Origin: Rhodospirillales bacterium
GTDB taxonomy: Bacteria; Pseudomonadota; Alphaproteobacteria; Rhodospirillales; Defluviicoccaceae
Reading direction: 5' to 3'
DNA length: 64,000 bases
NCBI GenBank assembly: GCA_007694935.1
Contig: REES01000071.1
Span: 1-64,000, forward strand
Shown here: positions 1 to 64,000 of the stretch, in pieces
Position numbering within the stretch: the stretch's first letter is position 1
How the letters are laid out: each line of letters begins with the position of its first letter
Notes under the pieces: model-generated
Told to the model about the DNA's origin: nothing
Databases searched by the model: none
Seen by the model: the letters and a program-made list of their open reading frames with translations, nothing else
Position numbers and translations under genes: made by a program

Positions 1-746
1 CCGCCACCGCCCGGCCCGGCACCTTCATAGGCGGCGGTGCCGGCGCGCGTTGCGCCGGTATCGGGCGCCGCCTCAGCCCCGGCATCATCGCCACCGGCCG
101 CCGGCGGCTTCGGACCGCCGCGGGATACCGCCACCCGGGCCGGCCGGAGCGGCCGGTCATGAATCATGAAACCTGGCTCCAAAACCTGCACAACGGTGCC
201 GGCCGGAACCGATTCATCGGGGACCTCGAACATCGCTTCATGCACGTGCGGGTCGAACCGCTCCCCGGCGGCGGCGATGGGGGTGATGCCGTGGCGCTCG
301 AACACCGCCAGCAGCGCCTTCCCGGTCATCTCCACCCCGGCCACCAAAGCTTCCAGGGCCGAATCCCCCGCCCGCGTCCCGGGCTCCACGCTGGCCAGCG
401 CGCGCTGCAGGTTGTCGACCACCGGCAGCAGGTCGCGGGCGAAGCCGCTGATGGCGTAGCGGGCAGCATCGGCCTTGTCCCGGGCGGCACGCTTGCGCAC
501 GTTCTCCACCTCGGCCAGCGCCCGCAGCAACTCGTCCTTGAGCCGGGTCGCCTCGACCTCCGCCGCCTCCAGCCGCAGTTCCCAGTCCACCGCCGGCTGC
601 GGCTGCAGTTCCGGTTCCGCTGCTGGCCGTTCCCCTGCCGGTGCCGGCGCTTCCGGCGCCTCGGCAGCCGCCGGTTGCTCGCCGGCCGGGCCCGTCGCAG
701 CCTCGCTGCCGGGCCCCTGACCCTCCTTGTTCACGTCCGCTGCCAT
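1..746 (-). CDS. grpE: GrpE nucleotide exchange factor (3' end cut by window edge)
   Basis: Cytoplasmic nucleotide exchange factor that releases ADP from DnaK in the Hsp70 chaperone cycle. The minus-strand frame stays open from the ATG at 746 to the window edge. It has an acidic, Pro/Ala-rich N-terminus, a predicted long helix (RLKDELLRALAEVENVRKRA) and the GrpE signature region FDPHVHEAMFEVPDESVPAGT, followed by the conserved VLEPGFMIHDRPLRPARVAVS. The C-terminus is Gly/Ala-rich and runs past base 1, so the stop codon is not seen. A GGCGGAG stretch lies just before the ATG. It follows hrcA by 25 nt, the usual hrcA-grpE pair, which suggests co-transcription under heat-shock control. Confidence 0.95.
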   Translation of the reverse strand, partial: MAADVNKEGQGPGSEAATGPAGEQPAAAEAPEAPAPAGERPAAEPELQPQPAVDWELRLEAAEVEATRLKDELLRALAEVENVRKRAARDKADAARYAISGFARDLLPVVDNLQRALASVEPGTRAGDSALEALVAGVEMTGKALLAVFERHGITPIAAAGERFDPHVHEAMFEVPDESVPAGTVVQVLEPGFMIHDRPLRPARVAVSRGGPKPPAAGGDDAGAEAAPDTGATRAGTAAYEGAGPGGG

Positions 747-771
747 CACTCCGCCTTTCTCCGTGTTCGGT

Positions 772-1809
772 TCAGCCGATCAGCCGGCCCACCAGCTTGG
801 CGGTATAGTCCACCATGGGGATGATCCGGGCATAGTTCATCCGGGTGGGACCGATCACGCCGATGGCGCCGATGATGCGGCTGCGGCTGTCCCGGTACGA
901 GCTCACCACCATGGAGCATCCGGCCAGGCTGAACAACTCGTTGCTGGCGCCGATAAAGATCTGCACGCCTTCGGCGTTGTCCACCAGGGACAGCACCTTC
1001 AGCATGATTTCCTTGGTTTCCAGGGCGGAGAACAGGGAGCGGATGTGGGCGAGATCGTCCAGCGCCTGGACGTCCTCCAGCAGCCGTGCCTGGCCACGGA
1101 TGATCAACGAGCCGCCATCCTCGCCGCCGGCCCAGATGGCGAGGCCGGATTCCACCACCTTGCTGGCCAGTTCGTCGAGCGCCGCCTCGTGCGCCTTGAT
1201 CTCCTCCAGGATCCGCTGCCGCGCCTCGCTCAAGGTATGGCCCACCAGGCGGGCACTGAGGTAGTTGGACGCCTCCACCAGGGCCGACGGCGGCAGGTCC
1301 TTGGGCGTCTCGACGATCCGGTTCTCCACCACACCGGTCTCATGCACCAGCACCACCAGCGCCCGGCCGGGGCTGAGGTTGACCAGCTCGATGTGCTTGA
1401 GCGGCCCCTCCGTCTTGGGCGCCACCACCACCCCTGCGCATTGCGACAGGCCGGCCAGCGCCACCGTGGCATGCTCCAGCATGCCTTCCAGGCTGGCGGT
1501 CCCGCTGGTGCACTGCGCCTTCAGGGCGCGCCGCTCCTCCTGGCTCAAGTCTCCCACCTCGAGCAGCCCGTCGACGAACAACCTGAGCCCGGCCGCGGTG
1601 GGGAGGCGTCCGGCGGAGGTGTGCGGCGCGTACAGCAGCCCTGCATCCTCCAGGTCGGCCATGACGTTGCGGATGGTCGCGGGCGACAGGTGCAGCGGCA
1701 GCCGCCTCGCCAGGGTGCGGGAGCCGATGGGCTCGCCGGTCTCGAGGTAGGCATCGACGATCTGGCGAAAGATCGTCCGCGACCGCTGGTCGAGTTCGGA
1801 GATCAGCAT
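772..1809 (-). CDS. hrcA: HrcA heat-inducible transcription repressor
   Basis: Repressor of heat-shock chaperone genes that binds CIRCE elements; family members need GroEL to fold. The N-terminal winged helix contains SELDQRSRTIFRQIVDAYLE and SPATIRNVMADLEDAGLL, both typical of HrcA, followed by the GAF-like and dimerisation regions. I chose the ATG at 1809 (345 aa, usual for the family); the frame continues upstream to 1896, but those residues are not HrcA-like. The upstream leader (1810-2099) is AT-richer than its surroundings near 2010-2090, and I found no CIRCE inverted repeat there. grpE lies 25 nt downstream, so the two genes probably form one transcript. Confidence 0.95.
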   Translation of the reverse strand: MLISELDQRSRTIFRQIVDAYLETGEPIGSRTLARRLPLHLSPATIRNVMADLEDAGLLYAPHTSAGRLPTAAGLRLFVDGLLEVGDLSQEERRALKAQCTSGTASLEGMLEHATVALAGLSQCAGVVVAPKTEGPLKHIELVNLSPGRALVVLVHETGVVENRIVETPKDLPPSALVEASNYLSARLVGHTLSEARQRILEEIKAHEAALDELASKVVESGLAIWAGGEDGGSLIIRGQARLLEDVQALDDLAHIRSLFSALETKEIMLKVLSLVDNAEGVQIFIGASNELFSLAGCSMVVSSYRDSRSRIIGAIGVIGPTRMNYARIIPMVDYTAKLVGRLIG

Positions 1810-2099
1810 GCTCTTGGTCGCTACCGGCTCCTCGGCATGGTTACGGACATGACCCCTGTTCGCGCCCGGCGTGGCCCCGGTACGAGCGGAATCCACGCTC
1901 TGGTTGCGTGCCTGTCATCTAGGCGTGGGTCCGGCAGGCGTCAACGCAGCCCTTACCCGTGCCGGCGCGTACGCCCCTTCATCGTCATGTGGATCCGCCC
2001 CCGTCATCGCGAGAATTTTTCTTCATTATCGCCAGCCGAAGACGACGCGATCCATTTCATGACAATTATGTAGTCCTACCGGCTTACGATTCGCACATA

Positions 2100-5911
<3,812 letters not shown>

Positions 5912-5920
5912 TCCGCCCGT

Positions 5921-6739
5921 TCACCAGAACTTGTACCAGGGCTCTCGCTGCGGCCGGATCTGCTCGTTCTCGACCAGCTGATAGCTGTCCACGTACCACT
6001 CGCTGCCGGGGAAGTTGTGGCCGAGGATGGCGGCCATCTTTCGCGCCTCATCATCGAGGCCGAGAGCGGTGTAAGCCTCTGCCAGCCGGTGCAGGGCTTC
6101 CGGAACGTGGGTGGTGGTCTGATAGTCCTCAAGTACCCGCCGGAACCGGTTGATGGCAGCGAGGTAGTGGCCCTGGCGCAGGTAGAAGCGGCCGACGTTC
6201 ATTTCCCGCCCGGCCAGATGGTCCACGGTGAGGTCGAGCTTCAACCGGGCGTCCCGGGCGTACTCGCTGGTGGGGAACCGGTTGATCAGTTCCTCGAACG
6301 CGTCCCTCGCCCGCTCGGTCATCCGCTGGTCGCGGCCAACGTCTGACATCTGCTCGTAGTAGGAAATGCCCTTCAGATAGAGCGCATACGGCACATCCGG
6401 CGCCGCCGGATGCAGGCCGATATAACGGTCGATCGCGGCAATCGCCTCGTCGTACCGGTCGGCTTCGTAGTACGCGTAGGCGGCCATCATCTGCGCCTTG
6501 CGGGCCCAAGGCGAATAGGGGTGCTGTCGCTCCACTTCCTCGAACAGGGACGCCGCATCGGCGAAATTTCCCGACTCCAGCGAATCCTTGGCGTCATTGT
6601 AGAGGTCGTCGACGGGACGCTCCTCGTAAGGACGCTCGCCGGTCGAGCCGCATGCCGCGACCGCCACCAGCAAACCGCCGATCACACCGGCGCGGATCCC
6701 GCGTGCCAGGGACCGCAACTTCACCCTTGCAGCTGTCAT
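5921..6739 (-). CDS. bamD: Outer membrane assembly lipoprotein BamD
   Basis: Essential lipoprotein of the BAM complex, which inserts beta-barrel proteins into the outer membrane; it sits on the periplasmic face. A signal peptide ends in the lipobox VAAC (LLVAVAACGS), with Cys as the lipidated residue. TPR-like helix pairs follow (LYNDAKDSLESGNFADAASL, AYAYYEADRYDEAIAAIDRY, and others). I chose the ATG at 6739 (272 aa); a GTG seven codons upstream at 6760 is also possible. It lies between lpxC and recN on the same strand, a common alphaproteobacterial arrangement. The partner BamB is encoded at 28262-29605. Confidence 0.96.
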   Translation of the reverse strand: MTAARVKLRSLARGIRAGVIGGLLVAVAACGSTGERPYEERPVDDLYNDAKDSLESGNFADAASLFEEVERQHPYSPWARKAQMMAAYAYYEADRYDEAIAAIDRYIGLHPAAPDVPYALYLKGISYYEQMSDVGRDQRMTERARDAFEELINRFPTSEYARDARLKLDLTVDHLAGREMNVGRFYLRQGHYLAAINRFRRVLEDYQTTTHVPEALHRLAEAYTALGLDDEARKMAAILGHNFPGSEWYVDSYQLVENEQIRPQREPWYKFW

Positions 6740-6853
6740 GCCAACAGAAGCCGATTCCACAATCGTGCCGCCAAGGCCGCCGTTATATCACGGATCACCG
6801 CGGTCATGGCAAGGCGCCAAGCGGGATGCTCGGTCCGCGGACCGTCCCTGAGT

Positions 6854-7837
6854 TCAGACCGCCAGGGCCGCAGCCACCGATTCCGAGGGGTGCGCCTTGA
6901 TGGCGCGCCGCGAGATGTCACCGCGTCGCATGGTATCCCAGGCCCACGCACCCCTGCTGCGAAAGAGCGCATGCAGCAGCCGATTGGTCGCCGCATGCCC
7001 CGAGCAGACGCCCCGGAAATGGCCGATGATCTGCGCCCCCGCCAGATACAGGTCGCCCACGGCGTCCAGGGCCTTGTGACGGACGAACTCGTCCGGAAAG
7101 CGCAGCCCTTCCTCATTGAGGATGTGATTGCCGCTGACCACCACCGCATTGTCCAGCGAGCCGCCCCGGGCCAGCCCGGCCTGACGCAACTGCTCCACCT
7201 CCTCCAGGAAGCCGAAGGTGCGCGCCCGCGCCAGCTCCGATGCGAAGGTCCGGTTGACAGCGGCGAGATCCAGACACTGGCGTGCGATCGCCCGGCTCGC
7301 GAACTCGATCTCCATTTCAATCGAAAAGCCGCCGGAGGGCGACAGGGCCACCTGCCACGAATCGGCTTCGACGCTGACCGGCTCAAGCACCCGCACCACC
7401 CGTTTCGGGCTCGCCTGCTCGATCAGGCCGGCCTCTTCGGCAAGGAACATGAACGGCGCGGCGCTCCCGTCCATCGCCGGGACCTCTGGTCCGTCCAGCT
7501 CGACCATCAGGTTGTCGAGCCCCAAGCCGGCCAGCGCGGCCATCAGGTGTTCGACGGTAGAGACGGTCACGCCACCGCCATCGCCGAGCACCGTGCACAT
7601 TCGACTATCGACGACACGGTCGTAGCGGGCCGGAATCGGCACCGCATCCGCGATGTCCGAGCGAAGGAAGCGGATCCCGGCATTGGGCTCGGCTGGATGC
7701 AGGGTCATCGTCACCCGGGCGCCGGTGTGCAGGCCGATCCCGCGGCAACGCACCGCACGCGCCAGCGTCTTCTGCGGGACAAAGCGCCGCCCGTCCCTGC
7801 GGTCGTTGCTGTCGAGTGAGGTGTAGCGCTTGTGCAT
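6854..7837 (-). CDS. lpxC: UDP-3-O-acyl-N-acetylglucosamine deacetylase LpxC
   Basis: Zinc deacetylase for the committed step of lipid A synthesis. The 327-aa protein shows the family zinc and catalytic residues: His in STVEHLMAAL, His and Asp in the stretch FVRHKALDAVGDLYLAG, and the catalytic His in GVCSGHAATN. The N-terminus QKTLARAVRCRGIGLHTGA is typical. It follows ftsZ after a gap of about 207 nt that contains a 10-bp inverted repeat, so it probably has its own promoter. Finding LpxC shows that the organism makes lipid A-type lipopolysaccharide. Confidence 0.98.
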   Translation of the reverse strand: MHKRYTSLDSNDRRDGRRFVPQKTLARAVRCRGIGLHTGARVTMTLHPAEPNAGIRFLRSDIADAVPIPARYDRVVDSRMCTVLGDGGGVTVSTVEHLMAALAGLGLDNLMVELDGPEVPAMDGSAAPFMFLAEEAGLIEQASPKRVVRVLEPVSVEADSWQVALSPSGGFSIEMEIEFASRAIARQCLDLAAVNRTFASELARARTFGFLEEVEQLRQAGLARGGSLDNAVVVSGNHILNEEGLRFPDEFVRHKALDAVGDLYLAGAQIIGHFRGVCSGHAATNRLLHALFRSRGAWAWDTMRRGDISRRAIKAHPSESVAAALAV

Positions 7838-7956
7838 TCGTCAGGCCTTTGCCGGGCGTTGGATCACGTGCACTCAAGCCCGCTTGCCCCTTGCTGCCAC
7901 CGGGGCCGCAAACACCGGCCAACCACCACCCCGGGAACAATGAACGTCGCGAGAAC

Positions 7957-7999
7957 GAGTGCTTCGATCATTCACCTAACAATGGCGACCGAAGCACTC
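7957..7999. repeat. 10-bp perfect inverted repeat between ftsZ and lpxC
   Basis: Arms GAGTGCTTCG (7957-7966) and CGAAGCACTC (7990-7999) are separated by 23 nt. On the minus strand a weak -35/-10-like pair (TTGAGT, 17 nt, TAGGTG) begins inside the upstream arm, about 160 nt before the lpxC start. This could be an operator of lpxC or a hairpin marking the end of the ftsZ transcript. The arm orientation and spacing do not fit CIRCE. Confidence 0.4.
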
Positions 8000-8044
8000 A
8001 AATCACGCTTTGTTACCGATTGTTGCGCAAGCCCAGACGGCGGC

Positions 8045-9610
8045 TCAGTTGGCCTGGCGCCGCAGAAACGCCGGAATATCCAGCAGATCCTCCGCCGGCT
8101 GGGCCTGGGGCAGGCGCTCCTCCGGATCGGCGGCACCGAGTCGGCGCGGGTGCTCCCGCCCGGCCTGCGGCTGAGACGCCGAATCACCCGCCGGGCGGAG
8201 CGGCGCTTCGGCCGGCTGTGCCCGGCCATACCGGCCGGCACCGGTGACCCGAGCGAACAGGTTGGCGACCCGCGGCCGGCTGCGGGGCTCCTCGGCGACG
8301 AGTTCGGTCTCGCGCGGACCGGCCGGCTGGCCAGAAGCACCACGCGCCACCGGGGCCGCCGGAATGAAGGCATCACCGGCGGCCACGGCATCCTCGTCTT
8401 CGCCGCCTTCCCGCAGGTGGGCGGCGACGGGAAGGTCCGGATCGTACACCGCTGCGTCTTCACCACCAGTCGCTTCGATACCGCCGACAGCCGACCGGCC
8501 GTCGCCGAATGCCGCCACCTTGCCCAGTCCGCCGACGCCCAGTCCGCCGACGCCCAGTCCACCGGCCTGCCGGCCACGATGCTGTCCGGCGGCCTCGGCG
8601 AGGTTGAGCACCGTCGGTGCCGGCTGGGCGTGGGCCTCGGCAGCCATCCCGGTGGCCACCACGGAGACCCTCATCCGCCCTTCGATGCCGGGATCGATGG
8701 TGGAGCCGAAGATCACGAACGCCTCCGAATCCATCTCCGTCCGGATGCGGTTGGCGGCCTCGTCCACCTCGAAAAGGGTCATGTCCGGGCCGCCGGTGAT
8801 GTTGATCAGAACCCCACGGGCCCCCTTCATCGACATGTCGTCGAGCAGCGGGTTGGAGATTGCGGCCTCGGCGGCCTCCAGCGCCCGGCGGTCGCCGTCA
8901 GCCTCCCCGGTGCCCATCATCGCCTTGCCCATCTCGCTCATCACCGCGCGGATGTCGGCGAAGTCCAGGTTGATGTGGCCCGGCATCACCATCAGGTCGG
9001 TCACCCCACGCACGCCCGAGTACAGCACGTCATCGGCCATCTTGAACGCGTCGGCGAAGGTGGTCCGCTCGTTGGCAACCCGGAACAGGTTCTGGTTGGG
9101 GATGATGATCAGGGTATCGACGAACTGCTCCAGTTCCTCGATCCCGGCCTCGGCGACCCGCATGCGGTGGTTGCCTTCGAAGTGGAACGGCTTGGTCACC
9201 ACGCCGACGGTAAGGATGCCCTGCTCCCGGGCTGCCTTGGCGATCACCGGCGCCGCACCGGTGCCGGTGCCGCCGCCCATGCCGGCAGCGATAAAGGCCA
9301 TGTTGGACCCCCGGATCTCCTCGATGATCTGCTCCATCGCCTCCTCGGCAGCGATCCGGCCGACATCGGGACGGGAGCCGGCGCCGAGCCCCTGGGTGAT
9401 GGTGGAGCCAAGCTGGACCCGTCGTTCGGCTTGCGACTGGGTCAGAGCCTGGGCGTCGGTGTTGGCCACGACGAATTCCACGCCGGTCAGTTGGGCGCGG
9501 ATCATGTTGTTGACGGCGTTGCCGCCGGCACCGCCGACGCCGATCACGGTGATGCGTGGCTTGAGGTCAAGGCCGGCGTGGGAGTGGGGAACGCTCAGGT
9601 TGATGGTCAT
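8045..9610 (-). CDS. ftsZ: Cell division GTPase FtsZ
   Basis: Tubulin-like GTPase that polymerises into the Z ring at midcell. The 521-aa protein starts at the ATG at 9610 ([10 protein letters not shown]) and has the GTP-binding loop [13 protein letters not shown], the tubulin signature GGGTGTG at residues 112-118 and the T7 loop region [11 protein letters not shown]. After the GTPase core comes a long, disordered Ala/Gly/Pro/Glu-rich linker of nearly 200 residues, then the conserved C-terminal peptide [14 protein letters not shown] that binds FtsA and other partners. The linker contains a 5-residue Gly-Leu-Gly-Val-Gly repeat encoded by a 15-nt DNA tandem. It follows ftsA by 58 nt. Confidence 0.98.
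8525..8563. repeat. 15-nt tandem repeat inside ftsZ linker
   Basis: A 15-nt unit (CAGTCCGCCGACGCC) occurs twice exactly at 8525-8539 and 8540-8554, with a third partial copy to 8563. It keeps the ftsZ reading frame and encodes Gly-Leu-Gly-Val-Gly steps. Such an in-frame repeat can gain or lose units by slippage without breaking the gene. Confidence 0.8.
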
Positions 9611-9668
9611 GACAGCCTCCGTGGTTCCGTCGTTTCGCAGGTTGGTTGGTTGCTCGTCGTCCGGGTGA

Positions 9669-10982
9669 TCAGAAATTCTCTCGCAGCCATTGGCCGAGCC
9701 GGCCGAACCGCCCTGCCTTCTCGACCGTCGGCCGGTAGGTGCTGGCGAAGCTTTCGTGGGCGTGGTCGGCGGCGTAGCGCAGCAGGCCGATGACCGTGGC
9801 GAACGCCGGCCCGGTCGCCGCATCCGGCACGCCCGGCAACGGCCGGGGCCGGCCCGGCCGCACCCGCTTGTCAAGGATCAGGCCGGCGAGATCGGCCGCG
9901 CCCGCAAGCTGGCTGGCGCCGCCGGTCAGCACAACGCGCCGGCCGGCGATCCGGTCCAGCCCGGCATCCTCCAGGCGGACTCGAACCATCTCGAAGATTT
10001 CCTCCAGACGCGGGCGAATAATGTTCACCAGCATCGAGCGCGGCACCTGGGTGGCGTCGGCGGTGCCGTCGACCCCCATCGGCGGCACCTCGATGAGTTG
10101 CCGATCGTCGGAGGGCGATGGAATGCAACTGCCGAACAGGGTCTTGATGCGCTCGGCCTGGGCCACCGGGGTCGACAGCCCGCGGGCAATATCGTTGGTG
10201 ACCTGCATGCCGCCGACCGGGATGCAGTCGGTGTGGATCAGTTCACCGTCGAAGAACACGGCGATCGAGGTGATGCCGCCACCCATGTCGATCACGGTGC
10301 AACCGAGGGCGATTTCATCATCGACCAGGCAGCCGAGGGCCGAGGCATAGGGCGCAACCACCCGGGCGGCGATGTCCAGATGGCAGCGGCTGACGCAGGT
10401 GGCGAGATTGCGCACCGGTCCGCTGGTGGCGCTGATGACGTGGAGACTGACCCCGAGACGCTGGCCGACCATACCGCGGGGATCGGTGATGCCGCGAGCC
10501 CCGTCCACGGTGTAGCCCACCGGGATCACGTGGACGACGTCGCGGTCGTGTGGCACCACGCCCATGAAGGCGGACGGATCGACCAGGCGGCGCAGATCAG
10601 CGTCACCGATCTCGTGTCCGGCCACCGAGATCTCGCTGGACGTCATCTGCGACTGCGGCGCACCGGCAGAAATGCTGACCGCCACCTGGCGGATGTTCTC
10701 GCCCACCAGGCGTTCCGCCGCCTCCACGCCGGCGCGGATCGCCGCTTCGGCCGCCTCCAGGTCGACGATGGTGCCGCGCCGCACCCCGAGTGAGCAGTGG
10801 TGACCAACACCAGCAACCCGCAGATCGCCGTTGCCGTCGGCGCGGGCGATGAAGCACACCACCTTGGTGGTGCCGATGTCGAGCGCGGCCACCAGACCGT
10901 CACGGAGCCGGGGCTTGGTGCCCTTGCCTGAGCGCTCCAGCACGGTCGGGTCGGTCGCGAAGGCTCCGCCCATGTCGTTCAT
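9669..10982 (-). CDS. ftsA: Cell division protein FtsA
   Basis: Actin-like ATPase that tethers FtsZ filaments to the inner membrane and recruits later division proteins. The chosen start is the ATG at 10982 (437 aa), which overlaps the ftsQ stop by 4 nt and is preceded by an AAGGGGGCGGG stretch. Visible motifs are the phosphate-1 loop [16 protein letters not shown], the phosphate-2 region [15 protein letters not shown] and the adenosine motif [17 protein letters not shown]. The C-terminus LGQWLRENF resembles the amphipathic membrane-targeting helix of the family. It sits directly before ftsZ. Confidence 0.97.
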
Positions 10983-11839
10983 GTATCCCGCCCCCTTGCC
11001 TCGATACGGGTTTCCTCCGACGGTCCGGCACGGCGGACGATCACCTGGTCGGGGAAACGCAAGTCGAACAGCACCACATCCCGCTCGAGGATGCGGTGCT
11101 CCCGCTCGAACTCGGCGAACCGGAGCCATGCCCTCTCCGGATCGACTTCGGGCAGGCGGACCTCGAGCCGGCCGTCGAGGCGGAGATTCCACCGCCTCCC
11201 GCCCACTCGGATCGCCGCCGTCACCCGGTCGCGCAAGCCCGGCTGGGTGTCCAGCAGGTCGATCAGGGCGCGGGTGTGCGCCGGCGCGTCCTCGCCGACC
11301 ACCACCGGCAGATCCCGGAAACGGCCGAGATCACGTTGGGGAATGACACGCCCGGTGCGGTCGACCAGGGCGAACGCACCGCGGTTCTGCCACAACGCCA
11401 GCGGCTGCCGTTCGGTGATGTGGACGATGATGGTGTCCGGCAGCAGCCGCTCCACCGACGCGGCATGCACCCACGGCAGCGTCAGCAGCCGCTCGCGCGC
11501 CTTGCGGATGTCGAGAGCGAGGATCGGCATGCCGGGACGGACATCCAGCGCCTGCAGCAACTCCGGGCGCGGAGTCTCCCGCCGGCCGACCACGAACACC
11601 TCGCCGACCTTGAGGCCGGCGGCCGCGCTGGCATTGAACACCGCCTGCCCGGCGTATCCTGCAAGGCGATGCGGCACACCGGCGGACCAAGCCCACCAGC
11701 CGCCGGCCATCAGCACCAGCACCGTGCCGGCGGCGACGCCGAGGGTCAGGGTCCGGCCGCGCCAAGCCGATACCACCCGCTTGCGCTTCTGACCCCGCCG
11801 GGGGGTCCGGTTCAGGAACGGGAGCGTCAGGAGTCGCAC
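10979..11839 (-). CDS. ftsQ: Cell division protein FtsQ
   Basis: Bitopic inner-membrane protein that links cytoplasmic and periplasmic parts of the divisome. I chose the GTG at 11839 (286 aa), preceded by GGAGG and placed inside the last 13 nt of ddl. There is a basic cytoplasmic tail, one membrane segment ([21 protein letters not shown]), then the POTRA domain ([23 protein letters not shown]) and the FtsQ domain with [21 protein letters not shown]. The stop overlaps the ftsA start by 4 nt. Confidence 0.95.
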
Positions 11840-12714
11840 GCCGCGGCCTCCACCATCCAGTCGACCAGGTCCGGGAATGCAATGCCGGCGTGGGCGGCCT
11901 GTTCCGGCACCAGCGATGTCGGCGTCATGCCCGGCTGGGTGTTCACTTCCAGCATGAACAGGGTATCGCCGTCGAAGCGCATGTCGGCGCGGGAGACGCC
12001 GCGGCAACCGAGCGTTCGGTGCGCCGCCAGGGCGAGCCGCATGGCTTCCGCATAGACGGCCGGCGGCACCTCCGCCGGGACCACGTGCACAGAGCCGCCG
12101 GGGGCATATTTGGCGTCGTAGTCATAAAAGCCGCGCGCGGTGGTGATCTCGGTGACGCCGAGGGGCCGATCCCCCATCACCGCAACCGTCAGTTCCCGGC
12201 CCGGGATGAAGCGTTCCACCATGACCGCCGCTGGGTGGTGCGGCGGCAGCGGATCGCCATCCCGGACGATGGCGACGCCGACGCTGGATCCCTCGTTCAG
12301 CGGCTTGACCACGAACGGCCGCGGCATCGGATCGCCGGCGGCTACCTCACCGGCATCGAGGATGACGTGAGGCGCCACCGGGATCCCGGCATCGGCGAAC
12401 AGCCGCTTGGCCATCGGCTTGTCCATGGCCAGCGCCGAGGCCATCACGCCGGAGTGGGTGTAGGGGATGCCCAGGATCTCCAGCAGGCCCTGGACGCAGC
12501 CGTCCTCCCCCCAGCGCCCGTGCAGGGCATTGAAAACCACGTCCGGCCGCGGTTCCAGCGCCGCCAGCAGCGCCGCCGGGTCCCGTTCCAGCCGGATCGG
12601 GGTCACCATGTGGCCGGCCTCGGCCAGCGCCCGGCAGCAGGCTTCGCCGCTGACCAGCGAGACCTCGCGCTCGGCGGACCAGCCGCCCATCAGCACCGCC
12701 ACCCGCTTGCTCAT
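11827..12714 (-). CDS. ddl: D-alanine--D-alanine ligase
   Basis: ATP-grasp enzyme that joins two D-alanines for the peptidoglycan stem peptide. The 295-aa protein opens with [21 protein letters not shown], and has the ATP-binding stretch [18 protein letters not shown] and the metal-binding end [20 protein letters not shown]. The ATG at 12714 overlaps the murB stop by 4 nt, and its own 3' end overlaps ftsQ by 13 nt. Its place between murB and ftsQ is the usual one in this class. Confidence 0.97.
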
Positions 12715-13651
12715 GAGTCGCCCCCGCCTTCATCAGGCCGGTGCGGGCCTTTGCCGATGCGCCGGATCTCCCATTTGAGCGCGACGCCCGAGCGTTCGCG
12801 CACCCGTTCGCGGACGGCCTCGCCCAGAGCCTCCAGGTCGGTGGCCGTGGCGTCGCCGGTGTTGACCAGGAAGTTGCAGTGCTTTTCCGACACCTGGGCA
12901 CCGCCGATGCGGAGGCCGCGGCAGCCGGCCTGATCGATCAGTTCCCAGGCCCGGGCGCCCGGCGGGTTGGTGAAGGTGCTGCCGCCGGTCGGCGTACGGG
13001 TCGGCTGGCTGGCCTCGCGCAGTTCGCGGATCTCGTGCATGCGCCGCGCGATCACCGCCGAATCGCCGGGCAGGCCGCGCAGCCGGGCGGCGACGAAGAT
13101 CCAGTCGTCCGGCACGGCGCAACGACGATAGCCCAGTCCCAGATCCTCCTTGGCGACCCAGTGCAGCCCGCCCAGGGGATCAAGGACGCGGGCGTCAGTC
13201 AGCACATCGCCGAGTTCAGCGCCGAAGGCGCCGGCGTTCATGCGAAGGGCACCGCCGATGGTTCCCGGGATGCCGGCCAGGAACTCGAGCCCCTGGAGGC
13301 CATGATCCAGGGCTACCCTGGCGACGTTGATGTCGAGCGCAGCCGCGCCGGCCAGTACCTCTTCCCCGGTGACGGTGATGCCGGCGAAGCCCCGCCCCAG
13401 CCGCACCACGACGCCCGGCACGCCGCCGTCACGGACCAGCACGTTGGAGGCGACGCCCAGCACGGTCACCGGCACATCCGCCGGCCTGGCAGCGAGAAAG
13501 GCGGCGAGATCCTCCTCGTCGGCAGGGCGGAACACCACCTCCGCCGGGCCGCCCACCTTGAACCAGGTCACCGGTGCCAGCGGCACATCGGCGGTGTAGC
13601 GGCCGCGCACCGGCGGCAGCCGGTCCAGCAGCGAACTTGGCGCGGCGCCGG

Positions 13652-13655
<4 letters not shown>
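12711..13655 (-). CDS. murB: UDP-N-acetylenolpyruvoylglucosamine reductase MurB
   Basis: FAD enzyme that reduces UDP-GlcNAc-enolpyruvate to UDP-MurNAc with NADPH. The 314-aa protein has the FAD-binding core ([21 protein letters not shown] and [18 protein letters not shown]), the active-site serine loop [16 protein letters not shown] and a C-terminal Glu in LKWEIRRIG. It starts with GTG at 13655, overlapping the murC stop by 4 nt (GTGA), and overlaps ddl by 4 nt at its end. Confidence 0.97.
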
Positions 13656-15084
<1,429 letters not shown>

Positions 15085-15088
<4 letters not shown>

Positions 15089-16227
15089 GCTGCCTCCCGG
15101 TTTCCGAGCGCGACGGGATTGCCGGCGCCGTTACTGCCGGCCAGCGTCATCACCAGATCAGCCAGCCGCTCTGCCGCCTCAGGCACGCCGAAGCGGGCGG
15201 CCCTGGCGGCAGCCTCCGGCAGGGTCTCCCGCACCCGCACCAGGCTGGAGATCAGCGCGGCCAGGCCGTCGGCAGTGAACGCCGGCTGCGGCACCAGCCA
15301 AGCGCCGCCGGCTTCGGCGACGGCGGCTGCATTGGCGGATTGATGGTCGTCCGTCGCAAAGGGATAGGGAACCAGGATCGCCGGCCGGCCGACGGTGGCA
15401 AGCTCCGCCACCGTGGAAGCGCCGGCCCGGGCGATCACCAGGTGGGCCGAAGCCAAGCGCTCCGGCACGTCGGAGAAGAAGGCGGCGAGGTCCGCGGCGA
15501 TGCCGAGCCGATCGTAGGCCGCCCGGACCCGTTCTAGGTCCTCGGGCCGGCACTGCTGCGCCAGCCCGAGCCGCTGCCGGTGTTCTTCCGGCAGGCGGCC
15601 GACGGCCTCTGGAACGATATCGCTGAAAATGCGGGCACCTTGGCTGCCGCCGAGGATTAGCAGCCGGAGCGGCCCGGCCTCATCCAGCTTCGGGTACGGA
15701 CGGCTGCGTGCCAGGGCGAACGCCGGTCGCACCGGCATCCCGGTGTGGACCGCCTTGGCCCGCAGCGCCGCACCGAGATGGCGTGGCGACGGGAAGGCGG
15801 TGGCGATGCGATCGACGCCACGGGCGAGCAGCCGGTTGGCCCGGCCCAGTACCGCATTCTGCTCGTGCGCCACCAACGGGATGCGAAGCATGACCGCCGC
15901 CAGCGTCGCCGGCAGCGAAGCGTAGCCGCCGAATCCCACCACCGCCGCCGGCGCCAGCCGGCGCAGCAGGGTCCGCGCCTGGAGCACACCGATGGCGATT
16001 TCGCGAACGCTCAGGGCCCGGACGACAAGGCCCTTGCCGGCCACCCCGCCCGAGCGCACCCGGTGGGTCTCGACGTCGCCCAGGGCCGGGTCGAAGGCGC
16101 CGCCACGACGATCGGTCAGCAGAACCGGCCGGGCCTCGCGGGACAGCAGGGCCCGGGCCAGCGCTTCAGCGGGGAACAGGTGGCCACCGGTACCGCCCGC
16201 GGCCAGCACGATCAGCGGCCCGGTCAT
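15085..16227 (-). CDS. murG: MurG glycosyltransferase (lipid II synthase)
   Basis: Peripheral inner-membrane GT28 enzyme that transfers GlcNAc from UDP-GlcNAc to lipid I, giving lipid II. The chosen ATG at 16227 (380 aa) overlaps the ftsW stop by 4 nt. The Gly-rich N-terminal loop [19 protein letters not shown], the second-domain loop [19 protein letters not shown] and the donor site [20 protein letters not shown] are all present. The same frame stays open far upstream across ftsW, but that part is not MurG-like. Confidence 0.97.
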
Positions 16228-17351
16228 CGCGGCATCCCCATGCCGGCGCGCTCCCGGGTCAGCGCCAGCATCATCCCCATGCCCCAGGCAAGGGCGATCG
16301 TGGATGAGCCGCCGTAGGAGACGAACGGCAGGGTGATCCCCTTGGGCGGGATCAGGTGCACGGTGGAGGCCATGTTGACCAGCGCCTGCAGCCCGAACTG
16401 CACCAGAAGACCGGCCGCCGCCAGCACCACGAACAGGTTGTCGTGACGGAGGGACCGGCCGAAGCCGCGCACCACCACGAAGGCGAACACCGCGATCAGC
16501 AGGAGGCAGGCGATGATGCCGAACTCCTCCCCCACCACCGCCAGGATGAAGTCGGAATGGGCGTCGGGCAGCACCTCCTTGACCCGCCCCTCCCCGGGAC
16601 CGCGGCCCAGCAGCCCGCCGCTGCGGAACGCTTCCAGCGACCGCGCGACCTGATAGCCGTCGCTGCCGCTGGCCGGATCGATGAAGTTGTCGACCCGGGA
16701 GCGGACGTGGCCGAAGGTGTAGTAGGCGCCGACACCGCCGGCCGCAACGAGGGCGACCAATACAATGACAATGGCCACCGGCAGGCCGATCAGGAAAAGC
16801 TGCGTCATCCACACCGCAGTGATCATCAGGGCCATACCCACATCCGGTTGCAGCAGCAGGGCACCCGCGGTCGCCGCCAGCAGCACCGTCGCCAGCGGGT
16901 AGCCCGGTCCCCTCGGAGCCATCCGACCGGCGGCGATCAGCCACGCCGCGGTGACAGCGAAAGCGGGCTTCAGAAACTCCGATGGCTGGAGCGACAGCCC
17001 GCCGACGTGCAGCCAGCGCGTCGCACCCTTGATCTCCACCCCGACGTGTGGGGTCGCCAGGGTCAGCCCCAGGAACACGATGAACATCGCGATGCCGATC
17101 CGCCGCACCCCGACCGGCGACAGCAGCGAGGCGAACAGCATGACCCCGACGGCGACCGGCAGGAAACTGAGCTGCCGGCGGGCGAAGTAGAAAGTGTCCA
17201 GATTCAGCCGCTCGGCGACTGCCGGCGACGCGGCGAGCGTCATCACGATGCCGAACAGGACCAAGGCCAACAGCGCGCCCAGGGACCAGCGGTCCACCGT
17301 CCACCACCAGCGGCCGAGCAGGCTGGTATCCGTGCGGGAGAACGCGGTCAT
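16224..17351 (-). CDS. ftsW: SEDS-family peptidoglycan polymerase FtsW
   Basis: Polytopic inner-membrane glycosyltransferase of the SEDS family that makes septal glycan strands with FtsI. The 375-aa protein has about ten hydrophobic segments and the family stretches GATRWLHVGGLSLQPSEFLK, LLQPDVGMALMI and the C-terminal FVSYGGSSTIALAWGMGMML. The ATG at 17351 overlaps the murD stop by 4 nt. Its partner transpeptidase FtsI is encoded upstream in the same cluster. Confidence 0.97.
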   Translation of the reverse strand: MTAFSRTDTSLLGRWWWTVDRWSLGALLALVLFGIVMTLAASPAVAERLNLDTFYFARRQLSFLPVAVGVMLFASLLSPVGVRRIGIAMFIVFLGLTLATPHVGVEIKGATRWLHVGGLSLQPSEFLKPAFAVTAAWLIAAGRMAPRGPGYPLATVLLAATAGALLLQPDVGMALMITAVWMTQLFLIGLPVAIVIVLVALVAAGGVGAYYTFGHVRSRVDNFIDPASGSDGYQVARSLEAFRSGGLLGRGPGEGRVKEVLPDAHSDFILAVVGEEFGIIACLLLIAVFAFVVVRGFGRSLRHDNLFVVLAAAGLLVQFGLQALVNMASTVHLIPPKGITLPFVSYGGSSTIALAWGMGMMLALTRERAGMGMPR

Positions 17352-18754
17352 GACGGCCGCTCCCGAAGCCCGGTGCGGACCAGCGCTCGAAACGCGTCGC
17401 CGCGCGCCTCGAAATCGCGGAACTGGTCAAACGAGGCGCAGGCCGGCGACAGCAGCACCACCGGGTTCGGGGTGCCGTTTCGGGCGGCCCGGTCCCGGGC
17501 TGCCGCCACCGCGGCGTCAAGCGTGCCGGTGATGGTGACGGAAACGCGGCCTTCCAACTCGGCGGCAAAGCGCTCTGCGGCCTCGCCGATCAGGAAGGCA
17601 TGGCGGACGTGGTCGAGTTCGGCCATCACGGCGGCAAGTCCGTCGTCCTTGGGACGGCCGCCGGCGATCCAGTACACGTAGTCATAGCAGGCCAGCGCCC
17701 GTGCCGCGGCGTCGCCATTGGTGGCCTTGCTGTCGTTGACGTAGGTCACCCCATCGATCACCGCCACCCGCTCCTGCCGGTGGGGCAGCCCGGGGAACGT
17801 GCACATGGCGCGGGTGGCGACCTCCGTGGCGACCCCAAGCGCTCGCGCCACCGCCAGGGCGGCCGCCGCATTCTGGGCGTTGTGCGGTCCGATCAGGGCG
17901 GGGGCGCGATCGAGATCGAGCACGTCGTGGACGGCGCCGCCGGCCCGCGTTTCGAAGAGCCGCCGGCCCAGGGCGTAGACCCCGCCGGCAACCTCGCCGA
18001 TGCCGGAAACGGTAACGATGCGGGGACCCGGCCGGCGCCGCAACTCCGCCACCACGTCGCGGCAGAACCGGTCGTCGACCCCGACCACCGCGGTGGCGTT
18101 CCCTTGCTGGCCGCGGAAGATCAGCCGCTTGGCCGCCACATAGCCGTCCAGGCCGCCGTGGCGGTCCAGATGGTCGGGGCTGACGTTCAGCAGCACCGCA
18201 ATGTCGCAGGCCAGCGACGGGGTGATCTCGAGCTGATAGGAAGAGAGTTCGAGAACATAGATGCCGCCGGGACCGAGCGCCGGCAGCGACAGCGCCGGCA
18301 CCCCGATGTTGGCACCGACGGCGACACTGCACCCGGCGGCCGTCAGGATGTGGCCGACCAGGGCGGTGGTCGTCGACTTGCCATTGGTGCCGGTGATGCC
18401 GACGACCTTGGCGCCGCCGATCGCCCGGAGCAGCAGTTCCACATCGCCGATCACCGGCACCCCGGCCTCCCGGGCGCGGCGCACCACCGGATGCGGTGCC
18501 GGGTGGGTGTGGGGAATGCCGGGGCTCAGGACAAGGGCGGACGCCTCGGCCAGATCGTGTTCGGCAAGCGGGCCAAGCGGCACGCCTTGACGGGCGGCGG
18601 CGGCCCGTGCCGGTTCGCTGTCATCCCAGGCAACGACGTCCTTGCCGGCGGCGGTCAGCGCCGCGGCAGCGGCAAGGCCGCTGCGGCCCAGGCCGAGAAC
18701 GGCGTAGCGCTGACCGGGAAGGAGAGCGAGGTCGATCACCGCACCGCCCCTCAC
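17348..18754 (-). CDS. murD: UDP-N-acetylmuramoylalanine--D-glutamate ligase MurD
   Basis: Adds D-glutamate to UDP-MurNAc-L-Ala. The 468-aa Mur ligase has an N-terminal Rossmann-like loop ([16 protein letters not shown]), the ATP loop [30 protein letters not shown] and the late motif [15 protein letters not shown]. It starts with GTG at 18754, overlapping the mraY stop by 4 nt (GTGA); an in-frame GTG five codons later is a weaker option. The stop overlaps ftsW by 4 nt. Confidence 0.97.
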
Positions 18755-19839
18755 CTCAGCTTCAACGTCGAGAGGCCGGCCAGGGCCAGGATGGATGCAA
18801 TGATCCAGAAGCGGATGACGATGGTGGACTCGGCCCAGCCTTTCTTCTCGAAATGATGGTGCAGCGGCGCCATGCGGAACACCCGCCGACCGGTCAGCTT
18901 GAACGAGGCGACCTGGACGATCACCGACACGGTTTCCAGCACGAACAGCCCACCCACGATGATGAGGACGATCTCGTGCTTGGTGATGATGCTGACGGTG
19001 CCGAGCGCGCCGCCCAGGGAGAGGGAACCGGTGTCCCCCATGAACACCCGGGCCGGGGGCGCGTTGAACCAGAGGAAGCCGAGCCCGCCGCCCATCAAGG
19101 CGCCGAGGAATACGGCGAGTTCTCCGGTCCCGGTGACGTAGTGGATCTGAAGGTAGTTGGCGAACACGATGTTGCCGACCAGGTAGGCGATCAGCGCGAA
19201 CACCGCCGCTGCGATCATCGTCGGCACGATGGCGAGGCCGTCGAGGCCATCGGTGAGATTGACCGCGTTGGACGTACCGACCACCACCAGCACCGCCAGC
19301 ACCAGGAACCCCCAGCCGAGAGGGACCAGCACGTCCTTGAAGAACGGCACCGCCAGCATCATCCGGAGCGGCTCCGGGGTCAGCAGAATGATCCAGACCG
19401 CCGCCACCACGGCGATCAGCACCTGCAGCACGAGCTTGAGGCGGCCGGGCAGGCCGCGGCTGTTGCGCAGCGCCACCTTGCGGTAGTCATCCAGAAAGCC
19501 GATCGTGCCGTAGCCGATGGTGACGCCGAGGGTCACCCAGACGAATCCGTTGCTGAGATCGGCCCACAGCAGCGTCGACAGGGTGAGTGCCACCAGAATA
19601 AGGAAGCCCCCCATGGTGGGGGTGCCGCGCTTGGTGAGCAGATGGCTCTCCGGGCCGTCGTCCCGGATCGGCTGTCCTCCGGCCTGGTGATTACGAAGCT
19701 GGCGGATCAGCCACGGCCCCAGCACGAAGCTGATGACGAGCGCGGTCAGCACCGCGCCGCCGGTGCGGAACGTCAGGTATCGGAACACGTTGAAGATCGT
19801 GAACTCGTCGGCGAGCGGGAACAGCAGGTGATAAAGCAT
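18751..19839 (-). CDS. mraY: Phospho-N-acetylmuramoyl-pentapeptide-transferase MraY
   Basis: Inner-membrane enzyme that moves phospho-MurNAc-pentapeptide from UDP to undecaprenyl phosphate, making lipid I. The 362-aa, roughly ten-helix protein has the family motifs [13 protein letters not shown], the catalytic Asp loop [16 protein letters not shown] and [15 protein letters not shown], and a C-terminal [13 protein letters not shown]. The ATG at 19839 lies 5 nt after the murF stop. Confidence 0.98.
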
Positions 19840-19844
19840 GTGGC

Positions 19845-21296
19845 CTACCCCGCTTCACCGGCCCGGAAGGACGCCGCGGTTGGCGCCGCGCCCCCGGACG
19901 AGGCGACCAGGGCGCGGACGACCACCCCCATACGGCTTCCCGCCGACCCCTTGACCGCGACCACATCCCCGCCGCGAACGGAGGCCAACACCTGCGGCGC
20001 GAGCGCCTCGGCGCTGTCGGCATGACCGCCCCGCATGGCCGTTGGCAGCGCATCGTGCAGGTGGGCCATCAGCGGACCCGCCGTGAACACGCAGTCGATC
20101 CCATGGTCGCGAAGCGGCGTCACCAGGGCCGCGTGCAGGGCCGGCGCCTCCGCGCCCAGTTCCAGCATGTCGCCCAGCACTGCGATCCGCCGTCCGCTGG
20201 GTCCCGGCTGGCTTCCACCCAGAACGGCAATGGAGGCTGCCATCGACACGGGACTGGCATTGTAGCTGTCGTCAATCACCGCGAGCACACCGCCCCCAAG
20301 CGGAATGCTCAGGCGCTCGCCACGGCCCTTGGGCACCGCAAGATCGGCCAGGGCCGGTGCCACCCTGGCGACGTCCGCGCCCGCAGCCAGGGCGGCGGCC
20401 AGGACGCAGAGGCTGTTGGTGACCCAGTGCGCGCCCGCGACCGGGACGCGGTAGGAGACGGTTCCGCCCGGCACCGCGGCCACGACGTCCGAGCCGCCGG
20501 CACCGCTGTCGGCGGCGACCAGCCGGACATCCGCCTCCGGATGGCTGCCGAAGCTGACGATCCGGGCAGAGGCGAGTGTGGCCGCAGCGGCGGCCAAGCG
20601 GCCGAACTGAGGATTGTCGCGGAACAGCACCGCGGCACCGCCGGGTGCCAGGCCTGCGAAGATCTCCGCCTTGGCATCGGCAATGGCTTCGATCGATGCG
20701 AAGTTGGCCCGGTGTACCGCATCAACCGTCGTGATCACCGCAACGTCCGGCCGCGCCAGCCGCGACAGCGGCGTGATCTCGCCCGGATGATTCATCCCCA
20801 TCTCGAGCACCGCGTATGTGGCCTGGGCGGGCAGCCGGGCGAGACTGAGCGGCAGCCCCCAGTGGTTGTTCAGGTTGCCCTGACTGGCTACGGTCCGGCC
20901 CTCGACCGCGAGCACGATGCGGAGCGCCTCCTTGACCCCGGTCTTACCGACGCTGCCGGTGACCCCGATCACGGTTGCGGCAGTGCGCCGCCGCGCTGCC
21001 GAGGCCAAGCCGTTGAGGCCGGCCATGGTGTCCTCGACGAACAGCAGCGGCGCCTCGGCGGACAAGCCGGCAGGACGGAGGGAGACCATGGCGGCGGCAG
21101 CCCCCTTGGCGAGGGCCTCGGCGACGAACCGATGGCCATCGAAGTTGGGGCCTGCGAGGGCGACAAACAGGTCGCCCGGCTGCAGCGTCCGGCTGTCGAT
21201 GGAAACGCCATCTGCGCGCCAATCCCCGGTCGACCGGCCGCCGGCGGCAGCGGCGGCGTCCGCCGCCGTCCATATGGCCTGCCGCGGCCCGGTCAT
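19845..21296 (-). CDS. murF: UDP-MurNAc-tripeptide--D-Ala-D-Ala ligase MurF
   Basis: Adds the D-Ala-D-Ala dipeptide made by Ddl, completing the UDP-MurNAc pentapeptide in the cytoplasm. The 483-aa Mur ligase has [18 protein letters not shown], the ATP loop [26 protein letters not shown] and [13 protein letters not shown]. The ATG at 21296 overlaps the murE stop by 4 nt. Confidence 0.98.
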
Positions 21297-22771
21297 CGGT
21301 CGGTCCTCCGGACGGCGTCCGCGGCGACCGCGGCGTCGTCGAACGGGATCACCCGGTCGCCGACGGTCTGCCCGGTCTCATGGCCCTTGCCGGCGATCAG
21401 CAGCACGTCGCCGGGATCGAGCCCGGCCACCGCTTGGCTGATGGCGTCTGCGCGGTCGCCGATCTCCCGCGCACCGGGGCAGGCGTCCAGAATCTGCCGG
21501 CGGATGGCCGCAGCTTGCTCGCTCCTGGGATTGTCGTCGGTGACGATGACGTGGTCGGCCTGCTGAGCGGCAATCCTCCCCATTTCCGGGCGCTTGCCGG
21601 CGTCGCGGTCGCCGCCGCACCCGAACACCAGGATCAGACGCCCGGCGACATGGGGGCGGAGCGCCGCCAAGGCCGCCGCCAGGGCATCCGGGGTGTGGGC
21701 GTAGTCGACGTAGATCGTCGCCCCATGAGCGCGCCGGGCCACCGGCTGCATGCGGCCGGGCACGCCCTCGAGCGTCTCCAGTGCCGCCATCCCGGCCTTC
21801 GCGTCGGTGCCGGCGGCGACAGCCATCAGCACGGCGCAGAGCGCATTGGCCGCCTGGAAGTCGCCGACCAAGGGCAGGGAAATCCGCCACACATCACGGT
21901 CCGAGGCAACGGTGAGCCGCTGCCCCGTGGGGTTGGTCTCCAGGCGCAGCAGGCGGAGGTCCTGGCCGGACCGGCCGTAGCTCAGCACCCGGACGCCGCG
22001 GCGGACCGCGGCGCCGGCCAGCTCTTCGCTCAGGGGATCGTCGGCGTTGAGCACGACCGCGCCACCTTCCGCCACCAGCTCACCGAACAGCCGGCGCTTG
22101 GCGGCGGCATAGGCCTCCATCGAGCCATGGTAATCCAGGTGGTCGCGGCCCAGGGTGGTGAACCCGGCGACGGCGATACGCACGCCGTCCAGACGATGCT
22201 GGGCGAGGCCGTGACTGGAGGCCTCCATGGCCAGATGCTGCACCCCGGCATCGGCAAGCTCGGCGAGCATGCGGTGAAGGTCGACCGGATCCGGGGTGGT
22301 CAGGTTGCCCGGCCGGGCGATGCCGGGGGCCACCAGCCCGAGGGTGCCGAGGCTGGCGCCGGGGGTACCGGTGGCGAGCCAGATCTGCCGGAGGAAGCTC
22401 ACCACCGAGGTCTTGCCGTTGGTGCCGGTTACCGCGGCCACGGTGGCCGGCTGACGCCGATAGAAAGCCGCCGCCATCAGGGCAAAGCGGCGGCGCGGAT
22501 TGTCATCGATCAGCAGCAGCGGCGGTGGCGAGCCGGGCGGGGCCTCGATGCCGCCGGCACCGGGCGACGCCAGCACCGCGGCCGCGCCGCGACGCACGGC
22601 ATCGCCGATGAAGGCGCGGCCGTCGCTGCGGCTGCCGGGCAGGGCCGCAAACAGGAAACCCGGCTCAACTCGCCGGGAGTCACTGGTCAGGCCGCTGATC
22701 CGAATCTCCGAAATCATATCCTCCGGGCTCACGTCGATGGGCAGATTCCCGATCAGGTCAACGAGGCGCAC
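21293..22771 (-). CDS. murE: UDP-MurNAc-L-Ala-D-Glu--meso-diaminopimelate ligase MurE
   Basis: Adds the third stem-peptide residue. The ATP loop is AVTGTNGKTSVVSFLRQ, and the motif DNPR (VTDDNPRSEQAA) is the one that selects meso-diaminopimelate, so the cell wall is DAP-type. I chose the GTG at 22771 (VRLVDLIGNL, 492 aa) because AAGGA lies 7 nt before it and the N-terminus then aligns with the family; an in-frame TTG at 22795 would add eight residues. With the GTG start the overlap with ftsI is 14 nt. Confidence 0.97.
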   Translation of the reverse strand: MRLVDLIGNLPIDVSPEDMISEIRISGLTSDSRRVEPGFLFAALPGSRSDGRAFIGDAVRRGAAAVLASPGAGGIEAPPGSPPPLLLIDDNPRRRFALMAAAFYRRQPATVAAVTGTNGKTSVVSFLRQIWLATGTPGASLGTLGLVAPGIARPGNLTTPDPVDLHRMLAELADAGVQHLAMEASSHGLAQHRLDGVRIAVAGFTTLGRDHLDYHGSMEAYAAAKRRLFGELVAEGGAVVLNADDPLSEELAGAAVRRGVRVLSYGRSGQDLRLLRLETNPTGQRLTVASDRDVWRISLPLVGDFQAANALCAVLMAVAAGTDAKAGMAALETLEGVPGRMQPVARRAHGATIYVDYAHTPDALAAALAALRPHVAGRLILVFGCGGDRDAGKRPEMGRIAAQQADHVIVTDDNPRSEQAAAIRRQILDACPGAREIGDRADAISQAVAGLDPGDVLLIAGKGHETGQTVGDRVIPFDDAAVAADAVRRTDR

Positions 22772-24554
22772 CCCGCCATCCTTCGGTATCGGCAATGGCG
22801 GTCCGCAAGCTGGCGAGTAGCAGGTGCCGGCGGCGGTCGGGCCCGTCGGGCCCGGTCACACGGGGCACGTCGGCCGGGTCCACCGGGCGCACCCCCAGCA
22901 CAGGGGCGATCCGTTCGGCGATGCGGCGGACCACGGGGGCGGCGACCCAGCCGCCGGTTGCATAGAAGTGGGTGCTGCGGTTGCCTTGGGGCTCGTCCAG
23001 GATCGCCAGCACAACATAGCGGGGGCTATCAACGGGAAACACGCCGATGAACGACGACATCCGGGCGTTCCTCATATAGCGACCGCCGACAATTTTCTCC
23101 GCCGTGCCCGTCTTGCCGCCGAGCCGGAGGCCGTCGGCATCGGCACGCCGGCCGGTACCCATGATGACATTGAGCCGCATCAGCGCCCGCATGGTGCGCG
23201 ACGTCTCGGCTGACAAAACCGGCTTCGGCTCGGGGAGACGGTCGCCACGGTCCACAATGGTGGCCGGCATGAAAGTGCCGCCATTGGCGATCACCGCCAC
23301 CGCCTGAGCCAGGTGCAGCGGGCTGACGGCGATACCGTGACCGAACCCGATCGTCATGATGTTGATGTCTCGCCACTGCCCGGGCACCAGGGGAGCGCCT
23401 ACCTCCGACAGTTCCAACGCCAGCGGCGACAGCATCCCGAGTTGATTCAGGTACATGCGCTGGACCGCGCCACCCACGTCAAGGGCCATGTGGGCGGACG
23501 CGATATTCGACGAGTGGACAAGGATTTCCGGCAGGCTGAGCCAGCGATTCTGCGGTCGATAGTCGCGGATCGTATGCCCACCCCTTCGAATCGGCTGGCT
23601 TGCGTCATAGCCGCCGGTGAGGGTGATGGCACCGCTGTCCAGTGCCATCGCCGCGGTGATGAGCTTCATGGTGGAGCCCATTTCGTAGACGCCCTGGGTC
23701 ACCCGGTTGAAGCGGGTATCGTCGTCGGAGCGACCGCGGTGGTTGGGATCGAAATCGGGCAGGGAGACCATGGCGACCACCTCCCCGGTGACGACGTCCA
23801 GCACCAGTCCGGCGCCGCCGATGGCCCGGTACTCCCGCACCGCCGCCAACAGTTCCTCGCGCACGATCTGCTGGATTCGCACGTCCAGGCAGAGACGAAG
23901 CGCTTCGCCGTCGCCGAGGCTGGCATCGAAATGGCGCTCGACCCCGGCAAGACCCCGGCTATCGATATCGGTGAAGCCGAGAACATGGGCGGCGACCACA
24001 CCCTGAGGGTAGACCCGCCGCTGGTCGTCACGGAAGCCGATGCCGGGCAGGCCCAGGCGGTTCACCGCGTGCTGCTCACGCGGGGTCAGGTGCCGCTTGA
24101 TCCAGGCGAACCGGCCATCGTGGGTGAGCCGGGCCAGTAGTTGGCTGCGATTCAGCTCGGGGAAAAGCGCCACGAGGCGATCGGCGGTATGTTCCGGATC
24201 AATGACATCCCTGGGATCGGCGTACAGCGACCGGGTCGGCAGGCTGGTCGCCAGCAGGACGCCATTGCGGTCCATGATGTCGCCGCGCGCCGCTTCCCAT
24301 GTGGCACTGTTGGCCAAGGCCAAGCCAAGATTGGGATCACTGCCTGCCGCCAGGTCGACCAGACGCCCGACCACGCCGCAGAAGGCGAGCAGGAAGCAAA
24401 GCCCGACCACGACCAGCCGGGTGTGGGCTACGTCAACGGCCCGCAGCCGCCCATGTTCCGCCGGGCTCTGCGGCGACAAGCCACCGTTGACCGGCAACGG
24501 CAGGACAAGCTGCGCCGGCTGCCGGCCGCGCGCCCGCGGCGCCCGCCGGCTCAT
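22758..24554 (-). CDS. ftsI: Septal peptidoglycan transpeptidase FtsI (PBP3)
   Basis: Class B penicillin-binding protein that cross-links septal peptidoglycan with FtsW. The 598-aa protein starts at the ATG at 24554, overlapping ftsL by 4 nt. It has a basic N-terminus, one membrane segment (LVVVGLCFLLAFCGVVGRLV), the pedestal domain and a transpeptidase domain with the three active-site motifs: STMK (EMGSTMKLITAA, nucleophile Ser), SSN (VHSSNIASAH) and KTG (GGKTGTAEKIVGG). Confidence 0.97.
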   Translation of the reverse strand: MSRRAPRARGRQPAQLVLPLPVNGGLSPQSPAEHGRLRAVDVAHTRLVVVGLCFLLAFCGVVGRLVDLAAGSDPNLGLALANSATWEAARGDIMDRNGVLLATSLPTRSLYADPRDVIDPEHTADRLVALFPELNRSQLLARLTHDGRFAWIKRHLTPREQHAVNRLGLPGIGFRDDQRRVYPQGVVAAHVLGFTDIDSRGLAGVERHFDASLGDGEALRLCLDVRIQQIVREELLAAVREYRAIGGAGLVLDVVTGEVVAMVSLPDFDPNHRGRSDDDTRFNRVTQGVYEMGSTMKLITAAMALDSGAITLTGGYDASQPIRRGGHTIRDYRPQNRWLSLPEILVHSSNIASAHMALDVGGAVQRMYLNQLGMLSPLALELSEVGAPLVPGQWRDINIMTIGFGHGIAVSPLHLAQAVAVIANGGTFMPATIVDRGDRLPEPKPVLSAETSRTMRALMRLNVIMGTGRRADADGLRLGGKTGTAEKIVGGRYMRNARMSSFIGVFPVDSPRYVVLAILDEPQGNRSTHFYATGGWVAAPVVRRIAERIAPVLGVRPVDPADVPRVTGPDGPDRRRHLLLASLRTAIADTEGWRGAPR

Positions 24555-24934
24555 CGGATCACCTGCCCGCCGCGTCCGGTCGCCAAACCGGCAACCGGCG
24601 TCGTCGCATCGTTTTCCCGCCCGGGGCTGTCCGGCGCGAACGGCCGCGGCAGCGCAGCGAACGACCCGACCTGGCGCGGCCCCAGCGGGGCCAAGTCGAG
24701 GTGGCGCTCCGCCAGACGTCGCAAGCGCTCCGGATCGGTGAGGTAGCTCCACTCCGCCTGGAGGACATGGTGGGCCCGCCGCTCGACTTCGATCTGCCGG
24801 TGGACCCGGCTGAGCTGTCCCTCCAGGTCCTGCACCTGGTACTTGATCGAAAACAGCACCATGGCGAGGCCAATCGCCAGGATCACGAACACCACCGTGG
24901 TGTGCTTGACGAGGGCTGTCCAGCTACTGCTCAT
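24551..24934 (-). CDS. ftsL: Cell division protein FtsL
   Basis: Small bitopic divisome protein that works with FtsB and FtsQ. The 127-aa protein has a short cytoplasmic tail, one membrane segment (VVFVILAIGLAMVLFSI) and a predicted coiled coil (VQDLEGQLSRVHRQIEVERR) followed by the EWSYLTDPERLRRLAERHL region typical of alphaproteobacterial FtsL. Both ends overlap their neighbours (rsmH and ftsI) by 4 nt. FtsL sequences are poorly conserved, so the call rests on architecture, that region and position. Confidence 0.93.
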   Translation of the reverse strand: MSSSWTALVKHTTVVFVILAIGLAMVLFSIKYQVQDLEGQLSRVHRQIEVERRAHHVLQAEWSYLTDPERLRRLAERHLDLAPLGPRQVGSFAALPRPFAPDSPGRENDATTPVAGLATGRGGQVIR

Positions 24935-25923
24935 GCGGCTCTCCTTCGTGGCTTGGCCACGTCCGGCAACGGCCAGGCCGGGGCTTCGGTGCGCTCAGCC
25001 GCGCGCATGCGGGCCGAGCGGGCCCGCGGGTTGGCTGCCACCTCGGCCGCGGTGGGCTTGAAGGTGCCGCGCCGGAGCAGGCGGAAGCTCGGTGCGGGAC
25101 CGCCCGGTGACGAGGACGCGGGTCGATGCCGGGAGGGTGCGGGCGCGGTGCCGCTCCGGGCACGGAGGAAGCCCTTGACCCGCCGGTCCTCAAGCGAGTG
25201 ATAGGCCACCACCACCAGCCGTCCGCCCGGTGCCAGCAGCCGCTCCGCCGCGACCAGGCCGCGATCGAGCTCCCCCAACTCGTCGTTGACGCGGATGCGA
25301 AGCGCCTGGAAGGTCCGGGTGGCGGGATCGACGCTGCCCGGCGCCGCCGGCACCACCGAGCGGACCAGGCTGGCGAGTTCCAGGGTGCGCCGGATCGGCG
25401 CGCTCCGGCGTGCAGCAACCACCGCACGGGCGATCCGCCGGGCGGCGCGTTCTTCCCCGAATTCCCGGATGATGGCCGCGAGTTCGGCCTCGGGCAGGGT
25501 ATTGACCAAGTCGGCCGCGGTGGCGCCGGCGGAGGGGTCCATTCGCATATCGAGCGGGCCGTCGGTGCGGAACGAGAAGCCACGGGCGGCTTCGTCCACC
25601 TGGGTGGACGCCATGCCGAGGTCGAAGGCGATTCCGTCGACGCTGCGGCGCCCGGCCTCAGCCAGCAGCCGCTCCATCTCCCCGAAGCGGCCGGCTATGA
25701 GACGAAGGCGATCACCCCACTCATGCAGCATGTGGCGGCCGCGGGCCAGGGCATCGGGATCGCGATCGATCGCCAGCACCCGGCATGGGGCCGCGGTGAG
25801 GATCGCACGGGCGTAACCGCCGGCACCGAAGGTGGCGTCCACATACTCGCCGCCCGGCCGCGGGGCCAAGGCCGACAGCACCTCCGCAACCATCACCGGC
25901 GTGTGCGACGCGGCCGCGGTCAT
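24931..25923 (-). CDS. rsmH: 16S rRNA (cytosine-N4)-methyltransferase RsmH
   Basis: SAM-dependent methyltransferase for C1402 of 16S rRNA, formerly MraW. The 330-aa protein has HTPVMVAEVLSALAP, the SAM loop YVDATFGAGGYARAIL, GIAFDLGMASTQVDEAARG and the late motif LVVVAYHSLEDRRVKGFLR. The ATG at 25923 overlaps the mraZ stop by 4 nt. Second gene of the dcw cluster, as in most bacteria. Confidence 0.98.
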   Translation of the reverse strand: MTAAASHTPVMVAEVLSALAPRPGGEYVDATFGAGGYARAILTAAPCRVLAIDRDPDALARGRHMLHEWGDRLRLIAGRFGEMERLLAEAGRRSVDGIAFDLGMASTQVDEAARGFSFRTDGPLDMRMDPSAGATAADLVNTLPEAELAAIIREFGEERAARRIARAVVAARRSAPIRRTLELASLVRSVVPAAPGSVDPATRTFQALRIRVNDELGELDRGLVAAERLLAPGGRLVVVAYHSLEDRRVKGFLRARSGTAPAPSRHRPASSSPGGPAPSFRLLRRGTFKPTAAEVAANPRARSARMRAAERTEAPAWPLPDVAKPRRRAA

Positions 25924-26387
25924 GCCCCGGTCTCCCGCACCAGCTTGAGGGTGGCGCCGCTGGCCCGCGCCCGCTCGAACGCCATCCGCCGGCGCGCCTC
26001 GTAGGCTTCCGGGTTCCAGATCTGAAAGCGGGCGCCGCGCCCCACGAACACCACCTCACCGTCGATGTTGGCATGGGTCAGGAGTTCCTCGGGCAGGACC
26101 ACCCGCCCCTCGGGATCGAACGGCAGGGCATGGGCATGCTCCAGCAGCACGGAGGCGAGGTCATCCTGGCGTTCCGAAAACATGTCCAGTTCCTCGATGC
26201 TTTCCGCCACCCGGTTCATGAACCCCTCTCCGCAGGCCTCGATCGCCGGGGCGCTGAACAGCGGGTAGGCGTAGATGCGGCTGGCCGCCGCGTCCTCCGC
26301 CTTGAGGACATCGCGGAACGGCTTGGGCACGGAGACGCGCCCCTTGCGATCGACCTTGTTGACGTGGCGCCCAACCAGCGGAGGCAT
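25920..26387 (-). CDS. mraZ: Transcriptional regulator MraZ
   Basis: First gene of the dcw cluster. MraZ is a ring-forming DNA-binding protein with two AbrB-like domains that represses its own operon in E. coli. The 155-aa protein shows both repeats: NKVDRKGRVSVPKPFRDVL at the N-terminus and LPFDPEGRVVLPEELLTHA in the second half. The ATG at 26387 has AAGGGA a few bases upstream. Four TGGGN boxes with 10-nt spacing lie 89-123 nt upstream, so autoregulation of the whole division cluster is likely. Confidence 0.97.
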   Translation of the reverse strand: MPPLVGRHVNKVDRKGRVSVPKPFRDVLKAEDAAASRIYAYPLFSAPAIEACGEGFMNRVAESIEELDMFSERQDDLASVLLEHAHALPFDPEGRVVLPEELLTHANIDGEVVFVGRGARFQIWNPEAYEARRRMAFERARASGATLKLVRETGA

Positions 26388-26475
26388 GCCGGTCCCTTGT
26401 CCTCAAGTCGCCCTGCCGGGCCCCGATCGGCCATCAGCACGGCAACGCCACCGCACGCCAATCACCCAGCCTGTA

Positions 26476-26510
26476 TGGGGTATCATGGGCATGGATGGGC
26501 GTCAATGGGT
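26476..26510. promoter_or_regulatory. Array of four TGGGN boxes, probable MraZ operator
   Basis: TGGGG (26476-26480), TGGGC (26486-26490), TGGGC (26496-26500) and TGGGT (26506-26510) repeat with exactly 5 nt between boxes, a 10-nt period that places them on one DNA face. A degenerate fifth unit TGGAA follows at 26516. E. coli MraZ is known to bind tandem TGGGN repeats separated by 5 nt upstream of mraZ. Here the TGGGN strand is opposite to the mraZ coding strand. Confidence 0.85.
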
Positions 26511-26538
26511 TTCCATGGAATTACTTGGTTAACCAAGT
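26511..26538. repeat. Two adjoining palindromes next to the MraZ boxes
   Basis: TTCCATGGAA (26511-26520) and ACTTGGTTAACCAAGT (26523-26538) are perfect palindromes 2 nt apart. The 16-bp one is the size of a dimeric repressor site. The regulator is unknown. Confidence 0.6.
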
Positions 26539-26676
26539 CCTTCCGATGGGATGAGGCGACATCGGGCAAGTTCCGCCGCCGGACCGTCACGGTCTCCATT
26601 CGGGGCACCGCCAGTAATCACCCCTGCCCGGCCGCCCGCCGGCCGACCCACGGCTCCGGGGACTTCAGGACCGAAT

Positions 26677-26691
26677 GTTCTCTCTGTGTTC
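26677..26691. promoter_or_regulatory. LexA-type SOS box GTTC-N7-GTTC
   Basis: GTTC (26677-26680), seven bases (TCTCTGT), GTTC (26688-26691). This matches the alphaproteobacterial LexA consensus GTTC-N7-GTTC exactly. It lies in AT-rich sequence 290 nt upstream of mraZ (minus) and 316 nt upstream of the redoxin gene (plus). Because the motif has only eight fixed bases, a chance match is possible. Confidence 0.5.
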
Positions 26692-26783
26692 TTATTAAAA
26701 ACTTGCTATGTTCACGCCCGGGGAAGATCACAGGCGAGTAACGGGCGCCGGTGCGGGCCGTGAGTGTCCGGTCACGCGTCAGG

Positions 26784-26942
26784 TCAGCGCGCCTGCAGCA
26801 ATTCCGGGACGTGCAGAAGGATCAATTGATTGTCGATCGCCTTGTCGGCGGAGCCGCCGACACTGAACGGGAAATTGTTGTCGACCCCGGCACGGTATCG
26901 GCGTTGATCGCCTGCCCGCTTGTCGGGTAAGCACCATGGCAT
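26784..26942 (-). pseudogene. Probable C-terminal relic of an esterase-like/phytase-like protein
   Basis: A minus-strand frame ending with TGA at 26784-26786 encodes DNNFPFSVGG, then DNQLILLHVPELLQAR. From memory, DNNFPFS followed by a DN-x-(F/L)-IL stretch is typical of the C-terminus of the uncharacterised COG4222/esterase-like phytase family. Only about 52 codons are available after the in-frame ATG at 26942, while the family has several hundred residues, and the 5' side runs into the divergent redoxin gene. I therefore read it as a truncated remnant. The overlapping plus-strand frame is the alternative. Confidence 0.4.
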
Positions 26943-27006
26943 ACATCATCATCAAATGGTCGCGGTCGGCGGCACTGCCGCGGCCCGGCGACGCAAGGGG
27001 CTGGAG

Positions 27007-27561
27007 ATGGCGGCAGCGGAACAACCGGTTTGCAATTTCGGCTGGCGGGCACCGGATTTCACCCTGCCGGACGCCGACGGCCGCCTGCATACCCTGGAGC
27101 AGCTCAAGGGGGCCAACGGCACCCTGGTGATGTTCATCTGCAACCACTGCCCGTACGTCAAGGCGGTGGCCGACCGCTTGGCCCGGGATGCCCATGCCCT
27201 GCAGGCCTTGGGTGTCGGCGTTGTCGCCATCATGCCGAATGACTATGAGACGTACCCGGACGACGCGCCCGAGCGCATGAAGGAATTCGCCCGCATCCAC
27301 GGGTTCCAGTTCCCCTACCTGGTGGACCGGACTCAGCAGGTGGCCCGGGCCTACGACGCGGTCTGCACACCGGATTTCTTCGGCTTCAATGCCGATCTCC
27401 GGTTGCAGTACCGCGGCCGGCTCGACGAGTCCGGCCGGGCGCCGGCCTCGGCCGGGGCGCGCCGCGAGCTGTTTGAGGCGATGCGTCAGGTGGCCGAGAC
27501 CGGCAAAGGCCCGGGGGAGCAGACCGCGAGCATCGGCTGCTCCATCAAGTGGCGCGGGTAG
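27007..27561 (+). CDS. AhpC/TSA-type redoxin (thioredoxin-fold protein)
   Basis: Predicted thiol redox protein of the AhpC/TSA-redoxin group. The 184-aa protein opens with FGWRAPDFTLPDADGRLHTL, carries a CxxC active site in MFICNHCPYVKAVADRLA, and ends in IGCSIKWRG, as many members of this group do. There is no signal peptide from the ATG at 27007, so it is probably cytoplasmic. I chose this ATG because GGGGCTGGAG precedes it; the frame is open to 26920, but the extra residues are not family-like. Its substrate is unknown. Confidence 0.85.
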   Translation: MAAAEQPVCNFGWRAPDFTLPDADGRLHTLEQLKGANGTLVMFICNHCPYVKAVADRLARDAHALQALGVGVVAIMPNDYETYPDDAPERMKEFARIHGFQFPYLVDRTQQVARAYDAVCTPDFFGFNADLRLQYRGRLDESGRAPASAGARRELFEAMRQVAETGKGPGEQTASIGCSIKWRG

Positions 27562-27609
27562 GAGCCGGCCGGCGGCGCCACCCCCTTGAGAAGTTGAGGA
27601 GACAACTGA

Positions 27610-28272
27610 TTGGCTGATCCGCAATCCGACAGCCTGCTGCGCGAAATCGATGAGGACATTCGCCGGGAGCGCTATGCCCTGCTGTGGAAGCGCTATGGCG
27701 GCTACGTCATTGCCGGGCTTGTCGTTATGGTTCTGGCCGTGGTCGGCTACGAGGTCTGGCGCGAGCGCACCGCATCGCAGCGGGCCGATGCGGCGGAGCG
27801 CTTCTCCGGCGCGCTGGCCCTGGTCGACCACGATCCCGGCTCGGCGGCGACCGTTTTCGAATCCTTGGCCACCGACGGGCCCGGCGGCTACCGGATCGTC
27901 GCCCGCCTGCAGGAGGGCGCCGTGCTGGCGCAGCAGGGTGACCGGGATGCGGCGGTTGCGGCCTACAATCGGCTGGCCGCGGACACCCGCGACGCCGTCT
28001 ACCGCGACCTCGCAATCCTGCTGGCGGTGCTGACCGAGCTGCAGTCCCCCGCGGCCGACATTGACGCGCTGCGACAAAGGCTGTTGCCGCTGACCACCTC
28101 AGAACGGCCCTGGCGTTATAGCGCCCGGGAGGTGGCGGCACATCTGCACCTGCAAGCCGGGGAGCGCGACCAGGCACGGACCGACTTCGCCGCCCTGGCC
28201 GGCGATCTTCAGGCACCGCCCGGCACCCGTGCCCGGGCCGAGAGCATGCTGGCTGAGATCGATGCGGGCTAG
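27610..28272 (+). CDS. YfgM-like TPR membrane protein
   Basis: Similar in layout to YfgM, a SecYEG-associated periplasmic chaperone partner. The 220-aa protein starts with TTG at 27610 (GAGGAG lies 10 nt upstream), has a short cytoplasmic N-terminus (DIRRERYALLWKRYGGYVIA), one membrane segment (VIAGLVVMVLAVVGYEVW) and a helical TPR-like periplasmic part (AERFSGALALVDHDPGSAAT, QQGDRDAAVAAYNRLAA). bamB starts inside its last 11 nt and der follows; yfgM-bamB-der is a widely conserved trio, which supports the call. Confidence 0.85.
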   Translation: MADPQSDSLLREIDEDIRRERYALLWKRYGGYVIAGLVVMVLAVVGYEVWRERTASQRADAAERFSGALALVDHDPGSAATVFESLATDGPGGYRIVARLQEGAVLAQQGDRDAAVAAYNRLAADTRDAVYRDLAILLAVLTELQSPAADIDALRQRLLPLTTSERPWRYSAREVAAHLHLQAGERDQARTDFAALAGDLQAPPGTRARAESMLAEIDAG

Positions 28273-29605
28273 CGCGACGTCCCGCCGGCCCCGCGGCTTG
28301 GCACCGCTGGCCGCCCTGGCCTCGCTGCTGGTGCTGGCAGCCTGCGGAACCTGGTTCGGAAAGCCCGATGCGCCCCCACTGCCGGGTGAGCGCCTCTCCA
28401 TTCTGCTTGACCGCCCCGACCTTGCGGTCGACGCGTCCCTGCACGGGCAGCCGATCGTGCTGCCGCGGCCGGTGCAAAACTCTGACTGGCCCCAGGCCGA
28501 TGGCTTCCCCAGCGGCGCCATGCATCACCTCTGGATCGACGACTTGCCGCAGCAGGCGTGGCGGGCCAATGTCGGCCGGTCGGCCAGCCGGTCGCAGCCT
28601 CGGCTGGCCCCGCCGGTGGTCGCCGGCGGGCGGGTGTTCGCGATGGATGCCGATCATCGGGTCAGTGCCTTTGAGGCGGACAGCGGCCGCCAAGTCTGGC
28701 AGACCTCCCTGGCGCCCCGGGGCGAGCGTGGTCATATCGCCGGGGGAATCGCGGTCGACCAGGGGCGGGTGTTCGCCACCACCGGCTTTGCCGCTGTGGT
28801 CGCCCTGGACGCCGGAACCGGTGAGGAACTGTGGCGGAGCCGCCTCAACGCCCCCATGCGGGCGCCGCCGACGGCACGGGATGGCCGGGTTTTCGCGATC
28901 ACTGTGAACAACACCCTCTATGCCTTGGGCGCCGCCGACGGTGGCGTGCTGTGGACCCATCAGGCGATCGAGGAAGTGGCATCACTGGTGGGTGGCGCCG
29001 GTCCGGTGGTCGATGCCGGGGTGGTGGTGGCGCCGTTCACCTCCGGTGAGGTGGTGGCGCTCCGGGTGGAGAACGGCTTGGTGCTGTGGGCGGACTCGTT
29101 CGGCCCGTTGCGCCGGATCGACGAACTCGGCAGCATCGCCCACGTCCGTGCCGCCCCGGTGATGGACCGCGGCTTGGTTTTCGCCATCAGCTATGCCGGG
29201 GTGATGGCGGCGATCGATCTGCGGACCGGGCAGCGGATCTGGGATGAGGCGATCGGCGGCCTGGAGCGCCCCTGGGTAGCCGGAGACCAGGTATTCGTGC
29301 TGAGCGGCGACCGCGAGCTGGTGTGCCTTGACCGGACCACCGGCCGGATCCGGTGGGTCACCGCCCTGCCGGCCTACGAGGATGCTGAACGCCGCCGCCG
29401 GCCGATTCAATGGACCGGTCCGGTACTGGTGTCCGACCGCCTGGTGCTGGCCGGCTCCCATGGCCAGGTGATCACCGCGTCGCCGTACACCGGCGAGTTG
29501 CTGGGACGCATCGACATGCCCGATCGGGTGACCGTGCCGCCGGTGGTGGCGGGCGGCACCCTGTTCTTCCTGGGGCGCAACGCTCAGCTCGTCGCCTACC
29601 GCTAG
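28262..29605 (+). CDS. bamB: Outer membrane assembly lipoprotein BamB
   Basis: Beta-propeller lipoprotein of the BAM complex. A signal peptide ends in a lipobox ([10 protein letters not shown]). The rest contains successive PQQ-like propeller blades, for example [56 protein letters not shown] and [15 protein letters not shown] chose the ATG at 28262 (447 aa), which overlaps the yfgM-like gene by 11 nt; an upstream in-frame start at 28229 would lengthen the signal sequence unnaturally. der follows after 17 nt. Confidence 0.95.
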
Positions 29606-29622
29606 GATCTGGGGCCGCACCG

Positions 29623-30993
29623 GTGTCGCGGATCCCGCCGCTACCCTGCACCGTGGTCATCGTCGGCCGGCCCAACGTCGGCAAGTCGACCCTGTTCAAT
29701 CGCCTGGTCGGCCGCAAGCTGGCCCTGGTGGACGATACCCCAGGGGTGACCCGGGACCGGCGCGAGGGGGCGGCGCGTCTCAGTGACCTCAAGTTCATGG
29801 TGGTGGATACCGCCGGTCTGGAAGAGGCCGGGGGCGACGACCTGACCGCCCGAATGCAGCGCCAGACCGAACGGGCGATCGCCGCCGCCGACGTGGTGCT
29901 GCTGCTGATCGACGCCCGCGCCGGGCTGACCCCATTGGACGCCGTGTTCGCCGATGCCGTGCGTCGCACCGCCAAGCCGGTGATCCTGGTCGCCAACAAG
30001 TGCGAAGGAAAGGCCAGTTCCGCCGGCCTGCTGGAGTCCTATGCCCTCGGTCTCGGCGAACCGGTGCCGGTGTCGGCGGAGCACGGTGAGGGGATGGCCG
30101 ACCTCTACCAAGCCCTCCGGCCGCTGGTCGATGCGGCAGCGGTCAATCTGGCTTCCGCGGAGAGCCAACCCGACGAAGGCCCCCTGCAGCTTGCCGTGGT
30201 CGGCCGGCCCAACGTCGGCAAATCCACCCTGATCAACCGACTGGTCGGCGAGGATCGGCTGCTCACCGGCCCGGAGGCGGGAATCACCCGGGATGCCATC
30301 CAGGTTGCCTGGACCTGGCGCGGCCGCGCGTTCCGCCTGGTGGACACCGCCGGCCTCCGCCGCAAGGCCAGGGTGGAGGGCAAGCTGGAGCGGCTGGCTG
30401 CCGGCGACACCCTCCGGGCCATCCGGTTCGCACATGTGGCGGTGATCGTGATCGATGCCACGGTCGGGCTGGACCGACAGGATCTTAACATCGCGGCGCT
30501 GGTCGCCGACGAAGGCCGAGCGCCGGTGATCGCCCTCAACAAGTGGGACCTGGTGTCGGATCCGCAGCTGGTACGAAACGCGGTCGCCGAACGCCTGGAC
30601 GCATCGCTGCCGCAGTGCCGCGGGGTGACGACCGTGCCGATATCGGCTCTCACCGGGCGCGGGCTGGACCGGCTGCTTGCCGCCGTCGTCGCAACCTACG
30701 AGGTGTGGGAGACCCGACTGACCACCGCCGAGCTCAATCGCTGGCTGGCCACGGCGGTGGAGCACCATCCGCCGCCGCAGGTGCAGGGGCGGCGAATCCG
30801 CCTCCGCTACATGACCCAGGTCAAGGCGCGGCCACCCACCTTCGTGCTGTTCGCCAGCCGGGCGGCCGAACTGCCGGAAAGCTACGTCCGCTATTTGGTC
30901 GGGGGGCTGCGCGACAGCTTCGGTCTCGCCGGCGTGCCCATCCGCCTGCACCTGCGCCAGGGTCGCAATCCGTATGCCCCGGACCGCAAGTGA
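29623..30993 (+). CDS. der: Ribosome-associated GTPase Der (EngA)
   Basis: Tandem GTPase needed for 50S ribosome assembly. Domain 1 has [18 protein letters not shown] and NKCE; domain 2 has [25 protein letters not shown] and NKWD; a KH-like domain ends in [12 protein letters not shown]. The GTG at 29623 gives 456 aa, with the first GTPase motif close to the N-terminus as usual. A strong hairpin lies 12 nt after the stop. Confidence 0.96.
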
Positions 30994-31005
30994 GCCGAGG
31001 GCGAT

Positions 31006-31038
31006 GTGCACCCCGCCGCACGGTGCGGCGGGGTGCAC
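31006..31038. terminator. Strong hairpin between convergent der and TPR genes
   Basis: Perfect 16-nt inverted arms (31006-31021 and 31023-31038) flank a single central base. It sits between the der stop (30993) and the stop of the minus-strand TPR gene (31065). There is no T tract on either side, so it may be a bidirectional transcript end rather than a classical intrinsic terminator. Confidence 0.6.
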
Positions 31039-31064
31039 GCCCCAGGCTGGTGGTTTCCGACCGG

Positions 31065-32951
31065 CTACAAGCTGTCGAGGGACGGCCCGGCGCGCTCGCC
31101 GATCCAGGCGTTGGCGAACGCCCGGACGGTGGCAGCGTCGTCCTTGCCCTGAGCCGTCTCGGCCTGCATCAGGCCGTAGAGCGCCCAGGCGTTGTTGGGG
31201 AATTGGGCCAGTGCCTGGCGGAACGCCCGTTCCGCGGCGACCGCGTCGCCCTGCACCAGCAGCACCGCGCCCAGGGACTGTCGGACCGGGAAGTACCAGA
31301 ACGGCGGTTCCATGTAGGGCAGGGTATCCTCGATCTCTATGGCGGCCCGGTACGCCGCGACCGCAGCGTCCAGATCGCCGGCCGCGCGCGCGATCCGCGC
31401 TTCCGCAACCTTGCGGGCGATCGCCACCACCTGCGGTGCCGGCAGGCCCGCATCCGCCAGGGCCGCGAGCAGCTCCTGGTCGGCCGGATCGTCGATCGCC
31501 GCGACTTCCGCCCGAGCCAGGGTGAGGTCGCCCTGGGCCGCTGCTGCCACCGCCCGCATGTAGCGCCACATCGCCGCGACGAACGGGAACTGGCCATCGG
31601 GTTCGGCGAGGGCCAGCGCGGTTTCCGGCGGGCTGAACTGGGCATGGGCGAAATAGGGGGCGACCTTGATCGCCTGGATCCAGCCGTGCTCCCGGATCAC
31701 AGGGGCCGACAGGGCGCTGTCCAGCCTGTCCGCATACTCCACGGCTGTGGAACCGGCGCCGGCCATGCGCGCGGATTCCACCACGAAGTGGATGTTGTGG
31801 GGGTAGTAGCCGTGGGCGTAGATGCCGCCCACCTCCGCCTGTTGCAGATACGCCTCGTCGGCTTTCACGGCGGCAATGTTGGCGGCCAGCGAGTCCCGGT
31901 AGCGGCCGATCCTGAAATACGTGTGCGCCGGCATATGCACCATGTGGCCTGCCCCCGGCATCAGGCGGCCGAGCCGATCGGCATAGGGTTCGGCCCGCTC
32001 CGGCGTGGTCGACGCCTCGGTCATGTGGATGTAGAGGTGGATCGCTCCGGCATGGTCAGGTTCCCGGTCGAGCACCCCTTCCAGCAGCGCGATGATCTTT
32101 TCGGTGCGTCCCTTGGGGGTTTCCTGGTCGACTTCCCAATAGTCCCAAGGCTGAGTGTCCATCATCGCTTCGGCGGCCAGCACGGCGATGTGGCTGTCGT
32201 CGGGGAACCCGGCGGCCACCGCGGCCATTGCGTCGGCATACGCGGCATCAAGCGCCGCCCGGTCCGCCGTCGGATCGGCGGAGTAGCGCCGGGCCAGTGC
32301 CGCGATCAGGGCCTGCTCCCGAGCGGTCGCGGACGCCGCCAGCTGCTGGGCCGTGGCCAGCGCGGCCAGGGCCGGGGCCGCCGCGGCCTCATCCATCGGG
32401 GCGTTGATGTTGGGGCCCAGCACCAGGGCTTCGCCCCAGAAGCACATGGCGCAGGTCGGATCCAACCGCTGCGCCATCCTGAAGGCCCGCCTGGCCTCGG
32501 CATGGTTGAAGGCATAGGCAAGCCGCAGGCCCTGGTCAAAATAGCGCTGCGCGAGCGGTGCGGCTGTAGTGATCGGATCGGTGAGGGTGCCGAGGTTGTC
32601 ATAGAGTGGGGGATCGGACTGGATGAACTCGGCTGACACGGTGGCGCTGGCGAGATGCACCCCCGGTTTCAGGGTTGCGCCGCCCGACCGCGCTGGCGCT
32701 CCGCACATCGCGCCCGACCGCAACACGGTGTCGAGCCTGTCGGCGGGTGCGTCCTGCGCGCCCGAGATAGCCGGATGATCCCGGCCGGCGGCGGCATCCG
32801 GCGACCGGGCGTCGGCCGTCAATCCCATGCCGACGCCGGAACCGATCGTCACCAGGGCCAGCACGATACCGGTGCTCAGCATCAGCCGTGCCAAGCCGGG
32901 CCGTTCCGCGTCCGGCTGCCGACGATGCGCTTTGGCTCTTGGCTGGGTCAT
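31065..32951 (-). CDS. TPR-repeat protein of unknown function, exported or anchored
   Basis: A 628-aa protein with an N-terminal hydrophobic segment (LMLSTGIVLALVTIGSGVGM), probably a signal or anchor, then many helical repeats with TPR character (AFNHAEARRAFRMAQRLDP, DAVAAERAFRQALAQFPNNA). It carries conserved-looking His-rich stretches, AIHLYIHMTEAS and GHMVHMPAHTYFRIGRY, and a CAMCFWGEAL segment, which recur in a family of bacterial TPR proteins without assigned function. AAGGAG precedes the ATG by 9 nt. A metal- or peptide-binding role is possible but is only a guess. It appears monocistronic. Confidence 0.75.
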   Translation of the reverse strand: MTQPRAKAHRRQPDAERPGLARLMLSTGIVLALVTIGSGVGMGLTADARSPDAAAGRDHPAISGAQDAPADRLDTVLRSGAMCGAPARSGGATLKPGVHLASATVSAEFIQSDPPLYDNLGTLTDPITTAAPLAQRYFDQGLRLAYAFNHAEARRAFRMAQRLDPTCAMCFWGEALVLGPNINAPMDEAAAAPALAALATAQQLAASATAREQALIAALARRYSADPTADRAALDAAYADAMAAVAAGFPDDSHIAVLAAEAMMDTQPWDYWEVDQETPKGRTEKIIALLEGVLDREPDHAGAIHLYIHMTEASTTPERAEPYADRLGRLMPGAGHMVHMPAHTYFRIGRYRDSLAANIAAVKADEAYLQQAEVGGIYAHGYYPHNIHFVVESARMAGAGSTAVEYADRLDSALSAPVIREHGWIQAIKVAPYFAHAQFSPPETALALAEPDGQFPFVAAMWRYMRAVAAAAQGDLTLARAEVAAIDDPADQELLAALADAGLPAPQVVAIARKVAEARIARAAGDLDAAVAAYRAAIEIEDTLPYMEPPFWYFPVRQSLGAVLLVQGDAVAAERAFRQALAQFPNNAWALYGLMQAETAQGKDDAATVRAFANAWIGERAGPSLDSL

Positions 32952-33013
32952 GACCTGTCGCTCCTTGGTGCTCAGGTGAAGATGGTTGAGCCCAGGATGC
33001 TAAAGTCGTGTTT

Positions 33014-33034
33014 CCGGCCGATGTCGTCGGCCGG
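33014..33034. terminator. 8-bp hairpin upstream of the TPR gene
   Basis: CCGGCCGA (33014-33021) and TCGGCCGG (33027-33034) pair perfectly around a 5-nt loop. It lies about 80 nt beyond the stop of the small minus-strand ORF at 33115, so it could end that transcript; there is no T tract in that direction. Confidence 0.4.
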
Positions 33035-33114
33035 CGCTTATTGTTTCAATTGCTTCCGGAGAGGTGGAGCCGGGTGACCGTCGCGCCACCCGGCGTCTTC
33101 GTCAGCGCACGTTG

Positions 33115-33312
33115 CTATCGTCTGCGGCTTTCAAGCACGCCTTCGGGGATCTGCCGGCCGGGGCCACGGAAAACCGTGCGCCATGCCCTGAGCGTGCGCT
33201 TGAACCAAGCGGTGAAGCCGCGGTCCCGCCGCCGGGACCGGACCGGTCCGGTGACGTAGGCGGCACCGTCGACGCGATGACGTGGCGCCGTGTTTTGATT
33301 GAATCCGTTCAT
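33115..33312 (-). CDS. Small basic protein, candidate
   Basis: A 65-aa frame from an ATG at 33312, with GGAG 10 nt upstream. The product is strongly basic (RSRRRDRGFTAWFKRTLRAW) with two Trp and a run of Arg at the end, and has no membrane segment. I recognise no family; the length and Arg content recall small alphaproteobacterial proteins such as DUF1127, but their motif is absent. The ribosome-binding site and the downstream hairpin support it, but high GC makes chance frames common. Confidence 0.35.
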   Translation of the reverse strand: MNGFNQNTAPRHRVDGAAYVTGPVRSRRRDRGFTAWFKRTLRAWRTVFRGPGRQIPEGVLESRRR

Positions 33313-33547
33313 GGTTGTACGCTCCGAGCCATGCTGGTTTCTGACAACCTCTCGACGGATCCTCCCGTCTGTAACGTCTTGAGAGGACGGGCGCGGCCGG
33401 GCTGAACACCGGCGTTTCGCACCTGCTCACTACTGTAAGGTTGCCCGCAGGCTGCATCAAGGGGGATATTGCTGCGGCGCACAATTCAACGTCGGGTGGC
33501 GTGGGCTCGCCACCTCTCCGGCCTCATCAGGCCCGAATGCCTCTGTC

Positions 33548-36500
33548 TCAGCGACGGTCGATCAGACCGCGGAACAGGTCACGGATCACCCGTTCGGGCT
33601 CAGACGGCCGGGCGGGTTCCTCGCTGCCGTCGAGGCCGGGGATAACCCGCCTGAGTTCTTCCGGCACGCGTTCCAGCAAGTCTCCGATGCCGTTGCCCGT
33701 GCCCGGAGCCGGGATACAGCCGCTGTCCAGGCGGATGTCCGGCGAATCGAGGCGGCCGCTGGCGGTGAAGTCGCAGCGGCTCGGCAATTCCCTGATACCG
33801 GACAGAAGATCGCCGAGCGGGCCCGCGGCGAGGCTGATCTCGCCGGTCATGTCCAGCCGCCATGCCGGAAGGTCGGCGGTGCCGCGGGCCTGCCCCTGGT
33901 AGAGGCCGCCGTCCAGCCGGGCCGGATCGAACGTGACGACGCCGTTGGCAACGGTGAACGGGGCCGAAATGTCGGCGAGTCCGCTGCCGGCGCGCCCACT
34001 CAAGGCGCCGAGGAGCGGCCCCAGGGCTCTGTTGATCCCGCGAGCCAGTTCGATCACGGGAGCGATGATCGGCCCGGCCACCGGAACCTGGGTTGCGTCG
34101 AACCCAGGGTCGAGACCGCGAAGGGTGATCGCGCCGCTGCCGTCCAGAGCCGATATCAAATCTGCCGGGCTGCGCCCTTCAGCGCCCAGGTCGGCATTGA
34201 ACCACAGCCGCCCGCCGCTGATGCCGGCACCCGGAGCGCGGCTGAGATCGACACCCTCCATCTGGACTGTCGCCTCGATCACCGGCACGTCCACGGCGTC
34301 CAGGCGCCCAGTGGAACCGACCGAACCGCCGAACAGCGTGCCATTCAGCCGCTCCCAGGTCAGCACCCCCGATGCCACGGCGAGGCTCGCGTCGACTTGC
34401 TCAAGCGCATACTGGCTGTGGACCAGGGACTCCGACCGCAGCGCCAGCGTGGCATCGAAGTCACGCAGAGCGGACAGGGCCAGCGGCTCGTCGGGCCAGC
34501 GCGGATCCACCCGGGCCAATAACATGCCGGCCCGGGCAGGCGGTTCGAGTGCGGACGGCAGGGGCATCCAGCTTGCCGGAACGATCCGCCAATCGAGGCC
34601 GGCGGACCGGGCAGCCGGCAGCAGGTCATCAATGACCACCCGGCCCGTGGCGAGATCGGCCGTGACCACCGGCCTGTCGCCGGTCGCGTCCACATCCATC
34701 GAGCCGCCAACCGCAATGCCGGCGAGCTGCCCGTCCAGGTCGCTGAGGCTGAGCTTGCCGCCCCCGAGGGTGACGTGCGCGCTCACGTCCGTGCCGCCGA
34801 GTCGGCCCGAAGGCCGATAGTCGACGCCGAGCCTCGTCAGGACGCCTACGATGTCGTCGCTGACGAGCCGCAGCCGACCGTCATAGAGCGGGTCGCCGGC
34901 AGGCAGGGTCAGATCGCCGGTCACTGTCACCTCGGCACCCAGTGCGTTCACGGTCACATCCACCTTGGGCCTGGCAGTCGTGCCCTCCACACGCCCGGAT
35001 GCGGCGACGGCGGTGTCGCCCGGCACGCCGGCGGGGAGCATGACGTCGAGGCTTCGTGCCAGCCGCGACAGGTTCGGAGCGCGCGCCTGAAACTCGACCC
35101 CCTGCATGATCGGGTCAGTCTCCAGTTCCCGGAAGGTGCCGGACATGGTTGCGCTGGCCCCGGCGAAATCGTCGACGCGGGCCTCGCGCAGGGTGAGGAC
35201 CCCGTCAGCCAGCCTGCCGTCGATCCGGACGCCCTTGGCCGCCGTGTTGCGCCAGCCGAGTTCCGTGATCCGCAGCTTCACGTCGGCGTCGACCGGGGCC
35301 GGCTGTGCCATGGGCGCCACGGTTTCATCGTTGTTCCGCTGCCGGGGGTCGGCATTCTCGCTGGTCTGACCGGCCGCTTCCCGGGCCGCTCCCAGGTTGG
35401 GGGCGGGAATCTCGATCTCGTGCGCCGTTTCCGGCAGGTAGGCATCGAGGTTGAGGCGATCGATGTCGAGGTCGGCGTCGATCCGCGGCCGGTCGGCAAA
35501 AGTGATACCGAAATCCCCTTGAACCCGCGACCCGTCGACGCGAACGTCGGCATCGCTGGCCCGGATGGACGCAGGCGTGGCCACGACGCCGGTGCTGAGA
35601 GACAGGGTCCGAAGCCCGTCGTTCGGGACATCATCGGTCTCGAGCCCGAGCCACTCCAGCACGGCGCGAAGATCCGGCGCATCAGCCTGCAGCCGCCCGT
35701 CGAACCGAGGGTCGTCGGCGGTGCCGCCGAGCACGCCGGTGAGATTGGCATCGGCGCCCCCCGGCAACAGTGCGGCGGCACGCGTCACCGTCACAGTCCC
35801 GCCGGCAGCATCGGCGGCGATGGCGGCTTCCCGGATGACCCCGTCGCGGTAGGTGATCGCCTCCACCGATAAGGCGAGCGCGGCCCTGAGGTCCGCTGGC
35901 AACAGCGTCGCCGCCGCGGCCACGGGTGCCTCTGCTCCCGGTTGCGGCTTGACGTCGGCAGGGGACGGCGGCCAGGAGCGATCGGCGTTGTCGCCGTTGG
36001 CGGCTGCCTCGGCCGCAGCCTCGGCGTCGGTTTGCGCCGGCTCCTCCGCCTCTGCCGCCGGTTCCCGCCCCGGCACCGCCGGCATCGCCAGCCAAGCGTC
36101 CAGATCGATTCGGCCCGCGACGAGCTGCGCCACGACCTCCGGCTCATCGCCAAACAACATCATCGCCGCCCCTTCGGCGGAAGTGCCGCCGAGGCGCATG
36201 GTCATGGCGCCGACGGTGGCTTCGGTCTGCGAGGCGACCAGGTCGAAATCGAGCGTGGAGGGCTGGGCCAGGAACCCGGGCAGTGGTGCGACAGCCACGG
36301 CCTGAATGGCCGCGGCCAAATCGTCGGCGGCGGTCTCGATACGACCGCTGAAGCGTGGAGCAGCCTCCCAATCCTCGACCAGGCCGCGGACCCGGAGCCG
36401 GCTCGCACCGGCATCGCTGCCGAGGTCGGCACGGACCGCGAACGGCTCGCCCGTCTCGACCGCGCCGATCGCAACGTCAAAGGTCAGCGGCACGCCCTCG

Positions 36501-37162
36501 ATCTCCATGGATCCTCGAGCGTCCAGCGGCCCGCGCAGGGAGCCGGCGGAAACGTCGGCATTCACGCTGCTGAAGACCATTTCCTGTCCGGTGGTCGCAT
36601 CCCGGTACAGCACCCGACCTCGTTCGATGGAGATCGCGTCCAGCTGCACCGCCGCCGGCGCGGCCGCGGCGGGCCTCTCGGCATCCGGCTGGTCCGGGCT
36701 TTCTTCGGCCGGCGCGTCCGGGCGTGGCGGTAAATCGATCACCGCGCCGGGCGCCCCGTTCGGCCGATCCTCCGGAACGGCGAAATCCCAGTTGCGGCGC
36801 CCGTCCGCCAGGATTTCCAGGATGATATCCGGTTCCACCAGGCTGACCGAGCGCACCTCCACCCGGCCCGTCAGCAGCGGCCACAGGGCGATGTTCACCT
36901 CCGCCGCCTGCAGGCGCAGCATCTGAGGCTCGCTGCCGCCGTCGATGTTGGCGATGCTGAGGTCGTTGACCACCAGGACCGGGGATGGCAGCACGGACAG
37001 CTGGATATCACCGCCAATGGTGACGTCGCGACCGGTGGCCCTGCCCGCCTCGGCGGTGATCTGGTCCTTGTACTGGTTCCAGTCGACGAAGCTGGGCGCG
37101 ATCAGGGCTGCCGCGATCACCAGGACAACCAGACCGCCGATGCCGATCAGGATCTTCTTCAA
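33548..37162 (-). CDS. AsmA-family protein
   Basis: Large inner-membrane-anchored periplasmic protein; AsmA-like proteins are thought to move phospholipids between membranes or affect outer-membrane assembly. The N-terminus after the start is LKKILIGIGGLVVLVIAAAL, one membrane segment, followed by the AsmA signature APSFVDWNQYKDQI and GRDVTIGGDIQLSVLPSPVL. The rest (about 1200 residues) is beta-rich with Gly/Asp repeats and ends with the GAISGGRLWFNADL and LLERVPEELRRVIPGL regions. I chose a TTG at 37162 because GAGGAT lies 6 nt before it; another TTG at 37258 overlaps glcF but adds a non-family leader. Confidence 0.9.
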   Translation of the reverse strand: MKKILIGIGGLVVLVIAAALIAPSFVDWNQYKDQITAEAGRATGRDVTIGGDIQLSVLPSPVLVVNDLSIANIDGGSEPQMLRLQAAEVNIALWPLLTGRVEVRSVSLVEPDIILEILADGRRNWDFAVPEDRPNGAPGAVIDLPPRPDAPAEESPDQPDAERPAAAAPAAVQLDAISIERGRVLYRDATTGQEMVFSSVNADVSAGSLRGPLDARGSMEIEGVPLTFDVAIGAVETGEPFAVRADLGSDAGASRLRVRGLVEDWEAAPRFSGRIETAADDLAAAIQAVAVAPLPGFLAQPSTLDFDLVASQTEATVGAMTMRLGGTSAEGAAMMLFGDEPEVVAQLVAGRIDLDAWLAMPAVPGREPAAEAEEPAQTDAEAAAEAAANGDNADRSWPPSPADVKPQPGAEAPVAAAATLLPADLRAALALSVEAITYRDGVIREAAIAADAAGGTVTVTRAAALLPGGADANLTGVLGGTADDPRFDGRLQADAPDLRAVLEWLGLETDDVPNDGLRTLSLSTGVVATPASIRASDADVRVDGSRVQGDFGITFADRPRIDADLDIDRLNLDAYLPETAHEIEIPAPNLGAAREAAGQTSENADPRQRNNDETVAPMAQPAPVDADVKLRITELGWRNTAAKGVRIDGRLADGVLTLREARVDDFAGASATMSGTFRELETDPIMQGVEFQARAPNLSRLARSLDVMLPAGVPGDTAVAASGRVEGTTARPKVDVTVNALGAEVTVTGDLTLPAGDPLYDGRLRLVSDDIVGVLTRLGVDYRPSGRLGGTDVSAHVTLGGGKLSLSDLDGQLAGIAVGGSMDVDATGDRPVVTADLATGRVVIDDLLPAARSAGLDWRIVPASWMPLPSALEPPARAGMLLARVDPRWPDEPLALSALRDFDATLALRSESLVHSQYALEQVDASLAVASGVLTWERLNGTLFGGSVGSTGRLDAVDVPVIEATVQMEGVDLSRAPGAGISGGRLWFNADLGAEGRSPADLISALDGSGAITLRGLDPGFDATQVPVAGPIIAPVIELARGINRALGPLLGALSGRAGSGLADISAPFTVANGVVTFDPARLDGGLYQGQARGTADLPAWRLDMTGEISLAAGPLGDLLSGIRELPSRCDFTASGRLDSPDIRLDSGCIPAPGTGNGIGDLLERVPEELRRVIPGLDGSEEPARPSEPERVIRDLFRGLIDRR

Positions 37163-37254
37163 GGCTTTATCCTCAATCCGAAGACGAGCGGCCCGACCTG
37201 CATGGTGGCCGCGCCACCGCCCATCCCCTGGATGTAGCGAACCCGGCCGCCGGA

Positions 37255-38592
37255 TCAAACCGTGCCGGCAGGAACAGTTACGCCAGGACCGGGGCGCTCA
37301 GGCACATCCGCCATCGCCGCCGGCCTGGGCCCGCCCATGGCCCAGTCCAGAAGTTCCACCGTGTGCACCACCGGCACCGACGTCTCAGGGCCCAGATGCT
37401 GAATGCAGCCGATATTGCCGGTGGCGATGATGTCCGGCTTCAGCGCCTCCAGGTTGGCGACTTTCCGCTCCCGGAGCGCGCCCGCCAGCGCCGGCTGCAG
37501 GATGCTGTAGCTGCCGGCGGACCCGCAGCAGATGTGGGCTTCCGCCGGTTCCACCACGCGGAAGCCGGCGCGGGACAACAGCTCCTTCGACTGGGTGCGC
37601 AGGCCAAGACCGTGCTGCATCGAACAGGCCGGGTGATAGGCCACGGTCCGCACCGGCTCGATCGCCTTCGGGCGGAGCTCGAGGTCGATGAGAAGCTGGG
37701 AAACGTCCGTGGCCATGGCCGCAATCCGTGCGGCCGATGCGGCCCACTCCGGGTCGTCGCTGAGCAGGTGGCCGTAGTCCTTCACCGAGACGCCGCAGCC
37801 GGAGGCATTGAACACCACCGCATCGAGACCGTCACCGTCGATCTCCCGCATCCAGGCGGCGACGTTGGCTCGGGCTGCGGCCCTGGAGCGGTCCTCCCAG
37901 CCCATGTGGTGCACGATGGCGCCGCAGCAGCCGCTGCCCTTGGCGAGGACAACGTCGACACCGAGGCCGGTGAGCAACCGGATCGTCGCTTCATTGGTCT
38001 CGGGCCGCAGCACCCGCTGGGCACAGACCGGCAACAGGGCGACGCGCCGCCGGCGCGGTCCCCTGGCCGGAAACACCTGCGGTCGGTCGGTCGCAGATGG
38101 CGGCGGCAGGTGCTTGGGCGCCATCGCCGCCATCGCCCCCAGCCGTCCCGACAGCAGTCGCCGGAACGGGCGGCCGAATTGGCCGAACAGCAGCGCGGTT
38201 CGGAACAGGGTCGGGTTGGGCACCACGGTGGCGAGGATGTGTCGCAGGACCCGGTCGAACCAGGGCCGCCGGTACGTGTTCTCGATGTGGACCCGGGCCC
38301 GGTCGACCAGGTGGGCGTAGTCGACGCCGGACGGGCAGGTGGTCATGCACGCAAGGCAGGTCAGGCAGCGGTCGATGTGCTTGACGTCGTCGGCCGTGGC
38401 CGGCCGGTCCTTCTCCAGCATGTCCTTGGCGAGGTAGATGCGACCCCGGGGGCTATCCAGTTCATCGCCGAGCAGCAGGTAGGTGGGGCAGGTGGCAAGG
38501 CAGTAGCCGCAGTGGACGCAGGTCCTGAGAATGTCGTTGGCCTCGCGGACGTGCGGGTCGGCCAGCCGGGCGGCAGGAAAACTGGTCTGCAC
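37255..38592 (-). CDS. glcF: Glycolate oxidase iron-sulfur subunit GlcF
   Basis: Iron-sulfur subunit of membrane-linked glycolate dehydrogenase, which passes electrons from glycolate to quinone. The 445-aa protein has two [4Fe-4S] motifs, CVHCGYCLATCPTY and CLTCLACMTTCPSG, and two Cys-Cys-Gly motifs, SGCCGAIVHHMGW and CCGSAGSYSILQP. It starts with GTG at 38592, 3 nt after the glcE stop. The AsmA-family gene follows about 90 nt downstream. Confidence 0.95.
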   Translation of the reverse strand: MQTSFPAARLADPHVREANDILRTCVHCGYCLATCPTYLLLGDELDSPRGRIYLAKDMLEKDRPATADDVKHIDRCLTCLACMTTCPSGVDYAHLVDRARVHIENTYRRPWFDRVLRHILATVVPNPTLFRTALLFGQFGRPFRRLLSGRLGAMAAMAPKHLPPPSATDRPQVFPARGPRRRRVALLPVCAQRVLRPETNEATIRLLTGLGVDVVLAKGSGCCGAIVHHMGWEDRSRAAARANVAAWMREIDGDGLDAVVFNASGCGVSVKDYGHLLSDDPEWAASAARIAAMATDVSQLLIDLELRPKAIEPVRTVAYHPACSMQHGLGLRTQSKELLSRAGFRVVEPAEAHICCGSAGSYSILQPALAGALRERKVANLEALKPDIIATGNIGCIQHLGPETSVPVVHTVELLDWAMGGPRPAAMADVPERPGPGVTVPAGTV

Positions 38593-38595
38593 GGC

Positions 38596-39888
38596 TCACA
38601 CCCCTTCGTACATGCGGCCCGGATTGAGCACGCCCTTGGGATCGAAGCCGGCTTTGACCCGCCGGGTCAGCGCGGCCAGCGGCTCCGGCTGGGGCTGGAA
38701 CACGGGCACCCGCGACCGCACCGAGGCGTCCGCCCGGACCAGGGTGGCGTGGCCGCAGGCGGTCCCGGCGCCGGAGGCCAGCGCGCCCCGAACGGCGGCC
38801 TGCCCGGCGTCGTCCGTCCGCTTGAGCGCCAGCCAGATCAGGCCGCCGCCCCAATCGAAGAACGCCTGGCCGGGCAGCGCGAACAGAATCTCCGCCACCA
38901 CCCGGGCGCCCTCCGCTGGCGGGACCGACAGGCGCCACACCTGCCGCGGATCCGGCTCGTCGCCGGCGGCCACGAAGTAGGTGACGTCGCGGATCTCCCG
39001 CCACAGCGTATCGGACTCCGCATCGTCGAGGGCGGCAAGTGCACCGAACCGGGCCAAGGTGGCCCTGAGCGCCTGCAGCCGGGAGGAGACCGAAGGCGCC
39101 GGCCCTTCGATCCTGACGGCGGTCACCCCGGCGGCTGCCGTCGCCACCGCGGGAACCCGGGAAAGCGCCGCCACGTCCGGGGGAAGATGGGCCGCGCCGG
39201 ACACGTCGTAAGGGCTTTGCAGCGCAGCCGTCATGGCGCGGATGGCGCAATCCTCGGCACAGTCCAGCACCAGCAAGGTCTGCGTCCGCTCGCCCGCGGG
39301 CAGCACCCGCACCGTCACCTCGGTCATCACGGCAAGGGTGCCGAACGACCCGGTCAGCAGCTTGGGCAGGTCGAAGCCGGTGACGTTCTTGACCACCCGG
39401 CCACCACCCTTGAATGACTCGCCCCGTCCGCTGACCGCCCGGAACCCGAGCACGTGGTCACGGGCGGCGCCCGCGCGGATGCGCCGCGGCCCGGACAGGT
39501 TGCTGGCAACGATGCCGCCGAGGGTGCCGCCGGCGTTGCCGGGGACGTCGGTGCAGCCGCTCAGCAGCGGGATCCAATCGGGCGGTTCGAACGCGAGCAT
39601 CTGGCAATGGGGGGTCAGCGACTGGACGATCTCCGCGACAGTGGTGGACGGGCGCGCGGTCAGAACCAGTTCCTCCGGCTGATAGCTGACAATGCCGGCC
39701 AGCGCACCGGTGTCCAGGCAGGAGGCGGCTTCGACCGGACGACCGAAGCGGCACTTGCTGCCGCCACCGCGCACCTCGACCGGAGCCCGCTCGGCCATGG
39801 CCGCCTGAACCGCGTCGGCCACCTGGGCGTCGGTCTCGACCGCCAGGGTCGCCGTGTGCGATGGCTCTGCGGAAACGACACCGGCCAT
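38596..39888 (-). CDS. glcE: Glycolate oxidase FAD-binding subunit GlcE
   Basis: Second FAD_binding_4-type subunit of glycolate dehydrogenase. The N-terminal half has VEVRGGGSKCRFGRPV and a FAD-binding core with GNAGGTLGGIVASNLSGPRR and GGRVVKNVTGFDLPKLLTGS; the C-terminal half is shorter than in GlcD. I chose the ATG at 39888 (430 aa), preceded by GAGGGA and starting 16 nt after the glcD stop; the frame is open to 39951 but would overlap glcD. Middle gene of glcDEF. Confidence 0.94.
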   Translation of the reverse strand: MAGVVSAEPSHTATLAVETDAQVADAVQAAMAERAPVEVRGGGSKCRFGRPVEAASCLDTGALAGIVSYQPEELVLTARPSTTVAEIVQSLTPHCQMLAFEPPDWIPLLSGCTDVPGNAGGTLGGIVASNLSGPRRIRAGAARDHVLGFRAVSGRGESFKGGGRVVKNVTGFDLPKLLTGSFGTLAVMTEVTVRVLPAGERTQTLLVLDCAEDCAIRAMTAALQSPYDVSGAAHLPPDVAALSRVPAVATAAAGVTAVRIEGPAPSVSSRLQALRATLARFGALAALDDAESDTLWREIRDVTYFVAAGDEPDPRQVWRLSVPPAEGARVVAEILFALPGQAFFDWGGGLIWLALKRTDDAGQAAVRGALASGAGTACGHATLVRADASVRSRVPVFQPQPEPLAALTRRVKAGFDPKGVLNPGRMYEGV

Positions 39889-39904
39889 CAGCGTCCCTCT
39901 CGGC

Positions 39905-41392
39905 TCAGAAGCGGGGGATATCGGGGAAGCGCATCTGCCCGCCGCGGACATGCACCCGGCCGAGCTCGGCGCAGCGGTGCAAGGTCGGGTATACCTTGCC
40001 CGGGTTCAGCAGCCCCTCCGGGTCGAACGCGCACTTGAGCCGCTGCTGGTGCTTAAGGTCGTCCTCGTCGAACATGGTGCCCATCAGGTCCCGCTTTTCC
40101 ACCCCGACGCCATGCTCGCCGGTCAGCACCCCGCCCAACTCGACGCAGAGCGTCAGGATCTCCGCCCCAAACCTCTCGGCGGTCTCCAGCTGACCCGGCT
40201 GATTGGCATCATAGAGGATCATCGGGTGCAGATTGCCGTCGCCCGCGTGGAACACGTTGGCGCAGCGGAGACCGTAGCGCACGGACATCTCGGTGATGCG
40301 CTCCAGCACCTCCGGCAGGCGGTGGCGGGGGATCGTACCGTCCATGCAGTAGTAGTCGGGGGAGATCCGGCCCACCGCCGGAAACGCCGCCTTGCGGCCG
40401 GCCCAGAAGGCAAGGCGTTCATCCTCGCTCCGGCTGGCCTGGACGCTGCTGGCTCGACTTTTGGCGGCAATCCCCTGCACCCGCTCGATCAGGTGATCCA
40501 CCTCGGCAGCGGGGCCGTCCAGCTCGACGATCAGCAGGGCTGCCGCGTCCATCGGATAGCCCGGGTGGCAGAACGCTTCCGCCGCATGGATCGCCGGCTG
40601 GTCCATCATCTCCATGCCGCCCGGAATGATCCCGGCGGCGATGATGGCGGCAACGCACACCCCCGCGTCGGCGGCCGAGGGAAACCCGATGAGCACCGCC
40701 CGCGCCGTCTCCGGCCGGGCCAGTATCCGCACCGTCACCTCGGTGATGACGCCGAGCAGGCCTTCCGAGCCGTTGATCACGGCGAGCAGGTCATAGCCTT
40801 CGCTATCCAGGTAGCGGCCGCCCAGCCGGACGGTGTCGCCGTTCATCAGCACCACCTCGGCGCCGAGGACGTTGTTGACGGTCAGGCCGTACTTGAGGCA
40901 GTGCACCCCGCCGGCGTTCTCCGCCACGTTGCCGCCGATGGTACAAACGATCTGGCTGGAGGGGTCCGGCGCGTAGTAGAGGCCCCGATGGGCCACCGCA
41001 TGGGAGATCGCCAGGTTGGTGACCCCGGGCTCGGCCACCACGCAGCGGTTGTCGAAGTCGATATCAAGGATGCGATTGAACTTGCCGAGACCAAGGATGA
41101 TGCCGTCTGCCAGCGGCAGGGCGCCGCCGGAGAGGGAGGTGCCGGCCCCGCGGGGCACCACCTTGATGCCGTGGGCGTTGCAGTAGCGCAACACCTCGGC
41201 GATCTGCCGGGTGGTGTCCGGCAGGACGACGATCAGCGGGAGTTGCCGGTACGCGGTCAGCGCGTCGCTCTCGTAGACGCGAAGCGCGGTCTCGTGCTCG
41301 ATCACACCCTCGGATGCAACGATGTCCCTGAGGTCACGGGCGATCGCGCTGCGCCGCGCTACTACGCCTGCGTCCGGTTCCGGCATGCGCAT
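39905..41392 (-). CDS. glcD: Glycolate oxidase subunit GlcD
   Basis: Catalytic FAD subunit that oxidises glycolate to glyoxylate. The 495-aa protein has the PCMH-type FAD domain (VVPRGAGTSLSGGALPLADG, CTIGGNVAENAGGVHCLKYG) and the C-terminal oxidase domain with HAGDGNLHPMILYD and LTGEHGVGVEKRDLM, both typical of GlcD. First gene of the glcDEF run. It could in principle be a related D-lactate dehydrogenase, but the partners glcE and glcF argue for glycolate. Confidence 0.95.
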   Translation of the reverse strand: MRMPEPDAGVVARRSAIARDLRDIVASEGVIEHETALRVYESDALTAYRQLPLIVVLPDTTRQIAEVLRYCNAHGIKVVPRGAGTSLSGGALPLADGIILGLGKFNRILDIDFDNRCVVAEPGVTNLAISHAVAHRGLYYAPDPSSQIVCTIGGNVAENAGGVHCLKYGLTVNNVLGAEVVLMNGDTVRLGGRYLDSEGYDLLAVINGSEGLLGVITEVTVRILARPETARAVLIGFPSAADAGVCVAAIIAAGIIPGGMEMMDQPAIHAAEAFCHPGYPMDAAALLIVELDGPAAEVDHLIERVQGIAAKSRASSVQASRSEDERLAFWAGRKAAFPAVGRISPDYYCMDGTIPRHRLPEVLERITEMSVRYGLRCANVFHAGDGNLHPMILYDANQPGQLETAERFGAEILTLCVELGGVLTGEHGVGVEKRDLMGTMFDEDDLKHQQRLKCAFDPEGLLNPGKVYPTLHRCAELGRVHVRGGQMRFPDIPRF

Positions 41393-41521
41393 CGGCCGTC
41401 CTCCCCACGGGGCGCCGGAACTGCCCGTCCGGTTCGCCTTGGCCCCACAACAATGTAAGGCCCTGAGCGCCGGTCGAAAAGCGGTTTGACGCGGTGGGAC
41501 GGATTGGCCGGATGGCCGGTA

Positions 41522-41647
41522 TCAGCCCTGGCGGACCTTATAGCGCGGATGGCGCTTGTTGATGACGTAGACGCGGCCCTTCCGCCGAACGATGCGGCAG
41601 TTGCGTTCGCGCCCCTTTACCGAGCGGAGGGAATTGCGGATCTTCAT
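41522..41647 (-). CDS. rpmJ: 50S ribosomal protein L36
   Basis: A 41-aa basic protein, [18 protein letters not shown] at the start and [21 protein letters not shown] at the end, which is clearly bL36. It has only one Cys, so it is the zinc-free (C-minus) form common in alphaproteobacteria. AGGA lies shortly before the ATG at 41647. It stands alone between glcD and the DsrE-like gene. Confidence 0.95.
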
Positions 41648-41737
41648 TGGCGTCGTCCTGATGAAAGAGCCCGGAACTTACGCACGCGGCCCGCTGCTGT
41701 CAACGCAGGTTGCAGCCGCAGGGACGGCGGAGCGTGC

Positions 41738-42211
41738 TCAGACCATCAGCAGTGCGCCATTGCGCCCGACCGCGGCCAGCAGCGTCACGACGCCGCCCTG
41801 CTCGATGGGCAGATCGGCGCGGAGCATGCCGCGGTCGAGCCCGGCTGCCTTCAGACCCATCTCGCAGGCGAGGAAGCGCACCCCGAAACTGACGCAGGCA
41901 TTCAACAGTTCCTCGAAGCCGGCGACGCCGCCTGCCCGGTAGCGGGCGTCAACCTCGGCACCGGTGGCCGCCGGACTGTCGTCAGAACCGCCCGGCAGAT
42001 GCAGCCAACCGGCGGTGCCGTCGCTGCCGGACCTGAGAATCGCCCGCAGGCCCGCCATGGTGAAGAACAGCGTCACCGGTCGGTCGATTGCCGCCGCCGC
42101 CGATGCCATCACCAGGGCATAGTGCACCCGTGCAAAATCACCGGAATGGACGATCAGGCCGAGGCCTGGCGCGTCCTCGTTGCCGCCGCGGCCGGCGGCT
42201 TCACTCGGCAT
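41738..42211 (-). CDS. DsrE-like protein
   Basis: A 157-aa protein of the DsrE/DsrF/DrsH-like fold (DrsE_2 group): LGLIVHSGDFARVHYALVMA, PVTLFFTMAGLRAIL and FGVRFLACEMGLKAAGL. Relatives take part in sulfur transfer or are of unknown function. Two Cys (in NACVSFG and LACEMG) are near the positions used by this group. The ATG at 42211 overlaps the end of the moeB-type gene by 11 nt; starts further upstream are possible. Its place behind the E1-type enzyme and cysK fits sulfur handling. Confidence 0.75.
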   Translation of the reverse strand: MPSEAAGRGGNEDAPGLGLIVHSGDFARVHYALVMASAAAAIDRPVTLFFTMAGLRAILRSGSDGTAGWLHLPGGSDDSPAATGAEVDARYRAGGVAGFEELLNACVSFGVRFLACEMGLKAAGLDRGMLRADLPIEQGGVVTLLAAVGRNGALLMV

Positions 42212-43022
42212 GGAGCCGATCGGCATGCAGGGCGAGGTCGGTAATCGACGGCTGGTCGCCACACAACGGGCAGCCGGGGTCCCGCCGCACCCGGATCTTG
42301 CGGAAGGTGGTGCCGAGCGCTTCGCAAACCAGCAGCCAGCCGGACAGGCTGTCGCCGATCCCGAGCAGTTCCTTGATCACTTCGGTCGCCTGCAGCCCGC
42401 CCATGGCACCGCAGAAGGCGCCGAGCACCCCGGCTTCCGCGCAGGTGGCGACGTCGCCGGGCGGCGGTGGTTCGCGGAACAGGCAGCGGTAGCAGGGACC
42501 ATGATCGCCGTCGCCATTCCGGACGAACGGCTTGAACGTGGTGATCTGGCCATCGAAGCGGAGGATGGCCGCGGTCACCAGCGGCCTGCTCTCGAACCAG
42601 CAGACGTCGTTCACCAGAAACCGGGTCGGGAAATTGTCGCTGCCGTCGGCCACCAGGTCGTAGTCGCGCACCAAATCACGCGCCGTGTCCGCATCGAACC
42701 GGCATTGGTGCGGCCGCACGGTGACGTCGGGGTTGACCGCGGCAAGGGTCCGGGCGGCACTCTCCACCTTGGCCATGCCGATGCGGTCGGTGGCGTGGAT
42801 CACCTGCCGCTGAAGGTTGCTGAGGTCCACGGTGTCGTCATCGACGATGCCAAGGGTGCCGACTCCGGCGGCCGCCAGGTACAGCAGCAGCGGGGAGCCA
42901 AGACCGCCGGCGCCGACCACCAGCACCCGGGACCGCAGCAGCTTCGCCTGCCCGGCACCGCCGATCTCATCGAGAAGGATGTGCCGGGCATAGCGCCGGA
43001 CCTGGTCGTCACGAAAGTCCAT
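42201..43022 (-). CDS. moeB: MoeB/ThiF-family adenylyltransferase (E1-like)
   Basis: E1-like enzyme that adenylates the C-terminal glycine of a small sulfur carrier (MoaD or ThiS). The 273-aa protein has RYARHILLDEIGGAGQAKLL, the nucleotide loop VVGAGGLGSPLLLYLAAAGV, DLSNLQRQVIH, DGSDNFPTRFLVND, and two zinc-binding CxxC pairs (CYRC and CPLC). It lacks the C-terminal rhodanese domain found in MoeZ. I chose the ATG at 43022. MoeB and ThiF cannot be told apart by sequence here; neither moaD nor thiS is in the window. Confidence 0.88.
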   Translation of the reverse strand: MDFRDDQVRRYARHILLDEIGGAGQAKLLRSRVLVVGAGGLGSPLLLYLAAAGVGTLGIVDDDTVDLSNLQRQVIHATDRIGMAKVESAARTLAAVNPDVTVRPHQCRFDADTARDLVRDYDLVADGSDNFPTRFLVNDVCWFESRPLVTAAILRFDGQITTFKPFVRNGDGDHGPCYRCLFREPPPPGDVATCAEAGVLGAFCGAMGGLQATEVIKELLGIGDSLSGWLLVCEALGTTFRKIRVRRDPGCPLCGDQPSITDLALHADRLHAE

Positions 43023-43069
43023 CAGGGCATCTGCCGCGGACCGCCCCGTATCGCCTCGCCGCGCCTCTC

Positions 43070-44050
43070 CTAATCGCCACCCATGCCGTCGAACAGCGGG
43101 GTCGACAGGTAGCGCTCGGCGAACGAGGGCAGGATCACGACAATGGCCTTGCCCGTCATTTCGGGCCGGCTGCCCACTTCCAGGGCCGCGGCCAGGGCCG
43201 CCCCGGATGAGATCCCCACCGGCAGCCCCTCCAGGCGGGCCACCTTGCGGGCGGTAGCGAAGGCAGTCTCGTTGCCGATGCGGATCACCTCGTCGATGAA
43301 GTCGGTGTTCAGCACCGCCGGCACGAAGCCGGCACCAATCCCCTGGATCTTGTGCGGCCCCGGAATGCCGCCGGACAGGACCGGGCTGTCTTCCGGTTCC
43401 ACCGCAACCAGTCTGATCTCGGCATTCCGCGGTTTCAGAACCTGGGCGATGCCGGTGAGCGTGCCGCCGGTTCCGACCCCGCTCACCACCACGTCGACCT
43501 TGCCGCCGGTATCCCGCCAGATCTCCTCCGCGGTGGTCCGGCGATGAATCTCGGGGTTGGCGGGATTGTTGAACTGCTGCAGCATGATCGCGCCGGGATG
43601 GCTGGCCACGATCGCCTCCGCCTTGGCGACCGCCCCCGGCATCCCCTTGGCCGCCGGCGTCAGCACGATCTCGGCGCCGAGCAGCGCCAGCATCTTCCGT
43701 CGCTCGACCGACATGCTGTCCGGCATGGTCAGGACCAGGCGATAGCCCCGGGCAGCGCAGACGAACGCCAGCGCGATGCCGGTATTCCCGGAGGTCGGTT
43801 CCACCAGCAGCGCGCCGGGGCCGATCCGCCCCGCATCCTCCGCCGCCCGCACCATGGCGAGGCCGATCCGGTCCTTGACCGAGCTCAGCGGATTGAAGAA
43901 CTCGCATTTGCCGAGCAGGTCCGCCCTGCACCCCTCGGTCGAGGCGAACTTGGCCAGCCGAATCAACGGGGTGTTGCCGATGGTCTCGATGATGCTGTCG
44001 TAGATGCGGCCGCGTGTGGCGGTCGGCGCCGCGGTCAAGTCGGTGTCCAT
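43070..44050 (-). CDS. cysK: Cysteine synthase CysK
   Basis: PLP enzyme that makes cysteine from O-acetylserine and sulfide. The 326-aa protein has [17 protein letters not shown], the PLP lysine in [14 protein letters not shown], the substrate loop [12 protein letters not shown] and the phosphate loop [11 protein letters not shown] chose the ATG at 44050, preceded by AGGGA; upstream in-frame residues are not family-like. An Rrf2 regulator gene lies 97 nt upstream and the MoeB-type gene 47 nt downstream on the same strand. Confidence 0.96.
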
Positions 44051-44147
44051 CCCGGTTGATTCCCTCTCCCCGTGGCCGATTCCTCCGACCAGCGACTTGA
44101 TCCCGTCCAAAGGTGAGTATCGGTGCTCATTCCGGATGCGCAAAGGT

Positions 44148-44606
44148 CTAAATCGAGAAGTCCAGGCTCTTGCGGCCTTCGCTCACGACGCCGGCGGAAT
44201 GGGCCTTGGCACACAGGTCATCGATGGAGAGCCCGTCCAGGCGGCTCATCACGGTTTCCTGGATCTCGGCCCAGAGCGGGCGCACCACCTTGAGGGCAAG
44301 CGGCGAGCCGGCGTCAACTTCCTCGGCCGCCTCTTCGGCGACCTCAATGCGGTGCACGACCCGGACGATCTCGCCGACCGTAATCCGCCGCCGTTCCCGC
44401 GCCAGCCGGTAGCCGCCCTTGGGACCGCGCACGCCCACCAGCACACCCTCGCGCACCAGGCTTTGCAGCGCCTGCTCCAGGTATCGCCGTGGTATCCCCT
44501 GGCGCCGGGTGATCTCGCCGCTCTGCACCGGTTCACTGCCGGCATGGTAGGCGATGTCCAGCACCGCTTCGATGGCGAATAGTGTTTTTCGTGAAAGCCG
44601 TATCAT
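44148..44606 (-). CDS. Rrf2-family regulator, no iron-sulfur cysteines
   Basis: A 152-aa winged-helix protein: [19 protein letters not shown], the recognition region [20 protein letters not shown] and the wing [13 protein letters not shown]. IscR and NsrR carry three cysteines that bind an Fe-S cluster; this protein has a single Cys (SIDDLCAKA) near the C-terminus, so it cannot be a classical IscR. CymR of Bacillus is also cluster-free and acts with CysK, and cysK is the next gene here, so a cysteine-sensing role is a reasonable inference. Its GTG/ATG region overlaps dut by 4 nt. Confidence 0.88.
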
Positions 44607-45085
44607 CCTTGCCTTTCCCCTTGATCGGCTCGGTCGGCAAGGCCGGTGGAACCGAAGCCACCGGCGCCGCGAGCACTCCCCGGTAAAGTCTGCACCTCCT
44701 CCCAGGCGACCGCCGTCACCGGTGCGACCAGCATCTGGGCAATCCGCATCCCGCGTTCGACGCGGAACGGGTCGCCACCCAGGTTGACCAGGACGACGGC
44801 GATCTCGCCACGGTAATCGGCATCGATGGTACCGGGGCTGTTAAGCACGGTGATGCCGTGCCGGGCAGCCAGCCCGGAGCGAGGCCGCACCTGCGCCTCG
44901 AAGCCCAGGGGCAGCGCCAGGGCGATCCCGGTTGGCACGACGGCCCGGGCGCCCGGCGCCAGGGTCACCGGCTCCGCCACCGCCGCAAACAGATCCATGC
45001 CGGCACTGTGCCGGCTGGCAGGACCCGGCAGCGGCAGGTCTGCGGCATGGGGGAGCCGACGGATGGCGATGCGCATGATCGTCAC
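44603..45085 (-). CDS. dut: dUTP diphosphatase
   Basis: Trimeric dUTPase that hydrolyses dUTP to dUMP, keeping uracil out of DNA. The 160-aa protein carries the five family motifs, including [51 protein letters not shown] and the C-terminal [10 protein letters not shown]. It begins with GTG at 45085 overlapping the coaBC stop by 4 nt (GTGA), with an in-frame ATG three codons later. The coaBC-dut pairing is common. Confidence 0.96.
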
Positions 45086-46302
45086 TGCGCCTGCGCCGGA
45101 GGGCGGCCGAGCGCATCGGCGACCCGGTCGGTCAGCCGCTCCGCCACGTCGACCTTGGTCATCCGCGGCCAGTCCTCGACCCCGTCCCCAGTCACCAGGT
45201 GGATGGTGGTCCGGTCGCCGCCGAACGTCCCGGTGTCGGGGGAGACGTCATTGGCCAGGATCCAATCGCATCCCTTGCTGCGGCGCTTGCGCACGGCGTT
45301 GTCCACCACGTTCTCCGTCTCGGCAGCAAAGCCGATCACCAGCGTCGGGCGGCTGTTGCCGGCGGCCGCCAGGGTGGCGAGCACATCCGGGTTCTCCTCG
45401 AGGGCGAGGGTGGGGAGGCCGCCGCGCTCCTTCTTCAGTTTCTGCATTGCCGGCGCCGACACGTGCCAGTCGCCCACCGCCGCGGCACAGACCGCCACGT
45501 CCACCGGCAAGGATTCGCGGCACGCCGCCAGCATCTCCCTTGCCGTTTCGATCCGGATCACCTGCACCGCCGGCGGATCAGCCAGATGGGTCGGTCCGGT
45601 GACCAGGGTGGTGGCCGCGCCGGCGCGTGCCAGGGAGCCGGCGATGGCATGCCCCTGGCGGCCGGAAGACCGATTGGCAATGAACCGCACCGGGTCGATC
45701 GGCTCCCAGGTGGGACCGCTGGTGACCAGGGCGCGGACACCGCGAAGACGCCCGCGGCGAGCGAAGACGGCCTCGATGGCGGCGACGATCTCCAGCGGTT
45801 CGGCCATCCGTCCCATGCCCCATTCACCGCAGGCCATATCGCCTTCGCCCGGCCCGACGACCTGAACGCCGCGTTCGATCAGGGTACGGAGATTGGCCTG
45901 AGTTGCCGGATGCTCCCACATCCGCACATTCATGGCAGGGGCCGCCAGGACCGGCTTGTCGGTCGCCAGCAGCGCGGTGGTCGCAAGATCGTTGGCCATG
46001 CCTGCCGCCATCCGCGCGAGCAGATCCGCCGTCGCGGGTGCCACCACCACCAGATCCGCCTCCCGGGACAGCCGGATATGCCCCATCTCGCTCTCATCGG
46101 TGAGCGAAAACAGCTCGGTGTAGACCTTGTCCTCGCTGACCGCGGCCAGGGACAGCGGCGTCACGAACTCGGCGCCGGCCGACGTGAGGATGCAGCGGGC
46201 CCGTGCCCCCCGCTCCCTCAGGCGGCGCACCAGGTCGGGACACTTATAGGCAGCGATTCCGCCCGCCACGATCAGCAGAATTCGAATGTCCTTGATGCTC
46301 AC
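45082..46302 (-). CDS. coaBC: Bifunctional PPC decarboxylase/PPC synthetase CoaBC
   Basis: Makes 4'-phosphopantetheine in CoA synthesis. The CoaC half has the flavin fold with [15 protein letters not shown], the catalytic His stretch [17 protein letters not shown] and the active Cys in [16 protein letters not shown]. The CoaB half has [40 protein letters not shown] and a C-terminal stretch [16 protein letters not shown] prefer the GTG at 46302 (406 aa); a TTG at 46314 is the alternative. Confidence 0.96.
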
Positions 46303-46413
46303 GGGCCGCCCCAATTCACCCCAGCCGAATGTTATTCAGCATAGACGTCAGGGATCCGCATGTGCAATAGGTTTTGCGTTGATGCGGCCGGCTCGGGCGC
46401 CGGCGCCGGGCGC

Positions 46414-47943
46414 TCAGGCCAGGACGATCAGTGCCAGCACCACGATGACCGTGGCCCAGATCAGGATCATGGATTGGCGGCGGTCGTCCCGGCGGATTGC
46501 GCGGATGGTGTCCGGATGCAGCCGCACAGCGCCGTCCGCGAGTGCGCTCGCCCCCGCTTCCAGCTTGCCCAGCAACTCCGGTGCGCGGGCCAGCCGGTTG
46601 CGCACGTCCGCGGCCACCTCGCGGAGCTTGGCCTCCGGGGAAAACTTCTCGCGCATCCAGTGCTCCATCAGCGGCCGGGCCAACAGCCACATGTTGGCGT
46701 CGGGACAGAGAGACCGCCCCGTGCCCTCGGCCACCAGCATGGTCCGCTGCAACAAAAGCAGGTTCGGCTGTGTCTCCATGTCGAAGGTCTTGGTCACCTG
46801 GAACAGGTGACCCAACAGCTTGGCGATGGAGATCTCGTTCTGGGGCTTGTCCATGATCGGCTCGGCGATCGAGCGGCAGGCCTGGGTGAACGCGTCCACC
46901 GACCGGTGTGCCGGCACCCATCCGGCGGCGAAATGCACCTCGGCGGCCCGGCGGTAATCGCGGCTGAGGAACGCCAGCAGGAGTTCGGCCAGGTGCAGCC
47001 GGGTCTTGCGGTCGATCCGGCCCATGATGCCGAAATCCACCGCGACGATGCTGCCGTCGGGACGAACGGACAGGTTCCCCGCGTGCAGGTCGGCGTGGAA
47101 GTAGCCGTCGCGGAAGACCTGGAGGAAGAACACTTCCGCCGCCTTGGCGAGCAGAGCCTCCGGGTCATGGCCTGCCGAAATCAAAGCGTGCCGGTCGTCG
47201 ATGGGAATGCCGGGGAGCCACTCTGTGGTCAGGACACGGCTCCCGGTGCGGCCCCAGTCCACCCGGGGGATGCGGAAACCCGGGTCATCCGCCAGATTTT
47301 CGGCGAGTTCCACCGCAGCCGCCGCTTCGAAGCGCAGGTCCATCTCCATCTCGACCGTCTCGGCGATGGTGCGGATGGAATCCATCGGCCGCAGTCGCCG
47401 AAGATCCGGCCGCGCCATCTCGATCAGCTCGGCCATCCAGAAGAACAGATCGAGGTCGCGGGTGAACGCCTCTTCCACCCCGGGACGCAGCACCTTGACG
47501 GCGACCTCCCGCCCCTCGGTGTCGACGGCGTGGTGGACCTGGGCGATCGACGCCGCCGCCACCGGTTGGTCGTCGAAGCTTCGGAACAAGCTGCTGATCG
47601 GCGCCTCGAGTTCGGCTTCGATAGTCGCCCGGGCCTCGGCGCCGGGAAACGGCGCGACCCGATCCTGCAGGTCCGAAAGGTCGGCCGCGACGTCCTCGCC
47701 GATCAGATCAGGGCGCGATGACAGGGCCTGGCCCATCTTGATGAACGACGGGCCCGATTCCTGAAGGGCGCGGGCGAGGCGTTGTCCCGGCCGGCCCGGC
47801 TCGCGGCGGCGGGACACCCAACGGGTCAGGGCGGTGATCGGTGCCGCGACGCCGAGCCGCTCCAGGGGGAACAGGGCGTCATGGCGTGCCAGCGTGTGGG
47901 CGATCAGCAACAGCCGGCAGGCATGGCGGACATCACGGATCAT
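46414..47943 (-). CDS. ubiB: Ubiquinone biosynthesis protein UbiB
   Basis: Atypical kinase-like ATPase required for ubiquinone synthesis. The 509-aa protein carries the family KxGQ motif (SFIKMGQALSSRPDLI), an Ala-rich nucleotide loop (AAASIAQVHHA), VAVKVLRPGV, a catalytic-loop region FHADLHAGNLSVRPDG and VDFGIMG. Two hydrophobic stretches at the C-terminus (MILIWATVIVVLALIVLA) anchor it. The ATG at 47943 lies 57 nt after the ubiE stop. Confidence 0.96.
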   Translation of the reverse strand: MIRDVRHACRLLLIAHTLARHDALFPLERLGVAAPITALTRWVSRRREPGRPGQRLARALQESGPSFIKMGQALSSRPDLIGEDVAADLSDLQDRVAPFPGAEARATIEAELEAPISSLFRSFDDQPVAAASIAQVHHAVDTEGREVAVKVLRPGVEEAFTRDLDLFFWMAELIEMARPDLRRLRPMDSIRTIAETVEMEMDLRFEAAAAVELAENLADDPGFRIPRVDWGRTGSRVLTTEWLPGIPIDDRHALISAGHDPEALLAKAAEVFFLQVFRDGYFHADLHAGNLSVRPDGSIVAVDFGIMGRIDRKTRLHLAELLLAFLSRDYRRAAEVHFAAGWVPAHRSVDAFTQACRSIAEPIMDKPQNEISIAKLLGHLFQVTKTFDMETQPNLLLLQRTMLVAEGTGRSLCPDANMWLLARPLMEHWMREKFSPEAKLREVAADVRNRLARAPELLGKLEAGASALADGAVRLHPDTIRAIRRDDRRQSMILIWATVIVVLALIVLA

Positions 47944-48000
47944 GGCGCCGCGGTGCTGGCGAGGCTCCGGCACTGTGCCGGGCGCTGATCGATGCCCCGG

Positions 48001-48780
48001 TCATGTGCGCCAAGCCGAGTGCAGGGCGGCGATACCGCCGGAGAGGTTCCGATAGCGAACCAGGTCGAGGCCCGCGTCCGCCATCATGCGGGCGAATTCC
48101 TGCTGGGCCGGGAACCGCCGGATGCTCTCCGCCAGGTACCGGTAGGCATCGCCATTGCCGGTGACAAGCTGGCCCAGTGCCGGCAGCACCCGGAACGAGT
48201 ACGGATCGTACAGCCGGCGCAGCGCGGTCACGGTGACTCTGCCGAACTCGAGGCAGAGAAAGCGTCCCCCCGGCCTTAGCACCCGTCTCGCCTCCGCCAG
48301 GGCGGCATCGATCCGGGTGACGTTACGCAGGCAGAAGGCGGTGGTGTAGGCGTCCACCGATGCATCGGCCAGCGGCAACCGTTCGGCATCGCCGCAAACC
48401 CAGTCGATGTCACCGAGGTGGCCGGCATCGAGGGCGCGGTTGCGGCCGACCGCGAGCATGGCCGGATTGATGTCCACCACCGCGACCGCTCCGCCGCCCC
48501 GTTGGAGGAAGCGCAGCGCGATATCACCGGTGCCGCCGCCGACGTCGACGAGATGCATGCCCGGTCGCACCGACAGCCAGTCCAGCATTGCGGCCTTCCA
48601 CGCCCGGTGAATGCCGAGGCTCATCAGGTCGTTCATCAGGTCGTAGCGGTCCGCCACCGTCGAAAAGACGTGGCCGACCAAGCCCGCCTTTTCGGTCATC
48701 GGGACCGTTCTGAACCCGAAGTGGGTGATGTCGCCGGGCGCACCCGGGCCGGCTTGAGATGGCGACTGTTGCTCCGACAT
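48001..48780 (-). CDS. ubiE: Ubiquinone/menaquinone C-methyltransferase UbiE
   Basis: SAM-dependent C-methyltransferase of ubiquinone (and menaquinone, if made) synthesis. The 259-aa protein has FSTVADRYDLMNDLMSLGIH, the SAM loop VDVGGGTGDIALRF, GDAERLPLADASVDAYTTAF and FLCLEFGRV. I chose the ATG at 48780; another ATG four codons upstream at 48792 is possible. It is divergent from mutM with only about 45 nt between the starts, so both promoters must lie within or overlap the neighbour. Followed by ubiB. Confidence 0.96.
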   Translation of the reverse strand: MSEQQSPSQAGPGAPGDITHFGFRTVPMTEKAGLVGHVFSTVADRYDLMNDLMSLGIHRAWKAAMLDWLSVRPGMHLVDVGGGTGDIALRFLQRGGGAVAVVDINPAMLAVGRNRALDAGHLGDIDWVCGDAERLPLADASVDAYTTAFCLRNVTRIDAALAEARRVLRPGGRFLCLEFGRVTVTALRRLYDPYSFRVLPALGQLVTGNGDAYRYLAESIRRFPAQQEFARMMADAGLDLVRYRNLSGGIAALHSAWRT

Positions 48781-48826
48781 GCGCAAGACCATAGCCGAAG
48801 GCCTGCCCAGGCGCTAGCGTGCGCCC

Positions 48827-49675
48827 ATGCCGGAACTCCCCGAAGTCGAGACGGTGCGCCTGGGGCTGCTGCCGGTGCTGGTCGGACACCGCTTGGCGAC
48901 GGTGACCCAGGCCCGCCCGGACCTCCGCTTCCCCCTGCCGCCGCGGTTTGCGGACCGCCTTCGCGGCCGCCGGGTGGACGCGCTCCAACGGCGGGCGAAG
49001 TACCTGCTGATCCATCTGGAAGGACAACTGGTGCTGTTGGCACACCTCGGCATGTCCGGCCGGTTTTATGTGGTGGGGGCGGGGCAGCCGTTGCCGCCGG
49101 CGGCCCCGCACGATCATGTGACCTTTGTCACCGATGTCGGTGTGACCATTCGCTACTGCGATCCGCGGCGCTTCGGGTTCATGGACCTGGTTCCCACCGC
49201 CGACCTTCTCCATCACCCCAGGTTGACCGGCCTCGGCGCTGAACCGCTCGAGGACGGGTTCGACGCCCGCACCCTGGAGCAAGGCCTCGCCGGCCGGATG
49301 ACCAGCATCAAGGCCGCCCTGCTGGATCAACGGCTGGTCGCCGGGCTCGGCAACATCTACGTCTGTGAAAGCCTGTTTCACGCCGGCCTGTCGCCGCGCC
49401 GTCTGGCCGGATCGGTACACGGACAGAGGGCGGCACGTCTGGTCGGCACGATCCGGTCGGTGCTGGCGGACGCCATCCGGTCGGGCGGGTCGTCGCTGCG
49501 CGATCACCGGCATCCGTCAGGGGAACTGGGAACCTTTCAGCATGGCTTCGCCGTGTACGGGCGCGCCGGCCTCGCGTGCCCCGGCTGCACCTGCGATCCC
49601 GGCCGCACCGGCGGCATTCAGCGGATCGTGCAGGGCGGGCGGTCGACCTTCTTCTGCCCGCGCCGGCAACGTTGA
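48827..49675 (+). CDS. mutM: Formamidopyrimidine-DNA glycosylase MutM (Fpg)
   Basis: Removes 8-oxoguanine and ring-opened purines and cleaves the abasic site. The 282-aa protein starts with the catalytic PELPEVETVR, and has the DPRRFGFMDL, GLGNIYVCESLFHAGLSP and TFQHGFAVYGRAG regions. The C-terminal zinc finger is abnormal: Cys at 251, 254, 256 and 277, but the expected last Cys of CPxC is Arg280 (sequence FFCPRRQR), and the loop between the Cys pairs is longer than usual. Whether zinc still binds is unclear. Confidence 0.95.
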   Translation: MPELPEVETVRLGLLPVLVGHRLATVTQARPDLRFPLPPRFADRLRGRRVDALQRRAKYLLIHLEGQLVLLAHLGMSGRFYVVGAGQPLPPAAPHDHVTFVTDVGVTIRYCDPRRFGFMDLVPTADLLHHPRLTGLGAEPLEDGFDARTLEQGLAGRMTSIKAALLDQRLVAGLGNIYVCESLFHAGLSPRRLAGSVHGQRAARLVGTIRSVLADAIRSGGSSLRDHRHPSGELGTFQHGFAVYGRAGLACPGCTCDPGRTGGIQRIVQGGRSTFFCPRRQR

Positions 49676-49812
49676 CGCGCGGGCGTTTTCCGTTGATGCC
49701 GGAATGCCACCGGTCTAACACAGCAGGGCGGCCGGCAGCGATGCGAAGGGCGGGCCGATCCGTTGACAGCCTGCCGGGAACAGCGACAACCAGGGGATTG
49801 GGAGTGATTTGA

Positions 49813-50589
49813 ATGGCCTACGAATTCATCATCGCGGAGAAGCGGGGGGCAGTGGGCTTCATCCGGCTCAACCGGCCGGACGCCATGAATGCCCTCAATT
49901 CCGGCCTGATCGGCGAACTGAAGAGCGCGGTCGACGATTTCGAGGCCGACCCGGCGATCGGTGCCATCGTCTTGACCGGCAACGAGAAGGCATTCGCCGC
50001 CGGGGCCGACATTAAGGAGATGAAGGACAAGACCTTCGTCGACTGCTATTCGGAGGACTTCATCACCACCAGCTGGGAGCGGGTCGCATCCTGCCGCAAG
50101 CCGGTGATCGCTGCCGTGGCCGGCTATGCCCTCGGCGGCGGCTGCGAGGTGGCGATGATGTGCGACATCATCCTGGCCGCGGACACCGCCAAGTTCGGCC
50201 AGCCGGAGATCACCATTGCGACCATTCCGGGCGCCGGCGGTACCCAGCGCCTGACCCGCGCCATCGGCAAGGCCAAGGCCATGGAGCTGTGCCTGACCGG
50301 GCGGATGATGGATGCCGAGGAGGCGGAGCGCGCCGGTCTTGTCAGCCGGGTGGTGCCGGCAGCTGAGCTGGAGGCGGAGGCGATGAAGACCGCCGAAAGG
50401 ATCGCCCGGATGTCGCAACCCATCGCCATGTTGGCCAAGGAAGCGGTCAACCGCGCGTTCGAGACCACCTTGAGTGAAGGCATCCACTTCGAGCGGCGGA
50501 TGTTCCACGCCACCTTCAGTACCGCCGACCAGAAGGAGGGCATGGCCGCCTTCGCCGAAAAGCGGAAGCCGCAGTTCACCAACCGTTGA
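49813..50589 (+). CDS. Enoyl-CoA hydratase
   Basis: Crotonase-fold enzyme of fatty acid beta-oxidation or polyhydroxyalkanoate precursor supply. The 258-aa protein has [17 protein letters not shown], the oxyanion-hole region [12 protein letters not shown] and [16 protein letters not shown], and the catalytic Glu pair in GGGCE and [19 protein letters not shown], as in mitochondrial short-chain enoyl-CoA hydratases. GGGAG lies before the ATG. It appears monocistronic and is followed by a weak T-tract terminator. Confidence 0.92.
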
Positions 50590-50599
50590 TCGGTCCAGG

Positions 50600-50619
50600 C
50601 CGCTTTTTTTGCGTCGCCA
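50600..50619 (+). terminator. Weak intrinsic terminator after the enoyl-CoA hydratase gene
   Basis: A short stem (CGGT with GCCG around a 4-nt loop, one wobble pair) is followed by seven T. It lies just after the stop at 50589 and before the rpsT promoter. Confidence 0.45.
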
Positions 50620-50656
50620 CGGGGCGCGGCGGGACCGGTGCGCTGCGCCCTTTGGG

Positions 50657-50685
50657 TTGACGGTTGGCAGGGCCGCGGGTATAAG
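50657..50685 (+). promoter_or_regulatory. rpsT promoter
   Basis: TTGACG (50657-50662), a 17-nt spacer and TATAAG (50680-50685) form a near-consensus housekeeping promoter about 50 nt before the rpsT ATG. It is among the clearest promoters in the window. Confidence 0.75.
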
Positions 50686-50733
50686 CCGCGGTCCTGTCGT
50701 TCTTGCGGAGCTTACGAGGTATAATCCGGCGTC

Positions 50734-51006
50734 ATGGCCCATTCAGCATCAGCAAAGAAGCGCATTCGGCAAACCAAGCGTCGCACCGTGGTCAATCGCG
50801 CCCGCATCCGCCGCATTCGCACGTTCATTCGAAAGGTGGAGCGGGCGATCGCCGGCGGTGATGCCGATGCGGCCAAGTCCGCGTTCCGGGAAGCCCAGCC
50901 GGAACTGATGCGCGGCGTCAACAAGGGCGTGGTCCACCGCAATACCGCCGCCCGCAAGCTCTCGCGGCTGTCACACCGGATCAAGGCCCTCTCCGCGGGC
51001 GCGTGA
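50734..51006 (+). CDS. rpsT: 30S ribosomal protein S20
   Basis: Primary 16S rRNA-binding protein of the small subunit. The 90-aa, very basic protein begins [20 protein letters not shown] and has [19 protein letters not shown] at the end, as in bacterial S20. It has a strong promoter upstream and precedes dnaA on the same strand, as in several alphaproteobacteria such as Caulobacter. Confidence 0.97.
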
Positions 51007-51642
51007 TCATCTGCCTGTCGCGCGGGCGCGTGACCCCGGCCCGCTGCGCGCGCGGCCGACCGACCGTCTCGTACTTTCCCGATCCGCTCCATCCTTTCCG
51101 CGCCTTGCCCCGGCCGCGCCTCGGGGCGCAGGCCAAGCGGTCGTAGGGGCGCGTCCGCTACCAGACAGGTGGTTGTACCACGGGTAGAAGTGCCGCGGCC
51201 TGTCAAGCCAATTATTTGCTGACGTTCCCGATTCGATCACGTTGCCGTCGCCGCGGTCGGCAGGTAACCTCAACGGGCGATCGGGCGATCTCGGCAGTCA
51301 AAACCAATAAAAACCAGGGCTCATTGGTCGGGTGATCGCATTAGTGACCATCCACCGGGGCGGTGGCGCGCCAGCGCTGAAACATGCGCGAGGACGAGCG
51401 TGCTCGAATTCTGCCCAAAACGGATGATGGTTACTTTGGGGCCATTTTGTGTAGGTTCGGGTTAAAGAAAGGTTGATGGTGCACCCCATTAGGGGTAGCT
51501 TTGTGATCGAGCGGGAATGGCTTTCTGGGGGGTCGGAAAAGCAAAGGCATCGTTCCCTCGCCCATCGTGGTGATGCTGTTGAAGGCATGCGCCTAGGGCG
51601 GAGGCAAGGGTGGCACCTCTGTGCGTTTCCAGGAAGGGTTGC

Positions 51643-51681
51643 CCGCCGGCGCAGGAGAGAAGGCTAAGCCTTCGCCGGCGG
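51643..51681. repeat. Long stem-loop in the dnaA leader
   Basis: Outer arms CCGCCGGCG (51643-51651) and CGCCGGCGG (51673-51681) enclose an inner palindrome GAAGGCT-A-AGCCTTC (51659-51673). A 7-nt bulge is left on the 5' side. It lies about 138 nt before the dnaA ATG and could structure the leader RNA. Confidence 0.55.
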
Positions 51682-51700
51682 TGCTGCGGTTTCCGCTCGT

Positions 51701-51724
51701 CCAGCGTCACGCGTCACACGCTGG
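51701..51724. repeat. 7-bp inverted repeat near dnaA
   Basis: CCAGCGT (51701-51707) and ACGCTGG (51718-51724) surround a 10-nt spacer that contains the palindrome ACGCGT. It could be a hairpin or a protein site about 95 nt before the dnaA start. Confidence 0.4.
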
Positions 51725-51818
51725 CCGGCTCCAGACGCTTCGCCGTCTCCCAGGCGGCGGGACCGAGGGGTTCGCTGGCCGAGTCTGAGGCAAGTCCAGA
51801 ATGGGGACAGCGGGGACC

Positions 51819-53225
51819 ATGACCACCGAAGCGGGAGACACTCCCATCCAGTCGCAATGGGTGAAGATCAGCGACGCACTCCGTGGCGAGGTCGGCGAAG
51901 CCGCCTATCAGAGCTGGCTGAAGCCGCTCTCCGTCCGGGAGATGCGGAACGGGTTGCTGACCATGTCGGTGCCGACCCGCTTCATGCGTGACTGGGTGTT
52001 GGCGCACTACATTGACCGGCTTCGCCTGCTTTGGGGCGGCGAGAACCCCGAGGTCCAGCGCATCGACATCGTCGTTCAGAATGACCGTCTGTGTGCCAAT
52101 GGGGCCACGCATGCGGTCAACGGGCATACCGGCGGCAACGGCCAGACGCCCGGGAACGGCGTGATCCGCTCCATGAGCTTCGTCGGCGATGCGGCGAACG
52201 ACATCAGCGCTCCCCTGGACCCGCTGTACACGTTCGAGCGGTTCGTTGTCGGCAAGCCCAATGAATTCGCCTATGCCGCCGCCAGGCGGGTTGCCGCGGC
52301 CGAGAAGGTGCCATTCAACCCGCTGTTCTTGTACGGCGGGGTGGGACTGGGCAAGACCCATCTGCTGCACGCCATCGCCTGGGAGATCCGTCAGCGCCTG
52401 CCGGTCCGCTCGGTCATCTACCTGTCGGCCGAAAAATTCATGTACCGGTTCATCCGCGCCCTGCGGGAGCAGAACACCGTCGATTTCAAGGAACAGTTCC
52501 GATCCGTCGACATTTTGATGATCGACGACGTACAATTCATCAGCGGCAAGGAATCGACTCAGGAGGAGTTTTTTCACACCTTCAATGCTTTGGTCGATCA
52601 GGGACGGCAGATCGTCTTGTCCGCCGACAAATCGCCCAGCGATCTGGAAGGCATTCAGGAACGCTTGAAGTCGCGGCTCAACTGCGGCTTGGTCGCGGAC
52701 ATCCACGCAACCACCTACGAGCTCCGGCTCGGCATCCTGCAGTCCAAGGCCGAACAGTTCGACACGCTGGTCCCGATCAAGGTGTTGGAGTTTCTCGCCC
52801 ATAAGATCACCTCCAATGTCCGGGAGCTGGAAGGGGCGCTGAAGCGTGTGGTTGCCCATTCCCAGCTGGTCGGCCGCAACATCACCCTGGAGACCACTCA
52901 GGAGGTGCTTCAGGACCTGCTTCGGGCCAATGACCGCCGGATCACCATCGAGGAGATCCAGAAGCAGGTCGCCAGCCACTACAACCTCCGGGTTTCCGAC
53001 ATGCACTCGGCCCGGCGTGCCCGCTCCGTCGCCCGCCCGCGGCAGGTGGCGATGTACCTGGCCAAGCAGCTCACCTCACGTTCACTGCCGGAAATCGGTC
53101 GGAAGTTCGGGGGGCGCGACCACACCACGGTGATGCATGCGGTGCGCAAGGTCGAGGAGTTGCTCGGCACGGACAATGCCTTTGCGGAGGACGTCGAGCT
53201 CCTCCGTCGAATGCTGGAAAAGTAA
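51819..53225 (+). CDS. dnaA: Chromosomal replication initiator DnaA
   Basis: AAA+ ATPase that binds DnaA boxes and opens the origin. The 468-aa protein (ATG at 51819, preceded by GGGGA) has domain I (WVKISDALRGEVGEAAYQSW), Walker A GGVGLGKTHLL near residue 174, Walker B with ILMIDDVQFISGKESTQEEF, and domain IV with the DNA-binding helix-turn-helix, ending in LPEIGRKFGGRDHTTVMHA. A start at 51801 would add six residues. dnaN follows after a 198-nt gap with its own promoter candidate. Confidence 0.98.
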   Translation: MTTEAGDTPIQSQWVKISDALRGEVGEAAYQSWLKPLSVREMRNGLLTMSVPTRFMRDWVLAHYIDRLRLLWGGENPEVQRIDIVVQNDRLCANGATHAVNGHTGGNGQTPGNGVIRSMSFVGDAANDISAPLDPLYTFERFVVGKPNEFAYAAARRVAAAEKVPFNPLFLYGGVGLGKTHLLHAIAWEIRQRLPVRSVIYLSAEKFMYRFIRALREQNTVDFKEQFRSVDILMIDDVQFISGKESTQEEFFHTFNALVDQGRQIVLSADKSPSDLEGIQERLKSRLNCGLVADIHATTYELRLGILQSKAEQFDTLVPIKVLEFLAHKITSNVRELEGALKRVVAHSQLVGRNITLETTQEVLQDLLRANDRRITIEEIQKQVASHYNLRVSDMHSARRARSVARPRQVAMYLAKQLTSRSLPEIGRKFGGRDHTTVMHAVRKVEELLGTDNAFAEDVELLRRMLEK

Positions 53226-53287
53226 GGGACGCCAACAGGTTCGCGGCACAGGCTGGAGTGGATTTCGCTTCGCATTCAGGGCCGGTC

Positions 53288-53296
53288 TGATATACT
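53288..53296 (+). promoter_or_regulatory. Candidate dnaN promoter (extended -10)
   Basis: TGATATACT at 53288-53296 is an extended -10 (TG-N-TATACT). No good -35 is seen upstream. It lies about 128 nt before the dnaN ATG, in the dnaA-dnaN gap. Confidence 0.45.
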
Positions 53297-53423
53297 GTTG
53301 ATTGTCGACGAGTCGTCTGGCCTCTTTCTTTCGTCCGCCCCGCGGCCCTGCGCGCCCGTCGCGCCCCCTGTGGGGGTCGGGCGAAGGGGCTGCTGTCAAT
53401 GCGGTGCAAGTCTCTGTAACGTG

Positions 53424-54542
53424 ATGAAACTCACCATTGAACGTGCGACCCTCCTGCGGTCGCTGGCGCATGTGCAAAGCGTCGTCGAACGGCGCAACAC
53501 GATCCCCATCCTGTCCAACGTGAAGCTGGAGGCGCACGGCGACCGCCTGCGCCTGACCGCCACGGACATGGACCTGGAGGTGGTGGAGCATGTCGCCGCC
53601 AAGGTGAGCGCGCCCGGCGGAACCACCGTGCCCGCGCACACCCTCTATGATGTGGTGCGCAAGCTGCCGGAGGGGGCCGAGATACTGCTCGACAGCATCG
53701 CCGATGCCGACCGGATCGATATCCGCTGCGGCCGTTCCCGGTTCACCCTGCCGGCACTCCCGGTGGAGGATTTTCCGGTGATGTCGGGCGGGGAGATGGC
53801 ACATGAGTTTCGCCTGCCGCCCGGGTCGCTGCGCAACCTGATCGACCGCACCCGCTTCGCCATTTCTACCGAGGAGACGCGGTACTACCTCAACGGCATT
53901 TACCTCCACCATGCGGATCACGACGGCGTCCCGGTGTTGCGCGCCGTCGCCACCGATGGTCACCGCCTCGCCAGCGTCGAGGTGCCGCTGCCCGAGGGCG
54001 CCGCGGACATGCCCGGTATCATACTGCCCCGCAAGACCGTGACGGAAATGCGCAAGCTCCTCGACACCGCCATCTCCGACGTCCTGGTCGCGGTGTCGGC
54101 CAACAAGGTGCGCATCAGCTTCGATGATGCGGCCCTCACCTCCAAGCTGATCGACGGAACCTACCCCGACTACCAGCGGGTGATCCCGGTGGGCAATGAC
54201 AAGCGGCTGGATGTGGACTGCCGCGCTTTGGTGGGTGCGGTCGATCGGGTTGCCGCGATCTGCAGCGAGACGTCACGTGCGGTCAAGCTGTCGGTCGCCA
54301 ATGGGACGCTGGTGTTGTCGGCCAACAGCCCGGAGCATGGCAGCGCCAGCGAGGAGCTGGAAGTGCAGTATCAGGGCGATCCCCTGGAAATCGGCTTCAA
54401 TTCACGCTACCTTTTGGACATCACCCAGCAGATCGAAGGCGGCAGCGCGCGTCTCGATATGGCGGACGCCGGCTCTCCCACCCTGTTGCGCGAGGTGGGC
54501 GATGCCAGCGCACTGTTCGTGCTGATGCCGATGCGCGTGTGA
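53424..54542 (+). CDS. dnaN: DNA polymerase III beta subunit (sliding clamp)
   Basis: Ring-shaped processivity clamp. The 372-aa protein starts MKLTIERATLLRSLAHVQSV and has RNTIPILSNVKLEAHGDRL, TDMDLEVVEHV, the middle-domain RFAISTEETRYYLNGIYL and the C-terminal FVLMPMRV. The ATG at 53424 is chosen over in-frame starts upstream because the N-terminus is then exact for the family. The TGA overlaps the recF GTG by 4 nt. Confidence 0.97.
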   Translation: MKLTIERATLLRSLAHVQSVVERRNTIPILSNVKLEAHGDRLRLTATDMDLEVVEHVAAKVSAPGGTTVPAHTLYDVVRKLPEGAEILLDSIADADRIDIRCGRSRFTLPALPVEDFPVMSGGEMAHEFRLPPGSLRNLIDRTRFAISTEETRYYLNGIYLHHADHDGVPVLRAVATDGHRLASVEVPLPEGAADMPGIILPRKTVTEMRKLLDTAISDVLVAVSANKVRISFDDAALTSKLIDGTYPDYQRVIPVGNDKRLDVDCRALVGAVDRVAAICSETSRAVKLSVANGTLVLSANSPEHGSASEELEVQYQGDPLEIGFNSRYLLDITQQIEGGSARLDMADAGSPTLLREVGDASALFVLMPMRV

Positions 54543-55777
54543 CGATCGAACGATCCGATTTTTCGCGTTCGGGCAACGTTGACGATCCCGACCAGACTGT
54601 TGCAGGCGGCGTGTTCACGGCCCCCGCCGTCTCGGTGAGCCGGCTGACGCTGACCGAGTTCCGCTGTTTCCCGCAACTGCGGATCGTCGTCGGTCCCGAG
54701 CCGGTCGTCCTCACCGGACCCAATGGGTCGGGCAAGACCACAGTGGTGGAGGCACTGTCGTTCCTGGCACCGGGGCGCGGACTGCGCCGCGCCCGCATCG
54801 ACGAGGTGGCCCGGTGGCGGGGCGACGGCACGGCGCCGGTTCCGTGGGGCGTCGCTGTCCGGCTGCGGACCGCGGACGGGCTGGCCGAGATCGGCACCGG
54901 CCGGGACATCGCTGCCTTGGGCACCACGGCCCGGGAACGCCGGGTCATCCGGATCGATGGGCAGCCTGCGCGGGGACAGGGAGCACTGGCGGCGGTGCTG
55001 GGTGTCGCATGGCTCACGCCGGAGATGGATCGCTTGTTTGTCGAGGGGGCCTCGGTGCGGCGCCGGTTTCTCGACCGTTTGGCCTTTGGCATGGAGCCCG
55101 CCCATGCCGACCGGGTCGGTGCCTACGAGCGGGCGATGCGCGAACGGGGCCGGCTGTTGCGGCAGCGCGGCCACGACCCCACCTGGGTCGCCGCGCTGGA
55201 AGATGCCATGGCGCGCCATGGTGTGGCGGTCGCAGCCGCCCGGCGGGAGGCGGCGGATCGTCTGACGATGATCGCCGGCTGCGTCCGGGGGCCGTTTCCG
55301 GCGGCGACCGTTTCACTGGAAGGTGCCGTCGATGGCTGGCTCGACCGGCAGCCCGCCCTGGCCTGTGAGGACATGCTACGGGGCACCCTGGCCCGCGGGC
55401 GGGCCGCCGATGCGGAAACCGGAGGGGCCTGTGCAGGCCCCCACCGCAGCGACGTGATCGTACGCGATGCGGCGACCGGCCGGGCCGCGGGACTGTGTTC
55501 GACCGGGGAACAGAAGGTGCTGCTGCTGGCGGTGGTGCTGGCCGGAGTCCGGGCCCAGGCGGCGGCACGGGGATCACTGCCCTTGCTGCTGCTGGACGAG
55601 GTGGCGGCGCATCTCGATGCCCGGCATCGGTCGGCTTTGTTCGAACTGGTCGGGGCGTTGGGTGTTCAGGCTTGGTACACCGGCACCGACCAGTCTCTCT
55701 TCGACCCGGTCAGCGGCAAGGCCCGGTTCCTGACCGTGGATGCCGGCCGGGTCACGCCATCCGACGATGGGCGCTGA
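54539..55777 (+). CDS. recF: DNA replication and repair protein RecF
   Basis: SMC-like ATPase that loads RecA at gaps. The 412-aa protein has an N-terminal leader longer than usual, then VSRLTLTEFRCFPQL, Walker A GPNGSGKTTVVEALSFLAPG, the signature area LCSTGEQKVLLLAVVLA and Walker B LPLLLLDEVAAHLD. It starts with GTG at 54539, overlapping the dnaN TGA by 4 nt (GTGA); a later start that removes the leader is possible. gyrB follows 45 nt later. Confidence 0.95.
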   Translation: MTIERSDFSRSGNVDDPDQTVAGGVFTAPAVSVSRLTLTEFRCFPQLRIVVGPEPVVLTGPNGSGKTTVVEALSFLAPGRGLRRARIDEVARWRGDGTAPVPWGVAVRLRTADGLAEIGTGRDIAALGTTARERRVIRIDGQPARGQGALAAVLGVAWLTPEMDRLFVEGASVRRRFLDRLAFGMEPAHADRVGAYERAMRERGRLLRQRGHDPTWVAALEDAMARHGVAVAAARREAADRLTMIAGCVRGPFPAATVSLEGAVDGWLDRQPALACEDMLRGTLARGRAADAETGGACAGPHRSDVIVRDAATGRAAGLCSTGEQKVLLLAVVLAGVRAQAAARGSLPLLLLDEVAAHLDARHRSALFELVGALGVQAWYTGTDQSLFDPVSGKARFLTVDAGRVTPSDDGR

Positions 55778-58273
<2,496 letters not shown>

Positions 58274-58298
58274 GGCTACCCGGCGACCGCTTTCGGCC

Positions 58299-58314
58299 GG
58301 CCCTGGTCAGGGCC
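58299..58314. terminator. Hairpin between gyrB and the convergent gene
   Basis: GGCCCTG (58299-58305) and CAGGGCC (58308-58314) form a 7-bp stem around GT. It overlaps the stop codon of the minus-strand gene and lies 26 nt beyond gyrB, so it could end both transcripts. No T tract. Confidence 0.4.
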
Positions 58315-58837
58315 CGGCGGTATCGAACGGTTCCCCGCAACCCAGGGTGGGATCGCCGGTCAGCAGCGCCGCCCAGGTGTCGTGCAGGGCGGAGCCGGTG
58401 GTGCAGGACGGGGCCGGCGCTGTGGGCATCGCCACCTTGTCCCGGCGGCTGGTGCTCACATCCTGGAGCAGAAAGGCGAACAGCAGGAACCACACCGCCG
58501 CCGTCGCAGATACCAGGATCAAGGCGCCTCGGGGACGGGCGGGGCGATCACGGAACCGCCCGGCCCCCAGGGCTTCGCCGTTCAGTGTACCGAGACGACG
58601 CTGCCGGGCCACCTCGTCGGCCAGATACCGTACCCAGACCGGAACCCGCTGGCGGAACATGTAGTCGGCGAAGGCCCGCTCCAGCAGCCGCTCATCGGGC
58701 AGCGTTGCGTGCCAGCGCCGGTAAGCCAGCCGGAACAACTCGAACTCGGTGATGTCAAGCGCCGCTGCGGCATCCAACACCGCGTGGGGATCCGCTTGTG
58801 GCGGTTTCTCCGAACCGGGCGGCCAAGCCAGCGTCAT
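58307..58837 (-). CDS. Hypothetical single-pass membrane protein
   Basis: A 176-aa protein that I do not recognise. The N-terminal half is a soluble helical region (DITEFELFRLAYRRWHA, ERAFADYMFRQRVPVWVRYL), then one membrane segment (ALILVSATAAVWFLLFAFLL) and a C-terminal tail of about 45 residues with two Cys (APSCTTGS, LGCGEPF) that could pair in the periplasm. By charge the N-terminus is probably cytoplasmic. The helical part looks like a real conserved domain and is not low complexity. Function unknown. Confidence 0.65.
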   Translation of the reverse strand: MTLAWPPGSEKPPQADPHAVLDAAAALDITEFELFRLAYRRWHATLPDERLLERAFADYMFRQRVPVWVRYLADEVARQRRLGTLNGEALGAGRFRDRPARPRGALILVSATAAVWFLLFAFLLQDVSTSRRDKVAMPTAPAPSCTTGSALHDTWAALLTGDPTLGCGEPFDTAGP

Positions 58838-58930
58838 CGATCAGGTTCCCGCGTTGCGTCGATGCGTAGTAGCCCCCTCCGCTCCCCTGAATGCCGTGAC
58901 AGGATCAACAAACGGTCGCGTCGAAGGTTC

Positions 58931-59581
58931 CTACACCCGCGCACCCGGCAAGAACGGGTCGGGAATGACGCCGTGGAGCGGATGCCCCTGGGGCCCGGTG
59001 GGCGCCGGCAATTCATGCACATGGACATCTTCGGCGCCATGGGAGGACAGGATCTCAACCGCTCGTTTCTCGTGCTCGGGGTCTCGCAGGCGCACCCAAA
59101 GCAGGATACCGCCATGTTCCAGTTGGAGCTGCAGGTTCTTGGCGCGATCCTTGCCAAGCCAGCGCGCCGCCAAAGTCCCGATCAATCCGCCGCCGCCGCC
59201 AGCGGCGACCGCAGCGGCGATCACCGCCGCGAGGGTGCCGCCGGTGGCCACCACGGCGCCCGCCGTCGCCACCGCTCCGATGTAGGCCAAGCCGCCGGCG
59301 AGCGCCGCCCGCCCTTCAGTCAGGGAGTCGCGGCCGCGATAGGCGACGCGGGGCACGTTGGGATCATCTTCCAGATCGGCGACCTTCTCGTAGACGTGAC
59401 CGAGCTTCTCTTCCACGGCCTGCTGGCCGGCAAGCAGGCTGAGCTCGGCCCGGTCGAAGTTGGCGTTCAGGAGATCGTCCACCGCCGCCTGCAAGGTCGC
59501 CTCGTCATGGAACACGCCGACGGCCTCGCGGATGGTGGTCTCGGCACCGGTGCCGGCGGTTTCTTGGGACTCGTTGGTCAT
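58931..59581 (-). CDS. Hypothetical protein with Gly/Ala-rich membrane segment, YflT-like
   Basis: A 216-aa protein. The N-terminal part (AVGVFHDEATLQAAVDDLLN, FDRAELSLLAGQQAV) resembles the general stress protein 17M/YflT-like domain. The middle is a long Gly/Ala-rich hydrophobic region (AGGLAYIGAVATAGAVVATG, AVAAGGGGGLIGTLAAR) of the kind seen in glycine-zipper proteins. The C-terminal region (HGGILLWVRLRDPEHEKRAV, SSHGAEDVHVHEL) again looks like a small alpha/beta domain. I infer a membrane-associated stress protein; no activity can be assigned. Confidence 0.65.
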   Translation of the reverse strand: MTNESQETAGTGAETTIREAVGVFHDEATLQAAVDDLLNANFDRAELSLLAGQQAVEEKLGHVYEKVADLEDDPNVPRVAYRGRDSLTEGRAALAGGLAYIGAVATAGAVVATGGTLAAVIAAAVAAGGGGGLIGTLAARWLGKDRAKNLQLQLEHGGILLWVRLRDPEHEKRAVEILSSHGAEDVHVHELPAPTGPQGHPLHGVIPDPFLPGARV

Positions 59582-59629
59582 CGCGGCTCCTCCTTCGCTG
59601 ATCGGGCTGCCTCCCTCGCACGCATCTGT

Positions 59630-61033
59630 CTATGATGGAGGATGTGGCGCCGGTTTTCCACCGGCTTCGGACCATCGGGCAGTTCCGGGGTCGGTGAGCG
59701 TTGCCGTCGAGGCGGCCGGGCCCGGCTCGCCGCCCCGGGGAAAAGCGACCACGGCTGCACCGGCTGCCCGGTCGTCGGCCAGCAGTTGGTTCAGTGGGAT
59801 GGCCAGGGATGCGGCGCCGAGCCGATGGAACCGGGAGAGCACCTCGCTTACCCGCCGGCTCCAGGGCGATGGTCTCAGCCAGCCGAGCGCCCCGTCGACG
59901 ATCCCGAGGTTGAGGTCGGTATAGAGGTCGTGCAGCGTTACCGCGCTGAGGTCACGGGCAAGAACCCAGCGGTGACGGCCGGCACGGGCGACGTAGCGCG
60001 CCTGCACCAGGTTGGCCAGTACGTCCTCGACCACGAAGGCGCTCATGTCCAGCCTGGTAAGGAGCGTCCGCCGTCGGATCACCCGGCCCAGGCCCTGCAC
60101 TGCCAGCATTTCCGCAAGAATGGCGAGGGCGACGGTGAGACGGATACCGGGGGCGAGACGGGGAATAGCCGCCGTCGCGCGGTGGCCCTTCCAGTCGCCG
60201 AGGGATGCCGCGATGACCGCGCCCAGCAAGGCTGCGGTCCACGCCAGGTAGACCCAGACCAGCGTCACCGGCAGTACCGCCATCGCCCCGTACACCGTCT
60301 GGTAGGTGGGCAGATAGGTGAGGTAGAGACCGAACAGCGTTTTCAACAGCTCGAACAGCAGGGTCGCGACCAGGGCGCCGGTCAGCGCATGGTGCAGCCG
60401 GACCGGCCGATTGGGGATCGCACCGTACAACAGGGAAAACGCCGCGAATTCCAGAAGTGGCGGCAGAAAACGGGTGCCGGCGCCGCCGGGCCCGGTCCAG
60501 GCTTCCAGACCCCCAGCCTTGGCGGTGGCGAACAGGTAGCCGGAAAGCGTGATACTGATCCCGAGCAGGATCGGCCCCAGCGTCAGCACCGTCCAGAAGG
60601 CCAGCACGCGCCACATGAACGGCCGCGGCTCGCGTACGTGCCAGATGTCGTTGCAGGCGTTCTCGATGCTCCGCAGCAGCAGGATGACGCCGAGCGCCAG
60701 ACCGACGGTGGCGTAGGCGGAGAGTTCGCCCACGTTCTCGGTGAACCGGGCGAGGTGATCGAGCAGGGCCGTGCCGGCTGCCGGGGTGAAATGGGTCAGC
60801 ACCATCTCCTCGAGGTTGGCGCTGAGATCGTCGAACACCGGAAACTGGGCCAGGATGGCGAGGGCGATCGCCAGCATCGGCACGAAGGTCAGAAGCGTGG
60901 TGAAGGTGAGGGTCGCGGCGTACAGGGGGCAGCGGTCCCGGGCGAAGCGGCCCAGGACGTAGGACGCGAAATCGCCGAATTCGGCAACCCGCAAGCGCAC
61001 CAGCGCCGCCGGCAGCCGTAATCCGTCCCGCAT
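59630..61033 (-). CDS. YihY/virulence factor BrkB family protein
   Basis: A 467-aa protein with about six membrane segments and the N-terminal signature RCPLYAATLTFTTLLTFVPM of the YihY/BrkB family, followed by ENACNDIWHVREPRPFMWRV and a late LPVTLVWVYLAWTAALLGAV. The C-terminal part after about residue 300 is soluble and helical and may bind partners. Family members are sometimes misnamed ribonuclease BN; the function is not settled. Confidence 0.85.
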   Translation of the reverse strand: MRDGLRLPAALVRLRVAEFGDFASYVLGRFARDRCPLYAATLTFTTLLTFVPMLAIALAILAQFPVFDDLSANLEEMVLTHFTPAAGTALLDHLARFTENVGELSAYATVGLALGVILLLRSIENACNDIWHVREPRPFMWRVLAFWTVLTLGPILLGISITLSGYLFATAKAGGLEAWTGPGGAGTRFLPPLLEFAAFSLLYGAIPNRPVRLHHALTGALVATLLFELLKTLFGLYLTYLPTYQTVYGAMAVLPVTLVWVYLAWTAALLGAVIAASLGDWKGHRATAAIPRLAPGIRLTVALAILAEMLAVQGLGRVIRRRTLLTRLDMSAFVVEDVLANLVQARYVARAGRHRWVLARDLSAVTLHDLYTDLNLGIVDGALGWLRPSPWSRRVSEVLSRFHRLGAASLAIPLNQLLADDRAAGAAVVAFPRGGEPGPAASTATLTDPGTARWSEAGGKPAPHPPS

Positions 61034-61205
61034 TCACGCCTCCCTGGCGGACGGCCTTCCGGCAACCCGGTGCGCCCTGCGTCTTCTCCTTTGCCCCGAA
61101 GGGTATCACCGGCGCCGTCGCGGCACCAGCGCTGCGCCCGGCGGGGATCCCCGGCAACTGCCGACGTGGCCCCGGTCCCCCGCGATCCCCGGCAGGGCTC
61201 CGTCT

Positions 61206-61631
61206 TCAGCTCCCGATCAGGTGCAGAATCAGTTGGCGCCGATGCGGCTGCGACCGATGCTCGAACAGGAACACCCCCTGCCAGGTGCCGAGAGCCAGCC
61301 GGCCGTCGCGCACCGGGATGGTGAGGTTGACGTCCGTGAGAGCGGAGCGGATGTGCGCCGGCATATCATCGGGCCCTTCCGCGGTGTGACGGTAGCGGCG
61401 GCTTTCCGCCGGCGCGATCGCCGCAAAGAAACTCTCGAGATCCCTGCGGACATCGGGATCGGCGTTCTCCTGGATGGTCAGGGAGGCGCTGGTATGGCGG
61501 CAGAAGATGGTGAGCAGCCCGGTGACGATCTCCTGGCGGCTCACCCAGGCGGCAATCGTCCCGGTAATGTCGTGCAGCCCGGGCCCCGGCGTGCTGACCG
61601 TGATGGTATCCTGTCCCTGGCGGATCACCAC
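61206..61631 (-). CDS. YjbQ-family (UPF0047) protein
   Basis: A 141-aa protein of the YjbQ family: LTIFCRHTSASLTIQENADP, DMPAHIRSALTDVNLTIPV and GTWQGVFLFEHRSQPHRRQL. The conserved His, Asp and Arg residues form the active site of the fold; some members have weak thiamine phosphate synthase activity, but the natural role is unclear. It starts with GTG at 61631 and lies about 100 nt after frdD on the same strand. Confidence 0.9.
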   Translation of the reverse strand: MVIRQGQDTITVSTPGPGLHDITGTIAAWVSRQEIVTGLLTIFCRHTSASLTIQENADPDVRRDLESFFAAIAPAESRRYRHTAEGPDDMPAHIRSALTDVNLTIPVRDGRLALGTWQGVFLFEHRSQPHRRQLILHLIGS

Positions 61632-61730
61632 GTCACGCCCATATCGACCGGCGCCGGAAGTGCAACCGCCGGAGGTGGGCCTGGAGCAGGCGCGCCTCCG
61701 GCGTTGCCGGGTCTCTTCCGTGTCCCTGGG

Positions 61731-62075
61731 TCACACGCCAAGCAGCGCGATCGCGGTCAGCAGTGTCCCAAGGGCGGCCAGCCCATACACCGTGCCGGCC
61801 ACCGGGGCATCGGCGCGGATGCCGAAGTCGTGGGCCACCACCCGCAGCCGATGGGCGGCATGCCACAAGGCGAGGGTGATGATGCCGAACAGGACGATCT
61901 TGACCAGCCAGTTACCGACGAACGCGCTCATCGCGTCGAACGACATCGCGCCCTCGAACAGGCCGAGGGTGGGCGCGATGCCGGTCACCAGCACCATGAC
62001 CGGCAGTACGAACGCGACCACCGTGCCGCCGGCGGCGAACAGGAACCAGAACGGAGCCTTGTGTGAACGAGCCAT
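61731..62075 (-). CDS. frdD: Fumarate reductase membrane anchor subunit D
   Basis: Small membrane anchor of quinol:fumarate reductase. The 114-aa protein begins RSHKAPFWFLFAAGGTVVAF and has three hydrophobic segments with the inner-loop region ALWHAAHRLRVVAHDFG typical of FrdD. I chose the ATG at 62075 with AGGAG 12 nt upstream; a TTG at 62087 would overlap frdC. Last gene of the frd run. Confidence 0.92.
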   Translation of the reverse strand: MARSHKAPFWFLFAAGGTVVAFVLPVMVLVTGIAPTLGLFEGAMSFDAMSAFVGNWLVKIVLFGIITLALWHAAHRLRVVAHDFGIRADAPVAGTVYGLAALGTLLTAIALLGV

Positions 62076-62079
62076 GGTT

Positions 62080-62472
62080 TCAGGCAACTCCTGCCAGGAT
62101 CAGGACGAACACCGACACTGCCGCCCATACCACATAATGGGCGCCGACGATGGTGGGCCCGGGAACGAACTGCTCGCCGCGCTGGACCCGCATCGCCTGC
62201 GGCACCGCCTTGAACCAAGCGGTGGTATGGACCAGCGACAGCCCGAAGATGATCAGGTGGAGGATCAGCCCGAACGGGCTGGTGACAAAGCTGAGCCAGC
62301 CGGCCCAAGCCTCCTCCCCCTGCCCCAGGCGGAACAGCCCGATGATCAGGATCAACAGGTACACGGCCACCGCGAAGGCGCTGATCTCATGCAACATGTA
62401 CTTTTTGTAACGGGCGTGCCGAAGAAACCAGGTCGTTTTCGGCAACTCCCGCTGGTACGGTTTGCGGCTCAT
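62080..62472 (-). CDS. frdC: Fumarate reductase membrane anchor subunit C
   Basis: Membrane anchor and part of the quinol site. The 130-aa protein has three hydrophobic segments and aligns well by eye with E. coli FrdC: Glu29 in YMLHEISAF (the E. coli quinol-site Glu29 is at the same position), then GEEAWAGWLSF and LVHTTAWFKAVP. I see no SdhC-type heme motif. Its ATG overlaps the frdB stop by 4 nt. Confidence 0.93.
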   Translation of the reverse strand: MSRKPYQRELPKTTWFLRHARYKKYMLHEISAFAVAVYLLILIIGLFRLGQGEEAWAGWLSFVTSPFGLILHLIIFGLSLVHTTAWFKAVPQAMRVQRGEQFVPGPTIVGAHYVVWAAVSVFVLILAGVA

Positions 62473-63212
62473 CGGCTCCCTCCCCCCGGCAGCCAGGATG
62501 TGAAGTAGTCAATCGCGCTGGTGAGCTTCACTTGCTGAATCGCACCGGCCGGATCGACGCTCTTGGGACAGACCTCGGAACAGGCGCCGACGAAGCTGCA
62601 CTCCCAGATGCCTTCATGGCTGGCCACCGTGTCCTCCCGCGCCTTTCGGCCGACATCGCGGGAGTCCATGTTGTAGCGATGGGCCAACGCCAGGGCCGCC
62701 GGGCCGATGAATTCAGGTGCCAGACCGTACTGAGGGCAGGCCGAGTAGCACAGCATGCAGTTGATGCACATGGAGTACTGCTTGTAGGCCTTGAGCTGGG
62801 CCGGCGTCTGCAGGTACTCGCCCTGGTCTATCGATTTCTCTTCCTTGGGGATCAGGTATGGCTTGACGCTTTCCAGCTTCTCCATGAAGTCGTCCATGAC
62901 GATCACGAGATCCCGCTCGATCGGAAAGTTGGCCAGCGGCTCGATCCGGATCCTGTTGCCGTAATCCCGCAGGAACGCCTTGCAGGCCAGCTTGGGTTCG
63001 CCATCGATAACCATGCCGCAACTGCCGCATACGAACATGTGGCAGGACCAACGGTAGCTGAGGGTGCGGTCGAGCTCATCCTTCACGTAGTTGAGCGCAT
63101 CCAGTACCACCCACTCTTCCGGGCAGGACACCTTGTAGGTCTGGAACCACGGCTCCGAGTCCTGCTCCGGCCGATAGCGGAGTACTTCCAGCTCGATCGT
63201 TCGCTCGCTCAT
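62469..63212 (-). CDS. frdB: Fumarate reductase iron-sulfur subunit
   Basis: Carries electrons from quinol to the FAD subunit. The 247-aa protein has the [2Fe-2S] ligands in CHMFVCGSCGMVIDGEPKLACKAF, split as CHMFVCGSCG and LACKAF, the [4Fe-4S] motif CINCMLCYSACPQYG and the [3Fe-4S] motif CSFVGACSEVCPKSVDP. These match FrdB more closely than alphaproteobacterial SdhB. Overlaps frdA and frdC by 4 nt each. Confidence 0.95.
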   Translation of the reverse strand: MSERTIELEVLRYRPEQDSEPWFQTYKVSCPEEWVVLDALNYVKDELDRTLSYRWSCHMFVCGSCGMVIDGEPKLACKAFLRDYGNRIRIEPLANFPIERDLVIVMDDFMEKLESVKPYLIPKEEKSIDQGEYLQTPAQLKAYKQYSMCINCMLCYSACPQYGLAPEFIGPAALALAHRYNMDSRDVGRKAREDTVASHEGIWECSFVGACSEVCPKSVDPAGAIQQVKLTSAIDYFTSWLPGGGSR

Positions 63213-64000
63213 GCGGCGTTCCCTCCATAGACCCGAGCCGCCGGCTGCGACTTGGTGATCACCACGTCCGCGTAGTCGATGCGGGGATCGCCGTTCGGGT
63301 TGTAATAGGCCATGGAATGCTTGAGATAATTGGCGTCGTCCCGAGCTTCATGATCGAGGCGCTGATGCGCTCCCCGGGATTCCTTACGTTCCAGCGCCGA
63401 CTGGGCGACCGTGTGGGCCACCTCGATCATGCAGCCGAGTTCCAGTGCCTGGTACAGGTCGGTGTTGAAGACGTTACTGTGGTCCTCCAGTGCCAGGTCC
63501 TGGTAGCGCGCCCGCAAGTCGGTGATGGTGTCGCAGGTGGACCGCAGGGTTTCCTCGGTGCGGTAGATGCCGCAGCCGTCTTCCATGCTGCTGGTCAACT
63601 CGTTGCGCAGGGTGGCGACCCGCTCCTTGCCCTTGGAGCGGCGGAACAGCGCCTTGATCCGTCCCTCGGATTCGGCGGCCTGCTTTTCGATGATGTCGCC
63701 GGCGGTCTTGGCGGTGCGGGCATGCTCCACCGCGAACCGGCCGGCCCGCGCCCCGAACACCAGCAACTCCCCGAGCGAATTCGAACCCAGGCGGTTGGCA
63801 CCATTGATCGTCACGCAGGCGCATTCGCCGGCCGCGTACAGACCGTCGATGGAGGTGGCCGCGTTGATGTCGGTGTGGATACCGCCCATCATGTAGTGGA
63901 CCACAGGCCGCACCGGCACCAGATCGGTGACCGGGTCGGCGTTGACGTAGCTGCGGGCCAAGTCGCGGACCAGCGGCAACCGCTCGTCGATCAACTTTTC
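63209..64000 (-). CDS. frdA: Fumarate reductase flavoprotein subunit (5' end cut by window edge)
   Basis: C-terminal 263 codons of the FAD subunit; the frame is open through base 64000, so the start is outside the window. Visible parts are RPVVHYMMGGIHTDINAAT, the FAD-binding end GLYAAGECACVTINGANRLGSNSLGELL and the helical C-terminal domain with SALERKESRGAHQRLDHEARDD. The MGG-I-x-TD pattern and FrdC/FrdD-type partners point to fumarate reductase rather than succinate dehydrogenase. Confidence 0.93.
   Translation of the reverse strand, partial: EKLIDERLPLVRDLARSYVNADPVTDLVPVRPVVHYMMGGIHTDINAATSIDGLYAAGECACVTINGANRLGSNSLGELLVFGARAGRFAVEHARTAKTAGDIIEKQAAESEGRIKALFRRSKGKERVATLRNELTSSMEDGCGIYRTEETLRSTCDTITDLRARYQDLALEDHSNVFNTDLYQALELGCMIEVAHTVAQSALERKESRGAHQRLDHEARDDANYLKHSMAYYNPNGDPRIDYADVVITKSQPAARVYGGNAA

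Follow-up and report, generated by a model that had tools for sequence, protein, structure and literature searches.

A predicted MraZ operator interleaved with the division-cluster promoter across the Alphaproteobacteria

In E. coli, according to the summary in PMC7761207, MraZ is a repressor acting from repeats upstream of mraZ. Its operator at Pmra (Eraso et al. 2014, as summarised in PMC7761207 and PMC8475190) has a TGGG core, a 10-nt period and a place in front of its own operon, and the locus described here is alike in all three. In E. coli K-12 the boxes are sense-strand GTGGG and stand 43 nt in front of the ATG; with the published leader length of 38 nt they span about -5 to +20 around the transcription start. 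The B. cenocepacia promoter PmraBc carries four repeats of 7+3 nt, i.e., again a 10-nt period, and a gel shift with MraZ has been shown; these repeats lie downstream of the -10 and overlap the start site, like in E. coli (PMC7761207). The Mollicutes site, in the account of Fisunov et al. 2016 cited in PMC8475190, consists of AAAGTG[T/G] direct repeats in the mraZ promoter, and on the M. genitalium chromosome it is described there at mraZ only. Its box sequence differs from that of our locus. Among Alphaproteobacteria, R. sphaeroides also has a single promoter that feeds mraZ and the dcw cluster; however, there it is followed by a long leader with a terminator and the sRNA UpsM (PMC5089854).

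In the open-access literature we found no description of an alphaproteobacterial MraZ site. An MraZ autoregulatory operator is thus already known as a kind, while the antisense layout interleaved with the promoter, and a second element specific to the order, provisionally appear to be new.

The window, i.e., the whole 64-kb stretch of DNA that was analysed, contains a division cluster in which mraZ-rsmH-ftsL-ftsI-murE-murF-mraY-murD-ftsW-murG-murC-murB-ddl, and further on ftsA and lpxC, follow each other on one strand, see Table 1. From mraZ through ddl the genes overlap or nearly abut. The product of mraZ carries the D-x-K-G-R motif and scores over the curated PF02381 cut-off; it is an MraZ, although it falls under the stricter NF001477 model of NCBIfam (146 bits, cut-off 162). 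In a tree of MraZ proteins it is placed near Rhodospirillales.

Table 1. Features of the division cluster and its upstream region in the window. Box columns and the start column are those of the class alignment.
Feature	Position	Strand	Remarks
mraZ, 155 aa	25920..26387	-	Pfam PF02381, 55.3 bits (cut-off 23); NCBIfam MraZ models
rsmH (mraW)	24931..25923	-	TIGR00006; 4-nt overlap with the end of mraZ
ftsL	24551..24934	-	NF049847
ftsI-type transpeptidase (PBP2/FtsI family)	22758..24752	-	
murE, murF, mraY, murD, ftsW, murG, murC, murB, ddl, in this order	11827..22795	-	overlapping or nearly so
ftsA	9669..11192	-	TIGR01174
Predicted transcription start, column 40	26469	-	position carried over from S. 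meliloti, inferred here
MraZ box (predicted), column 30	26475..26479	-	ATGGG on +, read as CCCAT on the mraZ strand; the -10 ends with its Cs
Extended -10	26477..26485	-	TGATACCCC, with TGATAC inside; class consensus TGNTATCCC
MraZ box (predicted), column 20	26485..26489	-	CCCAT; its T doubles as the T of the extended -10 TG
MraZ box (predicted), column 10	26495..26499	-	CCCAT
-35 element	26500..26505	-	TTGACG; TTGAC is in box register in most class members
MraZ box (predicted), column 0	26505..26509	-	CCCAT; its T doubles as the leading T of the -35 TTGACG
Degenerate fifth box	26515..26519	-	TCCAT (ATGGA on +), 4/5 letters, same 10-nt step
Second element, perfect 16-bp palindrome	26523..26538	.	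ACTTGGTTAACCAAGT; order consensus ACTTTgTTAACCCAAGT

The first-pass annotation had reported four TGGGN boxes spaced by 10 nt, plus a degenerate fifth, all on the opposite strand from mraZ, and direct reading of the sequence bears this out. On the plus strand ATGGG occurs four times at an exact 10-nt step in 26475-26509, with the boxes ending at 26479, 26489, 26499 and 26509; the array was thus correctly located, but its first box begins at 26475, and at 26476 only if it is written TGGG. As mraZ occupies the minus strand, the array reads on the strand of the gene as CCCAT-N5 repeats, 88 nt upstream of mraZ and overlapping the conserved promoter. The pattern (TGGG N6)x3 has two overlapping matches in the window, both at the array, and none in 100 shuffles, and a search of the 3.09-Mb genome gave no further match. 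The four-box match is complete (16/16 letters). When the 260-nt upstream region was dinucleotide-shuffled 20,000 times, no shuffle equalled it, and the top score was 15/16, reached six times. Hence the locus has direct repeats with a TGGG core, a 10-nt period and a position in the mraZ/dcw promoter, as is expected of an MraZ operator.

The promoter itself is woven into the boxes. By aligned columns the class consensus is CCCAT-TGACN-CCCAT-NNNNN-CCCAT-GNTAT-CCCAT, in which the -35 (TTGAC) and the extended -10 (TGNTAT) occupy the spacers and have letters in common with the boxes. This alignment drew on the promoter letters and was therefore redone with the boxes alone, whereupon TTGAC was in register in 104 of 137 cases, with another 25 one nucleotide off, and TGNTAY in 134 of 139; the two are 20 nt apart in 95 cases and 21 nt in 23. 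In E. coli terms the conserved register is a -35 TTGACN, a 17-nt spacer and an extended -10 TGNTATCCC. In the 25 shifted loci (e.g., L015, L017, L020) the -10 is still in register with the ladder, so that the -35 can apparently shift from one spacer length to another, two being seen, while the -10 seems tied to the boxes. For the window, the promoter proposed earlier holds for its -35, TTGACG at 26505-26500 of the minus strand, but not for its -10, as GATACC at a spacing of 15 nt is 2 nt off the register conserved in the class; the -10 hexamer is TACCCC at 26482-26477 (minus strand), 17 nt from the -35. A generic sigma-70 scan called no promoter at the array, as the last position of the -10 is C instead of T.

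The transcription start can be placed by comparison with S. meliloti, where a published RNA-seq analysis gives an mraZ leader of 170 nt (PMC5089854). Counted along the same array in S. meliloti 4H41, the ATG falls at column 210, which puts the start at column 40, 7-8 nt past the -10, as the promoter predicts; the leader length comes from a different data set and possibly a different strain, and rests on the annotated start codon. Carried over to the window, this gives a leader of 82 nt from the predicted start at 26469 to the mraZ ATG.

The array is conserved far beyond this genome. Loss of the spacing in close relatives would have spoken against an operator, but all eight mraZ loci of the same family (8/8) retain the period-10 array. 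Across the order and the class, 144 of 157 mraZ upstream regions have three or more CCCA boxes with a period of 10, scored as 11 or more of 12 letters. With any other period from 6 to 15 the same regions give 0-5 hits, and with one shuffle per region 1; control DNA further upstream of mraZ reaches the threshold in 1 of 155 regions. Usually the ladder has four or five boxes (105/134 regions, counting boxes with 4/5 letters or better), and nearly all Alphaproteobacteria covered share this layout. The presence of at least four boxes and their antisense strand, which the first-pass annotation set against the E. coli repeats, are both real, but they are the class norm and no peculiarity of this genome.

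Since some box letters are common to the -35 and the -10, the boxes could be a by-product of promoter conservation, or chance repeats, without operator function. However, the column 10 box, which lies outside the promoter letters, ranks with the best conserved ones (C97 C100 A98). The ladder is also prolonged at period 10 by flanking boxes, and both points make this explanation extremely improbable.

An exact 34-letter operator-promoter pattern was also searched against 84,980 named species genomes and gave at least 120 matches. Among the 120 matches listed, 113 have an MraZ start downstream, and 4 others end too soon to judge. The titles displayed among these are alphaproteobacterial or unresolved Proteobacteria, save for one metagenome contig labelled Nitrosomonas (L185). 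This contig bears the alphaproteobacterial pattern and is probably mis-binned. A few class members are without a clear array, e.g., the 0.9-Mb genomes L064 and L157. In three loci of one family (L386, L387 and L151 of f53) the -10 region is recognisable and the MraZ boxes are eroded, with 17-21 of 28 template letters left in L386 and L387. This family is possibly Rhodobacteraceae; if so, the loss of boxes may accompany the UpsM leader control of R. sphaeroides.

The array follows mraZ. Exact triples occur 105 times in 210 class genomes, and 90 of them adjoin mraZ. Four lie away from it, two of which are repetitive and one of which has, on a separate contig, a promoter of the mraZ type in register, while 11 are in mraZ-bearing genomes whose mraZ coordinates were unlisted; one of these 11 (L392) was confirmed as an mraZ promoter. 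An exact triple is found in 77 of the 176 genomes that have mraZ vs none of the 34 without it (Fisher P = 3e-8, uncorrected for kinship). The triple CCCAT test is strict, and weaker sites at other genes would escape it.

These counts bear on whether the array could be the site of another division-gene regulator and not of MraZ. Such a regulator could be sought in the second conserved element just upstream of the array, or in CtrA, for which motifs have been reported near S. meliloti mraZ (PMC3616915). We regard this as very unlikely, as the array follows the presence of mraZ and is nearly confined to its promoter, its core and period agree with characterised MraZ sites, and CtrA sites differ in sequence. 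Judged from its sequence and distribution, the box ladder is almost certainly where the repressor MraZ binds.

Similar repeats exist in viral DNA. IMG/VR holds 42 stretches with four CCCAT boxes at period 10, which were rejected as MraZ sites, as they are mostly uniform tandem repeats and none has an MraZ-like motif downstream. In one viral sequence (L295, region 344-746, IMGVR_UViG_3300022538_001369) about ten AGATGGGAAA-like units with a 10-nt period lie just upstream of a small gene (453-746), whose product has a GRLTVPKV stretch that recalls AbrB/MraZ-type folds; a Pfam search with it was without match.

Compared with E. coli, the boxes in the window are antisense instead of sense, and they lie at about -40 to -6, across the -35 and the -10. 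Like E. coli, most gammaproteobacteria sampled have sense-strand boxes that follow the -10. Of the 34 loci taken from other classes, 21 show sense GTGG triples with 11 or more of 12 letters, and 0 show antisense CCAC or CCCA triples. Strand and position thus changed between the classes at a constant period. The sense-strand placement downstream of the -10 is seen neither in the window nor across the class, and because it belongs to the E. coli form, we file the site as an operator variant.

We suggest, with a probability of roughly 0.85, that the array is an MraZ operator of a class-wide variant form through which the protein represses its own operon by promoter occlusion. MraZ would bind the row of CCCAT/ATGGG boxes along one face of the helix. 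This row and the only recognisable promoter are interleaved, so that MraZ and RNA polymerase would be rivals for the same bases; MraZ, covering -40 to about -6, would sit over both the -35 and the -10. Rising MraZ would then shut off its own gene together with rsmH, ftsL, ftsI and the mur/fts genes behind it. Direct self-repression by occlusion had been proposed from the first look at this locus. We find it the best reading because the array spans the -35, the -10 and the stretch leading to the predicted start of the cluster, keeps its spacing and co-occurs with mraZ; the binding, its repressive sign and the competition with polymerase we infer from the DNA and from the described systems.

The sign could also be the opposite, with MraZ binding the array as an activator or as a bifunctional regulator. 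A mycoplasma MraZ is described as an activator in work cited in PMC7761207, and the -10 TACCCC is poor, weak enough to need help. Against this, the boxes lie over both the -35 and the -10, where a bound protein normally blocks polymerase. In M. genitalium, dcw transcription goes up on MraZ loss (PMC8475190), and E. coli MraZ represses. Activation is therefore unlikely.

The second element lies further upstream, with its centre about 62 nt before the predicted start. TTAA, as part of the consensus AAgACTTTgTTAACCCAAgTA, lies 23-24 nt ahead of the array in 30 of 76 regions of the same order vs 1 of 58 others. Of 120 genomes of the order, 10 have the strict form ACTTTNTTAACCCAAGT, each in one copy and always beside mraZ, and the reversed-pattern control had no match in these 120 genomes. 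Further near matches to ACTTGGTTAACCAAGT in the genome of the window are at control level. Class I activators bind near -62, and the element is a candidate activator site. CtrA was considered as the binder of this upstream TTAAC element and rejected, as TTAA-N7-TTAA is rare (5/134). The single copy of the strict element per genome argues against a global regulator such as CtrA; a half-site is still conceivable.

It can be speculated, as a tentative model to which we give somewhat less than even odds, that the alphaproteobacterial dcw promoter is a composite read by both polymerase and MraZ, strand-reversed and about 35 nt upstream compared with the gammaproteobacterial geometry. It might then be, in much of the order, a two-input switch, set by MraZ and by a dedicated activator at ACTTTgTTAACCCAAGT.

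MraZ, which stands at the head of the division cluster, is one of the most widespread transcription factors of bacteria, and its sites have been worked out in few lineages. An operator-promoter design that is precise to the letter and class-wide makes direct tests possible in Sinorhizobium, Agrobacterium or Caulobacter. The change of strand and place at a constant 10-bp period is relevant to the way in which the MraZ ring reads DNA, and also to the step at which it represses, be it occlusion or another.
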